Under the pieces are notes generated by a model. That model was given only the letters and a program-made list of their open reading frames with translations, was not told the DNA's origin and ran no database searches. Source: Acidobacteriota bacterium (GTDB lineage: Bacteria; Acidobacteriota; Terriglobia; Terriglobales; Acidobacteriaceae). From it: a stretch of DNA of 64,000 bases. Below are positions 1-64,000 of this stretch, piece by piece (within the stretch, counting starts at the first letter, position 1; every line of letters starts with the position of its first letter). The stretch spans positions 1 to 64,000 of the forward strand of contig JAJZVX010000002.1 in assembly GCA_021846985.1 (NCBI GenBank), in the 5' to 3' direction. Position numbers and translations under genes: made by a program.

Positions 1-1
1 T

Positions 2-94
2 AAACAAGAACAATCGCTCAAACGCGGAGTCAAGGGAAAACGCCTCAAGGCCGCTTGGAACCACGCCTACCTGTTGAAATTACTGGGGGTTTGA
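2..94 (+). CDS. C-terminal fragment of an unidentified protein
   Basis: An open frame enters from the left edge and ends at the TGA at 92-94. It encodes about 30 basic, lysine-rich residues ending in HAYLLKLLGV. The reading frame has no stop from base 2, so this is probably the tail of a gene that starts outside the window. I do not recognise the family. Its position upstream of a polyprenyl-phosphate sugar transferase would fit a polysaccharide gene, but 31 codons cannot prove it is coding. Confidence 0.4.
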   Translation, partial: KQEQSLKRGVKGKRLKAAWNHAYLLKLLGV

Positions 95-445
95 TATGCG
101 TCGGCCCTGCGAGCAGGAAACGGCCTGGAAAAGTCAGGCGCTGGATTCAAGTGTTGGATTGCCGCGCGGCGGGTTGGCGTGGATGTCGCGGCAACTTTCA
201 AAGTCGGACAACCGGGGTCCGCAGTTTATCCGTCAGGGATGGAGTCCTGCCTGCATGAAGAGCAGGCAAGGCCGGATGGTGCGGAGGAGCGCGCGGTTCG
301 CAGGCAGGCGTTGGAGCAGAATCATGTCTGCGGGCCGTCAAAACAAAGCTTAAAGCTCCAGCCGCACGAAACTTGATGATGTCTTTGCCGGGGGAAAGGG
401 CGCTGATCTTTTCCCGGCGAGACGCTGAAAGCATTTGAGGTCTGC
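95..445. other. Intergenic region before the sugar transferase
   Basis: About 350 bases without a convincing gene; short open frames overlap in all phases and none has a ribosome binding site or a recognisable product. One inverted repeat, GCCTGC (249-254) and GCAGGC (262-267) with a 7-base loop, is visible but is not followed by a T-run, so I do not call it a terminator. The region presumably holds the promoter of the downstream gene; no good -35/-10 pair was found. Confidence 0.5.
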
Positions 446-1972
446 GTGCAGAACATGGCGACGTCGGAATTCTGGCAAAGAGTTTCTACTTCCGTGTCTT
501 CGGCTCCGGAATGGGCCGGCGGGGCGCAAGCCCGTCCGGCGCATCGGGCGAAAGGCGTGGCCAAACTCTGGATGGTGCTGGACGCCGCCGCGGTTCTGGC
601 TTCCGCGACACTGGCCACCATCTATAAGCTGCGCACCAGCCCTGTGGCCATGGCCGAGAATTTCTGGCATGGCACGCTCTTTCGGGGCCGCCCCATGCCC
701 ATTCTGCTGGAGCTTGTGGTCGGATTCACGCTTGTCCTCATCCTGACCAGCCGCCGTCTGAATCTCTACTCCCCGGCGCGCCTGCCCAACTTCCTTAATG
801 AACAGCGGCTGAGCCTGCAGGCCTGCCTCACATCGGGCCTCCTGCTCACCGGCACCCTCTACCTGGTGCATGCCGAGGACATTCCCCGCGCCATTGTGCT
901 GATCACCGTGGGCCTGGTGACGGTCATACTCAGCGTGCGCCGCTTTATTTACCGCATGCTCATGTACCGCCGCTTCGATCGCGGGCTCAATACGCGCAAC
1001 GTGCTGATTGTGGGCACCGGGCCGGAAGCGCATGCCTTGCGGCATCATCTGGAGAGCATCCGCCATCTGGGCTACAGCTTCAAGGGCTTCATCCAGGCGC
1101 CCGGCTGCTGTTCGCAGTTTGCCGCGAGTTCCGGCGAGGTGGTGGGGACTCTGGATACGCTTTTTGTCCAGGCGCGCAAGCAGTTTGTGGACGAAATCTT
1201 CTTTACCACGCCCTGCGAGAAAGGCATCATCCACAGAGTTCTGGAGCAGGCCCGGCGGCAGGGCATCGACCTGCGCGTGGTGCCCGACCTCTACGACGGT
1301 CTGGCCTGGAACTCTCCCGTGGAATACATCGGGCAGTTTCCCACCATTCCGCTGCACCGCGGGCAGATTCCCGAGGTAGCCCTGTTGTTCAAGCGGGTCA
1401 TCGACATTGCCTTTTCCTCCCTTGCGCTCCTCGTGCTCTCGCCCGTGCTGGCCGTCATTGCCCTGGCCATCAAGCTCGATTCTCCGGGGCCGGTGCTCTA
1501 CTATTCCGAGCGCATCGGCAAGAAGGGGCGCGTCTTCCGCTGCGCCAAGTTTCGCACCATGGTGCAGGACGCCGACCAGCGCCGCGTCGACGTCATGCAC
1601 ATGAACGAGCGCGACGGCGTGCTGTTCAAGATTTCCAACGATCCCCGCATCACCCGGCTGGGCCGCTTCCTGCGCAAATATTCCTTCGACGAGCTGCCCC
1701 AGTTCCTCAACGTGCTGCGTGGCGACATGAGCGTCGTGGGGCCGCGGCCGCCGCTGGCCAGCGAGGTGCGCGAGTACAAGCTCAGCCACTTGCGCCGCCT
1801 GGACGTGACTCCGGGCGTCACCGGTCTCTGGCAGGTGCAGGGCCGCCAGGATCCCTCGTTCGACAGCTATATCTCCCTCGACGTGACCTACATCGAGAAC
1901 TGGAGCCTCTGGCTCGACCTGAAGATCATTCTGCGCACCATCGCCGTAGTCTTTGCGGGAACGGGCTCCTGA
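446..1972 (+). CDS. Polyprenyl glycosylphosphotransferase (WcaJ/EpsE-type sugar transferase)
   Basis: Inner-membrane enzyme that transfers a sugar-1-phosphate to undecaprenyl phosphate, the first step of exopolysaccharide or O-antigen repeat-unit synthesis. The 508-residue protein has the large-family layout: several hydrophobic segments in the first ~170 residues, a middle nucleotide-binding-like domain (IVGTGPEAHALRHHLES near 190), then from about residue 316 the bacterial sugar transferase domain. That domain shows KRVIDI, a re-entrant hydrophobic helix, DSPGPVLYYSERIGKKG, KFRTM, DELPQFLNVLRGDMSVVGPRP and TPGVTGLWQVQGR. Length matches WcaJ-like enzymes. The start is GTG at 446; an ATG at 455 is an alternative. 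The sugar is not predictable. A second, short sugar transferase lies at 49.8 kb. Confidence 0.93.
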   Translation: MQNMATSEFWQRVSTSVSSAPEWAGGAQARPAHRAKGVAKLWMVLDAAAVLASATLATIYKLRTSPVAMAENFWHGTLFRGRPMPILLELVVGFTLVLILTSRRLNLYSPARLPNFLNEQRLSLQACLTSGLLLTGTLYLVHAEDIPRAIVLITVGLVTVILSVRRFIYRMLMYRRFDRGLNTRNVLIVGTGPEAHALRHHLESIRHLGYSFKGFIQAPGCCSQFAASSGEVVGTLDTLFVQARKQFVDEIFFTTPCEKGIIHRVLEQARRQGIDLRVVPDLYDGLAWNSPVEYIGQFPTIPLHRGQIPEVALLFKRVIDIAFSSLALLVLSPVLAVIALAIKLDSPGPVLYYSERIGKKGRVFRCAKFRTMVQDADQRRVDVMHMNERDGVLFKISNDPRITRLGRFLRKYSFDELPQFLNVLRGDMSVVGPRPPLASEVREYKLSHLRRLDVTPGVTGLWQVQGRQDPSFDSYISLDVTYIENWSLWLDLKIILRTIAVVFAGTGS

Positions 1973-2002
1973 GGCCGCCGCGCCGGGCGGTAAACTGGGT
2001 AG

Positions 2003-3658
2003 GTGAAGATCGCGCTTGCCCAGATCAACCCTACCGTCGGCGATTTCAAGGGAAATCTCGAAAAGACGATTGAGGCCAGCCGCCGCGCCGCCGCCCAGGG
2101 CGCGCGGCTGGCCGTGTTTTCCGAGCTGGTTCTCTGTGGCTATCCTCCGGCCGATTTTCTGGAGAAGCCCAGTTTTCTGGCGCAGTGCCGTGCCGCCGTG
2201 GACGAGTTGGCCGCCGCCACGGCCGATCTGCCCACCGCCGTGCTGGCCGGCGTGGCCCTGGCCGCCGATCCCGCCACCGGCAAGCCGGCCGTCAACGCCG
2301 CCCTGCTGCTCGACCGCGGCCGGGTGTTGCTGGAACAGCACAAGCGCCTGCTGCCCTTTTACGACGTCTTCGACGAGCAGCGCTACTTTGCCCCTTCCGG
2401 ACCGCAGCGCATGGCCGAGCTTGATGGGCAGCCGCTGGCCATCACCATCTGCGAAGACGCCTGGAACGACAAGAACTTCTGGCCGCGCCGCCTTTACACT
2501 GTCGATCCCGTCGAGGAACTGATGGCGCGGCGGCCGTCCCTGCTCATCAACCTTTCCTCCTCGCCCTTCTGGCACGGCAAGCGCGCGCTGCGCCGCCAGA
2601 TGCTGGCCGCCATTGCGCGACGCCACGGCGTGCCGGTGCTGATGGTCAACCAGGTTGGCGGCAACGACGGTCTCGTCTTCGACGGCTCGTCGCTGGCCCT
2701 GGATGCGCAGGGCCGGCTGCTGGCCGAGGCGCGGCCTTTCGAGGAAGATCTTGTGGTGGTCGATCTCCTGGCCGCCCCGCCGGCCGCTTCCGCTACCGCT
2801 TCCGATACCGATACCGCTACCGAGGACGCCTACCGCGCGCTGGTGCTGGGTACGCGCGACTACGTGCGCAAGTGCGGATTCCACAAGGCCCTCGTGGGTC
2901 TGAGCGGCGGCATCGACTCTGCCCTGGTGGCCGCCGTGGCCCGCGACGCGCTGGGCGCGGAGAAGGTTGTGGGCGTCGGCATGCCCAGCGCCTACTCGTC
3001 TTCCGGTTCCATCGATGACAGCCGGCGCCTGGCCGCCAACCTCGGCATCCGCTTTGAAGTGATCGGCATCCACGGCCTGGTGGACGCCTATCGCCGCGCC
3101 CTCGATCCGGTGTTTGTCGGCACGCGCCCCGACACCACCGAGGAGAATATCCAATCGCGCATCCGGGGCGGCCTGCTCATGGCCATGTCCAACAAATTTT
3201 CCGCGCTGGTGCTCACCACCGGCAACAAGTCCGAGATGGCGGTTGGCTACTGCACACTCTATGGCGACATGGTGGGCGCGCTGGCGGTTATCGGCGACCT
3301 GGTCAAGACGCGCGTTTATGCCGTCTGCCGCTGGCTCAACCGCAACGGGGAAGTGATTCCCCAGGCCATCCTCGACAAAGCGCCCTCGGCCGAACTGCGC
3401 CCCGGGCAGAAGGATACGGACTCGCTGCCCCCCTACGAGGTGCTCGACCCCATTGTGGAGGCCTACGTCGAGCGCTACGAAACTCCGGAGCGCATCGCGG
3501 GAGAGAACGGATTTCCCCTCGAGCTCGTTCAGCAGGTGGTGGGGCTCATCGAGCGCTCCGAATACAAGCGGCAGCAGGCCGCGCCGGTGCTCAAGGTTAC
3601 CTCCAAGTCGTTTGGCATGGGCCGCAGATTTCCCATCGCCGTCAAAATTCAGGTATAA
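2003..3658 (+). CDS. nadE: Glutamine-dependent NAD+ synthetase
   Basis: Makes NAD+ from nicotinic acid adenine dinucleotide, ATP and glutamine in the cytosol. The 551-residue protein carries both halves of the glutamine-dependent form. Residues 1-260 are a nitrilase-type glutaminase with the Glu-Lys-Cys triad visible as E41 (FSELVLCGYPP), K114 (EQHKRLLPF) and C150 (ITICEDAW). The C-terminal synthetase has the ATP pyrophosphatase loop SGGIDS at 301-306 and ends in KRRQAAP-like and GMGRRFPI motifs. The GTG start at 2003 lies 30 bases after the sugar transferase stop, so the two may be co-transcribed. The linker at 258-274 is a low-complexity Ala/Ser/Thr/Asp stretch. Confidence 0.97.
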   Translation: MKIALAQINPTVGDFKGNLEKTIEASRRAAAQGARLAVFSELVLCGYPPADFLEKPSFLAQCRAAVDELAAATADLPTAVLAGVALAADPATGKPAVNAALLLDRGRVLLEQHKRLLPFYDVFDEQRYFAPSGPQRMAELDGQPLAITICEDAWNDKNFWPRRLYTVDPVEELMARRPSLLINLSSSPFWHGKRALRRQMLAAIARRHGVPVLMVNQVGGNDGLVFDGSSLALDAQGRLLAEARPFEEDLVVVDLLAAPPAASATASDTDTATEDAYRALVLGTRDYVRKCGFHKALVGLSGGIDSALVAAVARDALGAEKVVGVGMPSAYSSSGSIDDSRRLAANLGIRFEVIGIHGLVDAYRRALDPVFVGTRPDTTEENIQSRIRGGLLMAMSNKFSALVLTTGNKSEMAVGYCTLYGDMVGALAVIGDLVKTRVYAVCRWLNRNGEVIPQAILDKAPSAELRPGQKDTDSLPPYEVLDPIVEAYVERYETPERIAGENGFPLELVQQVVGLIERSEYKRQQAAPVLKVTSKSFGMGRRFPIAVKIQV

Positions 3659-3682
3659 GCTATAAGTCGGGAGCCTTCCCGC

Positions 3683-4732
3683 ATGGCAAGGAGTACACGC
3701 TTGATTCAACCTTCAGCCCGTTTCGCCAGCGCCGTGGTACTGGCGTCTTTTTTCCTGTTCGCGGTGGCTGCCACTGCTCAGCAGACGGTGCCTCCGGCGC
3801 CCGGCCAGAATCCGGCTGAGTCCGGCCAGGCGGCCAGCACCCCCGCGCCGCAGCCTTCAGCCCCTACGCCCCACACCGTGCCGGTGTTTCCCAAGCCCAA
3901 TCCCGCCAACTTCACCGCGGCCTCGCCCAGCACGGAAGAGGTGAATGCGTTTCTGCAGTCCACCCTGGGCTGGGACAGCAACCGCATCTGGCAGGTGGAA
4001 GCCATCCTGAAAACCCAGGTGCCCGGCATCAGCAAGGTGATTGTTTTCATCAATGACAAGTCGGGCAAGCAGAAGCCGGGCGTGGTTCAGTTCTTCACTC
4101 TTCCCGACGGCAAGCACGTGATCGCGAACAACAATATCATGCCCTTCGGCGAGCATCCCTTTGCCGACAATCGCGCCGTGCTGCAGAGCCGGGCCAACGG
4201 TCCCTATCGCGGTCCGGCCGCCAAGGATCTGGAACTGGTGGAGTTTGCCGATCTCGACTGTCCGCACTGCAAGCAGGTGCAGGCCAACATGGACAAGCTG
4301 GCCGTCGATTTTCCCAAGGCTCACATCGTCTTTCAGCTTCTGCCCAGCGAACGGGTTCATCCGCAGTCCAAGCTGGCGGCAGAATACGGCGTGTGCGTAG
4401 CCAAACTAGGCGGCAGCGATGCCTTCTTCACCTTCGCGTCGGCAGTCTACGACGCGCAGGAAGGCCTGTCTACGCCGGATGGCGCCACCATGACTCTGAA
4501 CAGCGCGGCAACCAAGGCTGGTCTCGATCCGTCCAAGGTTGGGGCCTGCGCCGCGCAGCCGGCCACCGAGGAGTCCGTGAAGGCTTCGGAGAAACTGGCC
4601 GAAGATCTGCAGGTCAACGAGACGCCCACGCTCATGATCAACGGCCGCTCGATTCTTATTGGCGGCGTTCCCTACGACATCCTTAAACAGGTTGTGGCCT
4701 ACCAGGCCAAAGAAGACGGCGTGGCTCAGTAA
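3683..4732 (+). CDS. Secreted DsbA-like thioredoxin-fold protein
   Basis: Predicted exported disulfide oxidoreductase. A signal peptide is clear (basic start, hydrophobic core FASAVVLASFFLFAVAATA, then Gln-rich mature start), followed by a Pro/Ala-rich linker to about residue 70. The thioredoxin_4/DsbA fold begins near 165 and contains the CPHC redox motif at C193-C196 in the context FADLDCPHCKQ, and a cis-Pro context ETPTLMINGRS near the end. The 349-residue length is large for DsbA because of a ~100-residue N-terminal domain of unknown role, like that of other DSBA-like fusion proteins. It follows nadE by 24 bases. Partner substrates are unknown. Confidence 0.88.
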   Translation: MARSTRLIQPSARFASAVVLASFFLFAVAATAQQTVPPAPGQNPAESGQAASTPAPQPSAPTPHTVPVFPKPNPANFTAASPSTEEVNAFLQSTLGWDSNRIWQVEAILKTQVPGISKVIVFINDKSGKQKPGVVQFFTLPDGKHVIANNNIMPFGEHPFADNRAVLQSRANGPYRGPAAKDLELVEFADLDCPHCKQVQANMDKLAVDFPKAHIVFQLLPSERVHPQSKLAAEYGVCVAKLGGSDAFFTFASAVYDAQEGLSTPDGATMTLNSAATKAGLDPSKVGACAAQPATEESVKASEKLAEDLQVNETPTLMINGRSILIGGVPYDILKQVVAYQAKEDGVAQ

Positions 4733-4753
4733 GCCGTCGCGCAGTGGCTCACC

Positions 4754-4807
4754 AACCCCGGACAGGCAGTTGCGGTTCGTTTCACGAGCCGCTCCGCGTC
4801 CGGGGTT
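4754..4807. terminator. Nested hairpin between convergent genes
   Basis: AACCCCGGAC (4754-4763) and GTCCGGGGTT (4798-4807) form a perfect 10-base inverted repeat. Inside it GCGGTTCG and CGAGCCGC pair over 8 bases (one G-T pair) around the loop TTTCA. It sits between the stop codons of the DsbA-like gene (+) and the secretin gene (-), as expected of a shared terminator. No long T-run follows on either strand, so the activity is inferred. Confidence 0.6.
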
Positions 4808-4819
4808 TCCGCTTGCGCC

Positions 4820-6733
4820 TCAGCGCGGCCCGGCGGCCGGTTCGATGCGCATCATGGGCGTGTGGCCGGCGGCCTGCGTTCCCCGGATGACGTGCGGCGT
4901 CATCATGATCAGCAGGGTGGCGTAATCCTGGCTCACATCCTTGCCGGTCACGTTGCTCAGCCCCGGAACCTCGGTCAGTCCCGGCGTTCCGCTAATGGCG
5001 ATGCTCTCCTGTTTGTCGATCTCGCTGGAGATGATCGCAGCCTCGCCTTCGCGCAGCGTCACCACGCCGGAGTAGGAGCGGTTATTGAGCACCGGATTGC
5101 CGTTGATCGAGGTGCCCGCCAGCGCGTCGATCTTCATGTCGATGGTCAGGGCCACGTCTCCGCCCCGCATCACTTTGGGCGTGGCCTTCAGCGTCAGGCC
5201 CAGGTCCTGGTACTGTACCTGCGGAATGGGCGGCACCGCGGTCATCGATGCCAGCAGCGATGAAAGGGCGCTGGAGCTGCCTGCGCCGGTGAGGCCGGGA
5301 ATGTTGATCCCCGTTGCCGACAGGCTCGAAAAGGAGGAGGTCTGGATGGGGTAGCGCACTCCCGAGCGCAGTGTCCCCGTCTCGTCGTCGCCCAGGCGCA
5401 GTTGCAGTTGGTCCAGCTCCCGCGAATCGCTCGAATTCAGATTCAGTGTTACCGCTCCCGTGCCCGGCGCCACGCCGAAGGTGGAGATCGCGCCACCCCC
5501 GACGGTGGCAAAGCCATTTGAAAGCAGCGGGTTCGACACCTGCCCCGAGGCCAGAAGGATGGCGATGATGGAAAGATAGTCGGTCGGCGACGCCAGCCCC
5601 GAAGCGATGATCTGCTGCACCAGGCTCTGGTTCGCGGTAAGGATCGAATCCGCCTCGGAGTAAAGGTTGAAGGCGCCGATCTGCTGAGGAAGCTGGACGC
5701 CTGTATTGCGCTCGTTGGTGTGGGCCAACTGAAACATGCGCACGTCCAGCATCACCTGGTTGCGTCCGTCGAGCAGCTTGCGCATGGTTTCGTTGAAGGC
5801 GTCCAGCGTCTCCCGCGGCGCGCGCAGCGTGATCGTGCTCGCCGTCTGCTCCACGGCCACCTGCGAGGCCTCGAAGACTGTCCGCGCCATGTTGCCCACG
5901 TTGGTCAGGTCGATCGCCGTGAGCCCCGGCAGGTACACCGTCTCCAGATCCTGGCGGATGAACTGCTCGCGATTTTCCCGGGTGTTCATGGCAATGAGCG
6001 CGCGGTGCGCGTCCAGCGGGGCATAGAACGAGCCCGTGGCCAGCGTGGCGGCGCGCGCTGCCTTTTCGAAGGTGGCACGATCCAGGTCGAAGCGGATGTG
6101 GGTGGCCCGCACGCTCATGTCGACCGTGGCCTGGATGCCGTAGGCGCGGAAGACCTGCTGCAGCATGGTGCGCTGGTCGGTGCGCAGATGAAAGCTTTGC
6201 AGTGCGCGCGCCGGCTCCAGCTCCAGGGCTTCGCCGGTTTCCGCGGTTCCTTCGTCGTACAGCGGATTGCGCATCTCCACCTGCGGCTCGGGCTGCAACT
6301 CGTAGAGATGCTCGGTCGCCTGCAGGTTCTTCGGGTCCAGCGCCAGCGCGTGCCTCAACATGGCGCGGGCGCTCTCCGCATCGCCGCGGATTTTGCTTCG
6401 CGCCGCCTCCTGCAGCAGGGCGGTGACGGCGTGGCTGCGCGCCACCTCCGCCGCCAGCGGGTAATCGCGGTTGGCAGGGTCCAGTGCCGCTGCCTGCTTG
6501 TAGTCCTGCAGCGCTTCTTCAAAACTTCCCTTTGCGTAAAGCTTGCTGGCGCGCAGAAACAGTTTAGCCGCGCGGCGCTGCGCGCCGGGCGAAATCACCG
6601 GTTCAGGCCGGGCGGCAGGCTGCGCGGCCTGCGCCTGCTGCGCCGGTGGGGCTGGCGAAGCCGCGTTCTGCGCGCGTGCCGCCGCCAGCAGCGTCGCGGC
6701 TGCCAGGGCAGCGCAGGCCGCTCCGCGCCTCAA
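4820..6733 (-). CDS. TPR-containing secretin (type II secretion / type IV pilus family)
   Basis: Outer-membrane secretin subunit. From the preferred TTG start at 6733 the protein has 637 residues and begins with an excellent signal peptide (MRRGAACAALAAATLLAAARA). TPR-like helices follow (AAKLFLRASKLYAKGSFEEAL, ATEHLYEL), then N-domains and the C-terminal secretin domain (LGLTLKATPKV, GGDVALTIDMKI, EAAIISSEID, VPGLSNVTGKD, LLIMMTPHVI). An ATG at 6778 gives a longer reading frame but would spoil the signal peptide and overlap the upstream gene by 49 bases, whereas TTG overlaps the upstream TGA stop as TTGA, typical of coupling. No other pilus or secretion genes adjoin; a prepilin peptidase is at 55.1 kb. 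Confidence 0.85.
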   Translation of the reverse strand: MRRGAACAALAAATLLAAARAQNAASPAPPAQQAQAAQPAARPEPVISPGAQRRAAKLFLRASKLYAKGSFEEALQDYKQAAALDPANRDYPLAAEVARSHAVTALLQEAARSKIRGDAESARAMLRHALALDPKNLQATEHLYELQPEPQVEMRNPLYDEGTAETGEALELEPARALQSFHLRTDQRTMLQQVFRAYGIQATVDMSVRATHIRFDLDRATFEKAARAATLATGSFYAPLDAHRALIAMNTRENREQFIRQDLETVYLPGLTAIDLTNVGNMARTVFEASQVAVEQTASTITLRAPRETLDAFNETMRKLLDGRNQVMLDVRMFQLAHTNERNTGVQLPQQIGAFNLYSEADSILTANQSLVQQIIASGLASPTDYLSIIAILLASGQVSNPLLSNGFATVGGGAISTFGVAPGTGAVTLNLNSSDSRELDQLQLRLGDDETGTLRSGVRYPIQTSSFSSLSATGINIPGLTGAGSSSALSSLLASMTAVPPIPQVQYQDLGLTLKATPKVMRGGDVALTIDMKIDALAGTSINGNPVLNNRSYSGVVTLREGEAAIISSEIDKQESIAISGTPGLTEVPGLSNVTGKDVSQDYATLLIMMTPHVIRGTQAAGHTPMMRIEPAAGPR

Positions 6734-7464
6734 TCGGCCTCCGTCCGCGCCAGCAGGCCGGCCAGCGAGGAAGCGCAAACCTGCGGACCATGGGTCAGCA
6801 GTTCGTCAAATCCGTAGTGGCCCGTGGCCACCGCAATGACGGGCAGCGCGTTGGCGCGCGCGGCTTCAATGTCGCGCGGCGTATCGCCGACCACGCAGAC
6901 CGTCGCCGCCGCGCCGGCCAGCTCACGGGCCTTGGCCGCCGCCTGGCCCACCAGTTCGGCGCGATCCGGAAAGCGATCGCTGAAGCCGCCAAACCGGAAC
7001 CACTCGCGCAGCCCGGCGGCCTCGATCTTCATCCAGCCGATGGCCTCCAGATTGCCCGTCGCCACGCCGAGCAGGGCTCCGCGTCCTGCCAGATGACGCA
7101 ACGTCTCCTCAATCGCGGGCATGCGCACCGGATTCAGCTCGCCGCGCCGCTCGGCCACGGACTGACACATGGCCTGCAGAAGCGTTTCCACCTGCGGCTC
7201 CAGAACCTCGACGGGAACGCCGGCCTGGCGGCAGGCCTCGCGCAGCAGCGCCGTGTCGGTGCTGCCATGGATCACAATCCCGGCCAGCGTCACCTCAAAG
7301 CCCATGATGCGCTTCACGCTTTGGGTGAACGACTCGTAATGCACGCGGTCGCGGCTGCGCAAAAGTGTACCGTCAATGTCAAACAGGTAGGCATCCTGCC
7401 GGTCCCAGCCAAACCCCGGCTCCATGGCTACACGCGCCGTGCCGTTTTCTGAAGTTGTTGTCAT
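6730..7464 (-). CDS. HAD-family phosphatase, phosphoglycolate-phosphatase-like
   Basis: Cytosolic phosphatase of the haloacid dehalogenase superfamily. Of 244 residues, motif I is FDIDGTLL with D29 (nucleophile) and D31 (acid/base); motif II is GVATGNLE with its Thr; the Lys of motif III is around MKIEAAGL; motif IV is VGDTPRDIEAA with the metal-binding Asp. A C1-type helical cap (YESFTQSVKRIMGF onward) lies between motifs I and II. This is the Gph/PGP subfamily; the substrate cannot be assigned. It is 15 bases downstream of the Fis-like gene and its stop overlaps the probable secretin start. Confidence 0.88.
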   Translation of the reverse strand: MTTTSENGTARVAMEPGFGWDRQDAYLFDIDGTLLRSRDRVHYESFTQSVKRIMGFEVTLAGIVIHGSTDTALLREACRQAGVPVEVLEPQVETLLQAMCQSVAERRGELNPVRMPAIEETLRHLAGRGALLGVATGNLEAIGWMKIEAAGLREWFRFGGFSDRFPDRAELVGQAAAKARELAGAAATVCVVGDTPRDIEAARANALPVIAVATGHYGFDELLTHGPQVCASSLAGLLARTEAD

Positions 7465-7479
7465 TTCCTGCGCCGATGA

Positions 7480-7767
7480 TCAGCCCTGGCGCAGCCTCTG
7501 GTGCGCCAGGCTGTATACAGGACGTTCGCTGCGGGGCGGACGCTTGAGGCTGGCGCGAATTTCAGGCAGGCTCAGTCCCAGTTCAGCCATGGCGCGGCTC
7601 AGCGTGTTGCGGTGCATGCCCAGCTCCTCGGCGGCCTTGCACTGGTTGCCCCGGTGCGTCATCAGCACTTCGCGTAGATACTGCCGCTTGAACTCACGCA
7701 CGGCTTCCTCGTAGCGGATGCCGCTGGAATGCATGTGCGTCACCAGGCTGTCCAGTTCTCTTCTCAC
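7480..7767 (-). CDS. Small Fis-type helix-turn-helix DNA-binding protein
   Basis: A 95-residue protein whose core AVREFKRQYLREVLMTHRGNQ followed by CKAAEELGMHRNTLSRAMAEL is the HTH_8/Fis C-terminal DNA-binding domain also found at the end of NtrC-type activators. No ATPase or receiver domain is present, so it is a stand-alone regulator. The basic C-terminal tail (LKRPPRSERPVYSLAHQRLRQG) is specific to this protein. It lies between cvpA (58 bases upstream) and the HAD gene, in the leftward purC operon. Targets are unknown. Confidence 0.85.
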   Translation of the reverse strand: MRRELDSLVTHMHSSGIRYEEAVREFKRQYLREVLMTHRGNQCKAAEELGMHRNTLSRAMAELGLSLPEIRASLKRPPRSERPVYSLAHQRLRQG

Positions 7768-7825
7768 GTCGTCCTCTTGCTCATTCTAGCTTGCCATATC
7801 CGGCAGACCTGGGTAAGGCCAATTC

Positions 7826-8368
7826 TCATGCTTTCGGCGCCGCATGCATCCATGCCGGCGTTTCCGCTTCGATCCGTTGAAGGCCTTCCCGCACCCGGCC
7901 GGCCAGTTCCGCGGGGCTCATGTGCGTGGTCACATGGCAGGCGCCGAAAAACATCCGTGGCAGACGCGACTCCGCCAGCCAGTGCGCCTGCGGAAAAAAC
8001 GCCACCGCCACCAGAATGAAGACCATCACCAGCAGCACGCCCTGCAGAAATCCGAAGGCGCCGCCGGCCAGCCGGTCCAGGCAACCCAGCCCCAGATGAC
8101 GGGCCGCTTTGGAAAAAATGGTTCCGGCCAGGTTCGCCAGCGCCATCACCAGCAGCGCGATGGCCAGGAACCCAACGGCGTTCGCCGCCGCCTCAATCCG
8201 CACCACTGGCAGCAGAAGCGCCGAGGCCCGCGGATAGTTCCAGGCGGCCAGCAAAAATCCGAAAAACAGCCCGCCCAGGGAAAAGACGGAGCGAAGCAGG
8301 CCCTGTGACAGGCCCCCGGCCACGGCCAGCACAATCACGATCACGATGACCCAGTCCACTGGCGTCAT
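7826..8368 (-). CDS. cvpA: CvpA family membrane protein
   Basis: A 180-residue inner-membrane protein with four hydrophobic segments: VIVIVIVLAVAGGLSQGL, GGLFFGFLLAAWNY, NAVGFLAIALLVMALANL and GVLLVMVFILVAVAFF. The start MTPVDWVIV and the glycine-rich LDRLAGGAFGFLQGVL are typical of the CvpA (colicin V production) family. The family is widely linked to envelope homeostasis and is often next to purine genes, as here: purC ends 22 bases upstream. The biochemical role is unknown. Confidence 0.88.
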   Translation of the reverse strand: MTPVDWVIVIVIVLAVAGGLSQGLLRSVFSLGGLFFGFLLAAWNYPRASALLLPVVRIEAAANAVGFLAIALLVMALANLAGTIFSKAARHLGLGCLDRLAGGAFGFLQGVLLVMVFILVAVAFFPQAHWLAESRLPRMFFGACHVTTHMSPAELAGRVREGLQRIEAETPAWMHAAPKA

Positions 8369-8390
8369 GGCGCGCTCCGCTGTTGTCTGA

Positions 8391-9284
8391 TTACAGTTCG
8401 AGATCCCGTCCGGTTAGGCGGCGGAAGGCCTCCAGATACTTGGCCTGCGTCCGCTCCGCCACTTCGGCGGGCAGGCTGGGCGCGGGCGCCTGCTTGTTCC
8501 AGTGGATCTCTTCCAGGTAGTCGCGCACAAACTGCTTGTCGAACGAGGGCTGCGGGCCGCCCGGCTTCCACGTGGTCGCGTCCCAGAAGCGCGACGAGTC
8601 CGGGGTCAGCACCTCGTCGGCCAACACCATGCCGCGCGGGGTGGCGCCGAACTCGAACTTCGTGTCGGCCAAAATCAGGCCCCGCGACTCGGCGTGCTCG
8701 GCGGCTCGGTTGTAAATGGCCAGCGTCAGCCGCTTCAGCTCCGCGGCCACCTCCGGCCCCACGGCCTTTTCTGTCGCCGCGTAGCTGATGTTCTCGTCGT
8801 GCGTGCCCGCCTCGCCCTTGGTCGAGGGCGTATAGAGCGGTCCCGGCAGCCGTGAGCCGTCCACCAGCCCCGCGGGCAGGGGAATGCCGCATACCGTGCC
8901 GCCGGCGCGGTACTCCTTCAGCCCCGATCCCGTCAGGTATCCGCGCGCCACGCACTCCACCGGATACATCTGCGCCCGCTTCACCAGCATCGAGCGGCCG
9001 CGCAGTTGATCGGTGTACGGCTGCAGCGAGGCAGGGAACTGGCTTACATCGGCGGTGATCAGGTGGTTGGGAACAATGTCCTTCAGCAGATCGAACCAGA
9101 ACAGCGAAATCTGGGTGAGAATCTTGCCTTTGCCGGGAATGCCGGTGCCCAGTACATGGTCAAATGCCGAAATGCGGTCCGTGGCCACGAGAAGTAGATT
9201 CTCGCCCACTGCATACAAATCGCGCACTTTACCCCGGCCAATCAGGGGCGTTGCGCCCAGCTCTGTCTTGAGAAGTGAAGTCAT
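8391..9284 (-). CDS. purC: Phosphoribosylaminoimidazole-succinocarboxamide synthase
   Basis: SAICAR synthetase, which joins CAIR and aspartate with ATP in purine synthesis. The 297-residue protein has family motifs GRGKVRDLYAVG (ATP-binding loop near 18-29), TDRISAFDHVLGTGIPGKG, ECVARGYLTGSGLKEY, ILADTKFEFG and LADEVLTPDSSRFW. It starts with ATG and a GGCAGGA ribosome binding site. It is the first gene of the leftward cluster purC-cvpA-fis-HAD-secretin and has a good promoter at 9320-9348. Confidence 0.97.
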   Translation of the reverse strand: MTSLLKTELGATPLIGRGKVRDLYAVGENLLLVATDRISAFDHVLGTGIPGKGKILTQISLFWFDLLKDIVPNHLITADVSQFPASLQPYTDQLRGRSMLVKRAQMYPVECVARGYLTGSGLKEYRAGGTVCGIPLPAGLVDGSRLPGPLYTPSTKGEAGTHDENISYAATEKAVGPEVAAELKRLTLAIYNRAAEHAESRGLILADTKFEFGATPRGMVLADEVLTPDSSRFWDATTWKPGGPQPSFDKQFVRDYLEEIHWNKQAPAPSLPAEVAERTQAKYLEAFRRLTGRDLEL

Positions 9285-9319
9285 GGGAAGATCCTGCCTC
9301 GGATGGAACTGAATCTCCG

Positions 9320-9348
9320 ATTTTCGAGCGTGCGCCCTGCTTTGTCAA
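9320..9348 (-). promoter_or_regulatory. Sigma-70-type promoter of purC
   Basis: On the minus strand TTGACA (9348-9343) is followed after exactly 17 bases by GAAAAT (9325-9320), a consensus -35 and a 4/6 -10. Transcription would begin near 9313, giving a leader of about 30 bases before the purC ATG. Confidence 0.6.
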
Positions 9349-9479
9349 TCGTCTTGCGCATTATGGTACGCGTCAACATCGGGCCGCTCCATGGGGCCGG
9401 AAACGGGTCTGCCAGCGCCTTGAAAATCCACATAGAGGGACGGTTTGGGGGCTTCTCGGGGGCTTCCGAAAGAGAACAT

Positions 9480-9747
9480 ACCCCTGTGATGGCCGTCACG
9501 GACCGAGCGTCGACAATGGGCGAAACTCCATCTGTCGGCCATGGTTCGGAGGGCGGATTCGATTGCTCTCTTTGAGCGGGCCGGCACGAGGCAGCCGTGG
9601 AAAGGGGAAGCCGCAGCTAGCTTCGTTGTGCAGGGATCACCAGTAGCCGCGCACTACCGACCTCCAGTGTCGGCTACTGGTCCCCGTCTTTAACTTGTTG
9701 CAAGACAAGAGCCTCCGAAGTGACGTGATCCTTCGGGGGCGTTTTTT
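9480..9747 (+). ncRNA. Candidate structured small RNA ending in an intrinsic terminator
   Basis: The 565-base gap between purC and smc has no credible gene but strong plus-strand RNA structure. Hairpin 1: CGACAATGG (9511-9519) pairs with CCATCTGTCG (9528-9537), flanked by ATGGCC (9489-9494) and GGCCAT (9537-9542), which share base 9537 with it. Hairpin 2: GGGA-TCA-CCAGTAGCCG pairs with CGGCTACTGG-TCCC (9633-9684), extended by CACT/AGTG, and exposes the loop ACCGACCTCC with the anti-Shine-Dalgarno core CCTCC. Hairpin 3 is a terminator (9711-9740) followed by six T. Both flanking genes are transcribed leftward, so a plus-strand terminator here implies an independent transcript. Its 5' end and promoter are not evident; the part from 9633 is the best supported. 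I cannot match it to a known RNA family. Confidence 0.6.
9711..9747 (+). terminator. Intrinsic terminator
   Basis: GCCTCCGAAG (9711-9720) pairs along all ten bases (one G-T pair) with CTTCGGGGGC (9731-9740) around a 10-base loop, then G and TTTTTT (9742-9747). It points rightward, away from the 3' end of smc, and matches the end of the candidate RNA. Confidence 0.8.
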
Positions 9748-9849
9748 CGCGAGAAAGCTCTGGTTTGCGCGCAACGGCAAGGCTGCCGCCTCTGCGCTTT
9801 CTGCCGGGCGCGGGCCTGCCTCGCGGAGGCGTGCCGCGGCGTCTCTGAA

Positions 9850-12800
9850 CTAGGCCGTGGCCCGCTGCTGCTCCTGTCCGCCCAGGCGGATGCTCACCAC
9901 CTTCGAGACGCCGGGCTCCTGCATGGTCACGCCATAGATGCGGTCGGCTGCCTGCATCATGCGCTTGGAGTGCGTCACCACCAGGAACTGCGTCTCCTGG
10001 CCCAGCGTACGCATCAGGTCGGCAAAGCGGCCCACGTTCACTTCGTCCAGCGGGGCGTCCACCTCGTCGAGGATGCAGAAGGGGCTCGGCTGGAACTGGA
10101 AGATGCCCACCAGCAGCGCCAGCGCGGTCAGGGCCTTTTCTCCGCCTGAAAGCAGCAGCACGTTCTGCAGCTTCTTGCCCGGCGGCGAGGCCACAATCTC
10201 CAGTCCGCTCTCCTCCTGGTTCTCCTGGTCGGTCAGCCGCAGAAACGCCTGGCCGCCTTTGAAAAGCCGCGTGAAGACCTGGCCGAAATTCTCGTTGATG
10301 CGGGCAAAGGCCTCGTCGAACTTGGTCTTCGAGATGCGGTCGATCTCCCGGATGGTCTCCTGTGTGTTCTCGATCGACTCCACCAGGTCGGTGCGCTGCG
10401 CTTCCAGGAATCCGTGGCGCTCGGCGATCTCCTTGTATTCGTCCAGGGCCATCATGTTCACCGGTCCCATCTGCTCCATGCGCTGGCGCAGGCCGCGGCA
10501 GGTTTCTTCCTCGGTGTCCAGATCTTCGCCGGCGAGGCGGGCGATCTCCGTGTCGGCGCGCAGTACGCCGGCTTCCACGTTCACCTCGGCCAGGCAGCCT
10601 GCCTCCAGGTGCTCCAGGTCGGCTCCCAGCTTGGCCAGCTCGCTCGAACGCGCGGCGCGTTCCTCGCGCAACTGGTCCAGGGCTGCGCGTCCCGTCTTGA
10701 GCTGGGCTTCGAGCGCAGCCAACTGCTGCCGCAGGGCCTGCGACTGGGCCGAGGAGGCCTGCGCCAGGGCCAGCGCCTCGGCGCGCGCCGCGATCAATTC
10801 CTGTTGGCGCTGCGCCAGCGATGCGCTCTCGGCAATGCGCTGCGTCCGCTCCGCCGCAGCGGCCGCGCGCTGTTGCTCGATGGACTGCACGCGCCGCTCC
10901 AGGTCGGCGTGCAGCCGGTCGATGCGCTGGAAGGCGGCCTCCGCGCCGCGCCGCCGTTCCTCCAGCCCGGCCAGTTCGGCCGTCAGGCGCGCGGCTTCCT
11001 GCTGCTGTTCTTCGCGGCTCTGCCGCAGCAGCGCCAGCCTGGCCTGCAGCTCATCGAGTCCAGCCTCGGCCGAGGCGCGCTCGCCCTCCAGCCGCACCGA
11101 TTCCTCCCGTTTCTGGTCGATGGCGGTCTTCCGCGTTTGGCGCGCGTCCTGGTTGCGCGCCGCCTGCGCCGTCCACTCCTGCAGCCGCCGCTCCACGCGC
11201 TGGCTCTCGGCTTCCATCTGCTTCAGCGTGGCGGCCAGGTTGGCGGCCTCGCGCTCGGCCAGGCGCCGTTCTTCGCTGTTGCGCTCCAGTTGCGCCGTCA
11301 TCTCTTCAATCGAGCGCGTCAGGGCCGCGGCTTCGCTCTCCGCCGCCACCAGGGCCGATTCCACCGTGGCCAGCCTGGCTTCGGCGTCGCGCAGTTCGCG
11401 CTTCAGGGCCAGCGGTCCTTCGCTGGCCGGCTTGCCGCCCGTCACCGTGGCGTTGTGGAAGCACTCGCCCTCGCGCGTCAGGAAGTAGGCATGGCCGTGC
11501 TGCGCCGCCAGCCGCTGCGCCAGAGCGGAGTCCTCCACCAGGTAGCCGTGTTTCAGCTTGGGAAGAATTGCCTCCAGCGAGCCGTTGAAGCCGTTGAGGA
11601 TGCGGATCGAGTCCTTCAGCGGAGTCACGCCGGGAGCGTGAATGGCGTCGGGCGCCTCCGCGAACAGCGCGCCCTGCTCGGCGGGATGCACCAGGAACGT
11701 GGCGCGGCCATCCACGCCCGACTTCAGCAGGCGCACGCCCTCTTCGGCCGCCACCCAGCTTTGCACTACCACATAATTCAGCTCTTCGCGCAGAAACTCA
11801 TCCACTACGCCTTCGTACGCGCCGGTTACCTCGATAAAGTCGGCCAGCGTGCCCACCGGCGCCATGCCTTCGGCCAGCGCTCCCGGCTTCAGCAGCCGCC
11901 GCACCGTGTCTGTCGAGTAGCCGTGGTTGCGAATCAGTGAGCCCAGCGAGTCGCGCTTGCCGGCCAGCGAGGCCTGTTCGCTGCGCAACTGATTGGCGCG
12001 GGCGCGCAGGGCGTTTTCTTCCGCGCGGCGCGCTTGCAGGCTCTCCCGTAGCGCGGCAATCTCGCTCTCCAGCCGCCGCAGCGTGTCGCCCGCTGCCTCG
12101 GAACGGGCTCGCGCCTGGCTGCTCTGCACGCCCAGGTTTTCCAGTTCGTTCCGGGCCTGGTCCATCTCCGCGTCCAGCCGCTCGGCCTCGCGCTCCAGCG
12201 CCGCCAGGCTCTCTTCGTCGTGCACAATGTGGTTGCGTGCGTTGCCGGCCAGCGTCAGCAGGTGCATGGCGTGGCGCCGGTTGGCCTCCAGTTCGCGTTC
12301 CGCGCTGAAGACCTCCTCGGCTGCGGCGCGGGCGGCGCGCTGCCGCTCCTCCACGTTTTGCCGGAAGGCGTGCGCCTCGCCGGCTGCTGTCTCCAGGAAC
12401 GAGCCCTGCTGCTTGCGTTCCTCGGCAATGCCGCCCAATTGCGTGCGCGTGGTCTCCAGTTCCGCGCCCGCAGCCGCAATGCGCGCCTCCAGTTCGGCCA
12501 CCCGCTCGGTATTGGCGCGCTCCCGGGCCGCGGCGCGCTCCAGTTCCACGGCAGCTTCGTTGCCCCGCGTCTGCGCTTCCTTGCTCTCGCGGTCCAGCTC
12601 GTAGCCGCGCTCGGTCAGCGTGTGCTGGCTGGCTTCTTCTTCGGCAATGGCCGCCGCGTCGGCGTTGATACGCTCGCTGAGGGCGGCAATCTCCGCGCTC
12701 AGCCGCGCCTGCGTCTCGTCCATCTGCGCCATGCGGCTGGCCAGCACCACGCGCAGCCGTCCGCGCAGCTCCTCGCGTACGGCGGCAAATCGCTCCGCCT

Positions 12801-13665
12801 TGGCGGCCTGCCGCTTCAGGCTGTTCATCTGCCGCGTCACTTCTTCAAAAATGTCGTCCACGCGGGCCAGGTTCTGCCTGGCGCTCTCCAGGCGCAGCTC
12901 CGCCAGCCGTTTCTTGGTCTTGAAGCGGGTTACGCCGGCGGCTTCCTCGATAATGGCGCGCCGGTCGTACGGCTTCGAGCTTAGAATCTGCCCTACGCGC
13001 TCCTGACCGATAATCGCGTAGCTCTCCGGGCCCAGCCCCGTGCCCATGAAGATGTCCTGAATGTCGCGCAGCCGGCACAGCTTTCCATTCAGCAGATACT
13101 CGCTTTCGCCGGTGCGAAACAGCCGCCGGGTGACGACAATCTCGCCCTTCTGCGGCGTGCGGTGGAACTTGCGCCGGCGGATTTTCAGCACCACGGGCTG
13201 CGGCCCTTCGCCTGCGCCCAGCGCCGCATCCGCCGCGGATTCTTCTTCCGGCACCTGTCCCGGCTGCTCGCTGGCGATAATCTCTTCCGTCTCGGCGGCG
13301 CGTTGCCGCTGCAGCTCTGTCTCGTCCCAGTCCTCGGCCGACTCGTCGTGGTCCACCGCTACTTCCGGTTCCACCGGCACGGGGCCTTCGTAAGCCGTGG
13401 GATCGATCAGCGTGATCGTCACCTCCGCCATCCCCACCGGCTTGCGATCCCGCGTTCCGGCAAAGATCACGTCTTGCATATTTGCGCCGCGCAGGCTCTT
13501 GGCGCTCTGCTCGCCCAGCACCCAGCTCACGCCGTCGAGAATGTTTGACTTGCCGCAGCCGTTCGGCCCCACCACCACGGCGACGCCCGTACCGGGCACG
13601 GTCAGTTCCGTCCGGTCGCAGAAGCTTTTGAAGCCGAGGATGTGGATCTTCTTCAGTTTGAGCAT
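9850..13665 (-). CDS. smc: Chromosome partition protein SMC
   Basis: Condensin ATPase that loops and compacts DNA for segregation. The 1271-residue protein has the N-terminal Walker A GPNGCGKS (33-40), a long coiled coil, the hinge (about residues 600-720, DFIEVTGAYEGVVDEFL), a second coiled coil, and the C-terminal signature LLSGGEKALTAL followed by Walker B FCILDEVDAPLDEVN. It is longer than the usual ~1180 residues, largely because about 80 extra residues (roughly 92-172) interrupt the N-terminal head between VTITLID and VTRRLFRTGESEY. The insert is acidic (DHDESAEDWDE), then ends in a basic KIRRRKFHR stretch. The Q-loop region and the R-loop are otherwise intact. ScpA/ScpB genes are not in the window. 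Confidence 0.97.
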   Translation of the reverse strand: MLKLKKIHILGFKSFCDRTELTVPGTGVAVVVGPNGCGKSNILDGVSWVLGEQSAKSLRGANMQDVIFAGTRDRKPVGMAEVTITLIDPTAYEGPVPVEPEVAVDHDESAEDWDETELQRQRAAETEEIIASEQPGQVPEEESAADAALGAGEGPQPVVLKIRRRKFHRTPQKGEIVVTRRLFRTGESEYLLNGKLCRLRDIQDIFMGTGLGPESYAIIGQERVGQILSSKPYDRRAIIEEAAGVTRFKTKKRLAELRLESARQNLARVDDIFEEVTRQMNSLKRQAAKAERFAAVREELRGRLRVVLASRMAQMDETQARLSAEIAALSERINADAAAIAEEEASQHTLTERGYELDRESKEAQTRGNEAAVELERAAARERANTERVAELEARIAAAGAELETTRTQLGGIAEERKQQGSFLETAAGEAHAFRQNVEERQRAARAAAEEVFSAERELEANRRHAMHLLTLAGNARNHIVHDEESLAALEREAERLDAEMDQARNELENLGVQSSQARARSEAAGDTLRRLESEIAALRESLQARRAEENALRARANQLRSEQASLAGKRDSLGSLIRNHGYSTDTVRRLLKPGALAEGMAPVGTLADFIEVTGAYEGVVDEFLREELNYVVVQSWVAAEEGVRLLKSGVDGRATFLVHPAEQGALFAEAPDAIHAPGVTPLKDSIRILNGFNGSLEAILPKLKHGYLVEDSALAQRLAAQHGHAYFLTREGECFHNATVTGGKPASEGPLALKRELRDAEARLATVESALVAAESEAAALTRSIEEMTAQLERNSEERRLAEREAANLAATLKQMEAESQRVERRLQEWTAQAARNQDARQTRKTAIDQKREESVRLEGERASAEAGLDELQARLALLRQSREEQQQEAARLTAELAGLEERRRGAEAAFQRIDRLHADLERRVQSIEQQRAAAAAERTQRIAESASLAQRQQELIAARAEALALAQASSAQSQALRQQLAALEAQLKTGRAALDQLREERAARSSELAKLGADLEHLEAGCLAEVNVEAGVLRADTEIARLAGEDLDTEEETCRGLRQRMEQMGPVNMMALDEYKEIAERHGFLEAQRTDLVESIENTQETIREIDRISKTKFDEAFARINENFGQVFTRLFKGGQAFLRLTDQENQEESGLEIVASPPGKKLQNVLLLSGGEKALTALALLVGIFQFQPSPFCILDEVDAPLDEVNVGRFADLMRTLGQETQFLVVTHSKRMMQAADRIYGVTMQEPGVSKVVSIRLGGQEQQRATA

Positions 13666-13758
13666 CGTCTCTCCGGATTCCTGAGGCTGGGCCTTCTGGC
13701 GCGGCCTTGCCGCCCGGTATGTGCACGGCCCTGCGCAAAAACAGCCCTTCGCTTACAG

Positions 13759-13787
13759 ACTCTAAGCAGACAGCGGGGCAGGGTCAA
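13759..13787 (-). promoter_or_regulatory. Putative smc promoter
   Basis: On the minus strand TTGACC (13787-13782), a 17-base spacer and TAGAGT (13764-13759) form a plausible sigma-70 promoter, about 90 bases upstream of the smc ATG. Confidence 0.45.
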
Positions 13788-14070
13788 CGTGCCGCGGGCG
13801 CGTTCTTGTGGATAAGCGAGGCCGGAATTCGGCTTCTTTCAAATTCTCGCGCTGTTATTGCGCGCGGGCCGTGTTGACGCGGGTTTTGGCCGCTTTTTGC
13901 ACAGGCCGGCCGCCCTTTCCGTTCCCGCCGAACGCCAACGGCGAACCGGGCGGCAAGCGCGGTCAGCCCCGCAAGCCGCCCCTCGCCCTGCCGTGCCTCT
14001 TTCTCCTGTAAAGTTGGGAGTGGCGGCTTATCGGCGAGCGCCCTCGCTCGCCGCGTCCGCCGTTCTCCCG
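13788..14070. other. Rest of the smc-recQ divergent region
   Basis: Together with the stretch back to 13666 this is a ~400-base divergent intergenic region. The frame of recQ stays open through it back to 13858, but the encoded residues are low-complexity, basic and unlike helicases, so I treat it as untranslated leader. No clear plus-strand promoter was found. Confidence 0.45.
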
Positions 14071-16122
14071 GTGACCGCCTCCTCCAATTCGCGCGATTTG
14101 ACCGCGCTGCTGCGCTCCGCCTTCGGTTTCTCCCATTTCCGCGCCGGCCAGGAAGCGGTTTGCCGGGCTGCCATCGACGGCCGCGATTTGCTGCTGGTGA
14201 TGCCCACCGGGGCAGGGAAGTCGCTCTGCTACCAGTTGCCCGCCATCGCACGCGGCGGCACGGCACTGGTTGTCAGCCCGCTCATCGCGCTCATGGAAGA
14301 CCAGGTGGCCAAGCTTGCCGCCTTTGGCTTCCGCGTGGCGCGCGTCCACTCCGGCATGGAACGCGCCGCCGCCCGTCAGGCCTGTGCGGACTACCTGCGC
14401 GGCGATCTGCACTTTCTCTTCATCGCCCCCGAGCGTCTGCGCGTTCCCGGCTTCCCCGAGATGCTGGCCAAGCAGAAGCTCGCCCTCATCGCCATCGACG
14501 AAGCCCACTGCATCTCGCAATGGGGCCACGATTTTCGCCCCGACTATCGCATGCTGGGCCAGTATGTGCCCGCGCTGCGTCCCGCGCCCGTGCTGGCGCT
14601 CACAGCCACCGCTACCCCCGGCGTCCAGGCCGACATCCTCGCCCAACTGGGCATGGCCGACCCGCTCAAGTTCACCCACGGCTTCCGCCGCAACAATCTG
14701 GCCGTCGAAGTTGTTGAAGTCCCCATGCCCGAGCGGCCCGCCGCCATCCGCGGTCTGCTCAGCCAGCCCCAGCGCCGGCCGGCCATCGTTTACGCCATCT
14801 CGCGCAAGCAGAGCGAGCGGCTGGCTGAGGAGCTTTCCCGCATCGTTCCCGCCGCCGCCTACCACGCCGGGCTTGACGCGGAGACGCGCGAGCGCGTGCA
14901 AACCGCCTTCCAGGACGGCCAACTCGAAGTAGTGGTGGCCACCATCGCCTTTGGCATGGGCATCGACAAGGCCGACATCCGCACCGTCATCCACGCCGGC
15001 CTGCCCGGCACGCTCGAGGGTTTCTATCAGGAGATTGGCCGTGCCGGCCGTGACGGCCTGCCCAGCCGCACTTATCTGATGCACTCCTACGCGGACCAGC
15101 GCACCCACGACTTCTTCCTCAATCGGGACTATCCGCCCGCGGACCATCTCGATGCGGTCTACCGCGCGCTTGGCGAACAGCCACAGCCGGTCGAGGAGAT
15201 GCGCGCGGCCTCCCGGCTCAGCGAGGAGGAGTTCGACAAGGCCCTCGAAAAGCTAGAAATCCACGGCGGCGCGCGCGTTGACTTTGGCGGCGGCGTTTCC
15301 ATTGGCGGCAAAGGATGGAAGAAGGCGTACACCATCCAGGCCCAGTACCGCGCCGGGCAATTTGAAAAGGTTCTGCGCTTTACCGCCTCGCCGGAGTGCC
15401 GTATGTCTGCGTTGGTGCGCCACTTTGGCGACGAGGAGGATGCTGGCCGGCCCTGCGGCCAGTGCGACATCTGCGATCCCGCCGGCGCCGTGCTGCGCCA
15501 GTTCCGGCATCCCACCGCGCGCGAGCGCGCCCTGGCGCAGGAGATTGCCGGCGAGTTGCGGTTGGTGGACTATCGCGCTGCCGGCACATTGCAGCGCGCG
15601 GTGGACCCCGAGGGCCATGTGAACCGCCGCGACTTCGACGCCCTGCTCGACGCCATGGTGCGCGCCGGATGGGTCGAGATCGAAGAGGCGGAGTTCGAGA
15701 AAGATGGCAGCGTCATCCGCTTCCGCAAGGTGCGGCTCACCGGCGCGGGATTCGATCTGGGGCCTGCCACAGCCGCCCATCTGTTGATTGGCGATGGCAT
15801 TGCCGATGAGTTTGCCGCCAGCGTCCCGCGTTCCGGCAAGACCAAAACCGCGGCCCGGGCGAAGTCCCCGCGTAAAGCGGAGGCTCCGGCGCAGCTCACG
15901 CCACAGGCCGAGGCCTTTGCCGCCCGGCTCAGGGAGTGGCGCACGGCCGAGGCCAGGCGGCTGGGCGTTCCCCCCTACCTCGTCCTCCACGACCGCACGC
16001 TCGCCGCGCTGGCCGTGGCCCGTCCAGCCAATCCTCGCCAACTTCTCGAGGTGGACGGCATGGGCCCCGCCAAAGCGGAAAAATTCGGCGCGGCCATCCT
16101 GGGGCTGCTCACAGGAAGCTGA
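14071..16122 (+). CDS. recQ: ATP-dependent DNA helicase RecQ
   Basis: 3'-5' DNA helicase for recombination and replication-fork repair. From the GTG at 14071 it has 683 residues. Helicase domain: Q-like motif FSHFRAGQEA, Walker A MPTGAGKS (47-51 region), Walker B DEAH (143-146) with the RecQ aromatic loop CISQWGHDFRPDY, motif V/VI region VATIAFGMGIDKADIR and YQEIGRAGRDG. A zinc-binding segment shows CRMSALVRHFGDE, then CGQCDIC. A winged helix follows, and an HRDC domain (FAARLREWRTAEA to KAEKFGAAILGLL) closes the protein. Longer starts (GTG 13858 or about 14021) add only low-complexity sequence not found in RecQ. The exact start is uncertain because no strong ribosome binding site is visible. 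Confidence 0.93.
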   Translation: MTASSNSRDLTALLRSAFGFSHFRAGQEAVCRAAIDGRDLLLVMPTGAGKSLCYQLPAIARGGTALVVSPLIALMEDQVAKLAAFGFRVARVHSGMERAAARQACADYLRGDLHFLFIAPERLRVPGFPEMLAKQKLALIAIDEAHCISQWGHDFRPDYRMLGQYVPALRPAPVLALTATATPGVQADILAQLGMADPLKFTHGFRRNNLAVEVVEVPMPERPAAIRGLLSQPQRRPAIVYAISRKQSERLAEELSRIVPAAAYHAGLDAETRERVQTAFQDGQLEVVVATIAFGMGIDKADIRTVIHAGLPGTLEGFYQEIGRAGRDGLPSRTYLMHSYADQRTHDFFLNRDYPPADHLDAVYRALGEQPQPVEEMRAASRLSEEEFDKALEKLEIHGGARVDFGGGVSIGGKGWKKAYTIQAQYRAGQFEKVLRFTASPECRMSALVRHFGDEEDAGRPCGQCDICDPAGAVLRQFRHPTARERALAQEIAGELRLVDYRAAGTLQRAVDPEGHVNRRDFDALLDAMVRAGWVEIEEAEFEKDGSVIRFRKVRLTGAGFDLGPATAAHLLIGDGIADEFAASVPRSGKTKTAARAKSPRKAEAPAQLTPQAEAFAARLREWRTAEARRLGVPPYLVLHDRTLAALAVARPANPRQLLEVDGMGPAKAEKFGAAILGLLTGS

Positions 16123-16373
16123 GTTGATGTTCTATGACGGAAAATATGTTATGTCTGTAGCGCTTGCACATTCACAAGATGCAATGCGCAGACGATTCGG
16201 CAATAGATCCGGACGCACGACGCCGCGCTTGAAAAGATGCAGGTCCCAGGGATACACTTCATCGCCGGCTTTGATGTGAATCTTTTCTGACGGGCATGAG
16301 AACCCCAATCGGCGCGGGAAGTTCCCGCGGCTGGCCGCGTGAATCCCCGCCTGCCGTCCGCTGATTCGTTTGC

Positions 16374-16904
16374 TTATCCCACCCGCTCGATGGTCACCGA
16401 CTCCAGCACTACCGGCTTGTGCGGCTTATCCTGCGCGTTGCGCGGCGCCAGCGAGATCTTCACCGCTACGTCCTGCCCCTCCGCCACCTCGCCGAAGATG
16501 GTGTGATTGCCGGTGAGCCACGGCGTGGGCGCCACGGTGATAAAGAACTGGCAGCCGTTGGTGTCCGGTCCGCTGTTGGCCATGGCCAGCTTGCCCGGCT
16601 TGTCGAACTTGTGCGGCGAGCCCTTGGTCTCGTCCGGGAAGCGGTAGCCCGGTCCGCCCATGCCCGTGCCCGTCGGGTCGCCGCCCTGGATCATGAAGTC
16701 GGGAATCACGCGATGAAAGATGGTGCCGTCATAGAGCTTGCTGGTCGACTTGGCGCGCGTGGCCGGGTGCGTCCACTCCTTTGTGCCTTCGGCCAGTTCG
16801 ATAAAGTTTTTCACGGTGACGGGCGCTTCGGTCTCGAACAGCCGCACGGTGATCTGGCCTTCGGTGGTGCCGAAAATGGCGTAGGTTCCTTTTGCGAGTG
16901 CCAT
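16374..16904 (-). CDS. Cyclophilin-type peptidyl-prolyl isomerase (cytosolic)
   Basis: Catalyses cis-trans isomerisation of prolyl bonds. The 176-residue protein is a single cyclophilin domain without a signal peptide. Active-site features are present: FHRVIPDFMIQGGDP (Arg, Phe, Met, Gln), ANSGPDTNGCQFFI, and TPWLTGNHTIFGEV carrying the Trp that binds cyclosporin in classical members. A second cyclophilin lies about 100 bases upstream on the same strand, so the two form a tandem pair. The 250-base convergent gap to recQ contains the near-perfect palindrome CGCGGGAA-G-TTCCCGCG (16313-16329) but no T-run. Confidence 0.95.
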   Translation of the reverse strand: MALAKGTYAIFGTTEGQITVRLFETEAPVTVKNFIELAEGTKEWTHPATRAKSTSKLYDGTIFHRVIPDFMIQGGDPTGTGMGGPGYRFPDETKGSPHKFDKPGKLAMANSGPDTNGCQFFITVAPTPWLTGNHTIFGEVAEGQDVAVKISLAPRNAQDKPHKPVVLESVTIERVG

Positions 16905-17001
16905 AGATTCTCCTCAGGGAGCGATCAGCTCTTGGCTGTCAAATCCCGGTTTTTTGTGGTTGCCCATGCTTGCAGCCCTCGAGTTGAAGGCTGGCAGCGC
17001 T

Positions 17002-17694
17002 TCACGGCAGCGGCTGTCCCTCGCGCACAATCGTCACCTTCTTCAGCACCACCGGCGTCAGTGGCTTGTCGTCGCTGTTGCGCGGCACGCGTGCAATGGC
17101 CTTCACCACCTGCACGCTCGCATCGTCGCACTGCCCAAAGATGGTGTAGCCCATGTTGAGCGTGGGATAAGGCGCCTCAGTGATGAAGAACTGGCTGCCG
17201 TTGGTGTTCGGTCCGCTGTTAGCCATGGCCAGCCGTCCCGGCCGGTCAAAGGTCAAATCGGGGGTGATCTCGTCGGCAAAGGCGTAACCCGGTCCGCCCA
17301 TCCCCGTCCCTGTCGGGTCGCCGCCCTGGATCATGAACTCTGGAATCACCCGGTGGAAGGTGGTGCCGTCAAAGAAGCGCTTGTGGTGCTGCAGCTTGTT
17401 GGTTCCTGGGTCGGTCCAGTCGCGCGTGCCTTCCGCCAGTCCGATAAAGTTGGCCACTGCCTGCGGCGCCTGCTTCTGGAAGAACTGGCAGGTGATCCGG
17501 CCCATCGAAGTATCCATCACCACGGTGGGCCCGTTGGGAACCGTGAGCACGGCCGCGGTGGCATCGGGGGCGTCGGGCAGATCGTCGTCTGCCGTCTTGC
17601 CGGTCTGCTGTGCGCGCAGCAGAAAGAAACTGCAAGCCGCAAAAGCCACGGCCAGCGCAGGAAGAGCGATCTTGTAGCTGTTTTTCATACCCAC
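17002..17694 (-). CDS. Cyclophilin-type peptidyl-prolyl isomerase (exported)
   Basis: Tandem partner of the preceding isomerase but with an N-terminal export signal or anchor (KIALPALAVAFAACSFFLLRA), then a short acidic linker (DDDLPDAPDA) and a cyclophilin domain. Motifs FHRVIPEFMIQGGDP and ANSGPNTNGSQFFI are intact. The Trp of the cytosolic copy is replaced (YPTLNMGYTIFGQ), as in many bacterial cyclophilins. Of 230 residues, about 165 are catalytic domain. Its likely place of action is the periplasm, helping fold exported proteins; the cytosolic and exported pair probably arose by duplication. Confidence 0.93.
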   Translation of the reverse strand: MGMKNSYKIALPALAVAFAACSFFLLRAQQTGKTADDDLPDAPDATAAVLTVPNGPTVVMDTSMGRITCQFFQKQAPQAVANFIGLAEGTRDWTDPGTNKLQHHKRFFDGTTFHRVIPEFMIQGGDPTGTGMGGPGYAFADEITPDLTFDRPGRLAMANSGPNTNGSQFFITEAPYPTLNMGYTIFGQCDDASVQVVKAIARVPRNSDDKPLTPVVLKKVTIVREGQPLP

Positions 17695-17869
17695 TCTGAG
17701 GGTAAATCATGCGCCGCGCACCGGGCCAGAGAGTGCGGTCGAGCTGCACGGCTTGTCAGACCGGACGGTCACGCCGTCTGCCGGCGGAGATCTTGCCTCT
17801 GGCGCCTCGCGCGAAAGCATGTCTTTCAATTGTTTTGGAGTGTTCTGCGCCGCCCAAGAGCCGTGCGGC

Positions 17870-18106
17870 TCAGCAGCCCTTCTTGCAGCGCGCCATGATG
17901 GCCGCGTGCAGCCGTTCGCGCAGGCCCGAGGGCAACTGGTAAATCTCGTGCGAACGGTAGATTTCGATGGTCTTGCGCGTGGTGTTGAAGATGACCTCGC
18001 AATGGCCGCACTTGCCCAGGTGCTTTTCCAGTTCGACGCGCATCTCCGGCGTCACGGTGTCGTCGATCAGGTCGTCGAGAAGGGCGAGAAACTCTTTACA
18101 GGTCAC
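17870..18106 (-). CDS. Zinc-binding anti-sigma factor (ZAS family)
   Basis: A 78-residue cytosolic protein with the zinc anti-sigma signature H-x3-C-x2-C (KHLGKCGHC) plus an upstream Cys (MTCKEFL), as in RsrA/ChrR-like anti-sigma domains. No membrane segment follows, so it is a soluble sensor. It begins with GTG, overlapping the sigma factor stop by four bases (GTGA), which indicates coupled translation and a 1:1 partner. A redox or metal signal is plausible because the Cys/His cluster is intact; this is inference. The C-terminus adds a CKKGC pair. Confidence 0.87.
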   Translation of the reverse strand: MTCKEFLALLDDLIDDTVTPEMRVELEKHLGKCGHCEVIFNTTRKTIEIYRSHEIYQLPSGLRERLHAAIMARCKKGC

Positions 18107-18756
18107 TTGTCAGTCCTCGATTCTCCTGGTCTGGCGGAGGCCGGCGTCTTGCGGTGAAAGTAGCGGCTCAGCCGCTCCCGCAACTGCAGGCGCGCCCGCA
18201 GCAGCCGCGACTTTACCGCCGGAATGCTCAGTCCCAGCGTCTCCGCGGTCTCTTCCGTGGAAAGACCTTCCACGTCGCGCAGCACAAACACGATGCGAAA
18301 TCCCTGCGGCAGTCCCCGGATGGTCTTGCGCAGAATCCTGCCCAGTTCCGTCTGGTTGTAGTTCTGCTCCGGATCGGGCGCCCAGTCGGCCAAGTCGCGG
18401 GACACACTGCCTTCGCTGGTCTCGATCTCCTCGTCGATCGAGACCATCTTGCCTGTGCGCCGCTTGCGCAGCCGCATCAGGCTTTCGTTTACCGCGATCC
18501 GCACCAGCCATGTGTAAAACTTCGAGTTCCCCTGGAATTGATCGAGCTTCTCATACGCTTTCAGGAACGCGTCCTGCATCACGTCTTCGGCATCTTCGCG
18601 GTTCTGCGTGATGTGCTGGGCAATGCGGAAGACCTGGCGCTCGTACTTGCGCACCAGCGTGTCGTATGCCGACACATCTCCACCGCGCACCCGGTCCACC
18701 AGGACCACGTCGGGATGCGGCTCGAATTCACCTGCACTTGGTTGGATGGTTGACAT
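18103..18756 (-). CDS. ECF-type RNA polymerase sigma factor
   Basis: Alternative sigma factor of 217 residues from the ATG at 18756. Region 2 is FRIAQHITQNREDAEDVMQD, with AFLKAYEKLDQF and the -10 recognition segment FYTWLVRIAVNESLMRLRKR. Region 4 is LPQGFRIVFVLRDVEGLS plus ETLGLSIPAVKSRLLRAR. An acidic linker (DEEIETSEGS) joins them. The open frame extends to 19092, but residues upstream of MSTIQPS are unlike sigma factors and run into the divergent gene's coding region. It is followed with a 4-base overlap by its zinc anti-sigma factor. RpoE/SigW-like; the regulon is unknown. Confidence 0.93.
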   Translation of the reverse strand: MSTIQPSAGEFEPHPDVVLVDRVRGGDVSAYDTLVRKYERQVFRIAQHITQNREDAEDVMQDAFLKAYEKLDQFQGNSKFYTWLVRIAVNESLMRLRKRRTGKMVSIDEEIETSEGSVSRDLADWAPDPEQNYNQTELGRILRKTIRGLPQGFRIVFVLRDVEGLSTEETAETLGLSIPAVKSRLLRARLQLRERLSRYFHRKTPASARPGESRTDK

Positions 18757-18979
18757 CGGGGTTGGTTGCGGGAAATCCTCTTGCCCGGTTGGCGCACCGC
18801 TCGCGGTTCTGTCTTCCAGTGTAATGGACGGTGACCGGGCAAAGGCCAGAATGCCGTCCGCGGCTTCATGGCGGGACCGGCCGCGGCGCGCAGCATGCGC
18901 ATGGGGCCTCAAGGTAACGGAAGTGGTTCGGCAGGAGGCGCGGCGCGGTAAACAGTCATACAGTGGAAGTATGGCGGCA

Positions 18980-21346
18980 ATGGGCATCCTGGGTGGACTG
19001 GCGCGGCGGCTCACTTTGGCCCTGGCCCTGGCGTTTGCCGTGCTGGTGGCGGGCATGCCCGTGGTTGCCGGCTCCTCTGCGGACACAACCACGGACTCCG
19101 GCAGCCACGCCGCATCCCGATCTCACAAGAAGTCCCACAAGGCCAAGCGCCCGTCCCGCAAAAAGCCCAAACGCCGCCGCCACGCCGGCAGCCGCGCCGC
19201 CCGTGCCGCGCGGCTGGCCGCGCTTCGCCGGGCCTTTGTCACCTCCAGCGAGCTGCGCCCCATGGCCCAGCAGCTAGCCGCCACCCGCTCCGCCGCGGCC
19301 TATGCCGCCGTGGCCGCCTTTGCGCGCCGCAACACCGGCGAAGCCGCCGCCGCGGCTTATCTGGCCCTGGGCCACGCTTACCTGATGGACAGGCGCTACG
19401 ACGAGGCCGAAGCCAGCCTGGGCCGCGCCCGCCACGCCGGCCAGCAACTGGCCGACTACGCCGACTTCCTCGGCGCCGAGGCCTATCACCAGTCCGGCAA
19501 CGAAGCCGCCGCCGAAGCCTTGCTCCACGGATTCACCGATCGCTATCCCGACAGCATCTTTGCCGACCAAGCGCCCGAGCTTGAAGCCAACGTGCTGCTG
19601 GCCATGAACAACCCCGCCGCCGCCCAGCGCGTTCTGGCCGCCGCGGCCAACGATCCGGCCGCTGATCGCCCCGGCTTCCAGCTCGCCGAGGCCCAGGTGG
19701 CGCTGGCGCTGGGCCGCGCCCAACAGGCCGCCGCGTCCTTTCGGCAGGTGCTGCTCGACCACCCCCTCAGCCCCGAGGCCGCGGTCGCGCACGGCAAGCT
19801 GATGGCTCTCGGCGCACAATCCAGCCTCACCATCGGCGACCTGCGCAGTCTGGCCGACGCCTACTATAGAGGTGGCCGTTACGGCGAGGCCGCCGAGCAG
19901 TACCAGGATCTGGCCAGCCAGCCCGGCCTCAACGACTCCGCGCGCAACACCTTCGCCGTCGAGGCCGCTGCCGCCGAGCTGAAGCTCAAGCGGCTGACCC
20001 GCGCCGAGGCCGAGGCCCTCCCCGACACCAGCGACGAAAACGGCGCCCGCCGCCTCTATCTGCTGATGGAGCTGGCCCGCGACCGCGACGACCTTGCCGC
20101 GCAGCAGTCCATCGTGGCTCAGATGGAATCGCGTTTTGCCTTCAGCCCCTGGCTGGCCGAAGCGCTCTTCTCCAGCGGCAACATGTACCTGCTGCGCAAC
20201 GACTATTCCACCGCCGCCGGCTACTACGGTTACCTCGCCGCTCACTTCCCCCAGAATCGCCACGCGGCCGCCGCTCACTGGCGCGCCGCCTGGCTCACCT
20301 ATCGCCAAGGCCTCTACACGCAGGCCGCCCAGCTCTTCGATGAGCAGATTCGCCGTTACCCCTCCGCCGCGGAGACCGTCTCCGCCCTCTACTGGCGCGG
20401 CCGCCTCTATGAAACGCAGGAGCGCGATCCGGCTCGCGCCGCGGCCTGCTATCGCGCCATTGTGCGCGCCTTCCGGCACTACTTCTGGGCGCAGATGGCG
20501 CTCCAGCGCCTGGCCGCGCTTGGCAACCCCCAGCCCGCGCGCCTGCCGCTGCTCGACCAGTTCCAGCCCGAGCCCGTGCCGCCCCTCAACGCCAGCCTTC
20601 CCCCTGATAGCCCGCACCTCGTCAAGGCCCGCCTCGTCGCCAACGCCGGCCTGAATGAGTACGTCCCCCGCGAGATCGCCGCCGATCCCGCCGCCGCCTC
20701 CTGGAGTTCGCTCGTCGAGGCGCAAATCTACGCCTCCTACGGCGAAACCTTCCGCGCCCTGCGCGCCATCAAACGCGCCGTTCCCTTTGCCTCCACCGCG
20801 CCCATCCGCTCCATCCCGCTCGCTTACTGGCGCATTCTCTTTCCCCAGCCCTGGTGGAACACCATCCGCGTCGAATCGGCCCGCAACAACCTCGATCCCT
20901 ACCTCGTTGCCTCGCTCATTCGCCAGGAGTCGGAGTTCAATCCGCTGGCCGTCTCCCGCGCCAATGCTTACGGCCTCATGCAACTGCTGCCTTCCGTTGG
21001 ACGCTCCATGGCGCGCGAGGCCGGCATGGGCCGCCTGGCCACTTACCAGCTCCTCGATCCGGAAATCAACATCCGCCTCGGCACGCTCTACCTGCGCCAC
21101 ATGCTCGACAAGTTCGGCGGCGTCGCCGCGTACGCCCTCGCCGCCTACAACGCCGGTGACTACCGCGTCGCCGGCTGGCAGACCGCCGGGCCCTACCACG
21201 GCCTCGATGAGTTCGTGCAGTCCATCCCCTTCACTGAAACCCGCGACTACGTCGAGGCCATCCTCCGCAATCAGGAGACCTACAGGGAGATCGACTCCAT
21301 CGATGGCGCCAGCAGCCGCGCGGCTGCCGAAGCCGCGCCGGAGTAG
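18980..21346 (+). CDS. Secreted lytic murein transglycosylase with TPR repeats
   Basis: Cleaves peptidoglycan glycan strands (Slt70-like). The ATG at 18980 is preferred because GGAAG lies 10 bases upstream; an ATG at 18971 would have no spacing. The 788-residue protein has a signal peptide (ARRLTLALALAFAVLVAGM), a very basic Lys/Arg stretch near residues 45-70, a long superhelix of TPR-like alpha repeats (about 90-570), and a C-terminal SLT domain. The SLT domain shows the catalytic Glu in LIRQESEFNPLAVS, then AYGLMQLLPSVG, YLRHMLDKFGG, ALAAYNAG and TRDYVEAILRNQETY. Divergent from the ECF sigma gene. Strong Ala content is in line with local codon bias. Confidence 0.92.
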   Translation: MGILGGLARRLTLALALAFAVLVAGMPVVAGSSADTTTDSGSHAASRSHKKSHKAKRPSRKKPKRRRHAGSRAARAARLAALRRAFVTSSELRPMAQQLAATRSAAAYAAVAAFARRNTGEAAAAAYLALGHAYLMDRRYDEAEASLGRARHAGQQLADYADFLGAEAYHQSGNEAAAEALLHGFTDRYPDSIFADQAPELEANVLLAMNNPAAAQRVLAAAANDPAADRPGFQLAEAQVALALGRAQQAAASFRQVLLDHPLSPEAAVAHGKLMALGAQSSLTIGDLRSLADAYYRGGRYGEAAEQYQDLASQPGLNDSARNTFAVEAAAAELKLKRLTRAEAEALPDTSDENGARRLYLLMELARDRDDLAAQQSIVAQMESRFAFSPWLAEALFSSGNMYLLRNDYSTAAGYYGYLAAHFPQNRHAAAAHWRAAWLTYRQGLYTQAAQLFDEQIRRYPSAAETVSALYWRGRLYETQERDPARAAACYRAIVRAFRHYFWAQMALQRLAALGNPQPARLPLLDQFQPEPVPPLNASLPPDSPHLVKARLVANAGLNEYVPREIAADPAAASWSSLVEAQIYASYGETFRALRAIKRAVPFASTAPIRSIPLAYWRILFPQPWWNTIRVESARNNLDPYLVASLIRQESEFNPLAVSRANAYGLMQLLPSVGRSMAREAGMGRLATYQLLDPEINIRLGTLYLRHMLDKFGGVAAYALAAYNAGDYRVAGWQTAGPYHGLDEFVQSIPFTETRDYVEAILRNQETYREIDSIDGASSRAAAEAAPE

Positions 21347-21554
21347 CGCCAGGCTCGTCACGGTCCCCGCAGGCAACTTCCGGAGTCCTTGCGCTCTTGA
21401 TTCCCATTGACTTCCAGACCCGTCCAAGACAACACTGGTTTCGGCTCGAGGCCGCATCGGCCCGGGCGCCATTCGTAGCTGCGTTTGTTGTCCAACGGAG
21501 GCCGCCGTGCACAGGGCGCCGCCTCCGTTCACGTCAACGGGATCGGAGGGCACG

Positions 21555-21818
21555 ATGTCAGCCGACTTGCAGTTCCTTGAAGAATGGATTCCCGAAAGAA
21601 TGGACCCCGGCACGATCTTCGTTCTCGAAAATCAGCCGCGGCTGGGTCACGCGCAGAACCCCTTTGTCGCGGTCATGTCCTGTCCGCGCTGCGGAACCAT
21701 GGGCCTCATCACCCGCCGTCAGCTCATCTGCGGAGAAGCCATGATCTGCGGCGGCGACGCCTGCTCGGCCGAGTACCGCCTGGACGGCGAAACCATCAGC
21801 TTCCGCAAGGCGCAGTGA
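21555..21818 (+). CDS. Small zinc-ribbon protein of unknown function
   Basis: An 87-residue protein starting at an ATG with a GGAGGG site five bases upstream. Cysteines at 43 and 46 (SCPRCGT), 59, 65 and 70 (ICGEAMICGGDAC) look like a treble-clef or ribbon metal site. No signal peptide or membrane segment is visible. The N-terminal part (LEEWIPERMDPGTIFVLEN) is acidic. I do not recognise a named family. It lies between the transglycosylase and tRNA-Leu. Confidence 0.7.
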   Translation: MSADLQFLEEWIPERMDPGTIFVLENQPRLGHAQNPFVAVMSCPRCGTMGLITRRQLICGEAMICGGDACSAEYRLDGETISFRKAQ

Positions 21819-21961
21819 GCGCCCCGCGGCACAAGGCCCTGTCCCCCGGGGTCCGTGCGCTTTCTGGTCTATTTGCTTCGCCCCGTACAGGCCTGCGCCC
21901 GCGCAATTTCCCGCGGCGCATCCCTCCATCGTTTACCATGAATCGAGCGCAGCGCCACCCG

Positions 21962-22048
21962 GCCCGGATGGCGAAATTGGCAGACGCAGCGGACTTAAAA
22001 TCCGCAGACCGCAAGGTCGTGGGGGTTCAAGTCCCCCTCCGGGCACCA
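21962..22048 (+). tRNA. tRNA-Leu (anticodon TAA)
   Basis: An 87-base type II tRNA with encoded CCA. Acceptor GCCCGGA/TCCGGGC, anticodon arm GCGGA-CTTAAAA-TCCGC giving anticodon TAA, a long variable arm GACC-GCAA-GGTC, and T arm GGGGG-TTCAAGT-CCCCC. It reads UUA/UUG codons. Confidence 0.97.
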
Positions 22049-22077
22049 AATAAATCAATAATGTGCAGAGAAACTGG

Positions 22078-22102
22078 CTGCCGGCGGCAGGTAACGTTTT
22101 TT
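22078..22102 (+). terminator. Possible terminator after tRNA-Leu
   Basis: CTGCC (22078-22082), loop GGC, GGCAG (22086-22090), then GTAACG and TTTTTT at 22097-22102. The stem is short and the T-run is displaced by six bases, so the call is tentative, but it stands 30 bases after the tRNA. Confidence 0.45.
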
Positions 22103-22375
22103 ATTTGGTGGCTGTTTTGATGGCTGATGGCTGCATGGCTGCATGGCTGTTTTGTGCTGCAGGAGATGTTTGCTATGCCGCTTGATCGCATTCCTTCCAT
22201 GCCGGATCAATAACTTTTCAATCTTTCTTTTGAACCTCCTCTCTTTCTTCTATGGGCTCCAAACTGAATTCCAGATAAGGGTCCTCTCCGGCACGGCCAG
22301 GCTGCGTCCTTCCAAAGCTGGCTTATTCGTGGCCTCACCCAATGTCGCTTCTAACAATTGAGCCGTCAAAAACAA
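22103..22375. other. AT-richer gap with tandem TGGCTG copies
   Basis: Five copies of TGGCTG start at 22109, 22121, 22128, 22136 and 22144, and TGGCTGTTTTG is present at both ends of the cluster; this is slippage-type low complexity. The rest, to the terminator at 22376, has lower GC than the genes around it and no supported gene. Confidence 0.55.
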
Positions 22376-22403
22376 GAATGACCACCCGTCCGGGTGGTCA
22401 TTC
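22366..22403 (-). terminator. Intrinsic terminator of the nitronate-monooxygenase-like gene
   Basis: Perfect 12-base inverted repeat GAATGACCACCC (22376-22387) / GGGTGGTCATTC (22392-22403) with tetraloop GTCC. Read on the minus strand it is followed by TTGTTTTTGA, a T-rich tract, and lies 59 bases past the stop of the leftward gene. Confidence 0.85.
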
Positions 22404-22462
22404 TGTTGGGATTGTTACGCCAAACCGGCGCATGCGCGCCGTGAAAACGTGCGTCCGCGCTG

Positions 22463-23929
22463 TTACGTCAGGGCCGAGGCCGCCAGCGGTTCGTGGGCCT
22501 CTGCCTCTGCGTCCGCGCTCAGCAGCAACCGCACCACGTCAGCCGCGCGATAGCTCGTGCGTCCCGGTTCTAGGAACTGCGCCACGGTGTTCAGGTCGTC
22601 GCCCACCGTTACCAGCGGCGGCTCCAACTCCTCGCCTTTGCGGATCTGGGAGTAGCCAATGTTGGCCATCAGCGCATTGCACAGGCACTTGCGTCCCACG
22701 GTCTCTTCCTCTTTGCCGCCCTTGGCCAGGTAGGTGGCAACCGGCTCCGCAGCGCAGCGGTAACCGATCTTTCCACCCTCGGTGGCGTAGGCTTCCCGCA
22801 GGTAGCCCAGGTCGCAGACGCGCGTCCGCGCCGCGGCCACCGCCGCATCGGAGTAGGATCCCTCCAGTTGCGCCACCTTGAAAGGAAATCCCGTTGGCGA
22901 CGCCAGTGGATCGGTAAAGACTTTCCCGCGGCCTTCCAGCGCCTGCCGCAGCAGCGCCTGCTTCAGGTCCGCGCGCAGCCCCGATTCTTCTGAAAAGGCG
23001 AAGGCCGTGCCCACCTGCACGCCCGCGGCCCCCTGGTCCAGGGCCTCGCGTACCTTTTGCGCGTGTCCATAGCCGCCCGCCAGCCAGAAAGGCACTCCCA
23101 GCGCGCGCAGCTCCTCCACATTCACCCGGTCGCGCTCGCCGTACACTGGCTCGCCAGCCGCGTTCAGTTGCGGCTTGCCGCGCGGCGGCGCGTTGTGCCC
23201 GCCCGCAATCGGCGACTCGTAGACGAATCCGTCCACCCGCCCGTTGGCCCGCCGCAGCAGGGAACTGGCCAGCGTGTTCGACGAGATGATGGCGAGAAAC
23301 CGCGGCCGCTGCAACGCGGGCAGCGTTTCCCCGGCAAACTCCGCCGGATCGAACTGCATGACCGTGTCCTGCTCTGCTGCCGCGCCGGTCACCGAAAGCC
23401 GGTACTCGGCCCGGCGGTGAGCCGATAGCGCGTCCATCACCCCCGGAATGTGCATGGGAATCCCCGCGCCCATCAGCACGTAGCCCACGCCCGCCAGCAT
23501 GGCGCCATAAATTGATGGCAGGTGCGGCAGTTGCACCTTCTCCAGAAAGTTGATGCCCACCGGATTCTTGTGGCCTTCGCGCGCCAGAAACACCTCCACG
23601 AAGTTCGCCACCACGCACAACTCCACCAGCTTGCGCGGATCGCGCTTCTGGTGCATGGGCGCCACCGGGTAGGGCTTCGTGGCCGGCTTGCCGCCGGGCA
23701 CAAAATACTCCTGCCAGATCCGTTTCGCCATCTCAGGAAAGGGAAACGCCTCCAGGCCGCGGCGCATGTGTCCGCCCCAGTCGCCATCCGCAAGCCTGCG
23801 GACAAACAACTGATCGAGTGCGGTGCCGGACACCACGCCCAACTGGCCGAGTCTTGAGACGGCATTGGCCAGGCGCCAGTTTGACACACCCACGCCCATC
23901 CCGCCCTGGATGATCTTGGGAAACTGCAT
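22463..23929 (-). CDS. Nitronate monooxygenase / PfaD-like FMN-dependent enzyme
   Basis: A 488-residue flavin TIM-barrel protein of the 2-nitropropane dioxygenase-like family. Visible family features are IIQGGMGVGVSNWRLANAVS at the N-terminus, GVVSGTALDQLF, a phosphate-binding FVYESPIAGGHNAPPRGK, WLAGGYGHAQKVREALDQGA and GVQVGTAFAFSEESG. It is longer than classical nitronate monooxygenases (~330-360) owing to a C-terminal extension with cysteines (CDLGYLREAY, YRCAAEP, GRKCLCNALMANIG), as in the PfaD-like subgroup. Its substrate is unknown; detoxification of nitronates or an enoyl-type reduction are possible. It has its own promoter, an inverted-repeat operator and a terminator, so it is a single-gene unit. 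Confidence 0.85.
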   Translation of the reverse strand: MQFPKIIQGGMGVGVSNWRLANAVSRLGQLGVVSGTALDQLFVRRLADGDWGGHMRRGLEAFPFPEMAKRIWQEYFVPGGKPATKPYPVAPMHQKRDPRKLVELCVVANFVEVFLAREGHKNPVGINFLEKVQLPHLPSIYGAMLAGVGYVLMGAGIPMHIPGVMDALSAHRRAEYRLSVTGAAAEQDTVMQFDPAEFAGETLPALQRPRFLAIISSNTLASSLLRRANGRVDGFVYESPIAGGHNAPPRGKPQLNAAGEPVYGERDRVNVEELRALGVPFWLAGGYGHAQKVREALDQGAAGVQVGTAFAFSEESGLRADLKQALLRQALEGRGKVFTDPLASPTGFPFKVAQLEGSYSDAAVAAARTRVCDLGYLREAYATEGGKIGYRCAAEPVATYLAKGGKEEETVGRKCLCNALMANIGYSQIRKGEELEPPLVTVGDDLNTVAQFLEPGRTSYRAADVVRLLLSADAEAEAHEPLAASALT

Positions 23930-23960
23930 ATAACTTGGATTCTTTCACAAATTTCGGCAA

Positions 23961-24013
23961 ATCTCCGGTAATTATGAGCAGAAGAGTGGAGTTTGTCACC
24001 CAAAACCGGAGAT
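23961..24013. promoter_or_regulatory. Inverted-repeat operator bracketing the promoter
   Basis: ATCTCCGGT (23961-23969) and ACCGGAGAT (24005-24013) are perfect 9-base inverted copies with centres 44 bases apart. One arm covers the predicted start site, the other abuts the -35 box. This is the geometry of a looping or two-dimer repressor site. Confidence 0.55.
23971..23999 (-). promoter_or_regulatory. Promoter of the nitronate-monooxygenase-like gene
   Basis: On the minus strand GTGACA (23999-23994), 17 bases, CATAAT (23976-23971): 5/6 matches in both boxes. The start site would be near 23964, about 35 bases before the ATG. Confidence 0.7.
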
Positions 24014-24127
24014 CGTCCCCGCCCCAGCGCCCGCAACCGGTCTCGCCACCCCGCAAGCGGACGCGGGAATAGGGGAAAGACGCACTCCGTGGACCCGATC
24101 CAGAGGGCCGAGCGAGCCGCCCCGGCT

Positions 24128-25501
24128 CTACAGCTTATCCCGCAGGAAGCTGATCACGTGGTCCGCCTTCACCTCGCCCACCATCCGCGCCTGCGCATCC
24201 ACCACCGGCAGCGCGCGCAGGTTGTACTTGTCAAACATCTCCGCCAGCTCGTTCTGGTGCAGGTCGGCGGGGCACGAGAGCACGCGCGCCTCGGTCAACA
24301 CCGCCAGCCGCGTCTCCGCCTGCGCCATCACCAGCCGCGCCATTGGAATCGAGCCTCGCAGCACCCGCTTATCATCCAGCAGATAGACTTCCGTCACGCT
24401 CTCCAGATCGCCGTCGAAGGAGCGCAGCGCCTCCACGGCCTGCGCCACCGTGGCATCCATCTTCAGCGAAACAAAATCCGTGGTCATGCAGCCGGCGGCC
24501 GAGTCCTCGTCGAACTCTAGAAGGTCTTCCACCTCCTGCCGCTCCTCCGGCTCCATCTCTTCCAGAATCGCGTCCGATTGCTCTTCGGGCAGCTCGGCCA
24601 GCAGGTCGGCCGCCGCGCCCGGGTCCATCTCCTCCACAATGTCGGCGATCTTCTCTTCGTCCAGCTTTTCCAGCAGCGCCTTTTGCAGCTTCGGCTCCAC
24701 TTCCTCCAGCGTTTCGGCGGCCACCTCTTCGTCCAGCGAGGTAAACACCGCTTCGCGCTCGGCCGGCGCCAGATCTTCCAGAATATCCGCCAGGTCCGAG
24801 GGGTGAATCTCCGCCAGCCGCTCGTACTCGATACGCAGCTTCACCCGCCGCGCCGGGTCCACCTCGATCACGTCCACGAACTGCCAGGGGATGCCGTTCG
24901 CCTTGAACCTGCGCGAGAGCTTCTCCAGCGTGCCCCGCGGCAGCAGCCCTTTGAAGACCCGGCGGAAGGCTCCGCGCAGACCCACCTCCACCTCGGCCAC
25001 GCGCAGCAGGTGCGCCGCTCCCTGGCCCATCCACTCCAGGTCCACGTCGTTGGCCCGCACCACCTTTCGCCCGTGAATGTCGATAATCTGCCGGTCCACC
25101 AGATCCTGTTGCAGGTAGAGAAAGTTGCTCTGGTCGTCGAGCGGTGTGAGCGAGTCGGCGGAGAGTAGCTCCAGCGTGCCCGCGGGGGTCTCCATCACGT
25201 CGCGCGAAGGCACCATGAACTGCCCGTCCCGCATCTTCAGCACCAGGCCCGCCACTTTGCCGGCGTCCGGGCCCGTAGCTACCGCAATATCCTTCAGCCG
25301 TCCCCGCAGCCGGCCGCCCGCATCCGTCACCGGGGTGCCCAGCAGGGCCGTCAGACTCACGCGCGCTCGTGTGCGGGACTGCATGTTAGAGAGTGTATCG
25401 CCTTCCGCGGGCTTGCTGTCCGGCGCGCCCGCCGAGGGCGCGTTTCCATCGGCGTCCGCGCCGCGTTCGGCTTTGCTATCTGTGACCTGCCTGCTTGACA
25501 C
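24128..25501 (-). CDS. Soluble PRC-barrel / MgtE_N / CBS-pair protein
   Basis: A 457-residue cytosolic protein. Residues ~45-190 carry two PRC-barrel-like segments (GTPVTDAGGRLRGRLKDIAV, HGRKVVRANDVDLEW). Then comes an MgtE N-terminal superhelix (IHPSDLADILEDLAPAEREA, LEKLDEEKIADIVEEMDPGAAADLLAELP) and a CBS pair (TDFVSLKMDATVAQAVEAL, LPVVDAQARMVGEV). It stops there: the five-helix Mg channel of true MgtE is missing, so it is a sensor-type protein rather than a transporter. GTG at 25501 has AAGGA upstream; an ATG at 25384 is possible. It is divergent from the RsbW-like gene across an 87-base gap. Confidence 0.85.
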   Translation of the reverse strand: MSSRQVTDSKAERGADADGNAPSAGAPDSKPAEGDTLSNMQSRTRARVSLTALLGTPVTDAGGRLRGRLKDIAVATGPDAGKVAGLVLKMRDGQFMVPSRDVMETPAGTLELLSADSLTPLDDQSNFLYLQQDLVDRQIIDIHGRKVVRANDVDLEWMGQGAAHLLRVAEVEVGLRGAFRRVFKGLLPRGTLEKLSRRFKANGIPWQFVDVIEVDPARRVKLRIEYERLAEIHPSDLADILEDLAPAEREAVFTSLDEEVAAETLEEVEPKLQKALLEKLDEEKIADIVEEMDPGAAADLLAELPEEQSDAILEEMEPEERQEVEDLLEFDEDSAAGCMTTDFVSLKMDATVAQAVEALRSFDGDLESVTEVYLLDDKRVLRGSIPMARLVMAQAETRLAVLTEARVLSCPADLHQNELAEMFDKYNLRALPVVDAQARMVGEVKADHVISFLRDKL

Positions 25502-25588
25502 ATTTCCTTGCCAGCGATGAAACTGCCTGCTAGGCAGTCAAAGCCCGGGCGGAATCTCCCCCTTCCGGTCTTGCGCGGAGAGTATCCG

Positions 25589-26023
25589 GTGAGTGAATCC
25601 AAGCTGCATCGGCTGAGTTTCACGCTGAACTCGACCATGGAATGCGTCAGCAAAGTTGAGGCCGCCGCCGACAGATTCGCGGGCGAGGCCGGACTGGACG
25701 AGGAAGAACGCTTCCACATCGCCATGGCCGTGCGCGAAGCCGCCATCAACGCGGTCCTTCACGGCAACGAGTACGACCCCGCCAAGAAATTCACAACGAC
25801 ACTGGAAAATACCGGCTCGGCCCTCGTCTTCAAGATCGCCGACCAGGGAAAGGGGCTCGACCCCGAAACCCTCCCCGATCCTCTGGCTCCGGAAAACCTG
25901 CTTCGCGGCACCGGCCGCGGCATCTTCCTTATCCGATCCTTCATGGATGAGGTACACTTTCGACAACTGCACCCCGGAACCGAATTGACGCTTGTCAAAC
26001 GTCTGGCGCCGGCTCGCGGATGA
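25589..26023 (+). CDS. RsbW-like anti-sigma factor serine kinase
   Basis: A 144-residue GHKL-ATPase protein from the GTG at 25589 (GGAG eight bases upstream; the frame stays open further upstream but without a site). N-box: VREAAINAVLHGNEYDP with the Mg-binding Asn; G1-box: FKIADQGKGLDP; G2-box: GTGRGIFLIRSFMDEV. This is the HATPase_c_2 group that phosphorylates STAS antagonists and binds sigma factors or other partners. The downstream gene is a STAS protein 92 bases away, completing a partner-switch pair. No cognate sigma factor adjoins; the ECF sigma at 18.1 kb has its own anti-sigma. Confidence 0.9.
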   Translation: MSESKLHRLSFTLNSTMECVSKVEAAADRFAGEAGLDEEERFHIAMAVREAAINAVLHGNEYDPAKKFTTTLENTGSALVFKIADQGKGLDPETLPDPLAPENLLRGTGRGIFLIRSFMDEVHFRQLHPGTELTLVKRLAPARG

Positions 26024-26115
26024 GTTCCGGGTGTTTTGTCCGGCCAAGGGCGAAGTGATCGCCACAACCGGCTGCAAACCTGCTATAACCGTTGTACCAA
26101 CAAGGAGGAATTCCC

Positions 26116-26460
26116 GTGGCACTTACGATTGCTTCCCGCGAGGTGGACGGCGTGGCCGTTCTGGACCTGAGCGGGCGTATTACTCTCGGCGAGGGCAGTG
26201 TACAGTTGCGCGATGCCATTCGCGAACTCATCAGCAAAGGACGGAAAAACATCCTGCTGAACATGGGCGAAGTGAACTACATTGATAGCTCGGGCCTCGG
26301 CGAACTGGTCAGCGCCTACACCACGGCCAGGAACCAGGGCGCTGGCGTCAAGCTGCTCAGCCTCACCAAGAAGGTTCACGACCTGCTCCAGCTTACCAAG
26401 CTGTACACCGTTTTCGACATCTACGACGACGAGGCCAGCGGCATCGCCTCCTTCAAGTAG
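26116..26460 (+). CDS. STAS-domain anti-sigma factor antagonist (RsbV/SpoIIAA-like)
   Basis: A 114-residue single STAS domain. The GTG start at 26116 follows AAGGAGG by seven bases, a near-ideal site. The phosphorylation motif NYIDSSGLGELV places the acceptor Ser at residue 58 or 59. In the family the unphosphorylated form binds the kinase and frees its other partner. The upstream kinase is the likely cognate. TATAAC at 26084-26089 may be a -10 box giving the gene its own promoter, though no good -35 accompanies it. Confidence 0.93.
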   Translation: MALTIASREVDGVAVLDLSGRITLGEGSVQLRDAIRELISKGRKNILLNMGEVNYIDSSGLGELVSAYTTARNQGAGVKLLSLTKKVHDLLQLTKLYTVFDIYDDEASGIASFK

Positions 26461-26476
26461 ACCATGCTTCAGGATA

Positions 26477-26519
26477 CCTGCAGAAAGGGCCATCCGCCGC
26501 GGATGGCCCTTTCTGCAGG
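26477..26519. terminator. Bidirectional terminator
   Basis: Perfect 20-base inverted repeat CCTGCAGAAAGGGCCATCCG / CGGATGGCCCTTTCTGCAGG with a 3-base loop, placed exactly between the convergent STAS (+) and lemA (-) genes. There is no separate T-run beyond the stem. Confidence 0.7.
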
Positions 26520-26531
26520 CGAGCCCCGCGC

Positions 26532-27110
26532 TTAAAACTTGACCTTGGGCACCGTCTGCGCCTCGGGGCTGGCGTTAAAGTACGCCGTATTTTCCTTGAA
26601 TCCCGCCATACCCGCCCAGATGTTGTTCGGGAACTGCAAAATAAACGTGTTGTAGTCCTGAATGGCGTCGTTATACCGCTTGCGCGCCACCCCGATCCGG
26701 TTTTCCGTTCCCGCCAGCTCGTCCTGTAGCCGCATGAACTGGTCGCTCGACCGTAGTTGGGGATAGTTCTCCGTCAGCAGCAGTAGCCGTCCCAGCGCCG
26801 AGTCCAACCGTCCGTTGGCCGCGATCTTGGCCGACGGTCCCTGCGCGTTCAGCATCCCCGCGCGCGCGTTGGCAATGTCGCCGAAGACGGTGCTCTCTTC
26901 TTTCGTGAAGCCCTTCACCGTCTCTACCAGGTTCGGAATCAGGTCGGCCCGCCGCTGCATCTGCACGTCCACCTCCGACCACATGCTCTTCACCGCCTGG
27001 TCCTTGGCCACCATCTGGTTTCTCGCGCTCACGTAGCTGCCAAACACCATCAGCGCCGCCAGCACCAGCACGCCGAAAATTCCCAGAACCACCCATAGTG
27101 CCTTGTTCAT
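26532..27110 (-). CDS. lemA: LemA family protein
   Basis: A 192-residue envelope protein with a single N-terminal membrane helix (WVVLGIFGVLVLAALMVFG) and an all-helical extracytoplasmic domain. The family signature is VDVQMQRRADLIPNLVETVKG, with YPQLRSSDQFMRLQDELAGTENRI and ARKRYNDAIQDYN. LemA proteins are often encoded with TPM-domain proteins, and one is encoded immediately upstream on the same strand. The function is unknown; membrane-associated stress or proteolysis roles are proposed for the pair. Confidence 0.95.
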   Translation of the reverse strand: MNKALWVVLGIFGVLVLAALMVFGSYVSARNQMVAKDQAVKSMWSEVDVQMQRRADLIPNLVETVKGFTKEESTVFGDIANARAGMLNAQGPSAKIAANGRLDSALGRLLLLTENYPQLRSSDQFMRLQDELAGTENRIGVARKRYNDAIQDYNTFILQFPNNIWAGMAGFKENTAYFNASPEAQTVPKVKF

Positions 27111-27211
27111 ACGGCTCTCTCCTCCTCCGTCCTAACCTCTCAGCCTGGGGTCAAAGTCCCGTTTTGAAAGGGCACAGTTTCCGCCGTGCCGTAAGCCTCG
27201 CAAAATCAATG

Positions 27212-27257
27212 CGGCTTTAGCCTGAGGGAGGGCATTTCCCTGATTCCGGCTTTAGCC
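27212..27257. repeat. Pair of CGGCTTTAGCC palindromic motifs
   Basis: CGGCTTTAGCC occurs at 27212-27222 and 27247-27257, 35 bases apart, in the gap between the TPM gene and lemA. The GGCT/AGCC arms make each a small hairpin. Motifs of this type are, to my knowledge, dispersed in intergenic regions of some acidobacterial genomes; only these two copies were noticed here. Confidence 0.5.
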
Positions 27258-27275
27258 CCAGGCGAATTCCTGTTG

Positions 27276-28064
27276 TTACCAGCTTCCACCGGCTCCACCG
27301 CCGCCAAACCCTCCGCCTCCAAAGCCGCCGAAGCCTCCGCCCGAGTCGCCTCCGCCGAAGCCTCCGCCTCCGCCCATCCACGGACCGCCTCCCACCATGC
27401 CGGAAAACAGCCCCCAGCCCAGCAGGAACCGCAGCAGGTGGCCCCCGCCGAAAAATAACAGCAGCACAATCAGCAGAATCAGCTTCCCTGGAATCCGGCT
27501 ATGCTCTACCGGCGGCGCCGGCGCCACCGGCTGATCGGTCAGCGTCACATGTGCGTCGGCCGCAATCACCTGCGCCATTTTGCCCACGGCCAGCAGCACG
27601 GCGCTGTCGTAGTTCCCAGCGCGCAGATACGGCACCATCTCCCGGCCAATATCGCCCAGCTCGCCGTCGGGCAGAATCCCCTCAAGCCCGTAGCCCACCT
27701 CGATCCGCCGCTGGTGATCGTCCACCGCCAGCAGCACCAGGACGCCGCGGTCCGACCCTTTCCTGCCCATCTTCCATTTGTCTTCGAGCTGGTTGGCAAA
27801 GTCCGCCGCGTCCTCGCCGTCCAGCGTCTTCACCGTTACCACGGCAATCTGCGCGTTGGCCTTCGAGTGGTCGAGCTGGCTGCACAAGCTGTCCAGCTCC
27901 GCCACTGCCTCGGGTGAAAGCACGTGGGCAAAGTCGCTCACATAATCGGTGGGTTGCGGAAGATCCTGTACCCGCTCGGCCAGGACGGGCAGCGTCAAAA
28001 CGGCGATCAGTCCGGCCGTCAGCAGCCGGGAAGCGGTCCAAAGTGCGCGGCGCATACCTCTCAT
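27276..28064 (-). CDS. TPM-domain membrane protein (YgcG-like)
   Basis: A 262-residue protein with a signal peptide (TAGLIAVLTLPVLA), a TPM domain (residues ~35-165: YVSDFAHVLSPEAVAELD, IAVVTVKTLDGEDAADFA, GVLVLLAVDDHQRRIEVGYGLEG, GREMVPYLRAGNYDSAV), a single membrane helix (KLILLIVLLLFFGGG) and a Gly-rich C-terminal tail with repeated FGGGG units. This is the YgcG/TPM layout that pairs with LemA, encoded 165 bases downstream. The function is not established. Confidence 0.9.
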   Translation of the reverse strand: MRGMRRALWTASRLLTAGLIAVLTLPVLAERVQDLPQPTDYVSDFAHVLSPEAVAELDSLCSQLDHSKANAQIAVVTVKTLDGEDAADFANQLEDKWKMGRKGSDRGVLVLLAVDDHQRRIEVGYGLEGILPDGELGDIGREMVPYLRAGNYDSAVLLAVGKMAQVIAADAHVTLTDQPVAPAPPVEHSRIPGKLILLIVLLLFFGGGHLLRFLLGWGLFSGMVGGGPWMGGGGGFGGGDSGGGFGGFGGGGFGGGGAGGSW

Positions 28065-28219
28065 CGCTTCCCATTGTACGCGGGCCGCCTCCAGAAAGTT
28101 CCTCGCCGGCCACCCCTCATGGCGCCTTCCAGGAAGGCCCGATCGCCCCTGCCGGCCGTACCCGCCGCGCGCAGCGAAAAGCTGAAAGCTGAAATTTTCT
28201 GTCCTACACTGGAAACAAG

Positions 28220-30328
<2,109 letters not shown>

Positions 30329-30360
30329 TAGAGTGGCTCCAACACGCGGCCGGGGGTTGC

Positions 30361-31212
30361 ATGCGCACTTTGTCCATCACGGTTCTTATTTTGGCCGCGC
30401 TGGCCGCGCCGCTGGCAGCGGATCAAAAAATCAGCTCGACCCCGCTCTCCACGCCCCGGGACTCCGCCCCGGGGCCGGTTGCGGTCGACTCCATCGGCCC
30501 ATGGGTCACCGCCCCCAGGACCATTCCCACCAACCTTCTGCCCATCGTCTCCTCCAAATGCCGGAAGAAACTCAACGGAACCGCCGTCCTTTCCTTCTAT
30601 GTGGACACAACCGGCCGCCCGCGCAACCTCATATTTCTCCGTCCCCTCGGGAACGACCTCGACAGGATTGCCCTCAAGGTCGTCGAGTCGGAGCGTTTTA
30701 CGCCGGCAAAGAGCAACGGCATTCCAGTCGTCGTGGCGGAAACGGCCGGCGTCAAAATGCGAGGCTGCATCGACGAGTCACTGGATCCGGCGGGCCAGAA
30801 GATCCACACCCTGCGGCTCCGGTCAAACCCGGTCCGAACCTACAGATCCGTATTCCCGCCGCCCGCGGCAGTTATCCTCGTGGACAACGAACCCTCCTGG
30901 CTCGAGAAGGACTCGCAGCGCAACGGCCTCTTCCGGATCGGCGGCCCGGTGACGTCTCCCGTTTTGCTCAATCGGGTCGAACCTCACTACTCCAGCGAAG
31001 CACGCTCGAAGGAGATTCAGGGCAGTTGTTTATACACGGTGATCGTCGATCGCCAGGGCATGCCGCGGCGGATTCGCGTGATCAGGTCCCTTGATCCGGC
31101 GCTGGATGAAAATGGAGCGGAAGCCATCGAGAGATACCGCTTCAAACCGGCCATGAAAGACGGCGAACCCGTGCCGGTGCTTGTCACCGTGGAGATCAAC
31201 TTCAGGCTCTAA
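30361..31212 (+). CDS. Exported protein with two TonB C-terminal domains
   Basis: A 283-residue protein starting at ATG 30361 with a signal peptide (MRTLSITVLILAALAAPLAA). Two copies of a TonB_C fold are recognisable: residues ~50-140 (LNGTAVLSFYVDTTGRPRNL, ALKVVESERFTPAKSNGIPV) and ~195-283 (VEPHYSSEARSKEIQGSC, VIVDRQGMPRRIRV, AIERYRFKPAMKDGEPVPV). It lacks the membrane anchor and long Pro-rich spacer of energy transducers, so it is unlikely to work as TonB itself. Such proteins are common in acidobacteria. Role unknown; it may bind outer-membrane receptors or peptidoglycan. Confidence 0.8.
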   Translation: MRTLSITVLILAALAAPLAADQKISSTPLSTPRDSAPGPVAVDSIGPWVTAPRTIPTNLLPIVSSKCRKKLNGTAVLSFYVDTTGRPRNLIFLRPLGNDLDRIALKVVESERFTPAKSNGIPVVVAETAGVKMRGCIDESLDPAGQKIHTLRLRSNPVRTYRSVFPPPAAVILVDNEPSWLEKDSQRNGLFRIGGPVTSPVLLNRVEPHYSSEARSKEIQGSCLYTVIVDRQGMPRRIRVIRSLDPALDENGAEAIERYRFKPAMKDGEPVPVLVTVEINFRL

Positions 31213-31281
31213 TTAGTCGCCCCTCTTCGCCCTGCCGCATATGGCCGCGCACGACTGCGCGTTCTGGCGCGCACTTGCGCC

Positions 31282-31308
31282 GGGCGGGCGATCGTCTTTC
31301 GCCCGCCC
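31282..31308. terminator. Hairpin in the convergent TonB_C / gnd gap
   Basis: GGGCGGGCGA (31282-31291) and TCGCCCGCCC (31299-31308) are perfect 10-base arms around a 7-base loop. Placed between convergent genes, it probably ends transcription, although no T-run follows on either strand. Confidence 0.5.
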
Positions 31309-31335
31309 GAAAACAAGCCGGGAGCGAACAGCTTT

Positions 31336-31351
31336 CGGCGGCATGCCGCCG
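31336..31351. other. 16-base palindrome abutting the gnd stop codon
   Basis: CGGCGGCATGCCGCCG is perfectly self-complementary and begins at the base next to the gnd stop codon. It could form an RNA hairpin protecting the 3' end of the sugar-acid operon transcript. Confidence 0.55.
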
Positions 31352-32809
31352 TCACGCGTTGTACGTCGTGGATGAAACCCGTCCTCCGTGCCCTGTCCAG
31401 TTGGTATGGGAGAACTGCCCGCGGGGCTGGTCCACGCGCTCGTAGGTATGCGCGCCAAAGTAGTCGCGCTGCGCCTGCAGCAGGTTGGCCGGCAGCCGCT
31501 CCGTGCGGATGCCGTCGAAGAACGCCAGCGCGGTGGCAAACGCCGGCGTAGGAATCCCCATCTCCACCGCGTGCACCAGCGTCTTGCGCCACGATGCCTG
31601 GTACTGGTTCAGCGCTCCGGAAAAGAAGCTGTCGAGCAGCAGGTTCTCCAGCCCCGCATTCTTGTCGAAGGCTTCCTTGATCTTGCCCAGGAAGCGGCTG
31701 CGGATGATGCATCCGCCCCGCCACATCAGCGCGATGCCGCCCAGGTTCAGGTTCCACCCGTGCTCCCTGGCCGCCGCCTTCAGCAGCATGTAGCCCTGCG
31801 CGTACGAGACGATCTTCGAGCAGTAAAGCGCCCGCCGCACATCCTCGATGAACGCAGCGCGCTCACCCGCAGCTGCCTTCGCCGGCCCGCTCAGGATCTT
31901 CGATGCCGTCACGCGCTCTTCTTTCAGCGCCGACAGGCATCGCGCAAACACCGACTCGCCGATCAGCGTCACCGGCTGCCCCAGGTCGAGCGAGCTGATC
32001 ACCGTCCACTTGCCGGTGCCCTTTTGTCCCGCCGCGTCCAGGATCTTGTCCACCAGCGGCTGCCCGTCCTCGTCCTTCTTGGCGAAGATGTCGCGCGAGA
32101 TTTCGACCAGGTAGCTGTCCAGTTCGCCCTTGTTCCACTCGGCAAAGACCTCGTGCAGCTCATCGGCCGTCAGTCCCAGTCCACGCCGCAGCAGGTCGTA
32201 GGCCTCGCAGATCAACTGCATGTCGCCGTACTCGATGCCGTTGTGCACCATCTTCACGTAGTGCCCGGCGCCGTCCTCGCCCACCCAGTCGCAGCACGGT
32301 GTGCCGTCTTCCACCTTGGCCGCGATGGCCTGCAGGATTGCCTTCACGTGCGGCCACGCCGCCGGATTGCCGCCCGGCATGATCGAAGGGCCGCGCCGTG
32401 CGCCTTCCTCGCCGCCGGAAACGCCCGTGCCGATGAATAGAATTCCCTTCGCCGCCAGATCCTTCGTGCGCCGGTTCGAATCCGTAAACAGCGAGTTGCC
32501 GCCGTCGATCACAATGTCGCCCGGCTCCAGATAGGGCCGCACCTGCTCGATCATCTGGTCCACGGTCTCGCCCGCCTTCACCATCAGCATCACGCGCCGC
32601 GGCCGCTTCAGCAGCTTGGCCAGTTCTTCCAGCGAGTGCGCCCCCACCACCTGCGTTCCCTTGGCCTCGTGGGCCAGAAAATCGTCCACCTTCGACACGG
32701 TGCGGTTAAACACCGCTACCTTGAAACCGTGGTCGTTCATGTTCAAAACCAGATTCCGGCCCATCACCGCCAGGCCAATCAGCCCCATGTCGCACGTCGC
32801 GTCCGCCAT
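31352..32809 (-). CDS. gnd: 6-phosphogluconate dehydrogenase (decarboxylating)
   Basis: Oxidises 6-phosphogluconate to ribulose 5-phosphate and CO2 in the pentose phosphate pathway. The 485-residue protein starts with ATG after AGGAG. The N-terminal Rossmann motif is GLIGLAVMGRNLVLNMNDHG with NRTVSK, typical of NADP-dependent enzymes. The catalytic segments are GTGVSGGEEGARRGPSIMPGG, HYVKMVHNGIEYGDM (catalytic Lys) and KGTGKWTV. The long C-terminal domain (about 20 residues longer than the E. coli enzyme) includes the substrate-binding tail HTNWTGHGG. Last gene of the operon with the LarA-like and KDG kinase genes; 20 bases separate it from the kinase. Confidence 0.97.
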   Translation of the reverse strand: MADATCDMGLIGLAVMGRNLVLNMNDHGFKVAVFNRTVSKVDDFLAHEAKGTQVVGAHSLEELAKLLKRPRRVMLMVKAGETVDQMIEQVRPYLEPGDIVIDGGNSLFTDSNRRTKDLAAKGILFIGTGVSGGEEGARRGPSIMPGGNPAAWPHVKAILQAIAAKVEDGTPCCDWVGEDGAGHYVKMVHNGIEYGDMQLICEAYDLLRRGLGLTADELHEVFAEWNKGELDSYLVEISRDIFAKKDEDGQPLVDKILDAAGQKGTGKWTVISSLDLGQPVTLIGESVFARCLSALKEERVTASKILSGPAKAAAGERAAFIEDVRRALYCSKIVSYAQGYMLLKAAAREHGWNLNLGGIALMWRGGCIIRSRFLGKIKEAFDKNAGLENLLLDSFFSGALNQYQASWRKTLVHAVEMGIPTPAFATALAFFDGIRTERLPANLLQAQRDYFGAHTYERVDQPRGQFSHTNWTGHGGRVSSTTYNA

Positions 32810-32829
32810 TTTGTCTCCTGAAGTCCTGT

Positions 32830-33912
32830 TTATCGCTGAATCCGCGCCGAACCGCCCTGCGCAAAGGCCCGCACCTGTTCCACCGTCGCCATGGTCGTGT
32901 CGCCGGGGAAAGTCGTCAGAAGCGCGCCGTGCGCCCAGCCCAGCTTCAGCGCCTCTTCCATCGGCTCGCCGCTCAGCAGTCCATAAATCAACCCCGAGGC
33001 AAATCCGTCGCCGCCGCCCACGCGGTCCAGCACCTCCAGCTCCGCCGTCGGCGCCGTATAGGTCTTGCCGTCCATCCACGCCACCGCGCTCCAACTGTGC
33101 CGGTTGGTCGAGTGCACCTCGCGCAGCGTCGTGGCCACCACCTTGGCCTGCGGCAGCTTCTTCACCACCTTGTCGATCATCCCAAAGAACGCGCTCGGGT
33201 CCAGCTTCGACTTCGCCGCCATCTCTGGCCCAGGGATGCCCAGGCCCTTCTGCAAATCCTCTTCGTTGCCCACGAGCACATCCACATGTTCCACGATCCG
33301 GCCCAGCGTCTCCACAGCCTTGGCCTCGCCGCCCTGAATCTTCCATAGCTTTTCGCGGTAGTTCAAGTCAAACGAAGTGACCGCGCCCGCCGCCTTGGCT
33401 GCTTTCATCATCTCCGCGGCCAGCGCCGCCGTGGTCGGTGACAGCGCCGCAAACAGCCCTCCGCAGTGTACCCAGCGTACGCCGCCCGCTAAGATCGCCT
33501 TCCAGTCGAAGTCGCCTGGCTTCAGCAGCGCCCCGGCCTCGTTGGCGCGGTTATAGAACACCACCGGCGCCCTCAGCCCGTACCCGCGGTCGCTATAGAC
33601 CGTCGCCATATTGGGCCCGTTCACGCCGTCGTGCTTGAAGTGCTTGTAAATCCCCTTCACGCCCATCGAGCGCACCCGCTCGGCAATCAACTCGCCCAGC
33701 GGATAGTCCGACATCGCGCTGACCACCGCCGTCCGCATCCTGAAACAGTCCGCCAGGTTCGCCGCGACGTTATATTCCGCCCCGCTGACGTGAATCGCGC
33801 ACTGCGTCGCCTTCCGAAAGGGAATAATCCCCGGATCCAACCGGTTCACCAGCGCGCCCAGCGCCAAAAAATCCAGCTCGCCCTCTTCGCGAATCTTCAA
33901 CCCGCGCTCCAT
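32830..33912 (-). CDS. kdgK: PfkB-family sugar kinase, probable 2-keto-3-deoxygluconate kinase
   Basis: Ribokinase-family enzyme of 360 residues. Sugar-binding N-terminal features are FLALGALVNRLDP and ECAIHVSGAEYNVAANLA-like sequence; the ATP/anion-hole motif is DRVGGGDGFASGLIYGLL with catalytic D302. Conserved FDLNYREKLW is the segment typical of KdgK-like kinases. The product in this assignment would be 2-keto-3-deoxy-6-phosphogluconate. Between a LarA-type epimerase gene and gnd, a sugar-acid substrate fits better than ribose or fructose, but the exact substrate is inferred. A start ATG at 33912 is used; the next gene upstream ends 80 bases away. Confidence 0.85.
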   Translation of the reverse strand: MERGLKIREEGELDFLALGALVNRLDPGIIPFRKATQCAIHVSGAEYNVAANLADCFRMRTAVVSAMSDYPLGELIAERVRSMGVKGIYKHFKHDGVNGPNMATVYSDRGYGLRAPVVFYNRANEAGALLKPGDFDWKAILAGGVRWVHCGGLFAALSPTTAALAAEMMKAAKAAGAVTSFDLNYREKLWKIQGGEAKAVETLGRIVEHVDVLVGNEEDLQKGLGIPGPEMAAKSKLDPSAFFGMIDKVVKKLPQAKVVATTLREVHSTNRHSWSAVAWMDGKTYTAPTAELEVLDRVGGGDGFASGLIYGLLSGEPMEEALKLGWAHGALLTTFPGDTTMATVEQVRAFAQGGSARIQR

Positions 33913-33992
33913 CCGTCTTTTTCTTCCTTTCCTCTACCGCGCTCCAAGATTGCATTCGCCATAGAAACGAATCAATCCCATCATAAAGCGCG

Positions 33993-35282
33993 CTACCGTG
34001 GCGCCGCGCCGGGCTCGAAGCGCGACCGCAGCGCCCACAGCCCCACCGCCGGATTGGCGACAAAGAACACGTCGTTGCCTTCCACGCGGTTGTAGCCCTG
34101 TTTCAGCTTCGCGGGATCGTAGCGCGCCATCATGGCCTGCAGATCGCCATACTCGAATCCAACGCCCTCGATCTCTTCCTTGCTCAGCCCGCCCGGGCAC
34201 CAGGTGATTCTGAAGCGTCCCTCCGACGAGCTGTGGATCAGGTGCGCCGCCGCGCCCAGGCTCGCCGCCAGGTCCGCATTGGCCTCGACGGCCTTCAATG
34301 TCGCCGGCGTCCCAAAATACCCATACTTGCGAATCATTCCGTCGATGGCCTTGTCCTCTCCGAAGGTGTTCACTCCGGGCGCCAGAACGATCAGCTCCGC
34401 CCCATCGGCCAGCGCCATCCGCGTGCGATACACCGCCTTATTCCCGATCCACGTCGAGTGAAACTCCTTGGGATCGAGATACACCACCGCTTTCCGGATC
34501 GGCTCCTCCAGCATCTCCAGGTTTACCTTGAGGCTCAACTCCGCCGCCCGGTGAAACGCCTCCACATCGTCGCCGATGAAGAACCCGCGCACCGCCAGGC
34601 TGCCATCCGCCCGCCGGCCCACCACCGTCATGGCATAGACAATAGGCAGGTGGCGCAGGAAGCGGTCAGCGGCGTAGTTATAAAGCCGCCGCACCGGGTT
34701 GTCGGCGCGGCCCATGATCCGCTCCGAGCCGTAGACGGCGCTCAGGTAGTGGCTGCGATCGATGCTCGCCTGTCCACCCACGCCCACCAGGATGTTCTTG
34801 TTGTAGTTGGCCATTCCGATCACTTCGTGCGGCACCACCTGCCCGATGGAGAGAATCAGGTCGAATCCCCCCTGCGTGATCATCCGGTTCAGTTCGACCG
34901 GCCACGGAAAGTCGAGCTTGCCCTCCGAAAGCTCCAGCATCAGCTCCGCCGGAACCTCGCCCAGCGTCTCCACGTCCGTGCGCCAGTTGTGCACCTTGAA
35001 GAGCTCGTGCGGCACCCCTGCGAACATCTGGTCGAGTTGATCGGGCCGCATGGGCGTGTGCGTGCCCAGCGCCGGCATCACCGCCTTCAGCCGCTCGCCA
35101 TAGTAGTCGAAGACATACCGCGTCAGTTCGCCGGCGCGCGAGTGCTCACGGCTCTGGTCCGGCGGCACCGCTATCACGCGATTTCTGACCCCCAGCTTGG
35201 CCAGCGCCCCGGTCAGCAACTCCCGCAACTGCTCCAGCGAAAGATCCGCATCCACACCGCCCGCTGCGCAATAAACGCTCAT
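33993..35282 (-). CDS. LarA-family nickel-pincer-dependent racemase/epimerase
   Basis: A 429-residue protein (ATG at 35282) of the lactate racemase family. The key residues of LarA are all recognisable with correct spacing: D42-x-x-R45 (PDQSR), H75 (GTHTP), H152 (VPHEV), K162 ten residues later (NYNKN; cofactor attachment Lys) and H178 sixteen residues after that (DRSHY; nickel ligand). The family uses the nickel-pincer nucleotide made by LarB/C/E, none of which is here. Characterised members include racemases of lactate, malate and other 2-hydroxy acids and a gluconate 2-epimerase. The operon with KDG kinase and gnd makes a sugar-acid substrate most likely. An upstream TTG (35309) would add nine residues. 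Confidence 0.85.
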   Translation of the reverse strand: MSVYCAAGGVDADLSLEQLRELLTGALAKLGVRNRVIAVPPDQSREHSRAGELTRYVFDYYGERLKAVMPALGTHTPMRPDQLDQMFAGVPHELFKVHNWRTDVETLGEVPAELMLELSEGKLDFPWPVELNRMITQGGFDLILSIGQVVPHEVIGMANYNKNILVGVGGQASIDRSHYLSAVYGSERIMGRADNPVRRLYNYAADRFLRHLPIVYAMTVVGRRADGSLAVRGFFIGDDVEAFHRAAELSLKVNLEMLEEPIRKAVVYLDPKEFHSTWIGNKAVYRTRMALADGAELIVLAPGVNTFGEDKAIDGMIRKYGYFGTPATLKAVEANADLAASLGAAAHLIHSSSEGRFRITWCPGGLSKEEIEGVGFEYGDLQAMMARYDPAKLKQGYNRVEGNDVFFVANPAVGLWALRSRFEPGAAPR

Positions 35283-35591
35283 TCCGTGAACTCTCCCTTC
35301 GCTCTCCAACTCGTGGGGCGCCTCGCTCGCGCCGCATCGCCGCGGCTCGCGGCCAGGGCGGCTTGGTCACAAGCTCTCGTCTCGAACAATAGTCCAGCGC
35401 CGCCACCCATCGCAAATGCAACATCCCGGCCCAGAAATCCGTCTGACGAATAGACCTCCGTGCAGTCCGGAGCAGGACTTGCCCGCCCATGGCGCCGGAG
35501 TGCGGGAAAGCTCAACCGGAATCAAGCTGGTGCTCAACCGCATCCCGGCGAAGATTGCCGCCATCCAGTTGCCGCTATTAAGGAACGCCGT

Positions 35592-36935
35592 TTGAAGCCT
35601 GCCGCAAAAGAGACCAGACCAGAACCCGGGGCAGCGCCCCTCCGCGACGCCGCCGGCGTCTCCCATGCCTGGCGCGCCCTGCGCCATCGCAACTTCCGCC
35701 TCTACTTCGGCGGCCAGAGCATCTCCCTCATCGGCACCTGGATGACGCGCATCGCCACCGCCTGGCTTGTCTACCGCCTCACCCACTCCGCCCTTCTGCT
35801 CGGCACCGTCAGTTTCATGGGCCAGATCCCCACCTTTCTTCTTGCTCCCTTCGCCGGCGTCTGGATCGACCGACTCCCCCGCCGTAAGGTTCTCGTCTGC
35901 ACCCAAGCCCTCTCCATGGTCCAGTCGCTCGCCCTTGCTGCGCTCACCCTCTCCGGCCACATCACCATTCCCCTGCTCCTCATCCTCAGCGCCATGCAGG
36001 GCGCCATCAACGCCTTCGACATGCCCGGCCGCCAGTCTTTCCTGGTTCACATGGTCGACGACAAGCGCGACCTCGGCAACGCCATCGCCATCAACTCCTC
36101 CATGGTCAACATGGCCCGCCTCGCCGGCCCCTCGCTCGCCGGCCTGCTCATCGCCGCCACCAGCGAGGGCTGGTGCTTCCTTATCGACGGCGTCAGCTAC
36201 ATTGCCGTTATCGCCTCACTGCTCCGCATGCGCCTCCACGCGCCCATCGTCCCCCGCGCCGCCACGTCCACCTTCGCCGAGCTCAAGGCCGGCTGGACCT
36301 ACGTCTCCGGTTTCGTCCCTGTCCGCACCATCCTGCTGCTCTTCGCTGTAGTCAGCCTCATGGGAATGCCCTTCGTCGTCCTCATGCCCGTCTTTGCCGC
36401 CAAAGTCCTCCACGGCGGCCCGCATACCCTCGGCTTCCTCATGGGTTCCATGGGCGTCGGCGCGCTGCTTTCCGCGCTTTCGCTCGCCGCTCGCAAAACC
36501 GTCCGCGGCCTGGTCCGCATCATTCCCCTTTCTGCTGCCGTCTTCGGCCTTGGCCTCATCGGCTTCGGTTTCTCGCGCTTCTTCTGGCTCTCCATGTTCA
36601 TGGCCCTTGTCGCCGGCGCCGGCATGATGCAGGGCATGGCCGCCAGCAACACCGTCATCCAGACCCTGGTCACCGAAGACAAGCGCGGCCGCGTGATGAG
36701 CTACTACACCATGGCGTTCGTGGGCATGGCGCCCTTCGGCAGCTTGCTCGCAGGAACCGTGGCCAGCGCCATCGGCGCCCCCTGGACCGTCATCATGAAC
36801 GGAGCCGTGGTCGTCCTGGGCGCCGCAGCTTTCGCCTCGCGCTTGCCCGCCTTGCGCCGCGCCATCCGCCCCATCTACCGTGAAATGGGCATCCTGCCCG
36901 CCGAATCCCCCGCCCCATCCGGAGTCCAGCCATGA
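35592..36935 (+). CDS. Major facilitator superfamily exporter (EntS/MFS_3-like)
   Basis: A 447-residue inner-membrane transporter with 12 hydrophobic segments and the signature PFAGVWIDRLPRRKVL in loop 2-3. The frame is open back to 35460 but residues there are low-complexity; a TTG at 35592 with AAGGAA seven bases before it gives MKPAAKETRPEP and then the typical start WRALRHRNFRLYFGGQSISLIGTW. This entry motif is common to enterobactin-exporter-like MFS_3 proteins. The substrate is unknown. Its stop overlaps the start of the cysteine hydrolase gene by four bases (ATGA), so the two are co-translated. Confidence 0.88.
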   Translation: MKPAAKETRPEPGAAPLRDAAGVSHAWRALRHRNFRLYFGGQSISLIGTWMTRIATAWLVYRLTHSALLLGTVSFMGQIPTFLLAPFAGVWIDRLPRRKVLVCTQALSMVQSLALAALTLSGHITIPLLLILSAMQGAINAFDMPGRQSFLVHMVDDKRDLGNAIAINSSMVNMARLAGPSLAGLLIAATSEGWCFLIDGVSYIAVIASLLRMRLHAPIVPRAATSTFAELKAGWTYVSGFVPVRTILLLFAVVSLMGMPFVVLMPVFAAKVLHGGPHTLGFLMGSMGVGALLSALSLAARKTVRGLVRIIPLSAAVFGLGLIGFGFSRFFWLSMFMALVAGAGMMQGMAASNTVIQTLVTEDKRGRVMSYYTMAFVGMAPFGSLLAGTVASAIGAPWTVIMNGAVVVLGAAAFASRLPALRRAIRPIYREMGILPAESPAPSGVQP

Positions 36936-37522
36936 GTGATGAATTGAATCTCGATCCCCGCCGCACCGCCATCGTCGTCATCGATCTGCAGAAAGGCATT
37001 GCCCGCATGCCCGGTGCGCCCATTGCCTCGGCCACCGTGATTGCCAACGCGGCGCGTCTGCTCTCCGCCGCCCGCCGCGCCGGCGCTCAGCCCATCCTGG
37101 TCCACGTGGGCGGCTCGCCCGATGGAGCCGACCGCCTCCATCCCGCCGCTGATCAGTCCATGCAGCGCTCCGCCACACCCGCGCCCGACTGGAGCGACCT
37201 CATCCCCGAGCTCGGCCGCCAGCCCGCCGACATCGTCATCCTCAAGCGCCAGTGGGGCGCTTTCTACGGCACCGATCTCGACCTCCAGCTCCGCCGCCGC
37301 TGCCTTGCCACCATCGTTCTTTGCGGAATTGCCACCGAAATAGGCGTCGAGAGCACGGCACGTGACGCCTACGAGCGCGGCTACGAGCTCGTCTTTGCCA
37401 GCGACGCCATGACCGGCATCCATGCCGAAGGCCACGCCAACTCCCTGGAGCGCATCTTCCCCCGCATGGGCCGCGTCCGCACCACCGATGCGATTGTCGC
37501 GGCCCTCGAGGCTGCGGCCTGA
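36932..37522 (+). CDS. Isochorismatase-like cysteine hydrolase
   Basis: A 196-residue hydrolase of the isochorismatase/nicotinamidase fold. The catalytic triad is visible: D18 (IVVIDLQKG), K105 (ILKRQWGAF) and C131 (VLCGIATEIGVE). The cis-peptide motif before the nucleophile and ARDAYERGYELVFASDAMTG are typical. Substrates in the family range from isochorismate and N-carbamoyl compounds to nicotinamide; no residue pattern decides this. Overlap with the MFS exporter suggests a joint role, perhaps export and turnover of the same compound. The gene ends only six bases from the convergent carboxylesterase gene. Confidence 0.88.
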   Translation: MSDELNLDPRRTAIVVIDLQKGIARMPGAPIASATVIANAARLLSAARRAGAQPILVHVGGSPDGADRLHPAADQSMQRSATPAPDWSDLIPELGRQPADIVILKRQWGAFYGTDLDLQLRRRCLATIVLCGIATEIGVESTARDAYERGYELVFASDAMTGIHAEGHANSLERIFPRMGRVRTTDAIVAALEAAA

Positions 37523-37528
37523 ACCGCT

Positions 37529-39100
37529 CTAGAAGATCGGCGCGTCCTTGCTCTCCGGCGAGTGGAAATACCGCATCCAGAACGCCTGGCGCGTCTTGTC
37601 GGCCAGCGGTATCGGACCCATGTGCGCGCCCAGCTCCATTGTCTGCGGCTGGCCTGCTTGGATCTGCGGCCACGCGGGCAGCCCCGCGCCGTTGGGATCG
37701 CCCTTGGCGGCAAAGTCCTCAAGATACGACGACACCGTATCCGACACCGTGTGGTCCACCGCCTGCCACGGACGGTCCAGCACGCGCAGATTCTCAAAGA
37801 AGTACGGCAGCTCGCCCGTGTGGAACGCTCCGAACTGCGGCTGTTGCGGCCAGGGAATCGCCCGCGTAAAGAAATAGGTCCGCACCGGCGCCTTGTGGCT
37901 CTTCACCCGCTCGCTGGCCCACAGGTACATCGCCACGCGATCGCGGTCGCGGTTGCTCTGCTTCACCATGGCCGCCACCTCGTCCGCATTGCCGGCCGGG
38001 TAGAGCCTCTCGAACTCCGCCGCCATGCCGCCATATTGTTTCTCGGCCATCTTCATGTAGTCCGCCGGCGTTGTCACGGGCGCAAAAAACGTGAAAGAAT
38101 CATCCGCTTCGTAGCCGGTAATCATGGGAACGTCGTTGTCCTTGCCATTGGCGTTCAGGTTTTGCGGAGTATCCGGCACCACCCATCCGTCCACGATCGG
38201 CACGAAGGCCATCCCCATGGCGTTCGGCGCCGGCAGCAGATCCTCGGCCTTCATTGCCCGCAGTTCCTTGAGCGTCGCCGCATGATGAGCCTCCGCAAAG
38301 GCCACTCCGTTCTTCTCGCCGGCCTTCAGATCCTGCACCGCCAACCCCCTGATCGCCAGTCCGCTATCGGCCTGCGCGCGCTCAAAGAGCCCTGCCGCCA
38401 GCGGCGAAGCCACCAGCGCGCCCACGCTGAATGCTCCCGCCGACTGCCCCCAGATGGTTACGCGCCCGGGATCGCCGCCAAAGTTCCGCACATTCGCCTT
38501 TACCCACTTGAGCGCCTCGATCTGGTCCAGCAATCCGTAATTGCCCGAGCTGTGATGCGGCGACTCGGCCGTCAGCTCCGGGTGCGCCAGAAACCCAAAC
38601 ACGCCCAGCCGGTAGTTGATGGTCACCACCACCAGTCCCTTCTTTGCCAGGCGCGCGCCGTCATATACCGGCACATCCGCCGCTCCGCTCGTGAATCCCC
38701 CGCCGTGGATGAAAACCACCACCGGCAGGTCCGCCCCGGTCGAGGCCTGCGGCGTCCAGATGTTCAGATAGAGGCAATCCTCGCTCACTTTGTTTACGGT
38801 CAGGAACTCCACCGTCCACGGCCCAAGCTGCTTCGGCGATATCCGCTGCATGCAGGCCGCGCTGAACTGGCCGGCTCTGCGCACCCCCGCCCACGTCCTG
38901 GGCGGCTCCGGCGCGCGCCACCGCAGCTCGCCCACCGGCGGCGCCGCGTAGGGAATTCCTTTGAACACCTCCACGCTGGTAGCCGCATCCTTCTCCCCGG
39001 CCACCTTGCCGTACTCCGTTTCCACCACTTGCGCGTTTACCGCTTGCAGCCACACCGCGGCCGCCACCAAGCCCAGCGCAATCCGGATCCCCGTTCTCAT
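37529..39100 (-). CDS. Secreted type-B carboxylesterase
   Basis: A 523-residue carboxylesterase/lipase of the alpha/beta-hydrolase fold. ATG at 39100 after GGAGAG gives a signal peptide (RIALGLVAAAVWLQAVNA). Motifs: VFKGIPYAAPPVGELRW, EDCLYLNIWTP, oxyanion hole HGGGF (132-136), nucleophile S220 in WGQSAGAFS, acid E331 (GYEADD) and H427 (GAFHTGELPYFF). The acid Glu follows the family norm. It acts in the periplasm or outside on unknown esters. The frame extends upstream to 39334, but those residues lack similarity and a start site. Single gene, convergent with the cysteine hydrolase. Confidence 0.94.
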   Translation of the reverse strand: MRTGIRIALGLVAAAVWLQAVNAQVVETEYGKVAGEKDAATSVEVFKGIPYAAPPVGELRWRAPEPPRTWAGVRRAGQFSAACMQRISPKQLGPWTVEFLTVNKVSEDCLYLNIWTPQASTGADLPVVVFIHGGGFTSGAADVPVYDGARLAKKGLVVVTINYRLGVFGFLAHPELTAESPHHSSGNYGLLDQIEALKWVKANVRNFGGDPGRVTIWGQSAGAFSVGALVASPLAAGLFERAQADSGLAIRGLAVQDLKAGEKNGVAFAEAHHAATLKELRAMKAEDLLPAPNAMGMAFVPIVDGWVVPDTPQNLNANGKDNDVPMITGYEADDSFTFFAPVTTPADYMKMAEKQYGGMAAEFERLYPAGNADEVAAMVKQSNRDRDRVAMYLWASERVKSHKAPVRTYFFTRAIPWPQQPQFGAFHTGELPYFFENLRVLDRPWQAVDHTVSDTVSSYLEDFAAKGDPNGAGLPAWPQIQAGQPQTMELGAHMGPIPLADKTRQAFWMRYFHSPESKDAPIF

Positions 39101-39266
39101 GCCAGCCTCTCTCCAGTACCAGACCAAAAATCGAGATACTCTTTCCACGATGGCCCATTCTACATACGTTGCCGAATGCCGCCAGGCCGCATCCTCCGCG
39201 CGAAATGCAGAGCCATGCCACCGCAACTCTGAATCTACAGTGCTGTATCGGGCTGCCGCGATGGCC

Positions 39267-40352
39267 TCAGCGCCGCGCCGCCAGCGCTGCCTGGCCAAGC
39301 TCGAGCAGAGCGTCGGTGACGCGTCCCGAGGCATGGCGCGCCACGCTTTCTTCGCTGGCGAAGTCGCCGGGTATGCAACGCACGCCCAGCGCCTCGATGC
39401 GCTCGATGTCGGGCTCGATCTGTGAGGCGCCTTCGGCCGCGTAGCGGGAAAGCGTCTGCGGCGAGAAGGCCCGGGTGTTCACCAGCGCATAGTCGAAGAC
39501 CGGCGCGCCGGTGTGTTCGTAGATGCGCTGGATGTGCTCGGAGGCGGTCAGGCCCAGGCTTTCGTTGGCCTGGGTCATCAGGTTGCAGACGTACACGCGC
39601 ACGCCGCGTGCGCGGGCCAGGGCCTCGGGAATGTCCTTGACCAGTAGATTGGTGATCAGCGACGTGTAGAGCGAACCGGGCCCCACCGTGATCAGGTCGG
39701 CGCGTTCGATGGCCTCGAGAGTTTCCGGAAGCGGCGCGGCGCCGGGCGGATCGAGCATGAGCTCGGCAATGCGCCGGCGGCTGGCGGTGATGTTGGTTTC
39801 GCCGCGCACCAGGGATCCGTCGTCCATGCGCGCCACCAGCGTGGCGTTGGCCGTGGTGACCGGATAGATGCGGCCGCGGGTGGCAAGAACCTTCGAGGCC
39901 AGTTGGATGGCATGGCCAAAGTCGCCGGTGACTTCGGTGAGCGCGGCCACAAACAGATTGCCGAAGTTATGGCCTTCCAGCGCGTCGCCGGCGCGAAAGC
40001 GATGCGAAAAGAGTTGGACCAGAAGATCCTCTTCTTCGCTGAGCGCCACCATGCAGTTGCGCAGATCGCCCGGAGGCAGCATATTGAAATCGCGGCGCAG
40101 CCGGCCGGACGATCCGCCATCGTCGGTCACCGTCACCACGGCGGCCAGGTCGGCGATCGGAGCGCCTGCTGAGCCGGGAGTGGCGACGTGGCGGCGCAGC
40201 CCGCGCAGCAACGTCGAGAGGCCTGTCCCCCCGCCGATAGCCACTACGCGCAGGGGATGGAGCGCTTGGTTGCTGCGGACGGTGGTATCGGCCGGTGAAG
40301 TGGGGGATTGCCTGGTTTCCATAGTACGAACGGGCAACTCGTCTTTCATCAT
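39267..40352 (-). CDS. yvcK: YvcK/CofD-family protein (gluconeogenesis factor)
   Basis: A 361-residue cytosolic protein of the YvcK branch of the CofD-like family. Characteristic motifs are VVAIGGGTGLSTLLRGLR (nucleotide-sugar binding), VVTVTDDGGSSGRLRRDF, PPGDLRNCMVALSEEE, GHNFGNLF, VGPGSLYTSLITNLLV and VCNLMTQANES. In Firmicutes YvcK binds UDP-GlcNAc and is needed for growth on gluconeogenic carbon sources and for cell shape. Start choice: ATG at 40352 or 40322; neither has a strong ribosome binding site. It follows the TPR gene by 50 bases on the same strand. Confidence 0.93.
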   Translation of the reverse strand: MMKDELPVRTMETRQSPTSPADTTVRSNQALHPLRVVAIGGGTGLSTLLRGLRRHVATPGSAGAPIADLAAVVTVTDDGGSSGRLRRDFNMLPPGDLRNCMVALSEEEDLLVQLFSHRFRAGDALEGHNFGNLFVAALTEVTGDFGHAIQLASKVLATRGRIYPVTTANATLVARMDDGSLVRGETNITASRRRIAELMLDPPGAAPLPETLEAIERADLITVGPGSLYTSLITNLLVKDIPEALARARGVRVYVCNLMTQANESLGLTASEHIQRIYEHTGAPVFDYALVNTRAFSPQTLSRYAAEGASQIEPDIERIEALGVRCIPGDFASEESVARHASGRVTDALLELGQAALAARR

Positions 40353-40402
40353 AATCGCGCCGGTTGCCGCGCAGCAGTGGTGCGCGCCTACCGCGTCCCG
40401 AG

Positions 40403-40966
40403 TTAGGGCATCTCCGGATACAACAACTCGGTGAAGCGGGGATCGTCCGCCATGCTCTGGAAATCGTTGTCGGCGCGCGCCTGCAACCGGTTTCTGGGGT
40501 TGAGCTCGATGGCTCTGGCCAGATTTTCCAGGCACTCCTGCGGACGTCCGGTGATGGCATCGAGCAGCGCCAGTCCGTAGAGAGCGTAGTCCGCCCCGGG
40601 ATGTGCGGTCAGAATGTTGTTGAACTCTTCGCGCGCTTCCTCGTAGTACCCGGTGTTCAACTGCGAGACCGCGTAGTCGTAGTGTTCTTCCGGGGTAAGG
40701 AAGGCGAGGCGCGGCTGCTCGACCTGATGGCGGCAGGTGGCGATGTACATGCGGCAGCGCTCCATAATTTCGGCAGGAGCATGGGGCAACAGCTTCTCAA
40801 AGGCGGCGAGCGCCTTGTCGAACTTGCCTTGCTGCAGCAATTGCACCGCGGCCTGGTACTGCTGGAAGGCGGGACCGGCGGCCGTGCCTGCATGTCTGGA
40901 GGACTTGGGAGCCGGGGGCGGAGTATGTTTGCGGCCAGGAGCCGCGGAGTGGGCCTCTTGCGTCAT
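40403..40966 (-). CDS. TPR-repeat protein
   Basis: A 187-residue soluble protein. After a Pro/Ala-rich N-terminus (GRKHTPPPAPKSSRH) come TPR-like helices: FQQYQAAVQLLQQGKFDKAL, EEHYDYAVSQLNTGYYEEAR, YALYGLALLDAITGRPQECL. No catalytic motif or signal peptide. It immediately precedes yvcK and probably shares a transcript with it. Likely a protein-interaction adaptor; partners are unknown. Confidence 0.82.
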   Translation of the reverse strand: MTQEAHSAAPGRKHTPPPAPKSSRHAGTAAGPAFQQYQAAVQLLQQGKFDKALAAFEKLLPHAPAEIMERCRMYIATCRHQVEQPRLAFLTPEEHYDYAVSQLNTGYYEEAREEFNNILTAHPGADYALYGLALLDAITGRPQECLENLARAIELNPRNRLQARADNDFQSMADDPRFTELLYPEMP

Positions 40967-41109
40967 GTGTTTGCCAACGCGCGAATTCCAGCACCGGAGT
41001 TCTGCCGCGAAATCGGCCGGAGAAACCGGGTGTTGGTTTTTTCGCTGCTCAGGCCACTTTTATACGCACAACGCCGCTTTCCGTCAATGGGCAGTTCACA
41101 AAATGGGAG

Positions 41110-41736
41110 TCACTGCTCCGCCGGGCTGGCCTGTGCCCGGTAGATTGCGGGGTTGAGCGATGGGTCGTTATACATCTTCAACTGCCGGTAGAGCTTGAAG
41201 CGGCGCGTGCCGGCGAGGGTTTCGCGCCAAAGGGCTTGCAGGCAGCCGGCCAGGTCGGCGCGCTGTTCTTCGAGGATGGCCAGGCGCTCGCGGTTGCGTT
41301 CGGTGTGACCGGCGGGCGCATCGGCGCGCGCGCTTTCTTCACGCGTGTGGTAGATCTTCAGAGCCAGGATGGAAAGCCGGTCAACGATCAGCCCGGGTGA
41401 CTCGGAGTGCAGGGCGGCAGCCGGGTTGGGTAGCCCCTGCGGCTGCAACCGGGCCAGCAGCAGCCGGTCGAGTTCCTCGGCCAGATCGTTGCGGATCTGG
41501 TTGGTCTGGTCGATCTGGCGCTTGACGCGGGCCAGCGCCTCATCCGGGGCGCCCGGTGTCCGCGCCTTGTCTTCAATGTGCCAGAGGTCAAAGTTGGCGC
41601 GATGCTGGCGCGCGACCAACTCCAGCCACGGGGCCTCATCGGAAAGCGCGCAGAGCGGACCGTCCGCTTCCGCCGGCAGATGCCACGCGCGGGTCAGCAG
41701 GTCGTGCCATGCGGCGACTTTTTCCGGCCTGAACAT
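41110..41736 (-). CDS. DUF4254 family protein
   Basis: A 208-residue acidic, helical protein matching the DUF4254 pattern: a conserved HRANFDLWHIEDKAR segment, a central QIDQTNQIRNDLAEELDRLL and SPGLIVDRLSILALKIYHTREE, and a C-terminal RFKLYRQLKMYNDPSLNP. The family often occurs beside glycosyltransferase genes. ATG at 41736 with a GAGAG site is used; ATG 41775 would be longer. Divergent from the ATP-grasp gene. Function unknown. Confidence 0.82.
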   Translation of the reverse strand: MFRPEKVAAWHDLLTRAWHLPAEADGPLCALSDEAPWLELVARQHRANFDLWHIEDKARTPGAPDEALARVKRQIDQTNQIRNDLAEELDRLLLARLQPQGLPNPAAALHSESPGLIVDRLSILALKIYHTREESARADAPAGHTERNRERLAILEEQRADLAGCLQALWRETLAGTRRFKLYRQLKMYNDPSLNPAIYRAQASPAEQ

Positions 41737-41774
41737 CCTTCTCTCTTTGTCCCCGGCGGGCTTTGCCTGCCCCA

Positions 41775-41790
41775 ACTATAGTAGAACTAT
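41775..41790. promoter_or_regulatory. ACTAT half-site cluster in the divergent promoter
   Basis: ACTATAGT (self-complementary) followed by AGAACTAT gives two inverted ACTAT/ATAGT arrangements within 16 bases, midway between the DUF4254 (-) and ATP-grasp (+) starts. On the minus strand TCGACT, 17 bases, TACTAT overlaps it and could be the DUF4254 promoter. Confidence 0.4.
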
Positions 41791-41868
41791 CCTCATCGGG
41801 AGTCGAAGGCGGCGGGCTCTTCCGGCAGCGGCAGCGACAGCGGCAGAGAGCCACTCAAGAGAGGAACG

Positions 41869-43083
41869 ATGCCAGAGGCAAGGGAGCGGTTTCTTTGCAT
41901 TGCCACTGAAGAGACGGGGCAGGAGTTTCTCCGGCAGTGCGCAGCGTTGCAGGTCAAGCCCACCTTGCTTACCGTGGACCGGCTGCGCGATGCCGCCTGG
42001 CCGCGCGAAGCGCTGGAAGACGTTGCCGTCATGCCGGAAGGCCTCAGTAGCCGGCAGATTCTGAACACGGTCGCGTGGATGGCGCGCGGGCGGCGCTTCG
42101 ACCGTGTGATTGCGCTCAGCGAGCGCGATATGGAAACGGCCGCGCAGATCCGTGAGCACATGCGCGTTCCCGGCATGGGGACTACCACGGCCAGCTACTA
42201 CTCCGACCGGCTTGCCATGCGCATCAGCGCCCGCGAGTCCGGCTTCCGGGTTCCCGCGTTCTGCCGCGTGCTGAATTACGACGAGATGCGTGAGTTTATG
42301 GAGCGGGTGCCCGCGCCCTGGCTTCTCAAACCCCGCACCGCGGCTTTGGGCCAGGAGATGCGCCGGCTGGAAGACTCCGAGCGCCTGTGGCGGTCTCTCG
42401 ACGAGCTGGGCGACCTGCAGAGTCATTTCCTGTTGGAGCAGTTCATGCCCGGCGACATCTTCCATGTGGAGTCGATTCTAAGCGGGCGCCAGGTCATCTT
42501 CTCCGTGGTCCACAAGAGCGGCAAACAGATCGAGCCGCCGGACGCGGGACCGTCTGTCTTCACGGCGTGTACCGTCGATCGCGCCGGCCGCGAGTGGATC
42601 GAGCTTACCGCGATCAACAACGGTCTGGCGCCCTCGCTGGGCATGGTGCGGGGCGTCACCCATGCCCGCTACCTCAAGTCGGCCGCGGACGGAAGATTCT
42701 ATTTTCTTGGCATCGCGGCCCGGGTGGGAGGCGGACAAGCCGCCAGCCTGGTGGAAACGGCGACCGGCGTCAATCTCTGGCGCGAGTGGGCGCGGATTGA
42801 GGTTGCCCACCTGCGCGGCGAAGATTACCTGCCCTCGCCTTCACGCGAAGATTATGCCGGGAGCATTCTGTGGCAGGGCGGCGAAGTGGCCGCGGATACT
42901 GCGGCTTTTGACGCCCCGGAGGTCGTAGCCCGCCTGAACGAGAACCACTCCGCCGGTGTGATCGTGCGGTCCACAAACCCGGAACGCGTCGAGCACCTGG
43001 TGGCGCAATACAGCGCGCACTTGGCGCAGAGGCTGCAACCCGCGCCTGAGGCGGGCAGCTCGCCGCGCTTGTGCAGAACCTAA
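41869..43083 (+). CDS. ATP-grasp domain ligase of unknown substrate
   Basis: A 404-residue protein with the pre-ATP-grasp and ATP-grasp layout. Notable segments are DRVIALSERDMETAAQIREH, SYYSDRLAMRISARESGFRVP (typical of carboxylate-amine ligases: K/R mobile segment and F-x-VP), PWLLKPRTAALGQEM, FLLEQFMPGDIFHVESIL and a C-terminal IAARVGGGQ. These correspond to biotin-carboxylase-like ATP-grasp enzymes that join a carboxylate to an amine. The substrate is unknown and no peptide- or siderophore-synthesis genes adjoin. Opposite the DUF4254 gene. Confidence 0.85.
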   Translation: MPEARERFLCIATEETGQEFLRQCAALQVKPTLLTVDRLRDAAWPREALEDVAVMPEGLSSRQILNTVAWMARGRRFDRVIALSERDMETAAQIREHMRVPGMGTTTASYYSDRLAMRISARESGFRVPAFCRVLNYDEMREFMERVPAPWLLKPRTAALGQEMRRLEDSERLWRSLDELGDLQSHFLLEQFMPGDIFHVESILSGRQVIFSVVHKSGKQIEPPDAGPSVFTACTVDRAGREWIELTAINNGLAPSLGMVRGVTHARYLKSAADGRFYFLGIAARVGGGQAASLVETATGVNLWREWARIEVAHLRGEDYLPSPSREDYAGSILWQGGEVAADTAAFDAPEVVARLNENHSAGVIVRSTNPERVEHLVAQYSAHLAQRLQPAPEAGSSPRLCRT

Positions 43084-43126
43084 TCTCCGGGAGGCCGCGC
43101 AGCGGCTTTGGGGCCGCCGCGCACCC

Positions 43127-46100
43127 TTATTGGGCTGCTTCCACAAGCCGCAGCGTCACAATCTGGTGCGGCCCCACGGTGAACTGGAACCCTCCGCCGC
43201 CCGCCAGCGGCACGGGTTCCCCGCCTCTCTCCAGCGAATCGGTCTTCGTCACCTGGGCCAGATGCAGCAGCGGAATCCGCGCGCTCACCGTGCGCTCCGG
43301 CCCGCCCAGATCGAGAAAGCGGAGGATGGTGCCGTTGCCGTCCTCGGCGGGCTTCCAGGTCTCCAGCAGCAGGCTGGCATCGTCCATTTCAAGAAAGCTT
43401 TGCTCTTCTGCATTCAGTTGCCGCGCGCCCGCCGGGCTTTGCGGCGCGGCCGCCTGTGCCGGCCCCAGGGCCTTGTCCTGAGTGGTGATGAAATCGTGTT
43501 CGAGGGGCGTGGCTTCCTGCCATCCCATGCGGCTCAGCGCGACGGGGTCTGTCGCAGCGGCGCTGGCCACAACATAGTGGAACGTGAAGTGCCCGCCCTG
43601 TCCGCCGCGGTAGTTCGTATCCCAGTAGTTGTTCATCACGTAGGAAAAGACGGTGCCCGCGCGGTCGCCGAACTTCGACGGCCATGCGCCGCGGTTAATG
43701 TCGCCCAGGGTCACCAGCGGCGCATCAAGAGGCATCAGCGCGGCCGACAGGCTCCCCTGCCGCACCGCAATCCAGTGCTGCACGGTGAACCACTCGTGGC
43801 CCGCGCCCGGATACATGTCTTTGGCCGGATCGACCACGCCATTCTGCACTTCGTACTGGAACTGCGGATGCTCGATGGCGAAGGGGAAGGCGAAGTAGAC
43901 GCCTTCCTTGGTCAGCACTTCGGTCTTGTCTACCTCCTCCACAATCTCGATCTTCTTTTCGTTGTTGAACAGGCGGATCCGGGTCCGGATCGACGGCGTG
44001 TTCAGGGCACGGCTTTCCAGTTCCGCCGCTTCGCCCAGGGGAGTGCGCTCAACGGAAACAATCGTGCCGCCGCTGGCGGGGTGCGTCTCAAGCTCCGGTT
44101 TCGGATACATCGGTCCGTAGCGCAGGACGGTGTTCGGCGCCTTATCGCCGCCGCTGATGTAGAGATATTGGCCAAAGCGGTAGGGGCTTTGCTGGTTGAC
44201 GAGCTCGCGTTGTAGTTGCTTGTCGAAGATGCTGCGGATGGCGCCGGTCTCCGCGTCCAATTCCACCTTGTAGTAGGCGTTTTCCAGCACGCTTCCCTCC
44301 GCCTTGGCGGGCGGAGCAGCCGGTTCCGCGGCCTTGCGCGTCTCATACACCTTGTAGCCCAGCGCCGGAACCTCCACGGCCAGGAAGCGCAGCCGCGTGA
44401 AGCCCGCGCCGCCGCCAACCGCCGCCGCCGGAACCGCCTGCCCGGTGGTGGTGTCCACCAGCTCCATGCCCTTGGGCAAATCCAGCGTAACCGCGCCGCT
44501 GCGCTTCCAGTTGAGGCTGTTAAAGACAATCACGCTTCCCGTACCGGCCGGGATGGCGTTGGCCAGGTTGGCCAGGCCGCGGCGGGTGATGAAGTCCGCT
44601 TGCATCTTCGCGTCCACCGCAAACTGCTCCTTCACGGCGAGCTGGTCGGCGGCTTCGTGGCTGGAGGGGTCGGTCACGCTGTTGTAGGAGTCCCACGTGT
44701 GCTCGTCCATCTGCACCATGGCGGTCCACATCCGGTTCAGCTCGGCGGTGTTGGTGCGCAGTCCGGGGTTCAGGAACGGCGCCAGCGTGGCCAGCTTCTC
44801 CGCGGTCTGGGCGCGCGGTTCGTTCCAGCGCTCCATGGCCAGGTAAAGAGCGTCGGAAGCCGCGCCGTCCTCCCAATAGGGTCCGCCATCGCCGCGAACG
44901 GTGGGAAGGTCGTCGCCGAACTGCTTCTGAATGGCCGCCAGCGCGTCGTGGAAGCCGGAGTACTCCAGCTTCGGGTAGGCGTAGGCATGGCTCCACTGTT
45001 CCACCAGCGCGGCCTGCTGCGGAAACAGGTCGGTGTTCTCCACCTGCGTGCCATAGATGATGGCGGCGCTGGCGCGGTAGGTGGGCCGCTCGTACATTTG
45101 CAGATAAATGGGCAGCATCTCGCGGCCCGCATCCACCAGCGGCGGCAGCCCGAAGAGAAACTGCATCTGCATGTAGTGGCGCGAGTACCACATCAGCACC
45201 TTGCCGCCGTCAGGCCCCTCCCACCAGAAGGGCGAATTCTCGTTGAGCCGGCCCTGCATGAGCACCGGCGCGCGGTAGTTGTTGCCGGCCGCCGCAAAGT
45301 AGTGCAGGCCCGCCGAGGCCAGAATGGATGCGTAGGACCATGTATACGTGGGCACGTCCGTGATGTTGGCGTAGTTCACCGCCAGCCCGTATTTGCGGCT
45401 CAGCGCGGCGCTGGGATAAAGCGAGCGGATGAGCGTTTCGGCGGTGGGAATGCCGGTGAGGAGATTGGCGTACTGCGCGGGCAGAAAGAGCTTGCCGTTC
45501 CGGATCGCCTCAATGGCTTCTTTCTGCCGGGCGGCCGTGCGCGACTGGAGGAACTGCATCAGATCCCACTCGCCGTCGAGCGAAAAGCGGAACTCCGGAT
45601 GCTGGGCCATCATGTCCAGCGCCTCATCCACGGTGCGGCTCTGGATGGCGGCAACCTTGGCCTGGTAGTCGGAGTAGCCAATATCCACGTGAATGTGCGG
45701 CACCAGGAAGAGCGTCCACTTCTTGCCCGGACTCACCTTCTGCTGGTAGCGCTCGGCATGGCCGTCGATCTGCAGCTTCAGGCTAGCCTCGGTCTGCGGC
45801 GGAAATGCGGCCACCTGAAACTCGACCTTTTCCTCGCCAAAGTCGTTGCCTCCGCGCAGCGCCTGGCGATACTGCTTGCCGGCCAGCGTAAGTTCGGCGC
45901 TCGATCCCGCGTTTACCCTCGATCCGTAGCGGATGTAGGCCTCGACGCACTCGGCAAGCTCCGAGCCATGCATCACGTAAAAGATGGTGGGCTCCAGCAT
46001 GGCCTGTTGCAGGCGCCCGGAAGGCGCGGACGCGGCGGTCGACAGCGCGATGGCGTCATAGGTCAGCGCGGCATCCGGAGCCTCTTCGGCGGCCTCCTCC

Positions 46101-46648
46101 ACCGGCTGCAGCCGGAGGGTGTTGGCGCCCTTGCGAAGATAGCTGCCCGGAAAGGCGAACTCCACGTCGGCGGCGGCATAGGCGGGATCGAAGGAATCCG
46201 TCTGGTCGCCGCTGTCGTAGTTGTGTTGCGGGTGCAGATAGAAGACGCCGGTCCGGCCGTTGATCTCCACGCGCAGCGCGGGCACGCTGGACGATTCCAC
46301 CAGCAGCGCCACGTGCAGACGGTAGGCCGCCGCCGGGGCATGATCCAGCGTGAAGGTGATGGCGCGCGGCGCCGACGCCACACTGGCCGGCTGCGTGCCT
46401 TGCGCCGTGGCCAGCGTCGCCGGATGCTGGCTGAACCAGTCCCTGGCCGGGTTGTCGCGCGAGACGATGAAGTTCACCCTGGCCGTGGGATCGCCGGAAT
46501 TGAAGTCGGTTGAGGAACGGTCAAAGTTCCCGATCTGAAAGACGATCTGGTCCGCGCCTGGTGGGGGGGGCGCCGCGCATAGCAGAGAAGGCGAAAGCGA
46601 GCCGAGCAGCACCGCCAGCAATGGGGCGATCCGGTCAATCGTTCTCAT
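43127..46648 (-). CDS. Secreted GH38 alpha-mannosidase
   Basis: Very large (1173 residues) exported glycoside hydrolase of family 38. ATG at 46648 gives a signal peptide (LLAVLLGSLSPSLLCA). An N-terminal ~270-residue module with beta-rich sequence (VNFIVSRDNPARDWFS, YRLHVALLVESSSVPALRVEING) precedes the catalytic domain, which starts at FLVPHIHVDIGYSD (zinc His/Asp). It continues through DGEWDLMQF, ANITDVPTYTW (likely nucleophile Asp region) and GRLNENSPFWWEGPDGGKVLMWYSR to C-terminal beta-sandwich domains (VIVFNSLNWKRSGAV, YYKVELDAETGAIRSI, RIRLFNNEKKIEIVEEVDKTE). It presumably releases mannose from glycans in the periplasm or outside. Divergent from galT. Confidence 0.92.
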   Translation of the reverse strand: MRTIDRIAPLLAVLLGSLSPSLLCAAPPPPGADQIVFQIGNFDRSSTDFNSGDPTARVNFIVSRDNPARDWFSQHPATLATAQGTQPASVASAPRAITFTLDHAPAAAYRLHVALLVESSSVPALRVEINGRTGVFYLHPQHNYDSGDQTDSFDPAYAAADVEFAFPGSYLRKGANTLRLQPVEEAAEEAPDAALTYDAIALSTAASAPSGRLQQAMLEPTIFYVMHGSELAECVEAYIRYGSRVNAGSSAELTLAGKQYRQALRGGNDFGEEKVEFQVAAFPPQTEASLKLQIDGHAERYQQKVSPGKKWTLFLVPHIHVDIGYSDYQAKVAAIQSRTVDEALDMMAQHPEFRFSLDGEWDLMQFLQSRTAARQKEAIEAIRNGKLFLPAQYANLLTGIPTAETLIRSLYPSAALSRKYGLAVNYANITDVPTYTWSYASILASAGLHYFAAAGNNYRAPVLMQGRLNENSPFWWEGPDGGKVLMWYSRHYMQMQFLFGLPPLVDAGREMLPIYLQMYERPTYRASAAIIYGTQVENTDLFPQQAALVEQWSHAYAYPKLEYSGFHDALAAIQKQFGDDLPTVRGDGGPYWEDGAASDALYLAMERWNEPRAQTAEKLATLAPFLNPGLRTNTAELNRMWTAMVQMDEHTWDSYNSVTDPSSHEAADQLAVKEQFAVDAKMQADFITRRGLANLANAIPAGTGSVIVFNSLNWKRSGAVTLDLPKGMELVDTTTGQAVPAAAVGGGAGFTRLRFLAVEVPALGYKVYETRKAAEPAAPPAKAEGSVLENAYYKVELDAETGAIRSIFDKQLQRELVNQQSPYRFGQYLYISGGDKAPNTVLRYGPMYPKPELETHPASGGTIVSVERTPLGEAAELESRALNTPSIRTRIRLFNNEKKIEIVEEVDKTEVLTKEGVYFAFPFAIEHPQFQYEVQNGVVDPAKDMYPGAGHEWFTVQHWIAVRQGSLSAALMPLDAPLVTLGDINRGAWPSKFGDRAGTVFSYVMNNYWDTNYRGGQGGHFTFHYVVASAAATDPVALSRMGWQEATPLEHDFITTQDKALGPAQAAAPQSPAGARQLNAEEQSFLEMDDASLLLETWKPAEDGNGTILRFLDLGGPERTVSARIPLLHLAQVTKTDSLERGGEPVPLAGGGGFQFTVGPHQIVTLRLVEAAQ

Positions 46649-46712
46649 CGGTGAACTCCTTGTTTTTTCCTGAAATGCTGGCGGCTGCCGGCGCGCGCTG
46701 CCGAGGAAGGGA

Positions 46713-46724
46713 CGTTCGCGAACG
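46713..46724. promoter_or_regulatory. 12-base palindrome CGTTCGCGAACG
   Basis: Perfect palindrome in the 173-base divergent region between the mannosidase (-) and galT (+). It lies 65 bases upstream of the mannosidase ATG, near a minus-strand TACAAT (46759-46754). Possible operator. Confidence 0.4.
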
Positions 46725-46821
46725 AGGCTTTGCTGCCAAATGGATTCGTGCGCATTGTAACGCACCGCCGCAGCCGTGGGGAAAGCCTTGCTCCTTTAGA
46801 ATCAAGTAGGGAGGCAACAGG

Positions 46822-47877
46822 ATGACGAAGAATGAGGGTCCGCACCGGCGGTGGAATCCGCTGCGCAGGGCGTGGGTGATGGTTTCGCCGCAGCGTACGC
46901 AGCGCCCCTGGCTGGGCGAAGTGAGCCCCAAGGCCGCGCTCTCGGGCGACGCCTACGACCCGCAATGCTATCTCTGTCCCGGCAACGCGCGCGCCGGCGG
47001 TGCCAGAAATCCGCGGTATGAGAGTGTGTTTTCGTTTGTAAACGATTACGCGGCCCTGCTGCCCCAGCCCGTTGCCCCCCGCGCGCCAGCCTCGCCGCTG
47101 CTTGCCGCCGAACCCGCCCGCGGCCTCTGCAAGGTGCTCTGCTTTCATCCCGATCACAGCCTCACCCTGGCTCGCATGACCCGGCCCGAAATCTGCCGCG
47201 TGGTCGATGCCTGGATGGCCGAATGCCGCGAGCTCTCCGCACTGGATTGGATCCGCTATGTGCAGATCTTCGAGAACCGCGGAGCCATGATGGGCGCCAG
47301 CAATCCCCATCCCCACTGCCAGATCTGGTCCACCGGCTTTGTTCCCGACGAGCCCGCCGCCGAAACCGAGGCCCAGCGCGCGTACATGGACCGCACCGGA
47401 CGCTGCCTTTTGTGCGACTACCTGCGGACCGAGCAGAATGCCGGGGAGCGAATCGTCTTTGAAAACCAGCATTTCACCGCGCTGGTTCCCTGGTGGGCGG
47501 TGTGGCCCTTTGAGGTTCTGCTGGTTTCCCGCCGTCACTTCGGCGCCATGCCTGAGTTGGAGGACGCGGAACGCGCCGCGCTGGCCGATGCCCTCCAGCG
47601 GCTCACCACGCGCTACGACAACCTCTTCGAAACCAGCTTCCCCTACACCATGGGCTTTCATCAGTCGCCCGTGAACGAGCCTGCCCCGGGAAGCGCGGCG
47701 CGCGCCGAATGGCACTTTCACGCGCACTTCTACCCCCCCTTGCTGCGCTCGGCAACGGTCAGAAAATTCATGGTGGGATTCGAGATGCTGGGGATGCCGC
47801 AGAGAGACATCACTCCCGAGGGCGCGGCCCAGCGCCTGCGCGACTGCTCAGAACAGCATTTCTGGCCGAGAGATTAA
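46822..47877 (+). CDS. galT: Galactose-1-phosphate uridylyltransferase
   Basis: Leloir-pathway enzyme exchanging UMP between UDP-glucose and galactose 1-phosphate. The 351-residue protein carries the active-site triad motif H163-P-H165 with C166 (ASNPHPHCQIW), where the second His is the nucleophile. Zinc-site cysteines are QCYLCPG (C49, C52). Other family segments are RRWNPLRRAWVMVSPQR, FENRGAMMGASN and AEWHFHAHFYPPLLRS. AGGGAGG lies nine bases before the ATG. No other gal genes adjoin; the neighbouring mannosidase suggests a role in using released sugars. Confidence 0.96.
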   Translation: MTKNEGPHRRWNPLRRAWVMVSPQRTQRPWLGEVSPKAALSGDAYDPQCYLCPGNARAGGARNPRYESVFSFVNDYAALLPQPVAPRAPASPLLAAEPARGLCKVLCFHPDHSLTLARMTRPEICRVVDAWMAECRELSALDWIRYVQIFENRGAMMGASNPHPHCQIWSTGFVPDEPAAETEAQRAYMDRTGRCLLCDYLRTEQNAGERIVFENQHFTALVPWWAVWPFEVLLVSRRHFGAMPELEDAERAALADALQRLTTRYDNLFETSFPYTMGFHQSPVNEPAPGSAARAEWHFHAHFYPPLLRSATVRKFMVGFEMLGMPQRDITPEGAAQRLRDCSEQHFWPRD

Positions 47878-47927
47878 GCCGCGCAAACTGTGCGGCTCTG
47901 GCCAAAATACCGCACCACGGAGCGAGA

Positions 47928-48003
47928 TGGTGAGCTCGCTGGGGATCGAACCCAGGACCCACGCCTTAAAAGGGCGTTGCTCTACCAACTGAGCTACGAG
48001 CTC
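47928..48003 (-). tRNA. tRNA-Lys (anticodon TTT)
   Basis: A 76-base cloverleaf with encoded CCA on the minus strand. Acceptor GAGCTCG/CGAGCTC, D arm GCTC-AGTTGGTA-GAGC, anticodon arm ACGCC-CTTTTAA-GGCGT (anticodon TTT), T arm CTGGG-TTCGATC-CCCAG. Confidence 0.97.
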
Positions 48004-48387
48004 TCGCTGAGTACGGTTTTCGCGTGGCGCGACAGCCGGCGGACGATCCGCCTGTCCCTCTGTCTTCACGCCGGACGCATTCCTCGATTTTCATCGGTGA
48101 TGACGATGGAACCGGGAGGGGCTCTTGCCCTTACGCGCCCATGGCTTTGGAACCACCCGCTGCTCCGGAAGAATTGTCCGGCGAAGCGGATTCTGCCCTG
48201 TCCTCAAGTCTACCCTAGACCTCGCTTCACGGCTACCCGCCGCGGGAAAGTTGCATGCGCCGCAGAGCCGATTCTGCTGGTGCGTAAAATTCGAATCGGG
48301 CCGGAAATGATGGAAGCGCGGCCCAAACACAGATTCCGTGAAACCATGGTTTGCCCTTCAGCCGCGCCTCTCGCTATGCTCTGGTTC
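48004..48387. other. Intergenic region upstream of ftcD
   Basis: About 380 bases. The ftcD frame is open through it back to 47890, but crossing the tRNA and without similarity, so it is untranslated. A perfect 12-base palindrome AAACCATGGTTT occupies 48341-48352, 35 bases before the ftcD ATG, a possible operator. No clear -35/-10 pair was identified. Confidence 0.5.
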
Positions 48388-49887
48388 ATGTCCACCACTC
48401 TAGTCGAATGCGTTCCGAATTTCTCCGAGGGCCGCGATCCGGCCATCGTTGACGCCATCGCCGAAGCCATGCGTCTTCCTGGCGTTTACATTCTCGACCG
48501 CGAGATGGATGCCGACCACAACCGCTCCGTGATTACGCTTGCCGGCGCCCCGGAAGCCATTCAGGAAGCCGTCATTCGCGGCGTCGGCAAGGCCGCCGAG
48601 CTGATCGACCTGACGCGGCACGAAGGAGCTCACCCGCGCATGGGCGCCGCGGACGTGGTTCCCTTTATCCCCATCCGGGGCGTTACCCTCGACGACTGTG
48701 TGGCCATGGCGCGTCACGTGGGCGCGGAGATCGCCCGCCGCTACGCCATCCCCGTCTATCTCTATGAGGCTGCAGCCACGCGCCCCGAGCGCCAGAACCT
48801 GGAGAATATCCGCCACGGCCAGTTTGAAGGCATTCGCGACGAAATCGCCACCCATTCCGCGCGGCAGCCCGATTTTGGAGAGCTGCGCGTTCATCCCACC
48901 GCTGGCGCCACGGCCGTGGGCGCGCGCAAGTTTCTCATCGCCTATAACGTCTTTCTGAACACCCCGGATGTGGCCATTGCCAAAAACATCGCCAAGGCCG
49001 TGCGCTTTTCGTCCGGAGGCCTGCGCTATGTCAAGGCCGCGGGCTTTCTCGTCCGGGGCCAGGCCCAGGTCTCGATGAACCTCACGGACTTCGAGCTGAC
49101 CCCGCTTCATCGCGTCTTCGAGTTCATCCGCCGCGAGGCCGCGCGATACGGCGTCATGCCCGTCAGCAGCGAGATTGTGGGACTGATTCCGAAGCGGGCG
49201 CTGGAGCAGGCCGCAGAGTGGTTTCTGCAGATCGAGAACTTCGATTCCTCGCTTATTCTCGAAGAACGGCTTGCCACGGCGATGAGCTCATCGAGCGGTG
49301 ACGCCAGTCTCCGCGCCGGCGTCGAACCCTTTCTGGACCGGTTGGCGGCTGCCACCGCGACCCCCGGCGGTGGAAGCGCGGCCGCTGCCGCCAGTGCCAT
49401 GGCGGCCAGCCTGGCCTACATGGTGGCGGGCCTCATGCGCGCCAAAAAAGCCTATGCCCAGCACGAAGCCGCCTACCTGGCCGCCCTTTCGCAACTTGAT
49501 CGTCTTCGGGAGGAACTGAAGTCGGCGATCGATGCCGACGCTGCCTCCTACAACCAGGTAATGGAAGCCTACAGGCTGCCCAAAGACAACCCGGAACGGC
49601 CCCGGGCCGTCGCCGCCGGCCTTATGAAGGCCACCAGCGTTCCCCTGTCCGTCGCCGAGAAGACCGCAGCCGTCCTGGAAATCGCCACCAACCTGAAACC
49701 TATCTCCGCACCCGGAATGTACTCTGATTTGACCACCGGCATCACTCTGGCGGAGGCGGCCCTGGTTAGTGCACTGGCCAATGTCGATGTGAATCTGGAA
49801 ACCATCAAGCCCGGTTCAGCCGAAGAAGAAGCCTTTGTCGTGAAGACGCGCGCCCGCGCCGCCGCACTGAAGGCCCTGAGCCGCTGA
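48388..49887 (+). CDS. ftcD: Bifunctional glutamate formimidoyltransferase / formimidoyltetrahydrofolate cyclodeaminase
   Basis: Handles the last steps of histidine degradation by the folate route: it moves the formimino group from N-formimino-glutamate to tetrahydrofolate, then releases ammonia to give methenyl-THF. The 499-residue protein starts at ATG 48388 (MSTTLVECVPNFSEGRDP, the family's start). The transferase domain spans ~1-300 (ITLAGAPEAIQEAVIRG, RHEGAHPRMGAADVVPFIP, NLTDFELTPLHRVFEFIRREA). The cyclodeaminase spans ~310-499 (FLDRLAAATATPGGGSAAAA, AYRLPKDNPERPRA, SDLTTGITLAEAAL). hutU and hutI lie at 58-61 kb. Its final 72 bases overlap the convergent sugar transferase frame. Confidence 0.95.
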   Translation: MSTTLVECVPNFSEGRDPAIVDAIAEAMRLPGVYILDREMDADHNRSVITLAGAPEAIQEAVIRGVGKAAELIDLTRHEGAHPRMGAADVVPFIPIRGVTLDDCVAMARHVGAEIARRYAIPVYLYEAAATRPERQNLENIRHGQFEGIRDEIATHSARQPDFGELRVHPTAGATAVGARKFLIAYNVFLNTPDVAIAKNIAKAVRFSSGGLRYVKAAGFLVRGQAQVSMNLTDFELTPLHRVFEFIRREAARYGVMPVSSEIVGLIPKRALEQAAEWFLQIENFDSSLILEERLATAMSSSSGDASLRAGVEPFLDRLAAATATPGGGSAAAAASAMAASLAYMVAGLMRAKKAYAQHEAAYLAALSQLDRLREELKSAIDADAASYNQVMEAYRLPKDNPERPRAVAAGLMKATSVPLSVAEKTAAVLEIATNLKPISAPGMYSDLTTGITLAEAALVSALANVDVNLETIKPGSAEEEAFVVKTRARAAALKALSR

Positions 49888-50625
49888 GTGCGTCGCGCGC
49901 GCCCACGGCGCGGGCATACCCCAATCGCCCAAACCGGCTGCGGCCTGCGCAATGGCGCGCCGCCGCGGAGGCTGGCGCCGGGTCAGCCGGCTGTCGTGCC
50001 GCGCCTTGTCCGGGCGGGCGGGTGTATCCGCAGTCCTCCATGAATGGAGCAGGGCAAATATGGTTTGCGCCAGTACGCCCAGATCGCTCCTCACCGAGGC
50101 TGTGTTCATGTAGAACTGAGAAATGCGCAGTTTGTCGGGCATGACAACCGAGTGAAAGTATCTCCGCGGATCGGCGGCCAGTGCCAGAACATCCGACTCC
50201 TGGCAGTACTTGATCGCCGCCGGGTCGGTGAGCCCCGGGCGAACCGTCAGCAGGCGCCGATAGGCGTGCCGGTACTGCTTGCAAAGCTCGGGCACCACGG
50301 GACGCGGCCCAACCAGGCTCATCTCGCCGGTCAGCACATGCCAGAGCTGGGGCAGTTCATCTACCTTCAGCCGGCGCAGCCAGTAGCCGATTCGGGTCAC
50401 CCGGGGATCGGCGCCGAGAGTGTAGGCGGAGCCATCCGCCCCATAGGCCATGCTGCGCAGCTTCACAAGTTGAAAGCGGCGAAAGCCCTGGCCGACACGC
50501 GTCTGGCGAAAGAGGACGGGCCCCTCGGAATCCAGCTTGATGAGGATTGCGGCGAGAAGAAGAATTGGAAGTGCGGCGATCAGCAAAAAAAGTGCAAACA
50601 GAATATCCACGCTGCGTTTGACCAC
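49816..50625 (-). CDS. Short undecaprenyl-phosphate sugar transferase (PglC-like) with unusual tail
   Basis: A 269-residue monotopic phosphoglycosyl transferase. GTG at 50625 starts MVKRSVDILFALFLL, the family's re-entrant helix, followed by KLDSEGPVLFRQTRVGQGF, FQLVKLRSM, LRRLKVDELPQLWHVLTGEMSLVGPRPV and VRPGLTDPAAIKY. The catalytic Asp-Glu pair (VDELPQ) is present. The normal domain ends near residue 205 (TIFALLHSW); the last ~65 residues are Arg/Ala-rich, unlike the family, and the final codons are antisense to ftcD. This may be stop-codon loss. It is a separate enzyme from the long transferase at 446-1972 and is divergent from the envelope protein gene. Confidence 0.85.
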   Translation of the reverse strand: MVKRSVDILFALFLLIAALPILLLAAILIKLDSEGPVLFRQTRVGQGFRRFQLVKLRSMAYGADGSAYTLGADPRVTRIGYWLRRLKVDELPQLWHVLTGEMSLVGPRPVVPELCKQYRHAYRRLLTVRPGLTDPAAIKYCQESDVLALAADPRRYFHSVVMPDKLRISQFYMNTASVRSDLGVLAQTIFALLHSWRTADTPARPDKARHDSRLTRRQPPRRRAIAQAAAGLGDWGMPAPWARATHSAAQGLQCGGAGARLHDKGFFFG

Positions 50626-50850
50626 GAGCCCCCCGAAAAAGGCAAAAATTTCCAACTCTCCGGAGCAAAGCCGGAGATGCCTGAGGCAATTTGAGAGATG
50701 GCTGAGGCCCGTGCAACTGGCGCCGCGCCGGGCTGTCAATCAGCCCAGGGGAACCAATTCTCGTTGTGTCTTAGCCGCTCCCCTGGTCACAACGCAGAGA
50801 AACTCCCGTTCCGCGAAGAACGAGACAATTCACAAGAGATCAAAAAGAAT

Positions 50851-50862
50851 CTGTATGTACAG
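50851..50862. promoter_or_regulatory. Palindrome CTGTATGTACAG
   Basis: Perfect palindrome with arms CTGTA and TACAG around TG, directly downstream of the putative -10 of the short sugar transferase, i.e. over its start site. The core fits TGTA-N2-TACA, a pattern associated with HutC/GntR-type repressors. Confidence 0.45.
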
Positions 50863-50890
50863 AAAATATCCATCTTGTCTTCAATGTCAA
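50863..50890 (-). promoter_or_regulatory. Putative promoter of the short sugar transferase
   Basis: On the minus strand consensus TTGACA (50890-50885), 16 bases, TATTTT (50868-50863). The leader to the GTG start would be about 230 bases. The stretch is clearly AT-richer than its surroundings. Confidence 0.45.
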
Positions 50891-50925
50891 GAAGTTAATT
50901 GAGGATAGGATAAATCTTGTCTTCA
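50872..50925. repeat. Direct repeat ATCTTGTCTTCA, 42 bases apart
   Basis: ATCTTGTCTTCA occurs at 50872-50883 and 50914-50925. The 42-base offset equals four helical turns, so both lie on the same face of the DNA. The first copy overlaps the promoter spacer. Probably a regulator binding site. The rest of the gap, 50926-51190, shows no gene or clear promoter. Confidence 0.5.
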
Positions 50926-51190
50926 GAGGAGAACCGTACGCTCCAGTGAGACGCGGCTCCGCCGTTTGCATCTTACGAAAAGAGTGCCTCTATTAGGCGG
51001 AGACAATAGGCCATATTGATTGGTTTGTCTATGGAATCAAAAGCAGTTTCATCATACTTCCGTGACCATCATGGGAGGACCGGGATTTGAGCCAGGCGTT
51101 CTTGTTTTGAGGGTATGGCCGTTCTGAAATCACTGGTGCGAGCGGAAAGCAGGCTTGCGGGTTTTTTCCGCAATCCGGCGAGGAGTTTCT

Positions 51191-51982
51191 TTGCGATTCA
51201 TCTTCCCCTTCTTGCTGTTGGTTGCCGTTTTAACCGTCTTTGCTCCCCTGGCCGAGGCCCAGGGCAACTACGAGATTCAGGTTTACGGCGCGGATACAGT
51301 TCCTCCTCGAACCACCATGGTGGAGTTGCACTCGAACTACACTGCCGTTGGGCAACGGCTGACCATTGACGGCGTCGCACCAACAAACCATGCCGAACAC
51401 GAAACCCTTGAGATTACGCAGGGCCTGACCAAGTGGTCGGAGGTTGGTTTCTACGTCTTCACTTCGGAACGCGACGGCTCGGGAGTGCAGTGGGTGGGCG
51501 ACCATATCCGGCCCCGGGTCAGGGTTCCGGATAGCTGGCACTGGCCGGTGGGCGCAAGCCTTTCCATGGAGATGGGGTACCAGCGTGCCATGTTTTCGCC
51601 CGACACATGGACCTGGGAGATCCGGCCGATCATCGACAAGCAGAAGGGGCGATGGTATTTCGCCATCAATCCGGCCCTGGAACGAACCTGGCATGGTCCT
51701 GACGTGGCGCAGGGCGTGGGTTTTTCGCCGGCCGCGAAGATCAGCTTCAACTTCACGCCAGTCATCGCGGGAGGCCTGGAGTACTACGCGGATTACGGAA
51801 GCCTGACCGACATCGCCAGCCTGCACGATCAGCAGCAGCAGATCTTTCCGGCGGTGGATCTCAACGTCTCGCCGGACTGGGAGATCAACTTTGGCGTGGG
51901 CGTGGGGCCAACGGCAGCCACGGACCACTGGATCGTGAAGGGCATTCTGGGCCGCAGGTTCAACTGGCCGAGCCGCAAGTGA
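51191..51982 (+). CDS. Exported envelope protein, likely beta-barrel, unknown function
   Basis: A 263-residue protein. TTG at 51191 has AGGAG five bases upstream and gives a clean signal peptide (MRFIFPFLLLVAVLTVFAPLAEA); a TTG at 51155 would lengthen it without improving it. The mature part is rich in Trp, Tyr and alternating beta segments (MVELHSNYTAVGQRLTI, LTKWSEVGFYVFTSER, LSMEMGYQRAMFSP, WYFAINPALERTW, AKISFNFTPVIAGGLEYYAD, WEINFGVGVGP), suggesting a small outer-membrane beta-barrel. No catalytic motif. It stands alone between divergent and convergent neighbours. Confidence 0.75.
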   Translation: MRFIFPFLLLVAVLTVFAPLAEAQGNYEIQVYGADTVPPRTTMVELHSNYTAVGQRLTIDGVAPTNHAEHETLEITQGLTKWSEVGFYVFTSERDGSGVQWVGDHIRPRVRVPDSWHWPVGASLSMEMGYQRAMFSPDTWTWEIRPIIDKQKGRWYFAINPALERTWHGPDVAQGVGFSPAAKISFNFTPVIAGGLEYYADYGSLTDIASLHDQQQQIFPAVDLNVSPDWEINFGVGVGPTAATDHWIVKGILGRRFNWPSRK

Positions 51983-52041
51983 CGGCTCCGGCCTGTCCTT
52001 CCCTGTGCGTGGAGTCCTGAGCGGCGCGCCGAGCCGTGTTT
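51982..52041 (+). terminator. Possible terminator after the envelope protein gene
   Basis: ACGGCTC (51982-51988) pairs with GAGCCGT (52031-52037), followed by GTTTTA. The 42-base loop is long, so this is a weak call. Confidence 0.3.
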
Positions 52042-52102
52042 TACCAGGGCGCGCGGCCCTCAGCGGCGACAGCTTACCTCTTCGTCTGGGGCCATCGCCG
52101 GC

Positions 52103-53224
52103 TCAGGCCTGGTCGAAGGACCGGACAGTTTCCTTGCGCACCGTGAGGCGCTCCACCAGCCCGGTCCGAACCTCATAGCCCCGTCCCGCAGCCGCAGTGA
52201 GCGCGATTTCACCCGCAGAAGTGACCGTCACCGGCGGATCGATGAGATCCTCGGCCCAATAGCGCGCCGAGGCCGACACGTCACCGGGCAGGCTGAAGTT
52301 TTCCAGGCTAGACAGGGCAATGTTGTGAGAGCGGCCGATGCCGGTTTCCAGCATGCCTCCACACCAGACGGGGATGCCGCGCTCCAGCGCCGCATTATGC
52401 ACGGCGATGGCCTCGGAAAAGCCTCCCACACGTCCCAGCTTGATGTTGATGATGCGGCAGGATCCCATCTCGGTGGCGGCCAGGACATCGCGGCGATTAT
52501 GAATGGATTCGTCCAGGCATATGGGAGTTTCCAGCCGCTTCTGGAGCATGGAGTGGTAGTAAAAATCGTCGTGCCATAGCGGCTGCTCGATCATCAGCAG
52601 ATGGAAAGCGTCGAAGCAAAGAAGATGGTCGGTGTCACTGAGCCGGTAGGCGGAGTTGGCGTCGCAACTAAGCAGGATCTCCGGCCAGCGGTTGCGCACC
52701 TGCTCGAAGACGTCAAGATCCCAGCCGGGCTTGCATTTCAGTTTGATGCGCTGGTAGCCGGCCGCCAGTTCCGTTGCAATGATCGCCAGCAGCTCCGGGA
52801 TCGAGGGTTGGATGCCCAGCGAAACGCCGCACGGGATGGTGGTGCGCACGCCGCCGATCAATTGCCACAGCGGCATGCCCTCGCGTTGCGCCTCCAGATC
52901 CCAGATCGCGTTCTCCAGCGCGGCTTTGGCCATGCGATTGCCGCGCACCCTGCGAAAGATGCGGGGACATTCACCGCCGTGCTCCGGCGACGCGGCCGCC
53001 AGCATCGGGCCCAGCTCCTGCAGAAGGGTGACCCAGGCGGTGTCGGTCGACTCCGAAGAGAAGAACGGCCGCTCGCCGGCCGTGCATTCGCCCCAGCCGG
53101 TGAGCCCTTCGGATTGGACTTCGGCCAGGAGCACGCGCCGGTTGCGGGTCGCGCCAAAGCTGGTTTCAAAGGGACGCACCAGGGGCATGTGCAATTCCCG
53201 CAGGATGATGGCATCGATCTTCAT
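52103..53224 (-). CDS. Enolase-superfamily N-acylamino acid racemase / o-succinylbenzoate synthase
   Basis: A 373-residue enzyme of the muconate-lactonizing subgroup. All catalytic residues are visible: K161-x-K163 (RIKLKCK), metal ligands D188 (CDANSAY), E213 (MIEQPL), D238 (CLDESI) and K262 (NIKLGRVGG). The positions match those of known N-acylamino acid racemases almost exactly. The family contains both menaquinone OSBS and N-succinylamino acid racemase, sometimes in one protein. ATG at 53224 overlaps the GNAT stop by four bases, and no men genes adjoin, which favours the racemase role; the open frame upstream is the antisense-phase region of the GNAT gene and is not used. Confidence 0.92.
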   Translation of the reverse strand: MKIDAIILRELHMPLVRPFETSFGATRNRRVLLAEVQSEGLTGWGECTAGERPFFSSESTDTAWVTLLQELGPMLAAASPEHGGECPRIFRRVRGNRMAKAALENAIWDLEAQREGMPLWQLIGGVRTTIPCGVSLGIQPSIPELLAIIATELAAGYQRIKLKCKPGWDLDVFEQVRNRWPEILLSCDANSAYRLSDTDHLLCFDAFHLLMIEQPLWHDDFYYHSMLQKRLETPICLDESIHNRRDVLAATEMGSCRIINIKLGRVGGFSEAIAVHNAALERGIPVWCGGMLETGIGRSHNIALSSLENFSLPGDVSASARYWAEDLIDPPVTVTSAGEIALTAAAGRGYEVRTGLVERLTVRKETVRSFDQA

Positions 53225-54054
53225 AGCTTCTCGCCTTTGCTGGAATGCGATTCGGGACTTGACTCCAGATCTGCCGCGGCAGGCAGGCCCAATTCGAAGA
53301 TTCCATTTCCTTCGCGGTCGCGGGCGAAGCCAAGCACGGCCAGGCCGCGCGCGAAGGCCTGCTGAAATCTGCGGCGGTTCTCCAGTTGCGCGGCCAGGGC
53401 GCGCGCGCGATCCTGGCCGTTCGCTTTCCATGCATAGATGGAGGCTGGAACCAGGATGCGTTCCTCGATGCGCGGGCGCGCGGGCTGGTTTCCCCCCAGA
53501 ATGGCATGCACCCTGGGTGAATCGAGTTGCCACTCCGCCACCAGGCGATCGGTGGGCAGTCCCCCTTGCAACCGGGAAGAGGATGCGCCATAGAAATCCA
53601 CCTCGTACGCGCGCGCGATCGCGCCCAGCTTGTGAATGTTCAAAAAAGCGTTCTTGATCTCCAGGGGGTCGAATGTCCATTCGATATGCCGGATGCCGCG
53701 CGCCAGAGCCTCATGGCGCTGGGCGAGCTTGAGCCTGGCGCCGAGGCCCCGGTTCCGGTAGGCCTCGCGCACCGCCAGCATATGAGAGTGCAGGTAGGCG
53801 CGCGGCTGTCCGTTGACGGTCTTCACGCCGGGCAGGGCAAACAGAAACGCCACCATCGACTCCGGTCCGCCGCCGGCGGGCATTCCGGGAATCTCCACGT
53901 CGAAGGCGCCCATCACCTGGCCGCCGATCTTCTGCGCCACCTTGAACGCCTTGCGGGGAACCACATCGCTTTCGTCGTATCCCCAGGTTTCAATCTGCAG
54001 GCGGACACAGGCTTCGAGTTCGTCCAAGCCGCTGCAATTGCGAATGGCGATCAC
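53221..54054 (-). CDS. GNAT-family N-acyltransferase (COG3375-like)
   Basis: A 277-residue protein with a GNAT core: LEACVRLQIETWGYDESDVVP at the start, then AYLHSHMLAVREAYRNRGLGARLKLAQR, the acyl-CoA pyrophosphate-binding region (R-x-x-G-x-G/A), and IEWTFDPLEIKNAFLNIHKLGA, characteristic of this larger subgroup. GTG at 54054 overlaps the mazG stop (GTGA), while the next gene is an N-acylamino acid racemase overlapped by ATGA. In Geobacillus such a GNAT succinylates D-amino acids as substrate for the racemase; the same role is inferred here. Confidence 0.87.
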   Translation of the reverse strand: MIAIRNCSGLDELEACVRLQIETWGYDESDVVPRKAFKVAQKIGGQVMGAFDVEIPGMPAGGGPESMVAFLFALPGVKTVNGQPRAYLHSHMLAVREAYRNRGLGARLKLAQRHEALARGIRHIEWTFDPLEIKNAFLNIHKLGAIARAYEVDFYGASSSRLQGGLPTDRLVAEWQLDSPRVHAILGGNQPARPRIEERILVPASIYAWKANGQDRARALAAQLENRRRFQQAFARGLAVLGFARDREGNGIFELGLPAAADLESSPESHSSKGEKL

Positions 54055-54986
54055 TGGTCCGCCTCTCTTTGCGCCAGCGTGCGCTTGGCCTGCGCCCAAA
54101 GCCCCTCCAGCTCCTCTGCCGTCAACTCTTCGAGCGGTTTTGCCGCGGCTTTTTCCATGGCGCGGAAGCGCTGCCGGAAGCGCAGATTGGTGCCGCGCAA
54201 GGCCATCTCCGCATCCACCCCGAGATGGCGGGCCAGATTGACCACGGTAAACAGCAGATCGCCCAGTTCGGCCTCGACCGCCGGCTGGCGCGCGGGATCG
54301 CCGGACGCCGCCTCTGCCTCAAGCTCGGCCGTCTCCTCGGCCAGCTTGGGCAGCAGATCGCGCCAGTGCGCCCAGTCGAAGCCGGCTTTCCGCGCGCGCG
54401 CGCCGAGTTTGGCCGCCTCGTACAAGGCAGGCATCGCCCGCTGCACGGCATCGAGACGCGAGGAAGGTTCGGCGTTCCTGTCCTGCTCCTTCTGGGCCGC
54501 CGCCCGTTTTTCGGCCTGCTTGATCTGCTCCCAGTTGCGCAGAACCGCCACCGGGGAGCCGTTCACCTGCGCGTCCACATCCGCGCTGTTTCCCGCCGCC
54601 AGCGAAGCTTCGTGGCCGAAGACGTGAGGATGCCGCCGCACCAGCTTCCGGTTCAGATGGTCCAATACGTCGGCGATGGTGAAATACCCCTCGTTCGCCG
54701 CCATCTCGGCATAGAACAATACCTGCAGCAGCAGGTCGCCCAGCTCCTCGGCCAGGTGCGGGAAGTCGCGCCGCTCAATGGCGTCAAAGACCTCGTAGGC
54801 CTCTTCCAGGGTGTACTTGCGGATGGAGTCGAAGGTCTGCTCGCGGTCCCAGGGGCAGCCGTCCGGCGCGCGCAGCCGGGCCATAATCTCGACCGACTGC
54901 TTGAACCGGTCCGCGGCTTCTGCCGAGTCCGCAGGGGTGCGCCGCGCCGGGACTGGAGCGCCGGAGGTTTCCAAAGGCCTTTCCAT
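54051..54986 (-). CDS. mazG: Nucleoside triphosphate pyrophosphohydrolase MazG
   Basis: House-cleaning enzyme that hydrolyses (d)NTPs to NMP and PPi. The 311-residue protein has tandem MazG domains. The first shows RLRAPDGCPWDREQTFDSI, the EExxE...ExxD metal sites in YTLEEAYEVFDAI and HLAEELGDLLLQVLFYAEMA. The second shows KLAEETAELEAEA and VEAELGDLLFTVVNLARHLG. The length exceeds the E. coli enzyme (263) through N- and mid-chain extensions (KQAEKRAAAQKEQDRNAEP). First gene of a tightly overlapping operon with the GNAT and racemase genes. Confidence 0.95.
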   Translation of the reverse strand: MERPLETSGAPVPARRTPADSAEAADRFKQSVEIMARLRAPDGCPWDREQTFDSIRKYTLEEAYEVFDAIERRDFPHLAEELGDLLLQVLFYAEMAANEGYFTIADVLDHLNRKLVRRHPHVFGHEASLAAGNSADVDAQVNGSPVAVLRNWEQIKQAEKRAAAQKEQDRNAEPSSRLDAVQRAMPALYEAAKLGARARKAGFDWAHWRDLLPKLAEETAELEAEAASGDPARQPAVEAELGDLLFTVVNLARHLGVDAEMALRGTNLRFRQRFRAMEKAAAKPLEELTAEELEGLWAQAKRTLAQREADQ

Positions 54987-55081
54987 GCACCTTCAGTCTA
55001 GCGCGCAAGCACACGGAGGAAGTTGAATTTCGCGGCGGCGGCCGGGGGCGCTGCTGCCGCGCCGTATACTCAACTTCGCGC

Positions 55082-55990
55082 ATGATTCGTGTTCTTGGAA
55101 CCATCTTCGCGGGCATTCTCGGGCTGGCCTTCGGCAGCTTTCTGAACGTCTGCGCAAGCCGCTGGCCGGCGGGAGAGAGCATGGTGCGCCCGCGTTCGCA
55201 CTGCCGTTCCTGCGCGCGCGCGCTCGCCTGGTGGGAGAATGTGCCGCTGGCGAGCTGGCTTGCGCTGGGTGGCCGGTGCCACGGCTGCCGGGGCTGGATC
55301 GGCTGCCGGTATCCGCTGGCGGAACTGGCCGTGGGCGTCCTTTGGGCGATCTCTGCATGGCGTTTTTTCGCCATGGCTCTGGACCCGCGCATGCCCGCCG
55401 CGCTCGTCTTTTACGAGCTTGCCAAGACCGCCGGCGCGCTCCTGTTCCTGTGGCTGCTGACGGCGCTGGCCGTGCTCGACGCCGAGCACCTGTGGCTGCC
55501 CGACAAGCTCACGCTGTCCGGCGCGGTCATTGGCTACCTCTTCTTCCTCGGGCAGTTGTTTTCCGCGCAGAAACTGGCTTCTCTCACGGGACTTCCTTTG
55601 ACCGCGGGGCTGGAGAAAGCGCCTTGGGGGTTCTACGACATCGCGGGCCGGCGGCTGCTCGCCGTGTTTGCCGCCGCGGGCCTGGTGCTGCTCATCCGCT
55701 GGACCTACTGGCTGCTGCGCCGCCGGGAGGGCGTCGGCCTGGGAGACGCCAAACTGATGGCCATGCTGGCTGCCTGGCTCGGCTTGCCCGGCGCGCTGGT
55801 GGCTTTTGTGCTGGGCGTTACGCTGGGATTTCTCGCCGCCTTGGCCGCTTTGGCCCGCTCCGCAGGGCAACAGGAAAGCTGGGCCACGGCCAGACTGCCT
55901 CTGGGTGCGTTTCTTTGCATCGGCGGCGCTGTGAGCAACTTGTGGGGCCAGCAGATCATTGCGCTCTACATGCGCTGGCGCGGTTTCTGA
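55082..55990 (+). CDS. pilD: Prepilin peptidase / N-methyltransferase
   Basis: Membrane aspartyl protease that cleaves and methylates type IV prepilins and type II pseudopilins. The 302-residue protein has the zinc site C41-x2-C44 and C66-x2-C69 in the cytosolic loop, GSFLNVCASRWP at the N-terminus and multiple membrane helices. The catalytic aspartates are D133 (LAVLDAEHLWLPDKL) and D222 (VGLGDAKLMAML). Both enzyme activities are therefore likely. No pilin genes adjoin; the TPR-secretin at 4.8 kb could be part of the same export or pilus machinery. Divergent from mazG by ~95 bases. Confidence 0.95.
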   Translation: MIRVLGTIFAGILGLAFGSFLNVCASRWPAGESMVRPRSHCRSCARALAWWENVPLASWLALGGRCHGCRGWIGCRYPLAELAVGVLWAISAWRFFAMALDPRMPAALVFYELAKTAGALLFLWLLTALAVLDAEHLWLPDKLTLSGAVIGYLFFLGQLFSAQKLASLTGLPLTAGLEKAPWGFYDIAGRRLLAVFAAAGLVLLIRWTYWLLRRREGVGLGDAKLMAMLAAWLGLPGALVAFVLGVTLGFLAALAALARSAGQQESWATARLPLGAFLCIGGAVSNLWGQQIIALYMRWRGF

Positions 55991-56052
55991 GCGAAAGCCG
56001 GGAGCACAATGGGAGATCCGGCGGACGCCGCGTGCTTTCAGCGCCGTCCCCG

Positions 56053-56595
56053 TTACGATGCGGCTACCCGTTGCCGCCGCGCCGCGTCAATGGCCTCCTG
56101 AAATTGGCGCTGATGACTGCGGCAATGGGCTGCATGATAGACCCGCCACTCCTCTACGCGAAGGGGACCATACATGGGGTGGTACCCGCATGGACGCATC
56201 CCGAAGAGGATGCGGCACTGGATCAAGGCCGCATCCAACTGCTCAGCCGCTTCAGTCAACCGCGACGCAAGCCCCGCCCCATCCTGCGGGATGAAGCGGC
56301 CCGGACGCAGGCCCGGAGGCGTGGGGAGACCATCCGGCATCCAGGCGAAGAGGCATGTCTGGATCTTCAGGATCCATTGGAGGGGACTTGCTTGGCGCGA
56401 AGGGGAGTCTCTGCTTTTGAGGTGTGCTTGCAGCTCGTCCCGCGAGCGATGAAAGTCGAGGATCAGATGCTCGACCACTGCCTGCCCGCACCACCGCCCA
56501 GGGTCGCCATCGGGAGGCCTCTGCGCCTCGTCGCGCGTAACGGCTGCAATCTGCCCGGCAAACGGAAAAACCGCATCGGCAAGCACCGGATGCAT
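56053..56595 (-). CDS. DinB-superfamily protein (DUF1569-like)
   Basis: A 180-residue four-helix-bundle type protein. ATG at 56595 is preceded by a G-rich site (GGGGGGGAA). Potential metal-ligand histidines occur in VVEHLILDFHRSRDEL and in the C-terminal EEWRVYHAAHCRSHQRQF, which resembles the H-x3-H helix of DinB/YfiT proteins. HPMYGPLRVEEWRVYH fits the DUF1569 pattern. Members may be thiol-dependent S-transferases, but no function is assigned. The frame continues upstream to 56664 without a better start. Confidence 0.75.
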   Translation of the reverse strand: MHPVLADAVFPFAGQIAAVTRDEAQRPPDGDPGRWCGQAVVEHLILDFHRSRDELQAHLKSRDSPSRQASPLQWILKIQTCLFAWMPDGLPTPPGLRPGRFIPQDGAGLASRLTEAAEQLDAALIQCRILFGMRPCGYHPMYGPLRVEEWRVYHAAHCRSHQRQFQEAIDAARRQRVAAS

Positions 56596-56728
56596 GATTC
56601 CCCCCCGCCGTCCGGCCCTTGCCTGGGAATCGCGGCTGGCCCTCTCTGAGCCGGACTTCAACAAAGAATATATCGGCTATTTCGCGCCGGGCCACAGTTT
56701 TTCTTCGCGGAGATTCCGCCGCCAGCTT

Positions 56729-57487
56729 CTACTGGGGCCCCGGCGCGGGATTGCCGGCGGGAACAGCGCTTTGCACATTCGCCAGGACGGGTTCCTTCAA
56801 AGCCTTGCGCGCATCGCGCGCATGCTTTCCGTCGGGATCATAGAGGAGCTGTTTCTCAAAATGCGCGCGCGCGTTGGCATACTGCCCCAGATGATATTCG
56901 GCTTCGGCAAGTCCCCAATACACGTCTGGATTTTCCGGATCGAGCACCAGCGCGGACTCGAAGCGCGACAGCGCTCCCTTCCAGTCGCCGGTGTCTAGAT
57001 AGTAGCTGCCCACACGGATGTTGTGGGCGGCCACTTCCTGCTGCGTCTTTACCTTTTCAGGCCGCCCGCGCTTTTTCTTCTTCTCGGGCTCGCTGGTATC
57101 CAGTGCGGAGGCCGGCAGAGCGTTGTCAATCTCGCTCTGGCTCGAACTCCAGCCCTCGCCCTGGCTGGAACTGCTGGCAGGAAGGGCATCGTCCGGGCTG
57201 CGAACCGGATCGTAGTCCGCCACTGGCACGGCCGCCCTCCAATAGGCAGAGCCCGCATCCGATCCGCCGGGGTTCCCCTGCAGATCGGAGCTGCGCGTAG
57301 GCAGCACGGGAATCGCGTTTGTGTCTTCAGGAAACGGGTTGGCGCCGGAGGGCTGCGGAACGCCGGGCTTGTTCGTTTGCCCCGCCGGCGAAGTGGCCGG
57401 ACTGCCGTCTGAGCTTTGCGCGGCCAGGGACAAAGGCGCGGCCGCCAGACAAGCCAGAAGCGGCGCAATGCAGAATAAACGGGTCAT
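56729..57487 (-). CDS. Exported TPR-repeat protein
   Basis: A 252-residue protein with a signal peptide (FCIAPLLACLAAAPLSLAA), a long low-complexity Pro/Ser/Gly linker up to about residue 130, a lysine-rich stretch (EPEKKKKRGRPEKVK), and a C-terminal TPR pair (VGSYYLDTGDWKGALSRFESAL, DVYWGLAEAEYHLGQYANARAHFEKQLL). The ACLAAAP segment is not a perfect lipobox. It probably acts in the periplasm as a protein-interaction scaffold. Divergent from the SET gene. Confidence 0.82.
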   Translation of the reverse strand: MTRLFCIAPLLACLAAAPLSLAAQSSDGSPATSPAGQTNKPGVPQPSGANPFPEDTNAIPVLPTRSSDLQGNPGGSDAGSAYWRAAVPVADYDPVRSPDDALPASSSSQGEGWSSSQSEIDNALPASALDTSEPEKKKKRGRPEKVKTQQEVAAHNIRVGSYYLDTGDWKGALSRFESALVLDPENPDVYWGLAEAEYHLGQYANARAHFEKQLLYDPDGKHARDARKALKEPVLANVQSAVPAGNPAPGPQ

Positions 57488-57607
57488 ACTCTCTCGATCT
57501 GTCCTTCCACGGCCCTTTCAATGGTACGATGCGAGTCAAGCGGCGGCACAAGCCCGCCCGCATCGTTTCCATATTAGACTCCCGGAGAGAAGGCCTCGCA
57601 TACCTGC

Positions 57608-58078
57608 ATGGGACTCATCATTCGTTCTTCCGCCATTCATGCCGCCGGCTGTTACACCACGAGCCCCATCCGGAAGGGCGCGCGCGTCATCGAATATACC
57701 GGGCGCCGCCTCAGCAAGGCAGAGGCCGATCAGGCCTGCGAGGAGTCTCCCATTACCTATTTATTTGGACTGGGTGATGGCTCGAAGGTGATCGACGGGC
57801 ACTCGATGGCCATGTTCATCAATCACAGTTGCGACGCCAATTGCGAAACCAGCGAGGAGAACGGCCGCGTCTGGATCAGGGCGATCCGGAATATCGCCGC
57901 GGGCGAGGAAATTACCTACGATTACTGCCTCTACGACGGAGGCGGCGACGAGGCCCGGTGCAATTGCGGCGCCGGCAACTGCCGCGGAACCATGTACTCG
58001 CCCGAAGAGATGCGCAAGCGCCAGGCGGCCGCCCGCAGAGCTGCCCAGCCAGCGGGCAGCAAGAAGGCGCAGGCATAG
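57608..58078 (+). CDS. SET-domain protein lysine methyltransferase
   Basis: A 156-residue stand-alone SET domain with a post-SET segment. Core motifs: GCYTTSPIRKGARVIEYTG, the pseudoknot motif FINHSCDANC (72-75 is NHSC) and EEITYDY with the catalytic Tyr (Y104-Y106). After it comes CNCGAGNCRG, a CxCx4C post-SET cysteine cluster (C118, C120, C125) that with C75 would bind zinc as in eukaryotic H3K-type methyltransferases. The C-terminal tail is basic, Ala/Arg/Lys-rich (RKRQAAARRAAQPAGSKKAQA). It uses S-adenosylmethionine; the protein substrate is unknown. There is no signal peptide. Close bacterial SET proteins occur mostly in chlamydiae and scattered environmental bacteria. Confidence 0.93.
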   Translation: MGLIIRSSAIHAAGCYTTSPIRKGARVIEYTGRRLSKAEADQACEESPITYLFGLGDGSKVIDGHSMAMFINHSCDANCETSEENGRVWIRAIRNIAAGEEITYDYCLYDGGGDEARCNCGAGNCRGTMYSPEEMRKRQAAARRAAQPAGSKKAQA

Positions 58079-58371
58079 CTGGCGGCAAATGCCGGTTGTG
58101 AAGGGGCGCGCCTTGCCTCGTGCCGGAATGTCCGTAAAATGAGCCGGGCTTCAGTTCCCCTGGGGGAAGCATCATCGGAGCTTCCCTGTCCGCTCTGCTG
58201 CCCGGCCCTGGGCTTCGCGCCGTCACTTCTTCTGCCGCAAACAAGAGTCACATCGTCCCGCCGGAGAATCCGGAATTGGCGCCCTGTGTTAGGCGCCCCC
58301 GAGGAGTATCCTTTGAAGCGGCAAGCGATGGCCGCCGCTTCAGACAGGCCATCTCCAGAGAGGTAATGTCC
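58079..58371. other. Leader region upstream of hutU
   Basis: About 290 bases. GGCGCC-CTGTGTTA-GGCGCC (58278-58297) is a hairpin or operator-type inverted repeat 75 bases before the hutU start. The hairpin GCTTC-AGTT-CCCC-TG-GGGG-GAAGC lies just after the SET gene, without a T-run. No TGTA-N2-TACA site was seen here. Confidence 0.45.
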
Positions 58372-60063
58372 ATGGCAACAACCGCACCGGTGATTCGCGC
58401 TCCGCGGGGAACGCAGTTGCGCTGCAAGGGTTGGCAGCAGGAGGCGGCGCTGCGCTGCCTGATGAACAATCTCGACCCGGAGAACGCGGAGCGGCCGCAG
58501 GATCTGGTGGTGTACGGCGGGATGGGCAAAGCGGCGCGGAACTGGGAGTGCTATCACGCCATTGTGCGCGAACTGGAACGGCTGGAGATGGACCAGACGC
58601 TGCTGGTGCAGAGCGGCAAGCCGGTAGCGGTCTTCCCCACCCACGAAGGCGCGCCGCGCGTGATTATCGCCAATTCGAACCTGGTGGGGAAGTGGGCCAC
58701 ATGGGAGCACTTTCACGAGCTGGACCGCAAGGGCCTGATCATGTTCGGGCAGATGACGGCGGGAAGCTGGATCTACATCGGGACGCAGGGAATTTTGCAG
58801 GGAACCTTCCAGACCTTTGCGGCGCTGGCGGAAAAGCACTTTGGCGGCAGCCTGAAGGGCAAGCTGGTGGTGACCGGCGGCGTGGGCGGCATGGGCGGCG
58901 CGCAGCCGCTGAGCGTTACCCTGAACGGCGGCGTGGTGCTGGCGGTGGACGTGGACCGTTCGCGAATCGAGCGGCGCGTGGCCACGCGCTACTGCGACGT
59001 CTTGAGCGAGGATCTGGACGAGGCGCTGGCCCTGTGCGAGGCGGCGCGCAAGGAGGGCCGGGCGCTTTCTGTGGGCCTGGTCGGCAACTGCGGCGACGTG
59101 CTGCCGGAGATTGTGCGGCGGGGCGTGCCGGTGGACGTCGTCACCGACCAGACCAGCGCCCACGATCCGCTGAACGGGTATATCCCGCGGATGTCTCTGC
59201 TGCCGGAGTCGGCACGGCGGGAAAGACGCGATCCGCTGGCAGCCGCGCTCGAACTGCGCAAGCGCGATCCGGAAGAGTATGTGCGGCAATCGATGGCTAC
59301 CATGGTGGAGCACGTCAACGCCATGCTGGCGCTGCAACGGGCCGGCGCCGTGGCCTTCGACTACGGAAACAATATCCGGCGCTTCGCCTTTGATGCCGGG
59401 TGCGCGGATGCCTTCCTGATTCCGGGCTTTGTGCCCGAATACATCCGCCCGCTCTTCTGCACGGGGCAGGGGCCCTTCCGCTGGGTGGCGCTGAGCGGCG
59501 ACCCGAAAGACATTGACCGCACAGACGAGCTGGCGCTGGAGCTGTTTCCAGACAATGAGATTCTGACCCGCTGGCTCAAGCTGGCGCGGGGCCGGTTCGC
59601 GTTCCAGGGATTGCCGGCGCGGATCTGCTGGCTGGGGTACGGCGAGCGGGCGCGCATGGGCGAGGCCATCAATGACCTGGTGAAGAAGGGCGAGATCTCC
59701 TCGCCCATCGCCATGGGACGCGATCACCTGGATACCGGTTCGGTGGCCAGCCCCTACCGCGAGACGGAAAAGATGCTGGACGGCTCGGACGCCGTGGCCG
59801 ACTGGCCGCTGCTCAACTTCGCGCTCAACGCCGTGAGCGGGGCCACCTGGGTCAGCTTCCACCACGGCGGCGGCGTGGGCATGGGCTACAGCCTGCATGC
59901 CGGGCAGGTGACGGTGGCGGATGGAACCAGGCTGGCGGCGGAGAAGATTGGCCGCGTGCTGAATAATGATCCCGGCCTGGGCGTGGTGCGGCATGCGGAT
60001 GCCGGCTATGAGCTGGCCAGGAAGACGGCGAAGGAGAAGGGAATTCGGACGCCGATGGGGTAG
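58372..60063 (+). CDS. hutU: Urocanate hydratase
   Basis: Second step of histidine degradation, converting urocanate to 4-imidazolone-5-propionate with tightly bound NAD+. The 563-residue protein starts at ATG 58372, eight bases after AGAGAGG ([13 protein letters not shown]); an ATG at 58366 is too close to that site. Family motifs are [45 protein letters not shown] (NAD-binding), [39 protein letters not shown] and [13 protein letters not shown]. hutI follows after 62 bases. Confidence 0.97.
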
Positions 60064-60125
60064 AAGCAGGGAACAAGGGAATGAGAGACCTGAGGTCCAT
60101 TCTTCTTCGTTGGGATTGACGCGCA

Positions 60126-61370
60126 ATGAGTACGGCTGTGGTGAACATTGGGGAGTTGGTCACGCTCGCGGGGCCGGCGCGGCCGCGTGTGGGCGCCGAA
60201 TTGCGCGCACTGAGTCTGGTGCGAAATGCGGCGCTGCTGGTGCAGGATGGGCGGGTTCGGGCGGCGGGGCCCTGGGCCGAGGTAAAGGCCAGCGTTCCGC
60301 GCCATGCGGAGCTGATCGACGCGCAGGGCTGCTGTGTGACGCCGGGATTTGTGGATGCGCACACGCACCTGGTGTTTGCCGGGAACCGGGCGGCGGAGTT
60401 TGAGCAGCGGCTGGCAGGGGCGGCCTACCAGGAGATTGCCGCGGCGGGCGGCGGCATTCTGAGCACCGTGAAGGCGACGCGCGCGGCGAGCGAGGAGGAG
60501 CTGCTGAAGACGGCGCGGCGGCATCGCGACTGGATGGCGCGCGGCGGCGCCACGACCATCGAGGCGAAAAGCGGCTATGGGCTCGACCACGAAACAGAAC
60601 TGAAAATGCTGCGCGTAATCCGGCGGCTGGGCGAGGAGGGCCAAGCGCGCATGGTGCCCACGCTGCTGGCCGCGCATACCGTTCCGCCGGAGTTTGCTGA
60701 CCGGCGCGGGGAGTATGTGCGGTGGGTGGCCGAAGAGCTGATTCCCGAGGTGGCGCGGGAAAGGCTGGCGCGCTATTGCGATGCGTTTTGCGACGAGCAT
60801 GCGTTCACTCCCGAAGAGGCGCGGACGGTGCTTGTGGCGGCGCGGCGGCATGGACTCAAGCTGCGGGTACACGCCGAGCAGTTCCGGCCGGGAACGGGCG
60901 CGGCGCTGGCCGCCGAACTGGGCGCGGCCACGGCCGATCATCTGGAGGCGGCTGACGAGCCGGCGTTGCGGGCATTGTGCGCGGCAGGCGTGCAGCCTGT
61001 CCTTTTGCCCGGCTCTGTCTTTGCCCTCCGCCGTACGCAGTACCCGGCCGCGCGCAAGATGGTGGAGATGGGGTTGGGGATCGTGCTGGCGACGGACTTC
61101 AATCCGGGGTCGTCCCCTGTGCCGTCGATGCCGTTTGCCATGTCTCTGGCCTGTTTGCAGATGGGGCTGCTGCCGGCGGAAGCGCTCACGGCCGCCACGC
61201 TCAATGCCGCCTGGAGCCTGGGACTGGGCGCGGAGGCGGGATCGCTGGAACCAGGCAAACAGGCCGATTTCCTCATCCACGAGTTTGAGGATTACCGCGA
61301 GATTGCGTACTTTGTAGGAGCGCCGGTGCGCCCACGGGTCTTTATCGCCGGACGGGAAGTCGCGGCGTGA
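60126..61370 (+). CDS. hutI: Imidazolonepropionase
   Basis: Third step of histidine degradation: hydrolyses imidazolone propionate to N-formimino-L-glutamate. The 414-residue amidohydrolase has metal-site motifs DAHTHLVFAGNRAAEF near the N-terminus, ATTIEAKSGYGLDHETELKM, KLRVHAEQFRPG, ATADHLEAAD and LATDFNPGSSPVPSMPF. ATG at 60126 follows hutU by 62 bases, and its stop (GTGA) touches a possible upstream start of the following gene. Its product is the substrate of FtcD encoded at 48.4 kb. Confidence 0.97.
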   Translation: MSTAVVNIGELVTLAGPARPRVGAELRALSLVRNAALLVQDGRVRAAGPWAEVKASVPRHAELIDAQGCCVTPGFVDAHTHLVFAGNRAAEFEQRLAGAAYQEIAAAGGGILSTVKATRAASEEELLKTARRHRDWMARGGATTIEAKSGYGLDHETELKMLRVIRRLGEEGQARMVPTLLAAHTVPPEFADRRGEYVRWVAEELIPEVARERLARYCDAFCDEHAFTPEEARTVLVAARRHGLKLRVHAEQFRPGTGAALAAELGAATADHLEAADEPALRALCAAGVQPVLLPGSVFALRRTQYPAARKMVEMGLGIVLATDFNPGSSPVPSMPFAMSLACLQMGLLPAEALTAATLNAAWSLGLGAEAGSLEPGKQADFLIHEFEDYREIAYFVGAPVRPRVFIAGREVAA

Positions 61371-61432
61371 ATCGAAAAGGACCGCCCCAGAGCCGCTTGC
61401 TGGATTTCAATCACGAAGTGAAAGAGGATGGA

Positions 61433-62020
61433 ATGACGGAAAAACCGTACCGCCCGCAGGAAGACATCGTCACGCTGATGCGGCAGTTTGAGCAGGAGGT
61501 AAAAGCGGCGCCGGAGCTGCCCGATGCCGCCACGCGTTTGTTGCGCGCCCGGCTGGTATTCGAAGAGGCGCTTGAGTTTGTGAAAGGGTGCGGCTGCGCT
61601 CTGCAACTGACGAAAAACGCGGCAGCGGGGAGCAACGTGATGGACGACGTTGTCGTGGTGCCCGATGCGCGGGTCGAGCCGGACTTTGTCGAGTATGTAG
61701 ACGCCTGCATCGACCAACTTGTGGTGACCTATGGGGCGCTGAATGCGGCCGGCGTGAAAGCGCAGCCGGCTTGGGATGAGGTGCAGCGCAGCAATATGAG
61801 CAAAGCATGGCCCCACTGTAGCGAGTGCGATGTCGTCCTGGAGAAAAACGAGGCTGGCGATCTGGCGCATCCGCAGAATGGCGGGGAGCACGGTACGGCG
61901 TGGAAGGCGGTACTCAAGCTGCACAAGCGCGAGGACGGAAAGGTGATCAAGTCGCCTACCTATTCTCCGGCAGATCTGAGGCGGGTGATCGAGGAGCAGG
62001 CGCGACCGGCAAATGGATAG
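61433..62020 (+). CDS. MazG/PRA-PH-like nucleotide pyrophosphohydrolase family protein
   Basis: A 195-residue all-alpha protein. ATG at 61433 with AGAGG five bases upstream is chosen over the GTG at 61367. Motifs: DIVTLMRQFEQEVKAAPELP, RARLVFEEALEFVKGCG (E-E-x-x-E metal-binding helix), DACIDQLVVTYGALNAAGVKAQPAWDEV, QRSNMSKAWPHCSE and KVIKSPTYSPADLRRVIEEQ. The NMSK and KSPTYSPAD segments are typical of the phosphoribosyl-ATP pyrophosphohydrolase-like superfamily. Nucleotide hydrolysis is likely, substrate unknown. It follows hutI by 62 bases and could be part of the same transcript. Confidence 0.85.
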   Translation: MTEKPYRPQEDIVTLMRQFEQEVKAAPELPDAATRLLRARLVFEEALEFVKGCGCALQLTKNAAAGSNVMDDVVVVPDARVEPDFVEYVDACIDQLVVTYGALNAAGVKAQPAWDEVQRSNMSKAWPHCSECDVVLEKNEAGDLAHPQNGGEHGTAWKAVLKLHKREDGKVIKSPTYSPADLRRVIEEQARPANG

Positions 62021-62335
62021 GTCCTGCCGCAGATGCAAGACCGGCGCTCTGAATCTCCTTTCACGCCGCTGCCGGCATGCGCGTCCGCCGTTATCGGAAG
62101 TAGTTGCACCATCTGCTCCAACAACCCAAGCAGTTGGATGGCCGTAGATCAAACGCACAACCGGATGCGTGCACACCTTCGATGCGGCGTCTGCCGCATT
62201 GGAAAAGAAGGGAACGACTGCCGTTAAATTCCCCTAACTGCCTGATATTCCTTGAATCCGCAGGCGAAACCGCGCTATATACAAGATTACCGGTAGCTCT
62301 GCCGGAATTCGCCCGCTCAGGGTGAGGAGAGTTTT
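62021..62335. other. Intergenic region before the HTH gene
   Basis: No credible gene. A hairpin ATGCGGC-GTCT-GCCGCAT (62182-62199) without a T-run lies after the hut/MazG-like cluster. The promoter for the HTH gene is at 62252-62281. Confidence 0.5.
62252..62281 (+). promoter_or_regulatory. Promoter of the HTH gene
   Basis: TTGAAT (62252-62257), an 18-base spacer and TATATA (62276-62281) form a good sigma-70 promoter; the start site would be near 62288, about 48 bases before the ATG. Confidence 0.6.
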
Positions 62336-62605
62336 ATGCGCAACGCCGCCGCCCGCTCCAACCTGCTTGTTCCCGAAGTGCGCGAGGTCATGGACATTCG
62401 CCAGGCCTCGGACTATCTGGGCATCTCGCCCGACACCCTCTACAAGTACGCGTCGGAGGGGTTTGTGCCTGCCTTCAAGCTGGGGAACCGGTGGCGCTTC
62501 AAGCGCTCGCGGCTCGACGAGTGGATGGACCGCCAATCGGACCTCCAGGCGGCCGGAGCGGAACTGGACCCGCAGCAGAAAAAGCCGGTGAAGCCGGCGA
62601 TGTAA
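62336..62605 (+). CDS. Excisionase/BldC-type helix-turn-helix protein
   Basis: An 89-residue DNA-binding protein with a MerR-like winged HTH (HTH_17): VMDIRQASDYLGISPDTLYKYASEGFVPAFKLGNRWRFKRSRLDEWM. It starts with ATG after a strong GAGGAGAG site. The tail (AAGAELDPQQKKPVKPAM) is disordered. Small proteins of this type act as transcription factors (BldC) or recombination directionality factors; with no integrase nearby, a regulator role is more likely. Targets unknown. It has its own promoter. Confidence 0.88.
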   Translation: MRNAAARSNLLVPEVREVMDIRQASDYLGISPDTLYKYASEGFVPAFKLGNRWRFKRSRLDEWMDRQSDLQAAGAELDPQQKKPVKPAM

Positions 62606-62711
62606 AAGGCAGGGACCAAGGGACTGGAGGGCGATTGGTGGTGGATGCGGGGGCCCGTGGCACCCATTGTGCAAGCCGCATTGCGCCGCTCCGGTAGTTT
62701 ATCCTTCCCAA

Positions 62712-63803
62712 GTGGACCACTTCCGCCGCATAGGACAACTTCGCCGCCGTCTGACCCGTGCCGGGCTGCAGGGCCTGCTGGTCACGCATCTGCCCGACCT
62801 GCGCTATTTGTCTGGGTTTACGGGTTCGAGCGGGGCGCTGGCGGTCACGCGGCGGGCCGCGCGTCTGTTCACCGATGGCCGGTATAGCGCGCAGGCCGCA
62901 GGAGAAGTGGATGCGGCGCGGGTGGAGATCGTTTCGAGCTCGCCTGCCGCGGCGGCCGTGCAATGGCTGGCAGCCCAGCCGGGGATGGAGTTCGCCGGCT
63001 TCGATCCGGCCTGGACCTCGGTTGCGGAGCTGGCGCGATGGAGGGCGGAGTTGCCGCCGCGTCTGCGCAGAAATTTTCTCACCGCGCTCCCGTCTTCGCT
63101 GGTCGAGAGCCTGCGCGTGGTCAAGGACGAAGACGAGTTGGCGCAGATCATTGAGGCGGCCCTGATGGGCTGCAACCTCTTCGAGCATGTTCTGGGCATC
63201 ATCCAGCCGGGACTGGCCGAGATTGAGGTAGCCGCGGAACTGGAGCACCGGGCGCGGCTGCTGGGCGCGGAGGGCATGTCGTTTGAAACCATTGTGGCCT
63301 CCGGTCCCCGCTCCGCTTTGCCTCATGGAAGAGCCACCACCGCCCGGCTGCCGCGGCGTGGATTTGTGACCATGGACTTCGGTGTTATGCTCAATGGTTA
63401 TTGCTCTGACATGACCCGAACCGTCTACCTGGGCAAGCCAAAAACCAATGAGCGCCAGATTTACAACGCCGTGCTCGAGGCGCAGGAGGCCGCCGTGGCC
63501 GCGGTGGTTTCGGGAGTGAGCTGCGGAGAGGTGGACGAAGCTGCGCGGACCGTGTTGCGGAAGGCAGGATTGGCTGAGGCGTTTACGCATTCCACCGGTC
63601 ACGGCGTAGGCCTGGAGATTCACGAGCCGCCGAGAATCGGAACGGGCCAGTCAAACAGGCTGCTTACCGGGATGGTGGTGACGATTGAACCGGGAGTCTA
63701 CCTGGCAGGGCAGTTTGGGGTGCGCATTGAGGACATGGTCGCTGTAACGCCCAGCGGAGGACAGGTATTGACGCCCGCGAGCAAGGCATTGATCGAGCTT
63801 TAA
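62712..63803 (+). CDS. Xaa-Pro aminopeptidase (M24 family)
   Basis: Metallopeptidase that removes N-terminal residues preceding proline. The 363-residue protein starts at GTG 62712 (MDHFRRIGQLRRRL); the longer frame adds nothing recognisable. The creatinase-like N-domain (LLVTHLPDLRYLSGFTGSSGAL) is followed by the pita-bread catalytic domain: VTMDFGVMLNGYCSDMTRT (two Asp metal ligands), FTHSTGHGVGLEIHEPPRI (His), VVTIEPGVYL (Glu) and VRIEDMVAV (Glu). All five metal ligands are present. The short, cytosolic form is typical next to accB, which follows here after 55 bases. Confidence 0.95.
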   Translation: MDHFRRIGQLRRRLTRAGLQGLLVTHLPDLRYLSGFTGSSGALAVTRRAARLFTDGRYSAQAAGEVDAARVEIVSSSPAAAAVQWLAAQPGMEFAGFDPAWTSVAELARWRAELPPRLRRNFLTALPSSLVESLRVVKDEDELAQIIEAALMGCNLFEHVLGIIQPGLAEIEVAAELEHRARLLGAEGMSFETIVASGPRSALPHGRATTARLPRRGFVTMDFGVMLNGYCSDMTRTVYLGKPKTNERQIYNAVLEAQEAAVAAVVSGVSCGEVDEAARTVLRKAGLAEAFTHSTGHGVGLEIHEPPRIGTGQSNRLLTGMVVTIEPGVYLAGQFGVRIEDMVAVTPSGGQVLTPASKALIEL

Positions 63804-63858
63804 AATCCCGAAGCCGCACTGGGCCAGCCCGGCCAGCGTGCGGCAGAGCAAGGAACGA

Positions 63859-64000
63859 ATGAAACCACAGGACATAGAAGATCTGAAGCAACTGATCGAT
63901 TTCCTGAAGGAGAATCAGGTCGCAGAGTTCGACTTGGACCGCGGCGACTTGAAGATCCGGCTCAAATTCAACCAGCCCGGAACCTCGGCGGCCGGATTGG
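63859..64000 (+). CDS. accB: Biotin carboxyl carrier protein of acetyl-CoA carboxylase, N-terminal part
   Basis: ATG at 63859 with AAGGAA upstream opens a frame reading KPQDIEDLKQLIDFLKEN, then LKIRLKFNQPG, the typical N-terminus of AccB. The C-terminal biotinyl domain with its Lys lies beyond the window edge. The following gene would be expected to be accC. Encodes the carrier that shuttles carboxybiotin for malonyl-CoA synthesis. Confidence 0.88.
   Translation, partial: MKPQDIEDLKQLIDFLKENQVAEFDLDRGDLKIRLKFNQPGTSAAGL

Follow-up and report, generated by a model that had tools for sequence, protein, structure and literature searches.

A conserved structured RNA between purC and smc in acidobacteria, proposed as a small RNA under CRP/FNR-type control

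Introduction

What is encoded in the gap between purC and smc of an acidobacterial genome, where both flanking genes run leftward and the plus strand carries a series of hairpins followed by a terminator? We examined this locus in a 64,000-nucleotide stretch of an Acidobacteriota genome (GenBank assembly GCA_021846985.1, contig JAJZVX010000002.1, positions 1 to 64,000), referred to here as the window. An earlier note on this DNA, made from its letters alone, had taken positions 9480-9747 for a trans-acting regulatory RNA. In soil, Acidobacteria rank among the most abundant bacteria. Table 1 of a 2022 review lists 4 distinct annotated sRNAs for this phylum versus 345 for Proteobacteria (PMC9029176). 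An RNA that is well conserved, has two conserved loops and a promoter that can be read, and occurs in a genus with a cultured member (Occallatibacter savannae) would offer a regulator, an inducing condition, and targets that can be tested directly.

A structured RNA in the purC-smc gap

Pfam confirms both genes that flank the gap and places them on the minus strand, as had been claimed. Folding of the plus strand over 9480-9750 gave a z score of -3.4, with none of 200 shuffles as good; the minus strand of the same region scored -2.1 (5 of 200 shuffles). The earlier note had counted three hairpins and a terminator. Its hairpins and terminator are present, and reading from 9534 we find four hairpins before the terminator (Table 1). 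A simple terminator scan that allowed loops of 3-8 listed none here; the loop of this terminator is 10. The start at 9534 was assigned from the position of the -10-like hexamer and from the 5'-terminal stem, whose first base it is, giving an RNA of about 213 nt. The remainder of the originally claimed extent, 9480-9533, is better read as promoter, its inverted repeat being a CRP-type operator. Protein coding finds little room in the RNA gene, as the plus-strand frames over the RNA are free of stops in only 2, 7, and 2 of 28 loci.

Table 1. Coordinates of the RNA gene, its predicted elements, and the flanking genes in the window
Feature	Position	Strand	Basis or remark
purC	8391..9284	-	PF01259; divergent neighbour, context; adjoins the RNA gene in most relatives
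CRP-type operator TGTGATGGCCGTCACG	9485..9500		putative activator site; centre between 9492 and 9493, i.e. -41.5
-10-like hexamer GAAACT	9522..9527	+	begins 30 bases downstream of the operator centre; 90% identity (28 loci)
Small RNA gene	9534..9747	+	inferred +1 at 9534; 3' end in the terminator T-run
Hairpin 1	9534..9585	+	covarying stem, variable loop
Hairpin 2	9586..9626	+	alignment structure, covariation
Hairpin 2 loop AAAGGGGAAG, core GGGGAAG	9601..9610	+	core in 29/29 and whole loop in 28/29 rows of A1
Hairpin 3	9633..9685	+	main helix: both sides changed in 13/15 pairs (A3)
Hairpin 3 loop ACCGACCTCC, core GACCTCC	9656..9665	+	core in 29/29 and whole loop in 28/29 rows of A1; proposed anti-Shine-Dalgarno seed
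Hairpin 4, short (CTTGT/ACAAG)	9694..9709	+	A1 consensus structure
Intrinsic terminator GCCTCCGAAG/CTTCGGGGGC with T6	9711..9747	+	arms 9711-9720 and 9731-9740; T6 9742-9747
smc	9850..13665	-	PF02463; convergent neighbour, context

The earlier note had proposed covariation among relatives as a check on its RNA, and two alignments supply it. Alignment A1 holds 29 of the first 30 loci, selected independently of the loop motifs (L028, where no terminator was seen, was left out), and 17 of its 66 pairs change on both sides, against a shuffled mean of 7.0 and with none of 500 shuffles reaching 17. The broader alignment A3 consists of the window locus plus 41 of 72 gathered candidates. Here both bases have changed, with pairing kept, in 29 of 44 core pairs (shuffled mean 11.1; 0 of 500 shuffles), a count to be read with the dropping of diverged rows in mind, which favours structure; the poorly aligned L128 and L138 were among the sequences dropped. 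Sliding the partner by 1-3 columns lowered the fraction of paired cells from 98.5% to 35-47% in A1 and from 95.6% to 32-49% in A3. Related sequences inflate counts of this kind, but the effect is still large. Hairpins 1-3 each have pairs changed on both sides, and distant members preserve the shapes of hairpins 2 and 3 despite different stem letters.

Conservation and covariation rule out a chance structure, and the segment is almost certainly a real, conserved structured RNA. Together with the promoter-like and terminator sequences, they strongly support a free-standing RNA. On sequence evidence, the gene appears to possess its own promoter and its own terminator, as do genes of the trans-acting sRNA class. 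The GCCTCC repeat that had been pointed out in the terminator arm is present but lies within the stem, so it says little for a second site of pairing.

Distribution among relatives

A DNA search of 60 related genomes recovered the element in 32 (the window genome and 31 of 35 other members of its genus) and in none of the 24 genomes outside the genus. A covariance model built on A1 detected the RNA in 71 of the 80 genus genomes. The model from A3 matched 59 of 398 family genomes, two of them judged spurious; the 57 credible genomes comprise 46 of the genus and 11 in three other genera (2 in g29, 7 in g30, and 2 in g129), the latter more diverged. A further model, R1, gave 13 matches in 349 class genomes: 9 in the genus, 3 in g29/g30, and 1 stray hairpin. 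These figures are minimum values for the spread beyond the genus, because stricter filters were applied in searches of more than 40 genomes. The genus includes Occallatibacter savannae AB23 and a metagenome-assembled genome called Terracidiphilus, and g30 includes Acidicapsa dinghuensis. A 2026 paper includes the transfer of Terracidiphilus gabretensis to Occallatibacter (PMC12935467).

We also searched 84,980 species with a pattern that combined the operator with GGGGAAG and GACCTCC; it returned 75 loci, 70 of them acidobacterial and 5 from other phyla. The pattern fixed these three elements, so their presence in the 75 loci proves nothing; the -10 register, the purC/smc neighbourhood, and the stems lay outside the pattern. 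The five matches from other phyla were judged unrelated, and none has a -10-like hexamer in register.

The neighbourhood is well kept. Upstream purC on the other strand and/or downstream smc in opposing orientation adjoin the RNA in 28 of the first 30 loci (absent in L012 and L013) and in 67 of the 70 acidobacterial loci, the exceptions being L138, a second copy, L149, and L154. Setting the second copy aside, 2 of 70 loci lack both genes, from which we conclude that the location is old and not obligatory. At L149 (G017) and L154 (G035), purC and smc are both missing from the vicinity of the RNA, and either the gene has moved or its surroundings have been rearranged.

Across 28 of the first 30 loci, those with an exact TACCGACCTCCA (whose full invariance in this set is by selection), the operator half-sites are 97% and 100% identical, as against 29.5% in the upstream flank and 39% in the downstream spacer; identity is 90% in the -10 hexamer, 84% in the RNA, and 28.5% downstream of it.

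A candidate CRP/FNR-type promoter

The sequence TGTGA-N6-TCAC at 9485-9499 is the sole exact copy in the window, where 0.18 are expected. Because 16 of 100 window shuffles also contain an exact site, the weight of the operator comes from its conservation. The associated hexamer is held in position: xAxAxT stands in register in 65 of the 70 acidobacterial loci, and the remaining 5 have it shifted downstream by one base. Among the first 30 loci, 27 have the exact palindrome; 22 of these carry GA[AC]ACT at the same distance, 2 carry it one base further, and the remaining 3 have GAGACT or GATACT in place. The operator centre lies 29.5 bases before the -10 hexamer, which is the spacing of a class II CRP promoter. 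Class II CRP sites lie at -41.5, and the operator occupies this position if the hexamer is the -10 element and transcription starts at 9534, 6 bases beyond the hexamer.

Apart from the operator, no conserved -35 element was seen; any -35 would overlap the operator, and the spacer is free to vary. GAMACT is a weak -10, and G266, among the most diverged members, carries CACAAT, which is closer to consensus. Taken together, conservation and spacing indicate that the RNA very probably has its own CRP/FNR-type promoter.

Candidate regulators are available. The genome encodes four CRP/FNR proteins above the Pfam cut-off, and NCBIfam assigns no equivalog above cut-off to any of the four. In two of them, L036 and L037, the recognition helix reads RETVTR, close to the RETVGR motif of E. 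coli CRP. The best solved relatives of L036 are CRP/FNR-family regulators, among them 4cyd/4byy (GlxR of Corynebacterium). By eye, L036 and L037 also have N-terminal CxxC..C motifs, and these cysteines may make them Fe-S sensors that read a CRP-type site. At L038 (2274-3158, minus strand), an ORF resembling a 4Fe-4S polyferredoxin membrane protein, again by eye, adjoins the third CRP/FNR gene.

Two conserved loops and the proposed function

The CCTCC loop that the earlier note saw in its middle hairpin proved to be nearly invariant and is predicted to be open. A second conserved loop, on hairpin 2, was absent from that note. Over 70 loci, GACCUCC is predicted unpaired (>0.8) in 69 and GGGGAAG in 55, with 15 below 0.8; the mean predicted unpaired value over the whole RNA is 0.36. 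The two alignments differ on the second loop, in that two Gs of GGGGAAG are paired with a CC just downstream, inside hairpin 2, in the A3 consensus, whereas A1 leaves both open.

The exact string TACCGACCTCCA occurs in the RNA of 62 of 71 genus genomes and is missing in 9. Two of the first 30 loci without it read CACCGACCTCCA and TACGACCTCCA, and one second copy has the loop ATTGACCTCC, in which the first half is altered and GACCTCC is kept. This copy, the other second copies, and a remnant in genome G005 (described below) point to GACCUCC as the functional core of the RNA.

An extended Shine-Dalgarno sequence, GGAGGUC, is the complement of GACCUCC. We propose that a CRP/FNR-family activator would switch the RNA on from 9534, and that the RNA, probably with the genome-encoded Hfq (PF17209, 100 bits), would expose GACCUCC on hairpin 3, whose loop is predicted to be open. 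Pairing with GGAGGUC-type Shine-Dalgarno stretches of several mRNAs would then keep ribosomes from entering. Hairpin 2 could make a further contact through its GGGGAAG loop, acting as a second seed, for pyrimidine-rich targets, or binding a protein. Weak additional Hfq-like matches occur in C44, C37, and C5 of the window genome (G000), with 25.8-34.3 bits (cut-off 27) in ORFs of 129-150 aa.

Target searches bear on how such pairing might occur. In 10 genus genomes, the pattern GGAGGTCGG-N1-9-ATG gave 73 matches versus 62 for the reversed control, and no gene group among them was found in more than 3 of the 10 genomes when frames of at least 60 codons were compared. The 73 matches fall in 72 loci, two of which (L201 and L210) are short frames of 20 and 37 codons. 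The largest group, methyltransferase-like by eye, spans three genomes (G001, G002, and G009); pairs, likewise assigned by eye, are permease-like (G002/G009), beta-propeller-like (G369/G000), and a short frame (G008/G009). The full 12-base loop complement was matched 75 times in 79 genus genomes. Of these matches, 66 are the RNA genes or second copies, leaving 9 outside RNA genes versus 27 in the control. Full complements are thus rarer than the control outside the RNA genes, which suggests that pairing, if any, is short or imperfect.

We favour, with a probability of roughly 0.6, a CRP/FNR-activated trans-acting sRNA that would mask Shine-Dalgarno sequences with GACCUCC, and we hold it somewhat probable that such pairing is the main action of the RNA. 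As for the trans-acting regulator that had been claimed, the free-standing structured RNA stands; its pairing with Shine-Dalgarno sequences we infer from the open loop, and the searches above found no conserved target.

An unlikely alternative is that the RNA binds a protein or acts as a scaffold, with both loops recognized by a protein (or by the ribosome), so that it would titrate this partner instead of pairing with mRNA. Both loops are conserved at full length in most loci, beyond the need of short seed pairing, and conservation of a whole 10-base loop would also fit a protein site; moreover, the loop complements were not enriched in the target searches. Titrating RNAs, however, usually repeat their binding site, and here each loop is present once per RNA. 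The complementarity of GACCUCC to the Shine-Dalgarno sequence would then be a coincidence. The best known partner, CsrA (PF02599), has no match in the genome, which removes the usual titration target, and we rejected CsrA titration on this ground.

The masking of Shine-Dalgarno sequences under CRP/FNR control also supposes that the palindrome and hexamer drive the RNA. They might instead serve the divergent purC or another regulator, the RNA being transcribed from an unseen promoter; the region does lie upstream of purC, and a palindrome has no direction of its own. We consider this quite improbable, because purC has a promoter-like site of its own (TTGACA-17-GAAAAT at 9348-9320, minus strand) and because the distance from operator to hexamer is kept, whereas that from operator to purC varies.

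We think it very unlikely that the two loops form a pseudoknot switch, in which GGGG of one loop would pair with CCUC of the other and open on a signal. All 29 rows of A1 conserve both cores, which are complementary over four bases, but one of these four pairs is G-U, no compensatory change is seen (the cores are invariant in A1), and the conserved flanks AAG and GA are left unexplained. It is scarcely credible that the RNA is a cis-acting leader, whether riboswitch or attenuator, for a plus-strand gene further along: a structured RNA followed by a terminator does resemble an attenuator, but smc runs against the RNA for 3.8 kb in the window, the purC and/or smc arrangement recurs in 67 of 70 acidobacterial loci, and three second copies elsewhere adjoin other genes.

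Comparison with known RNAs

The earlier note had suggested a known acidobacterial family. An Rfam 15 scan found no family match in the window at the gathering score, and between 9280 and 9860 matches up to E = 10 were limited to three unrelated ones (E 6.5-8.4). Acido-1, Acido-Lenti-1, and 6S were not among them, so by Rfam the suggestion does not hold. Acido-1 (RF01686) and Acido-Lenti-1 (RF01687) were described as acidobacterial structured RNA candidates and rated not cis-regulatory (PMC2864571); the RNA of the purC-smc gap matches neither, even at E up to 10. 6S RNA (RF00013, a model of 187 positions) is similar in length and likewise a chromosomal noncoding RNA, but the RNA described here has several separate hairpins and does not match RF00013. 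A 6S match does occur elsewhere in the genome, at C12:213311-213496, with 46.5 bits, just above the cut-off of 46.4. Titrating RNAs of the CsrB/RsmY type share with it a free-standing sRNA and a GGA-containing loop, but by eye it has a single GGA-containing apical loop, and its genome has no CsrA match.

CyaR, whose length is under 90 nt and whose seed contains CCUCC, invites the closest comparison. This enterobacterial RNA (also RyeE) is described as CRP- and Hfq-dependent, with a seed that pairs with the Shine-Dalgarno sequence of ompX; the seed is conserved, the 5' region is variable, and a terminator lies at the 3' end (PMC11795201). A second paper describes it as regulated by Crp-cAMP and as an activator of chuA (PMC9002310). 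The likeness that we propose, from sequence, is at the level of design: putative CRP-type control, Hfq in the genome, a candidate anti-Shine-Dalgarno loop, and a 3' terminator. The acidobacterial RNA differs in its length of about 213 nt, in its two conserved loops on long hairpins, and in its phylum, and it does not match the Rfam model of CyaR at the gathering score in the window or at E up to 10 in 9280-9860. The likeness to CyaR is one of design, not of descent. The open-access literature that we searched on small, noncoding, or structured RNA of Acidobacteria or Occallatibacter yielded no description of this RNA, and we propose it as a new RNA family that acts in a known way.

A wider reading is tentative, and we regard it as more doubtful than not. 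It holds that the RNA would be a two-handed, lineage-wide riboregulator of acidobacterial metabolism under CRP/FNR control: one conserved loop, GACCUCC, would act on Shine-Dalgarno sequences, and the other, GGGGAAG, would act independently on pyrimidine-rich targets or on a protein. Its CyaR-like design would have evolved separately. If the proposed mechanism holds, this design would have had an independent origin here, with a CRP-type global regulator exerting repression through an RNA that masks Shine-Dalgarno sequences. The wider reading would also give a phylum in which very few sRNAs are known an sRNA regulon controlled by a global regulator.

Variant loci and second copies

Nine of the 80 genus genomes lacked a match to the A1 covariance model. 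Four of them (G410, G413, G022, and G010) also have no purC match, which fits an assembly gap. In G411, purC lies at a contig end, and in G007 the DNA search gave a match at a contig start; G021 and G399 are two more of the nine. G005, rated 100% complete, retains a remnant to the right of purC (L294): the operator, the -10 hexamer, and hairpin 1 are still there, as is the GGGGAAG half of hairpin 2, whereas both hairpin 3 and the terminator have been lost. By eye, no separate terminator hairpin is present in G266, G608, or the second copy L055, and in L055 a T-run follows hairpin 3. Matches L053, L059, L060, G481, and G352 were discarded as unrelated after their sequences had been read.

Diverged second copies stand at other chromosomal sites in three genomes: L055 (G369) beside a PALP enzyme and an FG-GAP protein, L056 (G254) beside a GHMP kinase and LexA, and L057 (G358) beside a beta-galactosidase-like ORF and an ACT-domain ORF. 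The covariance model gave further second matches in G400, G418, G006, and G248. Partial second matches at contig ends, L058 (end of G248:C17) and the start of G006:C159, possibly reflect a gene that was split or doubled by assembly.

What the first reader, a model, noticed from the sequence alone, without database searches (positions are those of the whole stretch)
57608..58078. Bacterial SET methyltransferase with a eukaryote-like post-SET zinc cluster
Seen: a compact 156-residue SET domain with NHSC, EEITYDY and a CxCx4C post-SET motif, plus a Lys/Arg/Ala-rich tail. Known: post-SET Cys with the NHSC Cys bind zinc in eukaryotic histone methyltransferases. Inferred: it methylates a lysine on a bacterial protein, perhaps a nucleoid or ribosomal protein, and could itself bind nucleic acid through the tail. 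The neighbour is an exported TPR protein, so context does not reveal the target.
Basis: partly seen in the sequence, partly recalled or inferred. Interest (0 to 1): 0.75.

Follow-up and report, generated by a model that had tools for sequence, protein, structure and literature searches.

The report
Acidobacterial SET-domain lysine methyltransferase
This is a real, well-conserved bacterial enzyme of the kind that puts methyl groups on protein lysines in animals and fungi; its zinc-binding end, which looked eukaryotic, proves to be normal for bacterial relatives, so it is a new member of a known group whose natural target is still unknown.

Summary
Window 57608-58078 (+) is a 156-aa SET protein (Pfam SET 3.4e-20) with NHSC, EEITYDY, a CxCx4C post-SET motif and a basic tail. 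It is conserved: SET matches occur in 43 of 48 sampled same-family genomes, and 72 of 80 relatives keep the divergent TPR neighbour. Thirteen columns are invariant across 60 bacterial SET proteins; they include the four presumed zinc ligands (C75, C118, C120, C125), the AdoMet-site N72/H73 and the catalytic Y106. An AlphaFold model (pLDDT 92) matches MLL1/Set1-type SET domains best. The emphasis on "eukaryote-like" does not hold: 44 of 46 other bacterial SET hits carry a CxCx2-4C cluster, and the clade (support 100/99) does not nest with the two eukaryotic sequences used. The basic tail is real: median 41% Lys+Arg in 85 of 90 members, though only 7 of 25 residues here. Most likely it is an active cytoplasmic protein-lysine methyltransferase, probably mono- or dimethylating, held near nucleic acid by its tail; activity, zinc and substrate are unproven. 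The TPR neighbour is not an evident partner, because the SET gene is missing beside an intact TPR locus in four genomes. New member of a known kind.

The parts
57608..58078 (+). SET-domain protein gene, 156 aa, ATG start, TAG stop
   Evidence: start codon shared by all 80 loci with a covered start
57638..57658 (+). motif I HAAGCYT (residues 11-17), AdoMet-binding loop; G14 invariant in 60 sequences, GCY in 86 of 90 family members
   Evidence: role from established SET structures
57821..57832 (+). NHSC (residues 72-75): N72/H73 AdoMet site, C75 presumed first zinc ligand
   Evidence: invariant N, H, C in 60 bacterial SETs
57905..57925 (+). EEITYDY (residues 100-106): Y104 at the F/Y switch, Y106 catalytic tyrosine
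   Evidence: Y106 invariant in 60; Y104 is Tyr in 89 of 90 family members
57959..57982 (+). post-SET CNCGAGNC (C118, C120, C125), presumed zinc ligands with C75
   Evidence: all three invariant in 60 bacterial SETs; CxCx4C in 90 of 90 family members
58001..58075 (+). basic Lys/Arg/Ala-rich C-terminal tail (residues 132-156); residues 132-146 predicted helix, the end of lower confidence
   Evidence: composition; model
57488..57607 (.). 120-bp region between the divergently transcribed TPR and SET genes; no sigma-70-like site found there by the simple scan
56729..57487 (-). conserved divergent neighbour, exported TPR protein (context only; not shown to act with SET)
   Evidence: 72 of 80 relatives; SET absent beside the intact TPR locus in four genomes

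Best explanation
It is a stand-alone, cytoplasmic, AdoMet-dependent protein-lysine methyltransferase. The SET core binds AdoMet through the G14 loop and N72/H73; a target lysine enters the channel from the opposite face and is methylated with Y106 as the catalytic tyrosine. C75 with C118, C120 and C125 holds a zinc ion that folds the post-SET segment over the active site and completes the lysine channel and AdoMet pocket, as in MLL/Set1, NSD and SETD2 enzymes. Tyr at the F/Y switch (Y104) predicts mono- or dimethylation. The basic C-terminal helix and tail probably hold the enzyme near DNA or RNA, so the likeliest targets are basic nucleic-acid-associated proteins (HU or ribosomal proteins), possibly also its own tail. 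Shown: gene, conservation, fold match, invariant residues, tail composition. Inferred: zinc, catalysis, methylation state, nucleic-acid tethering, substrate.
For: Pfam SET 3.4e-20. The profile of the family finds yeast Set1 (2.5e-25) and MLL1 (1.4e-24) first in the PDB. Model pLDDT 91.8; best Foldseek match MLL1 with AdoHcy, E=3.9e-12, TM 0.70, 3.0 A over 142 columns; MLL1 with bound H3K4 peptide TM 0.73, 2.5 A. The 13 invariant columns of 60 bacterial SETs include the four Cys, N72, H73, Y106 and G14. dN/dS about 0.2. Near-universal and nearly always single-copy in the family. Tail K+R median 41%; C-terminal 30 residues 37% K+R against 3-20% for neighbouring proteins in the same loci. Precedents: cpnSET methylates chlamydial Hc1 and NUE automethylates (PMC10117894), Go1-SET methylates archaeal MC1-alpha (PMC3980110).
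Against: No direct evidence of zinc, activity or substrate. No gene neighbour names a target. No Hc1 or histone-fold protein in this genome. Five of 90 family members have tails under 12 residues, so the tail is not essential to every copy. The gene is dispensable: absent at an intact locus in four genomes. Motif I has one Gly (AAG) where many SETs have GxG, although yeast Set1 (NWG) is the same.
Confidence: 0.62

Rival explanations
1. It methylates a small metabolite rather than a protein, as the bacterial SET enzyme BurB does when it S-methylates free methionine in DMSP synthesis.
For: BurB is a bacterial SET protein of similar size (172 aa) and also appears in the PDB search (E 5.7e-6); its crystal structures and activity are published (PMC12542666).
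Against: The sequence is far closer to peptide-methylating SETs (61 bits to Set1 against 29 to BurB), no biosynthetic gene cluster surrounds it, and a basic tail is not expected for a metabolite enzyme. BurB binds methionine mostly through main chain, so residues alone cannot exclude it.
Confidence: 0.12
2. It is an exported effector that methylates histones of protists or fungi, like NUE, RomA and related nucleomodulins.
For: The best structural matches are histone H3K4 methyltransferases, and the characterised bacterial SETs listed in the reviews are mostly secreted (PMC10117894).
Against: No VirB4 and no type III secretin over its cut-off in the genome; no signal peptide apparent at MGLIIRSSAI; near-universal presence in a soil family argues for an endogenous role.
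Confidence: 0.06
3. It forms a functional pair with the divergent TPR protein (or the prepilin peptidase/MazG locus), methylating a protein of that locus.
For: TPR gene adjacent in 72 of 80 relatives, prepilin peptidase in 55.
Against: In four genomes (G013, G034, G024, G445) TPR, prepilin peptidase and MazG stay together while SET is missing; the TPR protein looks exported while SET looks cytoplasmic. Shared order is expected from vertical inheritance.
Confidence: 0.08
4. It is a catalytically inactive SET-like scaffold or reader protein.
For: Inactive SET proteins exist (e.g. SET-24 in worms, abstract of PMC12886896).
Against: AdoMet-site N72/H73, catalytic Y106 and all four presumed zinc ligands are invariant over 60 sequences.
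Confidence: 0.08

Closest known systems
Eukaryotic KMT2/COMPASS SET domains (yeast Set1, MLL1-4)
   Same: SET core, NHxC plus CxCx4C post-SET, Tyr at the F/Y switch; best sequence and fold matches
   Different: About 33% identity, no accessory domains or COMPASS partners, only a few residues before the first strand, an added basic tail; not a clade with them
Bacterial 'SET domain-containing protein-lysine N-methyltransferase' genes on Burkholderiales and Xanthomonas replicons
   Same: Stand-alone SET with post-SET cluster, about 40% identity
   Different: Different gene neighbours; in the tree they group with other Acidobacteriota SETs, not inside this clade
cpnSET / NUE (chlamydial SETs)
   Same: Bacterial SETs; cpnSET methylates the nucleoid protein Hc1, NUE automethylates (PMC10117894)
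   Different: Effectors of intracellular pathogens; here no Hc1 in the genome and no sign of type III or IV export machinery. Sequences not fetched
Go1-SET of Methanosarcina mazei
   Same: Prokaryotic SET with an endogenous chromosomal-protein substrate in vitro, MC1-alpha (PMC3980110)
   Different: Archaeal; MC1 was not searched for here
BurB of Burkholderia thailandensis
   Same: Small bacterial SET protein, solved structure (PMC12542666)
   Different: Methylates free methionine; weak sequence match, 29 bits

Membership tests
SET domain superfamily (PF00856) | Profile match over the curated cut-off | tested here: met
   72.9 bits against 22.4, profile positions 3-104 of 105
SET domain superfamily (PF00856) | SET fold | tested here: met
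   Predicted model pLDDT 91.8, Foldseek probability 1.00 to MLL1, ASH1L, NSD and SETD2 SET domains
SET domain superfamily (PF00856) | Conserved NHxC and catalytic tyrosine motifs | tested here: met
   N72, H73, C75, Y106 invariant in 60 sequences
SET enzymes with post-SET zinc cluster | NHxC Cys plus CxCx4C | tested here: met
   C75, C118, C120, C125 invariant; CxCx4C in 90 of 90 family members
SET enzymes with post-SET zinc cluster | Bound zinc | not testable with these tools
   No coordinates or metal assay available
Protein-lysine methyltransferases | AdoMet-dependent lysine methylation | not testable with these tools
   Needs purified protein
Eukaryotic KMT2 (Set1/MLL) family | Common descent with KMT2 to the exclusion of other bacterial SETs | tested here: not met
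   Two eukaryotic rows form their own branch (97/93) and this clade is separate (100/99); deep branching is open and only two eukaryotic sequences were used
BurB-type methionine S-methyltransferases | Methylation of free methionine | not testable with these tools
   BurB contacts methionine by main chain, so no residue signature to check
Secreted SET nucleomodulins | Export by a type III or IV system | tested here: not met
   No VirB4; no type III secretin over cut-off; other export routes not tested

The most novel reading that the evidence does not exclude
The Acidobacteriaceae carry a near-core endogenous lysine-methylation system acting on their own nucleoid or translation machinery, in which a zinc-stabilised SET enzyme is tethered to nucleic acid by an H1-like basic tail and methylates a basic DNA- or RNA-binding protein and possibly its own tail: a counterpart of chromatin methylation in free-living bacteria.
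Probability: 0.25. Interest if true: 0.75.

Novelty: new member of a known kind. Interest (0 to 1): 0.38.

Why it matters
Bacterial SET proteins have mostly been studied as weapons aimed at host histones. Here is one that is single-copy, near-universal in a large free-living soil family, under selection against amino-acid change and stably placed, so it very probably does something for the bacterium itself. Cultured members (Acidipila, Silvibacterium, Terracidiphilus, Occallatibacter) make the question of what a SET enzyme does inside a bacterium directly testable, and natural losses of the gene offer a comparison. That the post-SET cluster is general in the bacterial SETs examined also weakens any use of it as a sign of eukaryotic origin.

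Tried and rejected
Phage or mobile origin: no match in phage records nor in viral contigs by sequence; only more distant viral SET folds. Functional link with neighbours: rejected as unsupported. Hut genes as context: hutU was found next to SET only in the window itself, not in the 80 relatives. Histone or Hc1 substrate: none found. The HU at L165 has no lysine-rich tail; the other two HU genes were not read. The first AlphaFold model (29 rows) was mediocre, pLDDT 78, and was replaced by the 57-row one. Literature: no paper found on an acidobacterial SET protein.

Full report
What is there. Window 57608-58078 on the + strand is an intact 156-codon ORF. Pfam gives one match, SET, 3.4e-20 over residues 14-106, and it is the only Pfam SET match in the 3.79-Mb genome.

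It is a conserved gene. A scan of public genomes kept 80 relatives at up to 87% identity (best segment), with titles naming Acidobacteria, Acidobacteriaceae or their genera. In an even draw of 396 genomes of the phylum, 43 of 48 from the same family (window's genome included) have a SET match, against 84 of about 348 elsewhere (counted from the rows). All 80 loci with a covered start begin with ATG. dN/dS is about 0.2 in the median and mostly 0.02-0.2 in the closest pairs. Of 80 relatives 72 keep the divergent TPR neighbour, 55 the prepilin peptidase and 43 the MazG homologue, and some contigs are too short to show them.

Does the neighbourhood tell the function? Probably not. In G013, G034, G024 and G445 the TPR, prepilin peptidase and MazG genes are together, with about 1.5 kb held on the far side of TPR, and no SET there; the whole-genome searches found no SET in these genomes either (for G013, G024, G034; for G445). 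So the gene is separable and dispensable.

Active-site and zinc residues. Thirteen columns are invariant in 60 bacterial SETs ranging down to 31% identity: S8, G14, Y30, G32, D63, N72, H73, C75, E101, Y106, C118, C120, C125 (the same set in 57 rows). These include exactly the four cysteines that bind zinc in eukaryotic post-SET enzymes (established knowledge of MLL1, NSD and SETD2 structures), the AdoMet-site Asn-His and the catalytic Tyr. Within the family CxCx4C is present in 90 of 90, and the switch residue is Tyr in 89 of 90. Tyr at the switch predicts low methylation states; that is a rule from eukaryotic enzymes, not a test.

Fold. A model from 57 sequences has mean pLDDT 91.8 and pTM 0.82. 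Its best PDB matches are MLL1 (E 3.9e-12, TM 0.70, 3.0 A) and the other MLL, ASH1L, NSD and SETD2 SET domains. By sequence profile the best are yeast Set1 and MLL1.

Is the post-SET feature unusual in bacteria? No. Of 46 SET hits outside the family (43 from Acidobacteriota genomes, second copies included, and 3 from proteobacterial plasmid records), 44 have CxCx2-4C (my pattern for the NH motif missed NHAC variants, so only the Cys cluster is counted). Proteobacterial plasmid homologues align through the cluster at about 40% identity. The tree gives this family as one clade (100/99) and yeast Set1 plus MLL1 as another (97/93); deeper order is open. A review already reports SET genes in more than 500 bacterial genomes, free-living ones included, and argues against their being the result of transfer from a eukaryotic host (PMC3980110).

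The tail. In 85 of 90 family members a tail of 12 or more residues follows, K+R median 41%, with Ala 17% overall; the C-terminal 30 residues of neighbouring proteins in the same loci have medians of 3-20% K+R against 37% for SET. Length and sequence vary (2-103 residues) while composition stays, as in H1-type tails. In the window copy it is short and weaker, 7 of 25. Residues 132-146 are modelled as a helix. Nucleic-acid tethering or self-methylation is inference.

Substrate. Three HU-family genes are in the genome; no Hc1 and no histone-fold protein. Export looks unlikely: no VirB4 and only sub-threshold secretin matches, as many control genomes also give. BurB shows that a bacterial SET can act on free methionine (PMC12542666), so a small-molecule role is kept as a rival, though BurB scores far lower than Set1 or MLL1.

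Verdict. Observation confirmed; the interpretation as a probable zinc-containing lysine methyltransferase is well supported up to, but not including, activity; the claim of a remarkable eukaryote-like trait is not. It is a new member of a known kind, an uncharacterised Acidobacteriaceae SET family, of moderate interest because it is near-core in free-living bacteria and has no known substrate.

Noticed in passing
L156 (G403:C1:556283-560585), L156:1938-3182, - strand: A 415-aa ORF joins an N-terminal FRG domain (2.2e-21) to a C-terminal SET domain (9.1e-10) in a same-family genome that also has the ordinary SET gene. I do not know this fusion to be described; possibly a defence-type architecture.
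   Followed up: partly
L168, L169, L171, L172: SET gene missing beside an otherwise intact TPR/prepilin peptidase/MazG locus: useful natural deletions.
   Followed up: yes
58276-61370 (window): Genes that look like urocanate hydratase and imidazolonepropionase lie directly downstream of SET here; hutU was not found beside SET in any of the 80 relatives, so the junction seems particular to this lineage.
   Followed up: partly
L155 (G001:C10:83227-87607): A second, distant SET protein (32% identity, CxCx4C present) in a same-genus genome.
   Followed up: no
L104 (G020:C126:8360-8794) and L107 (G023:C498): One copy whose match holds a TAG, and one split into two frames around an ambiguous base; possible decay or assembly error.
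   Followed up: no
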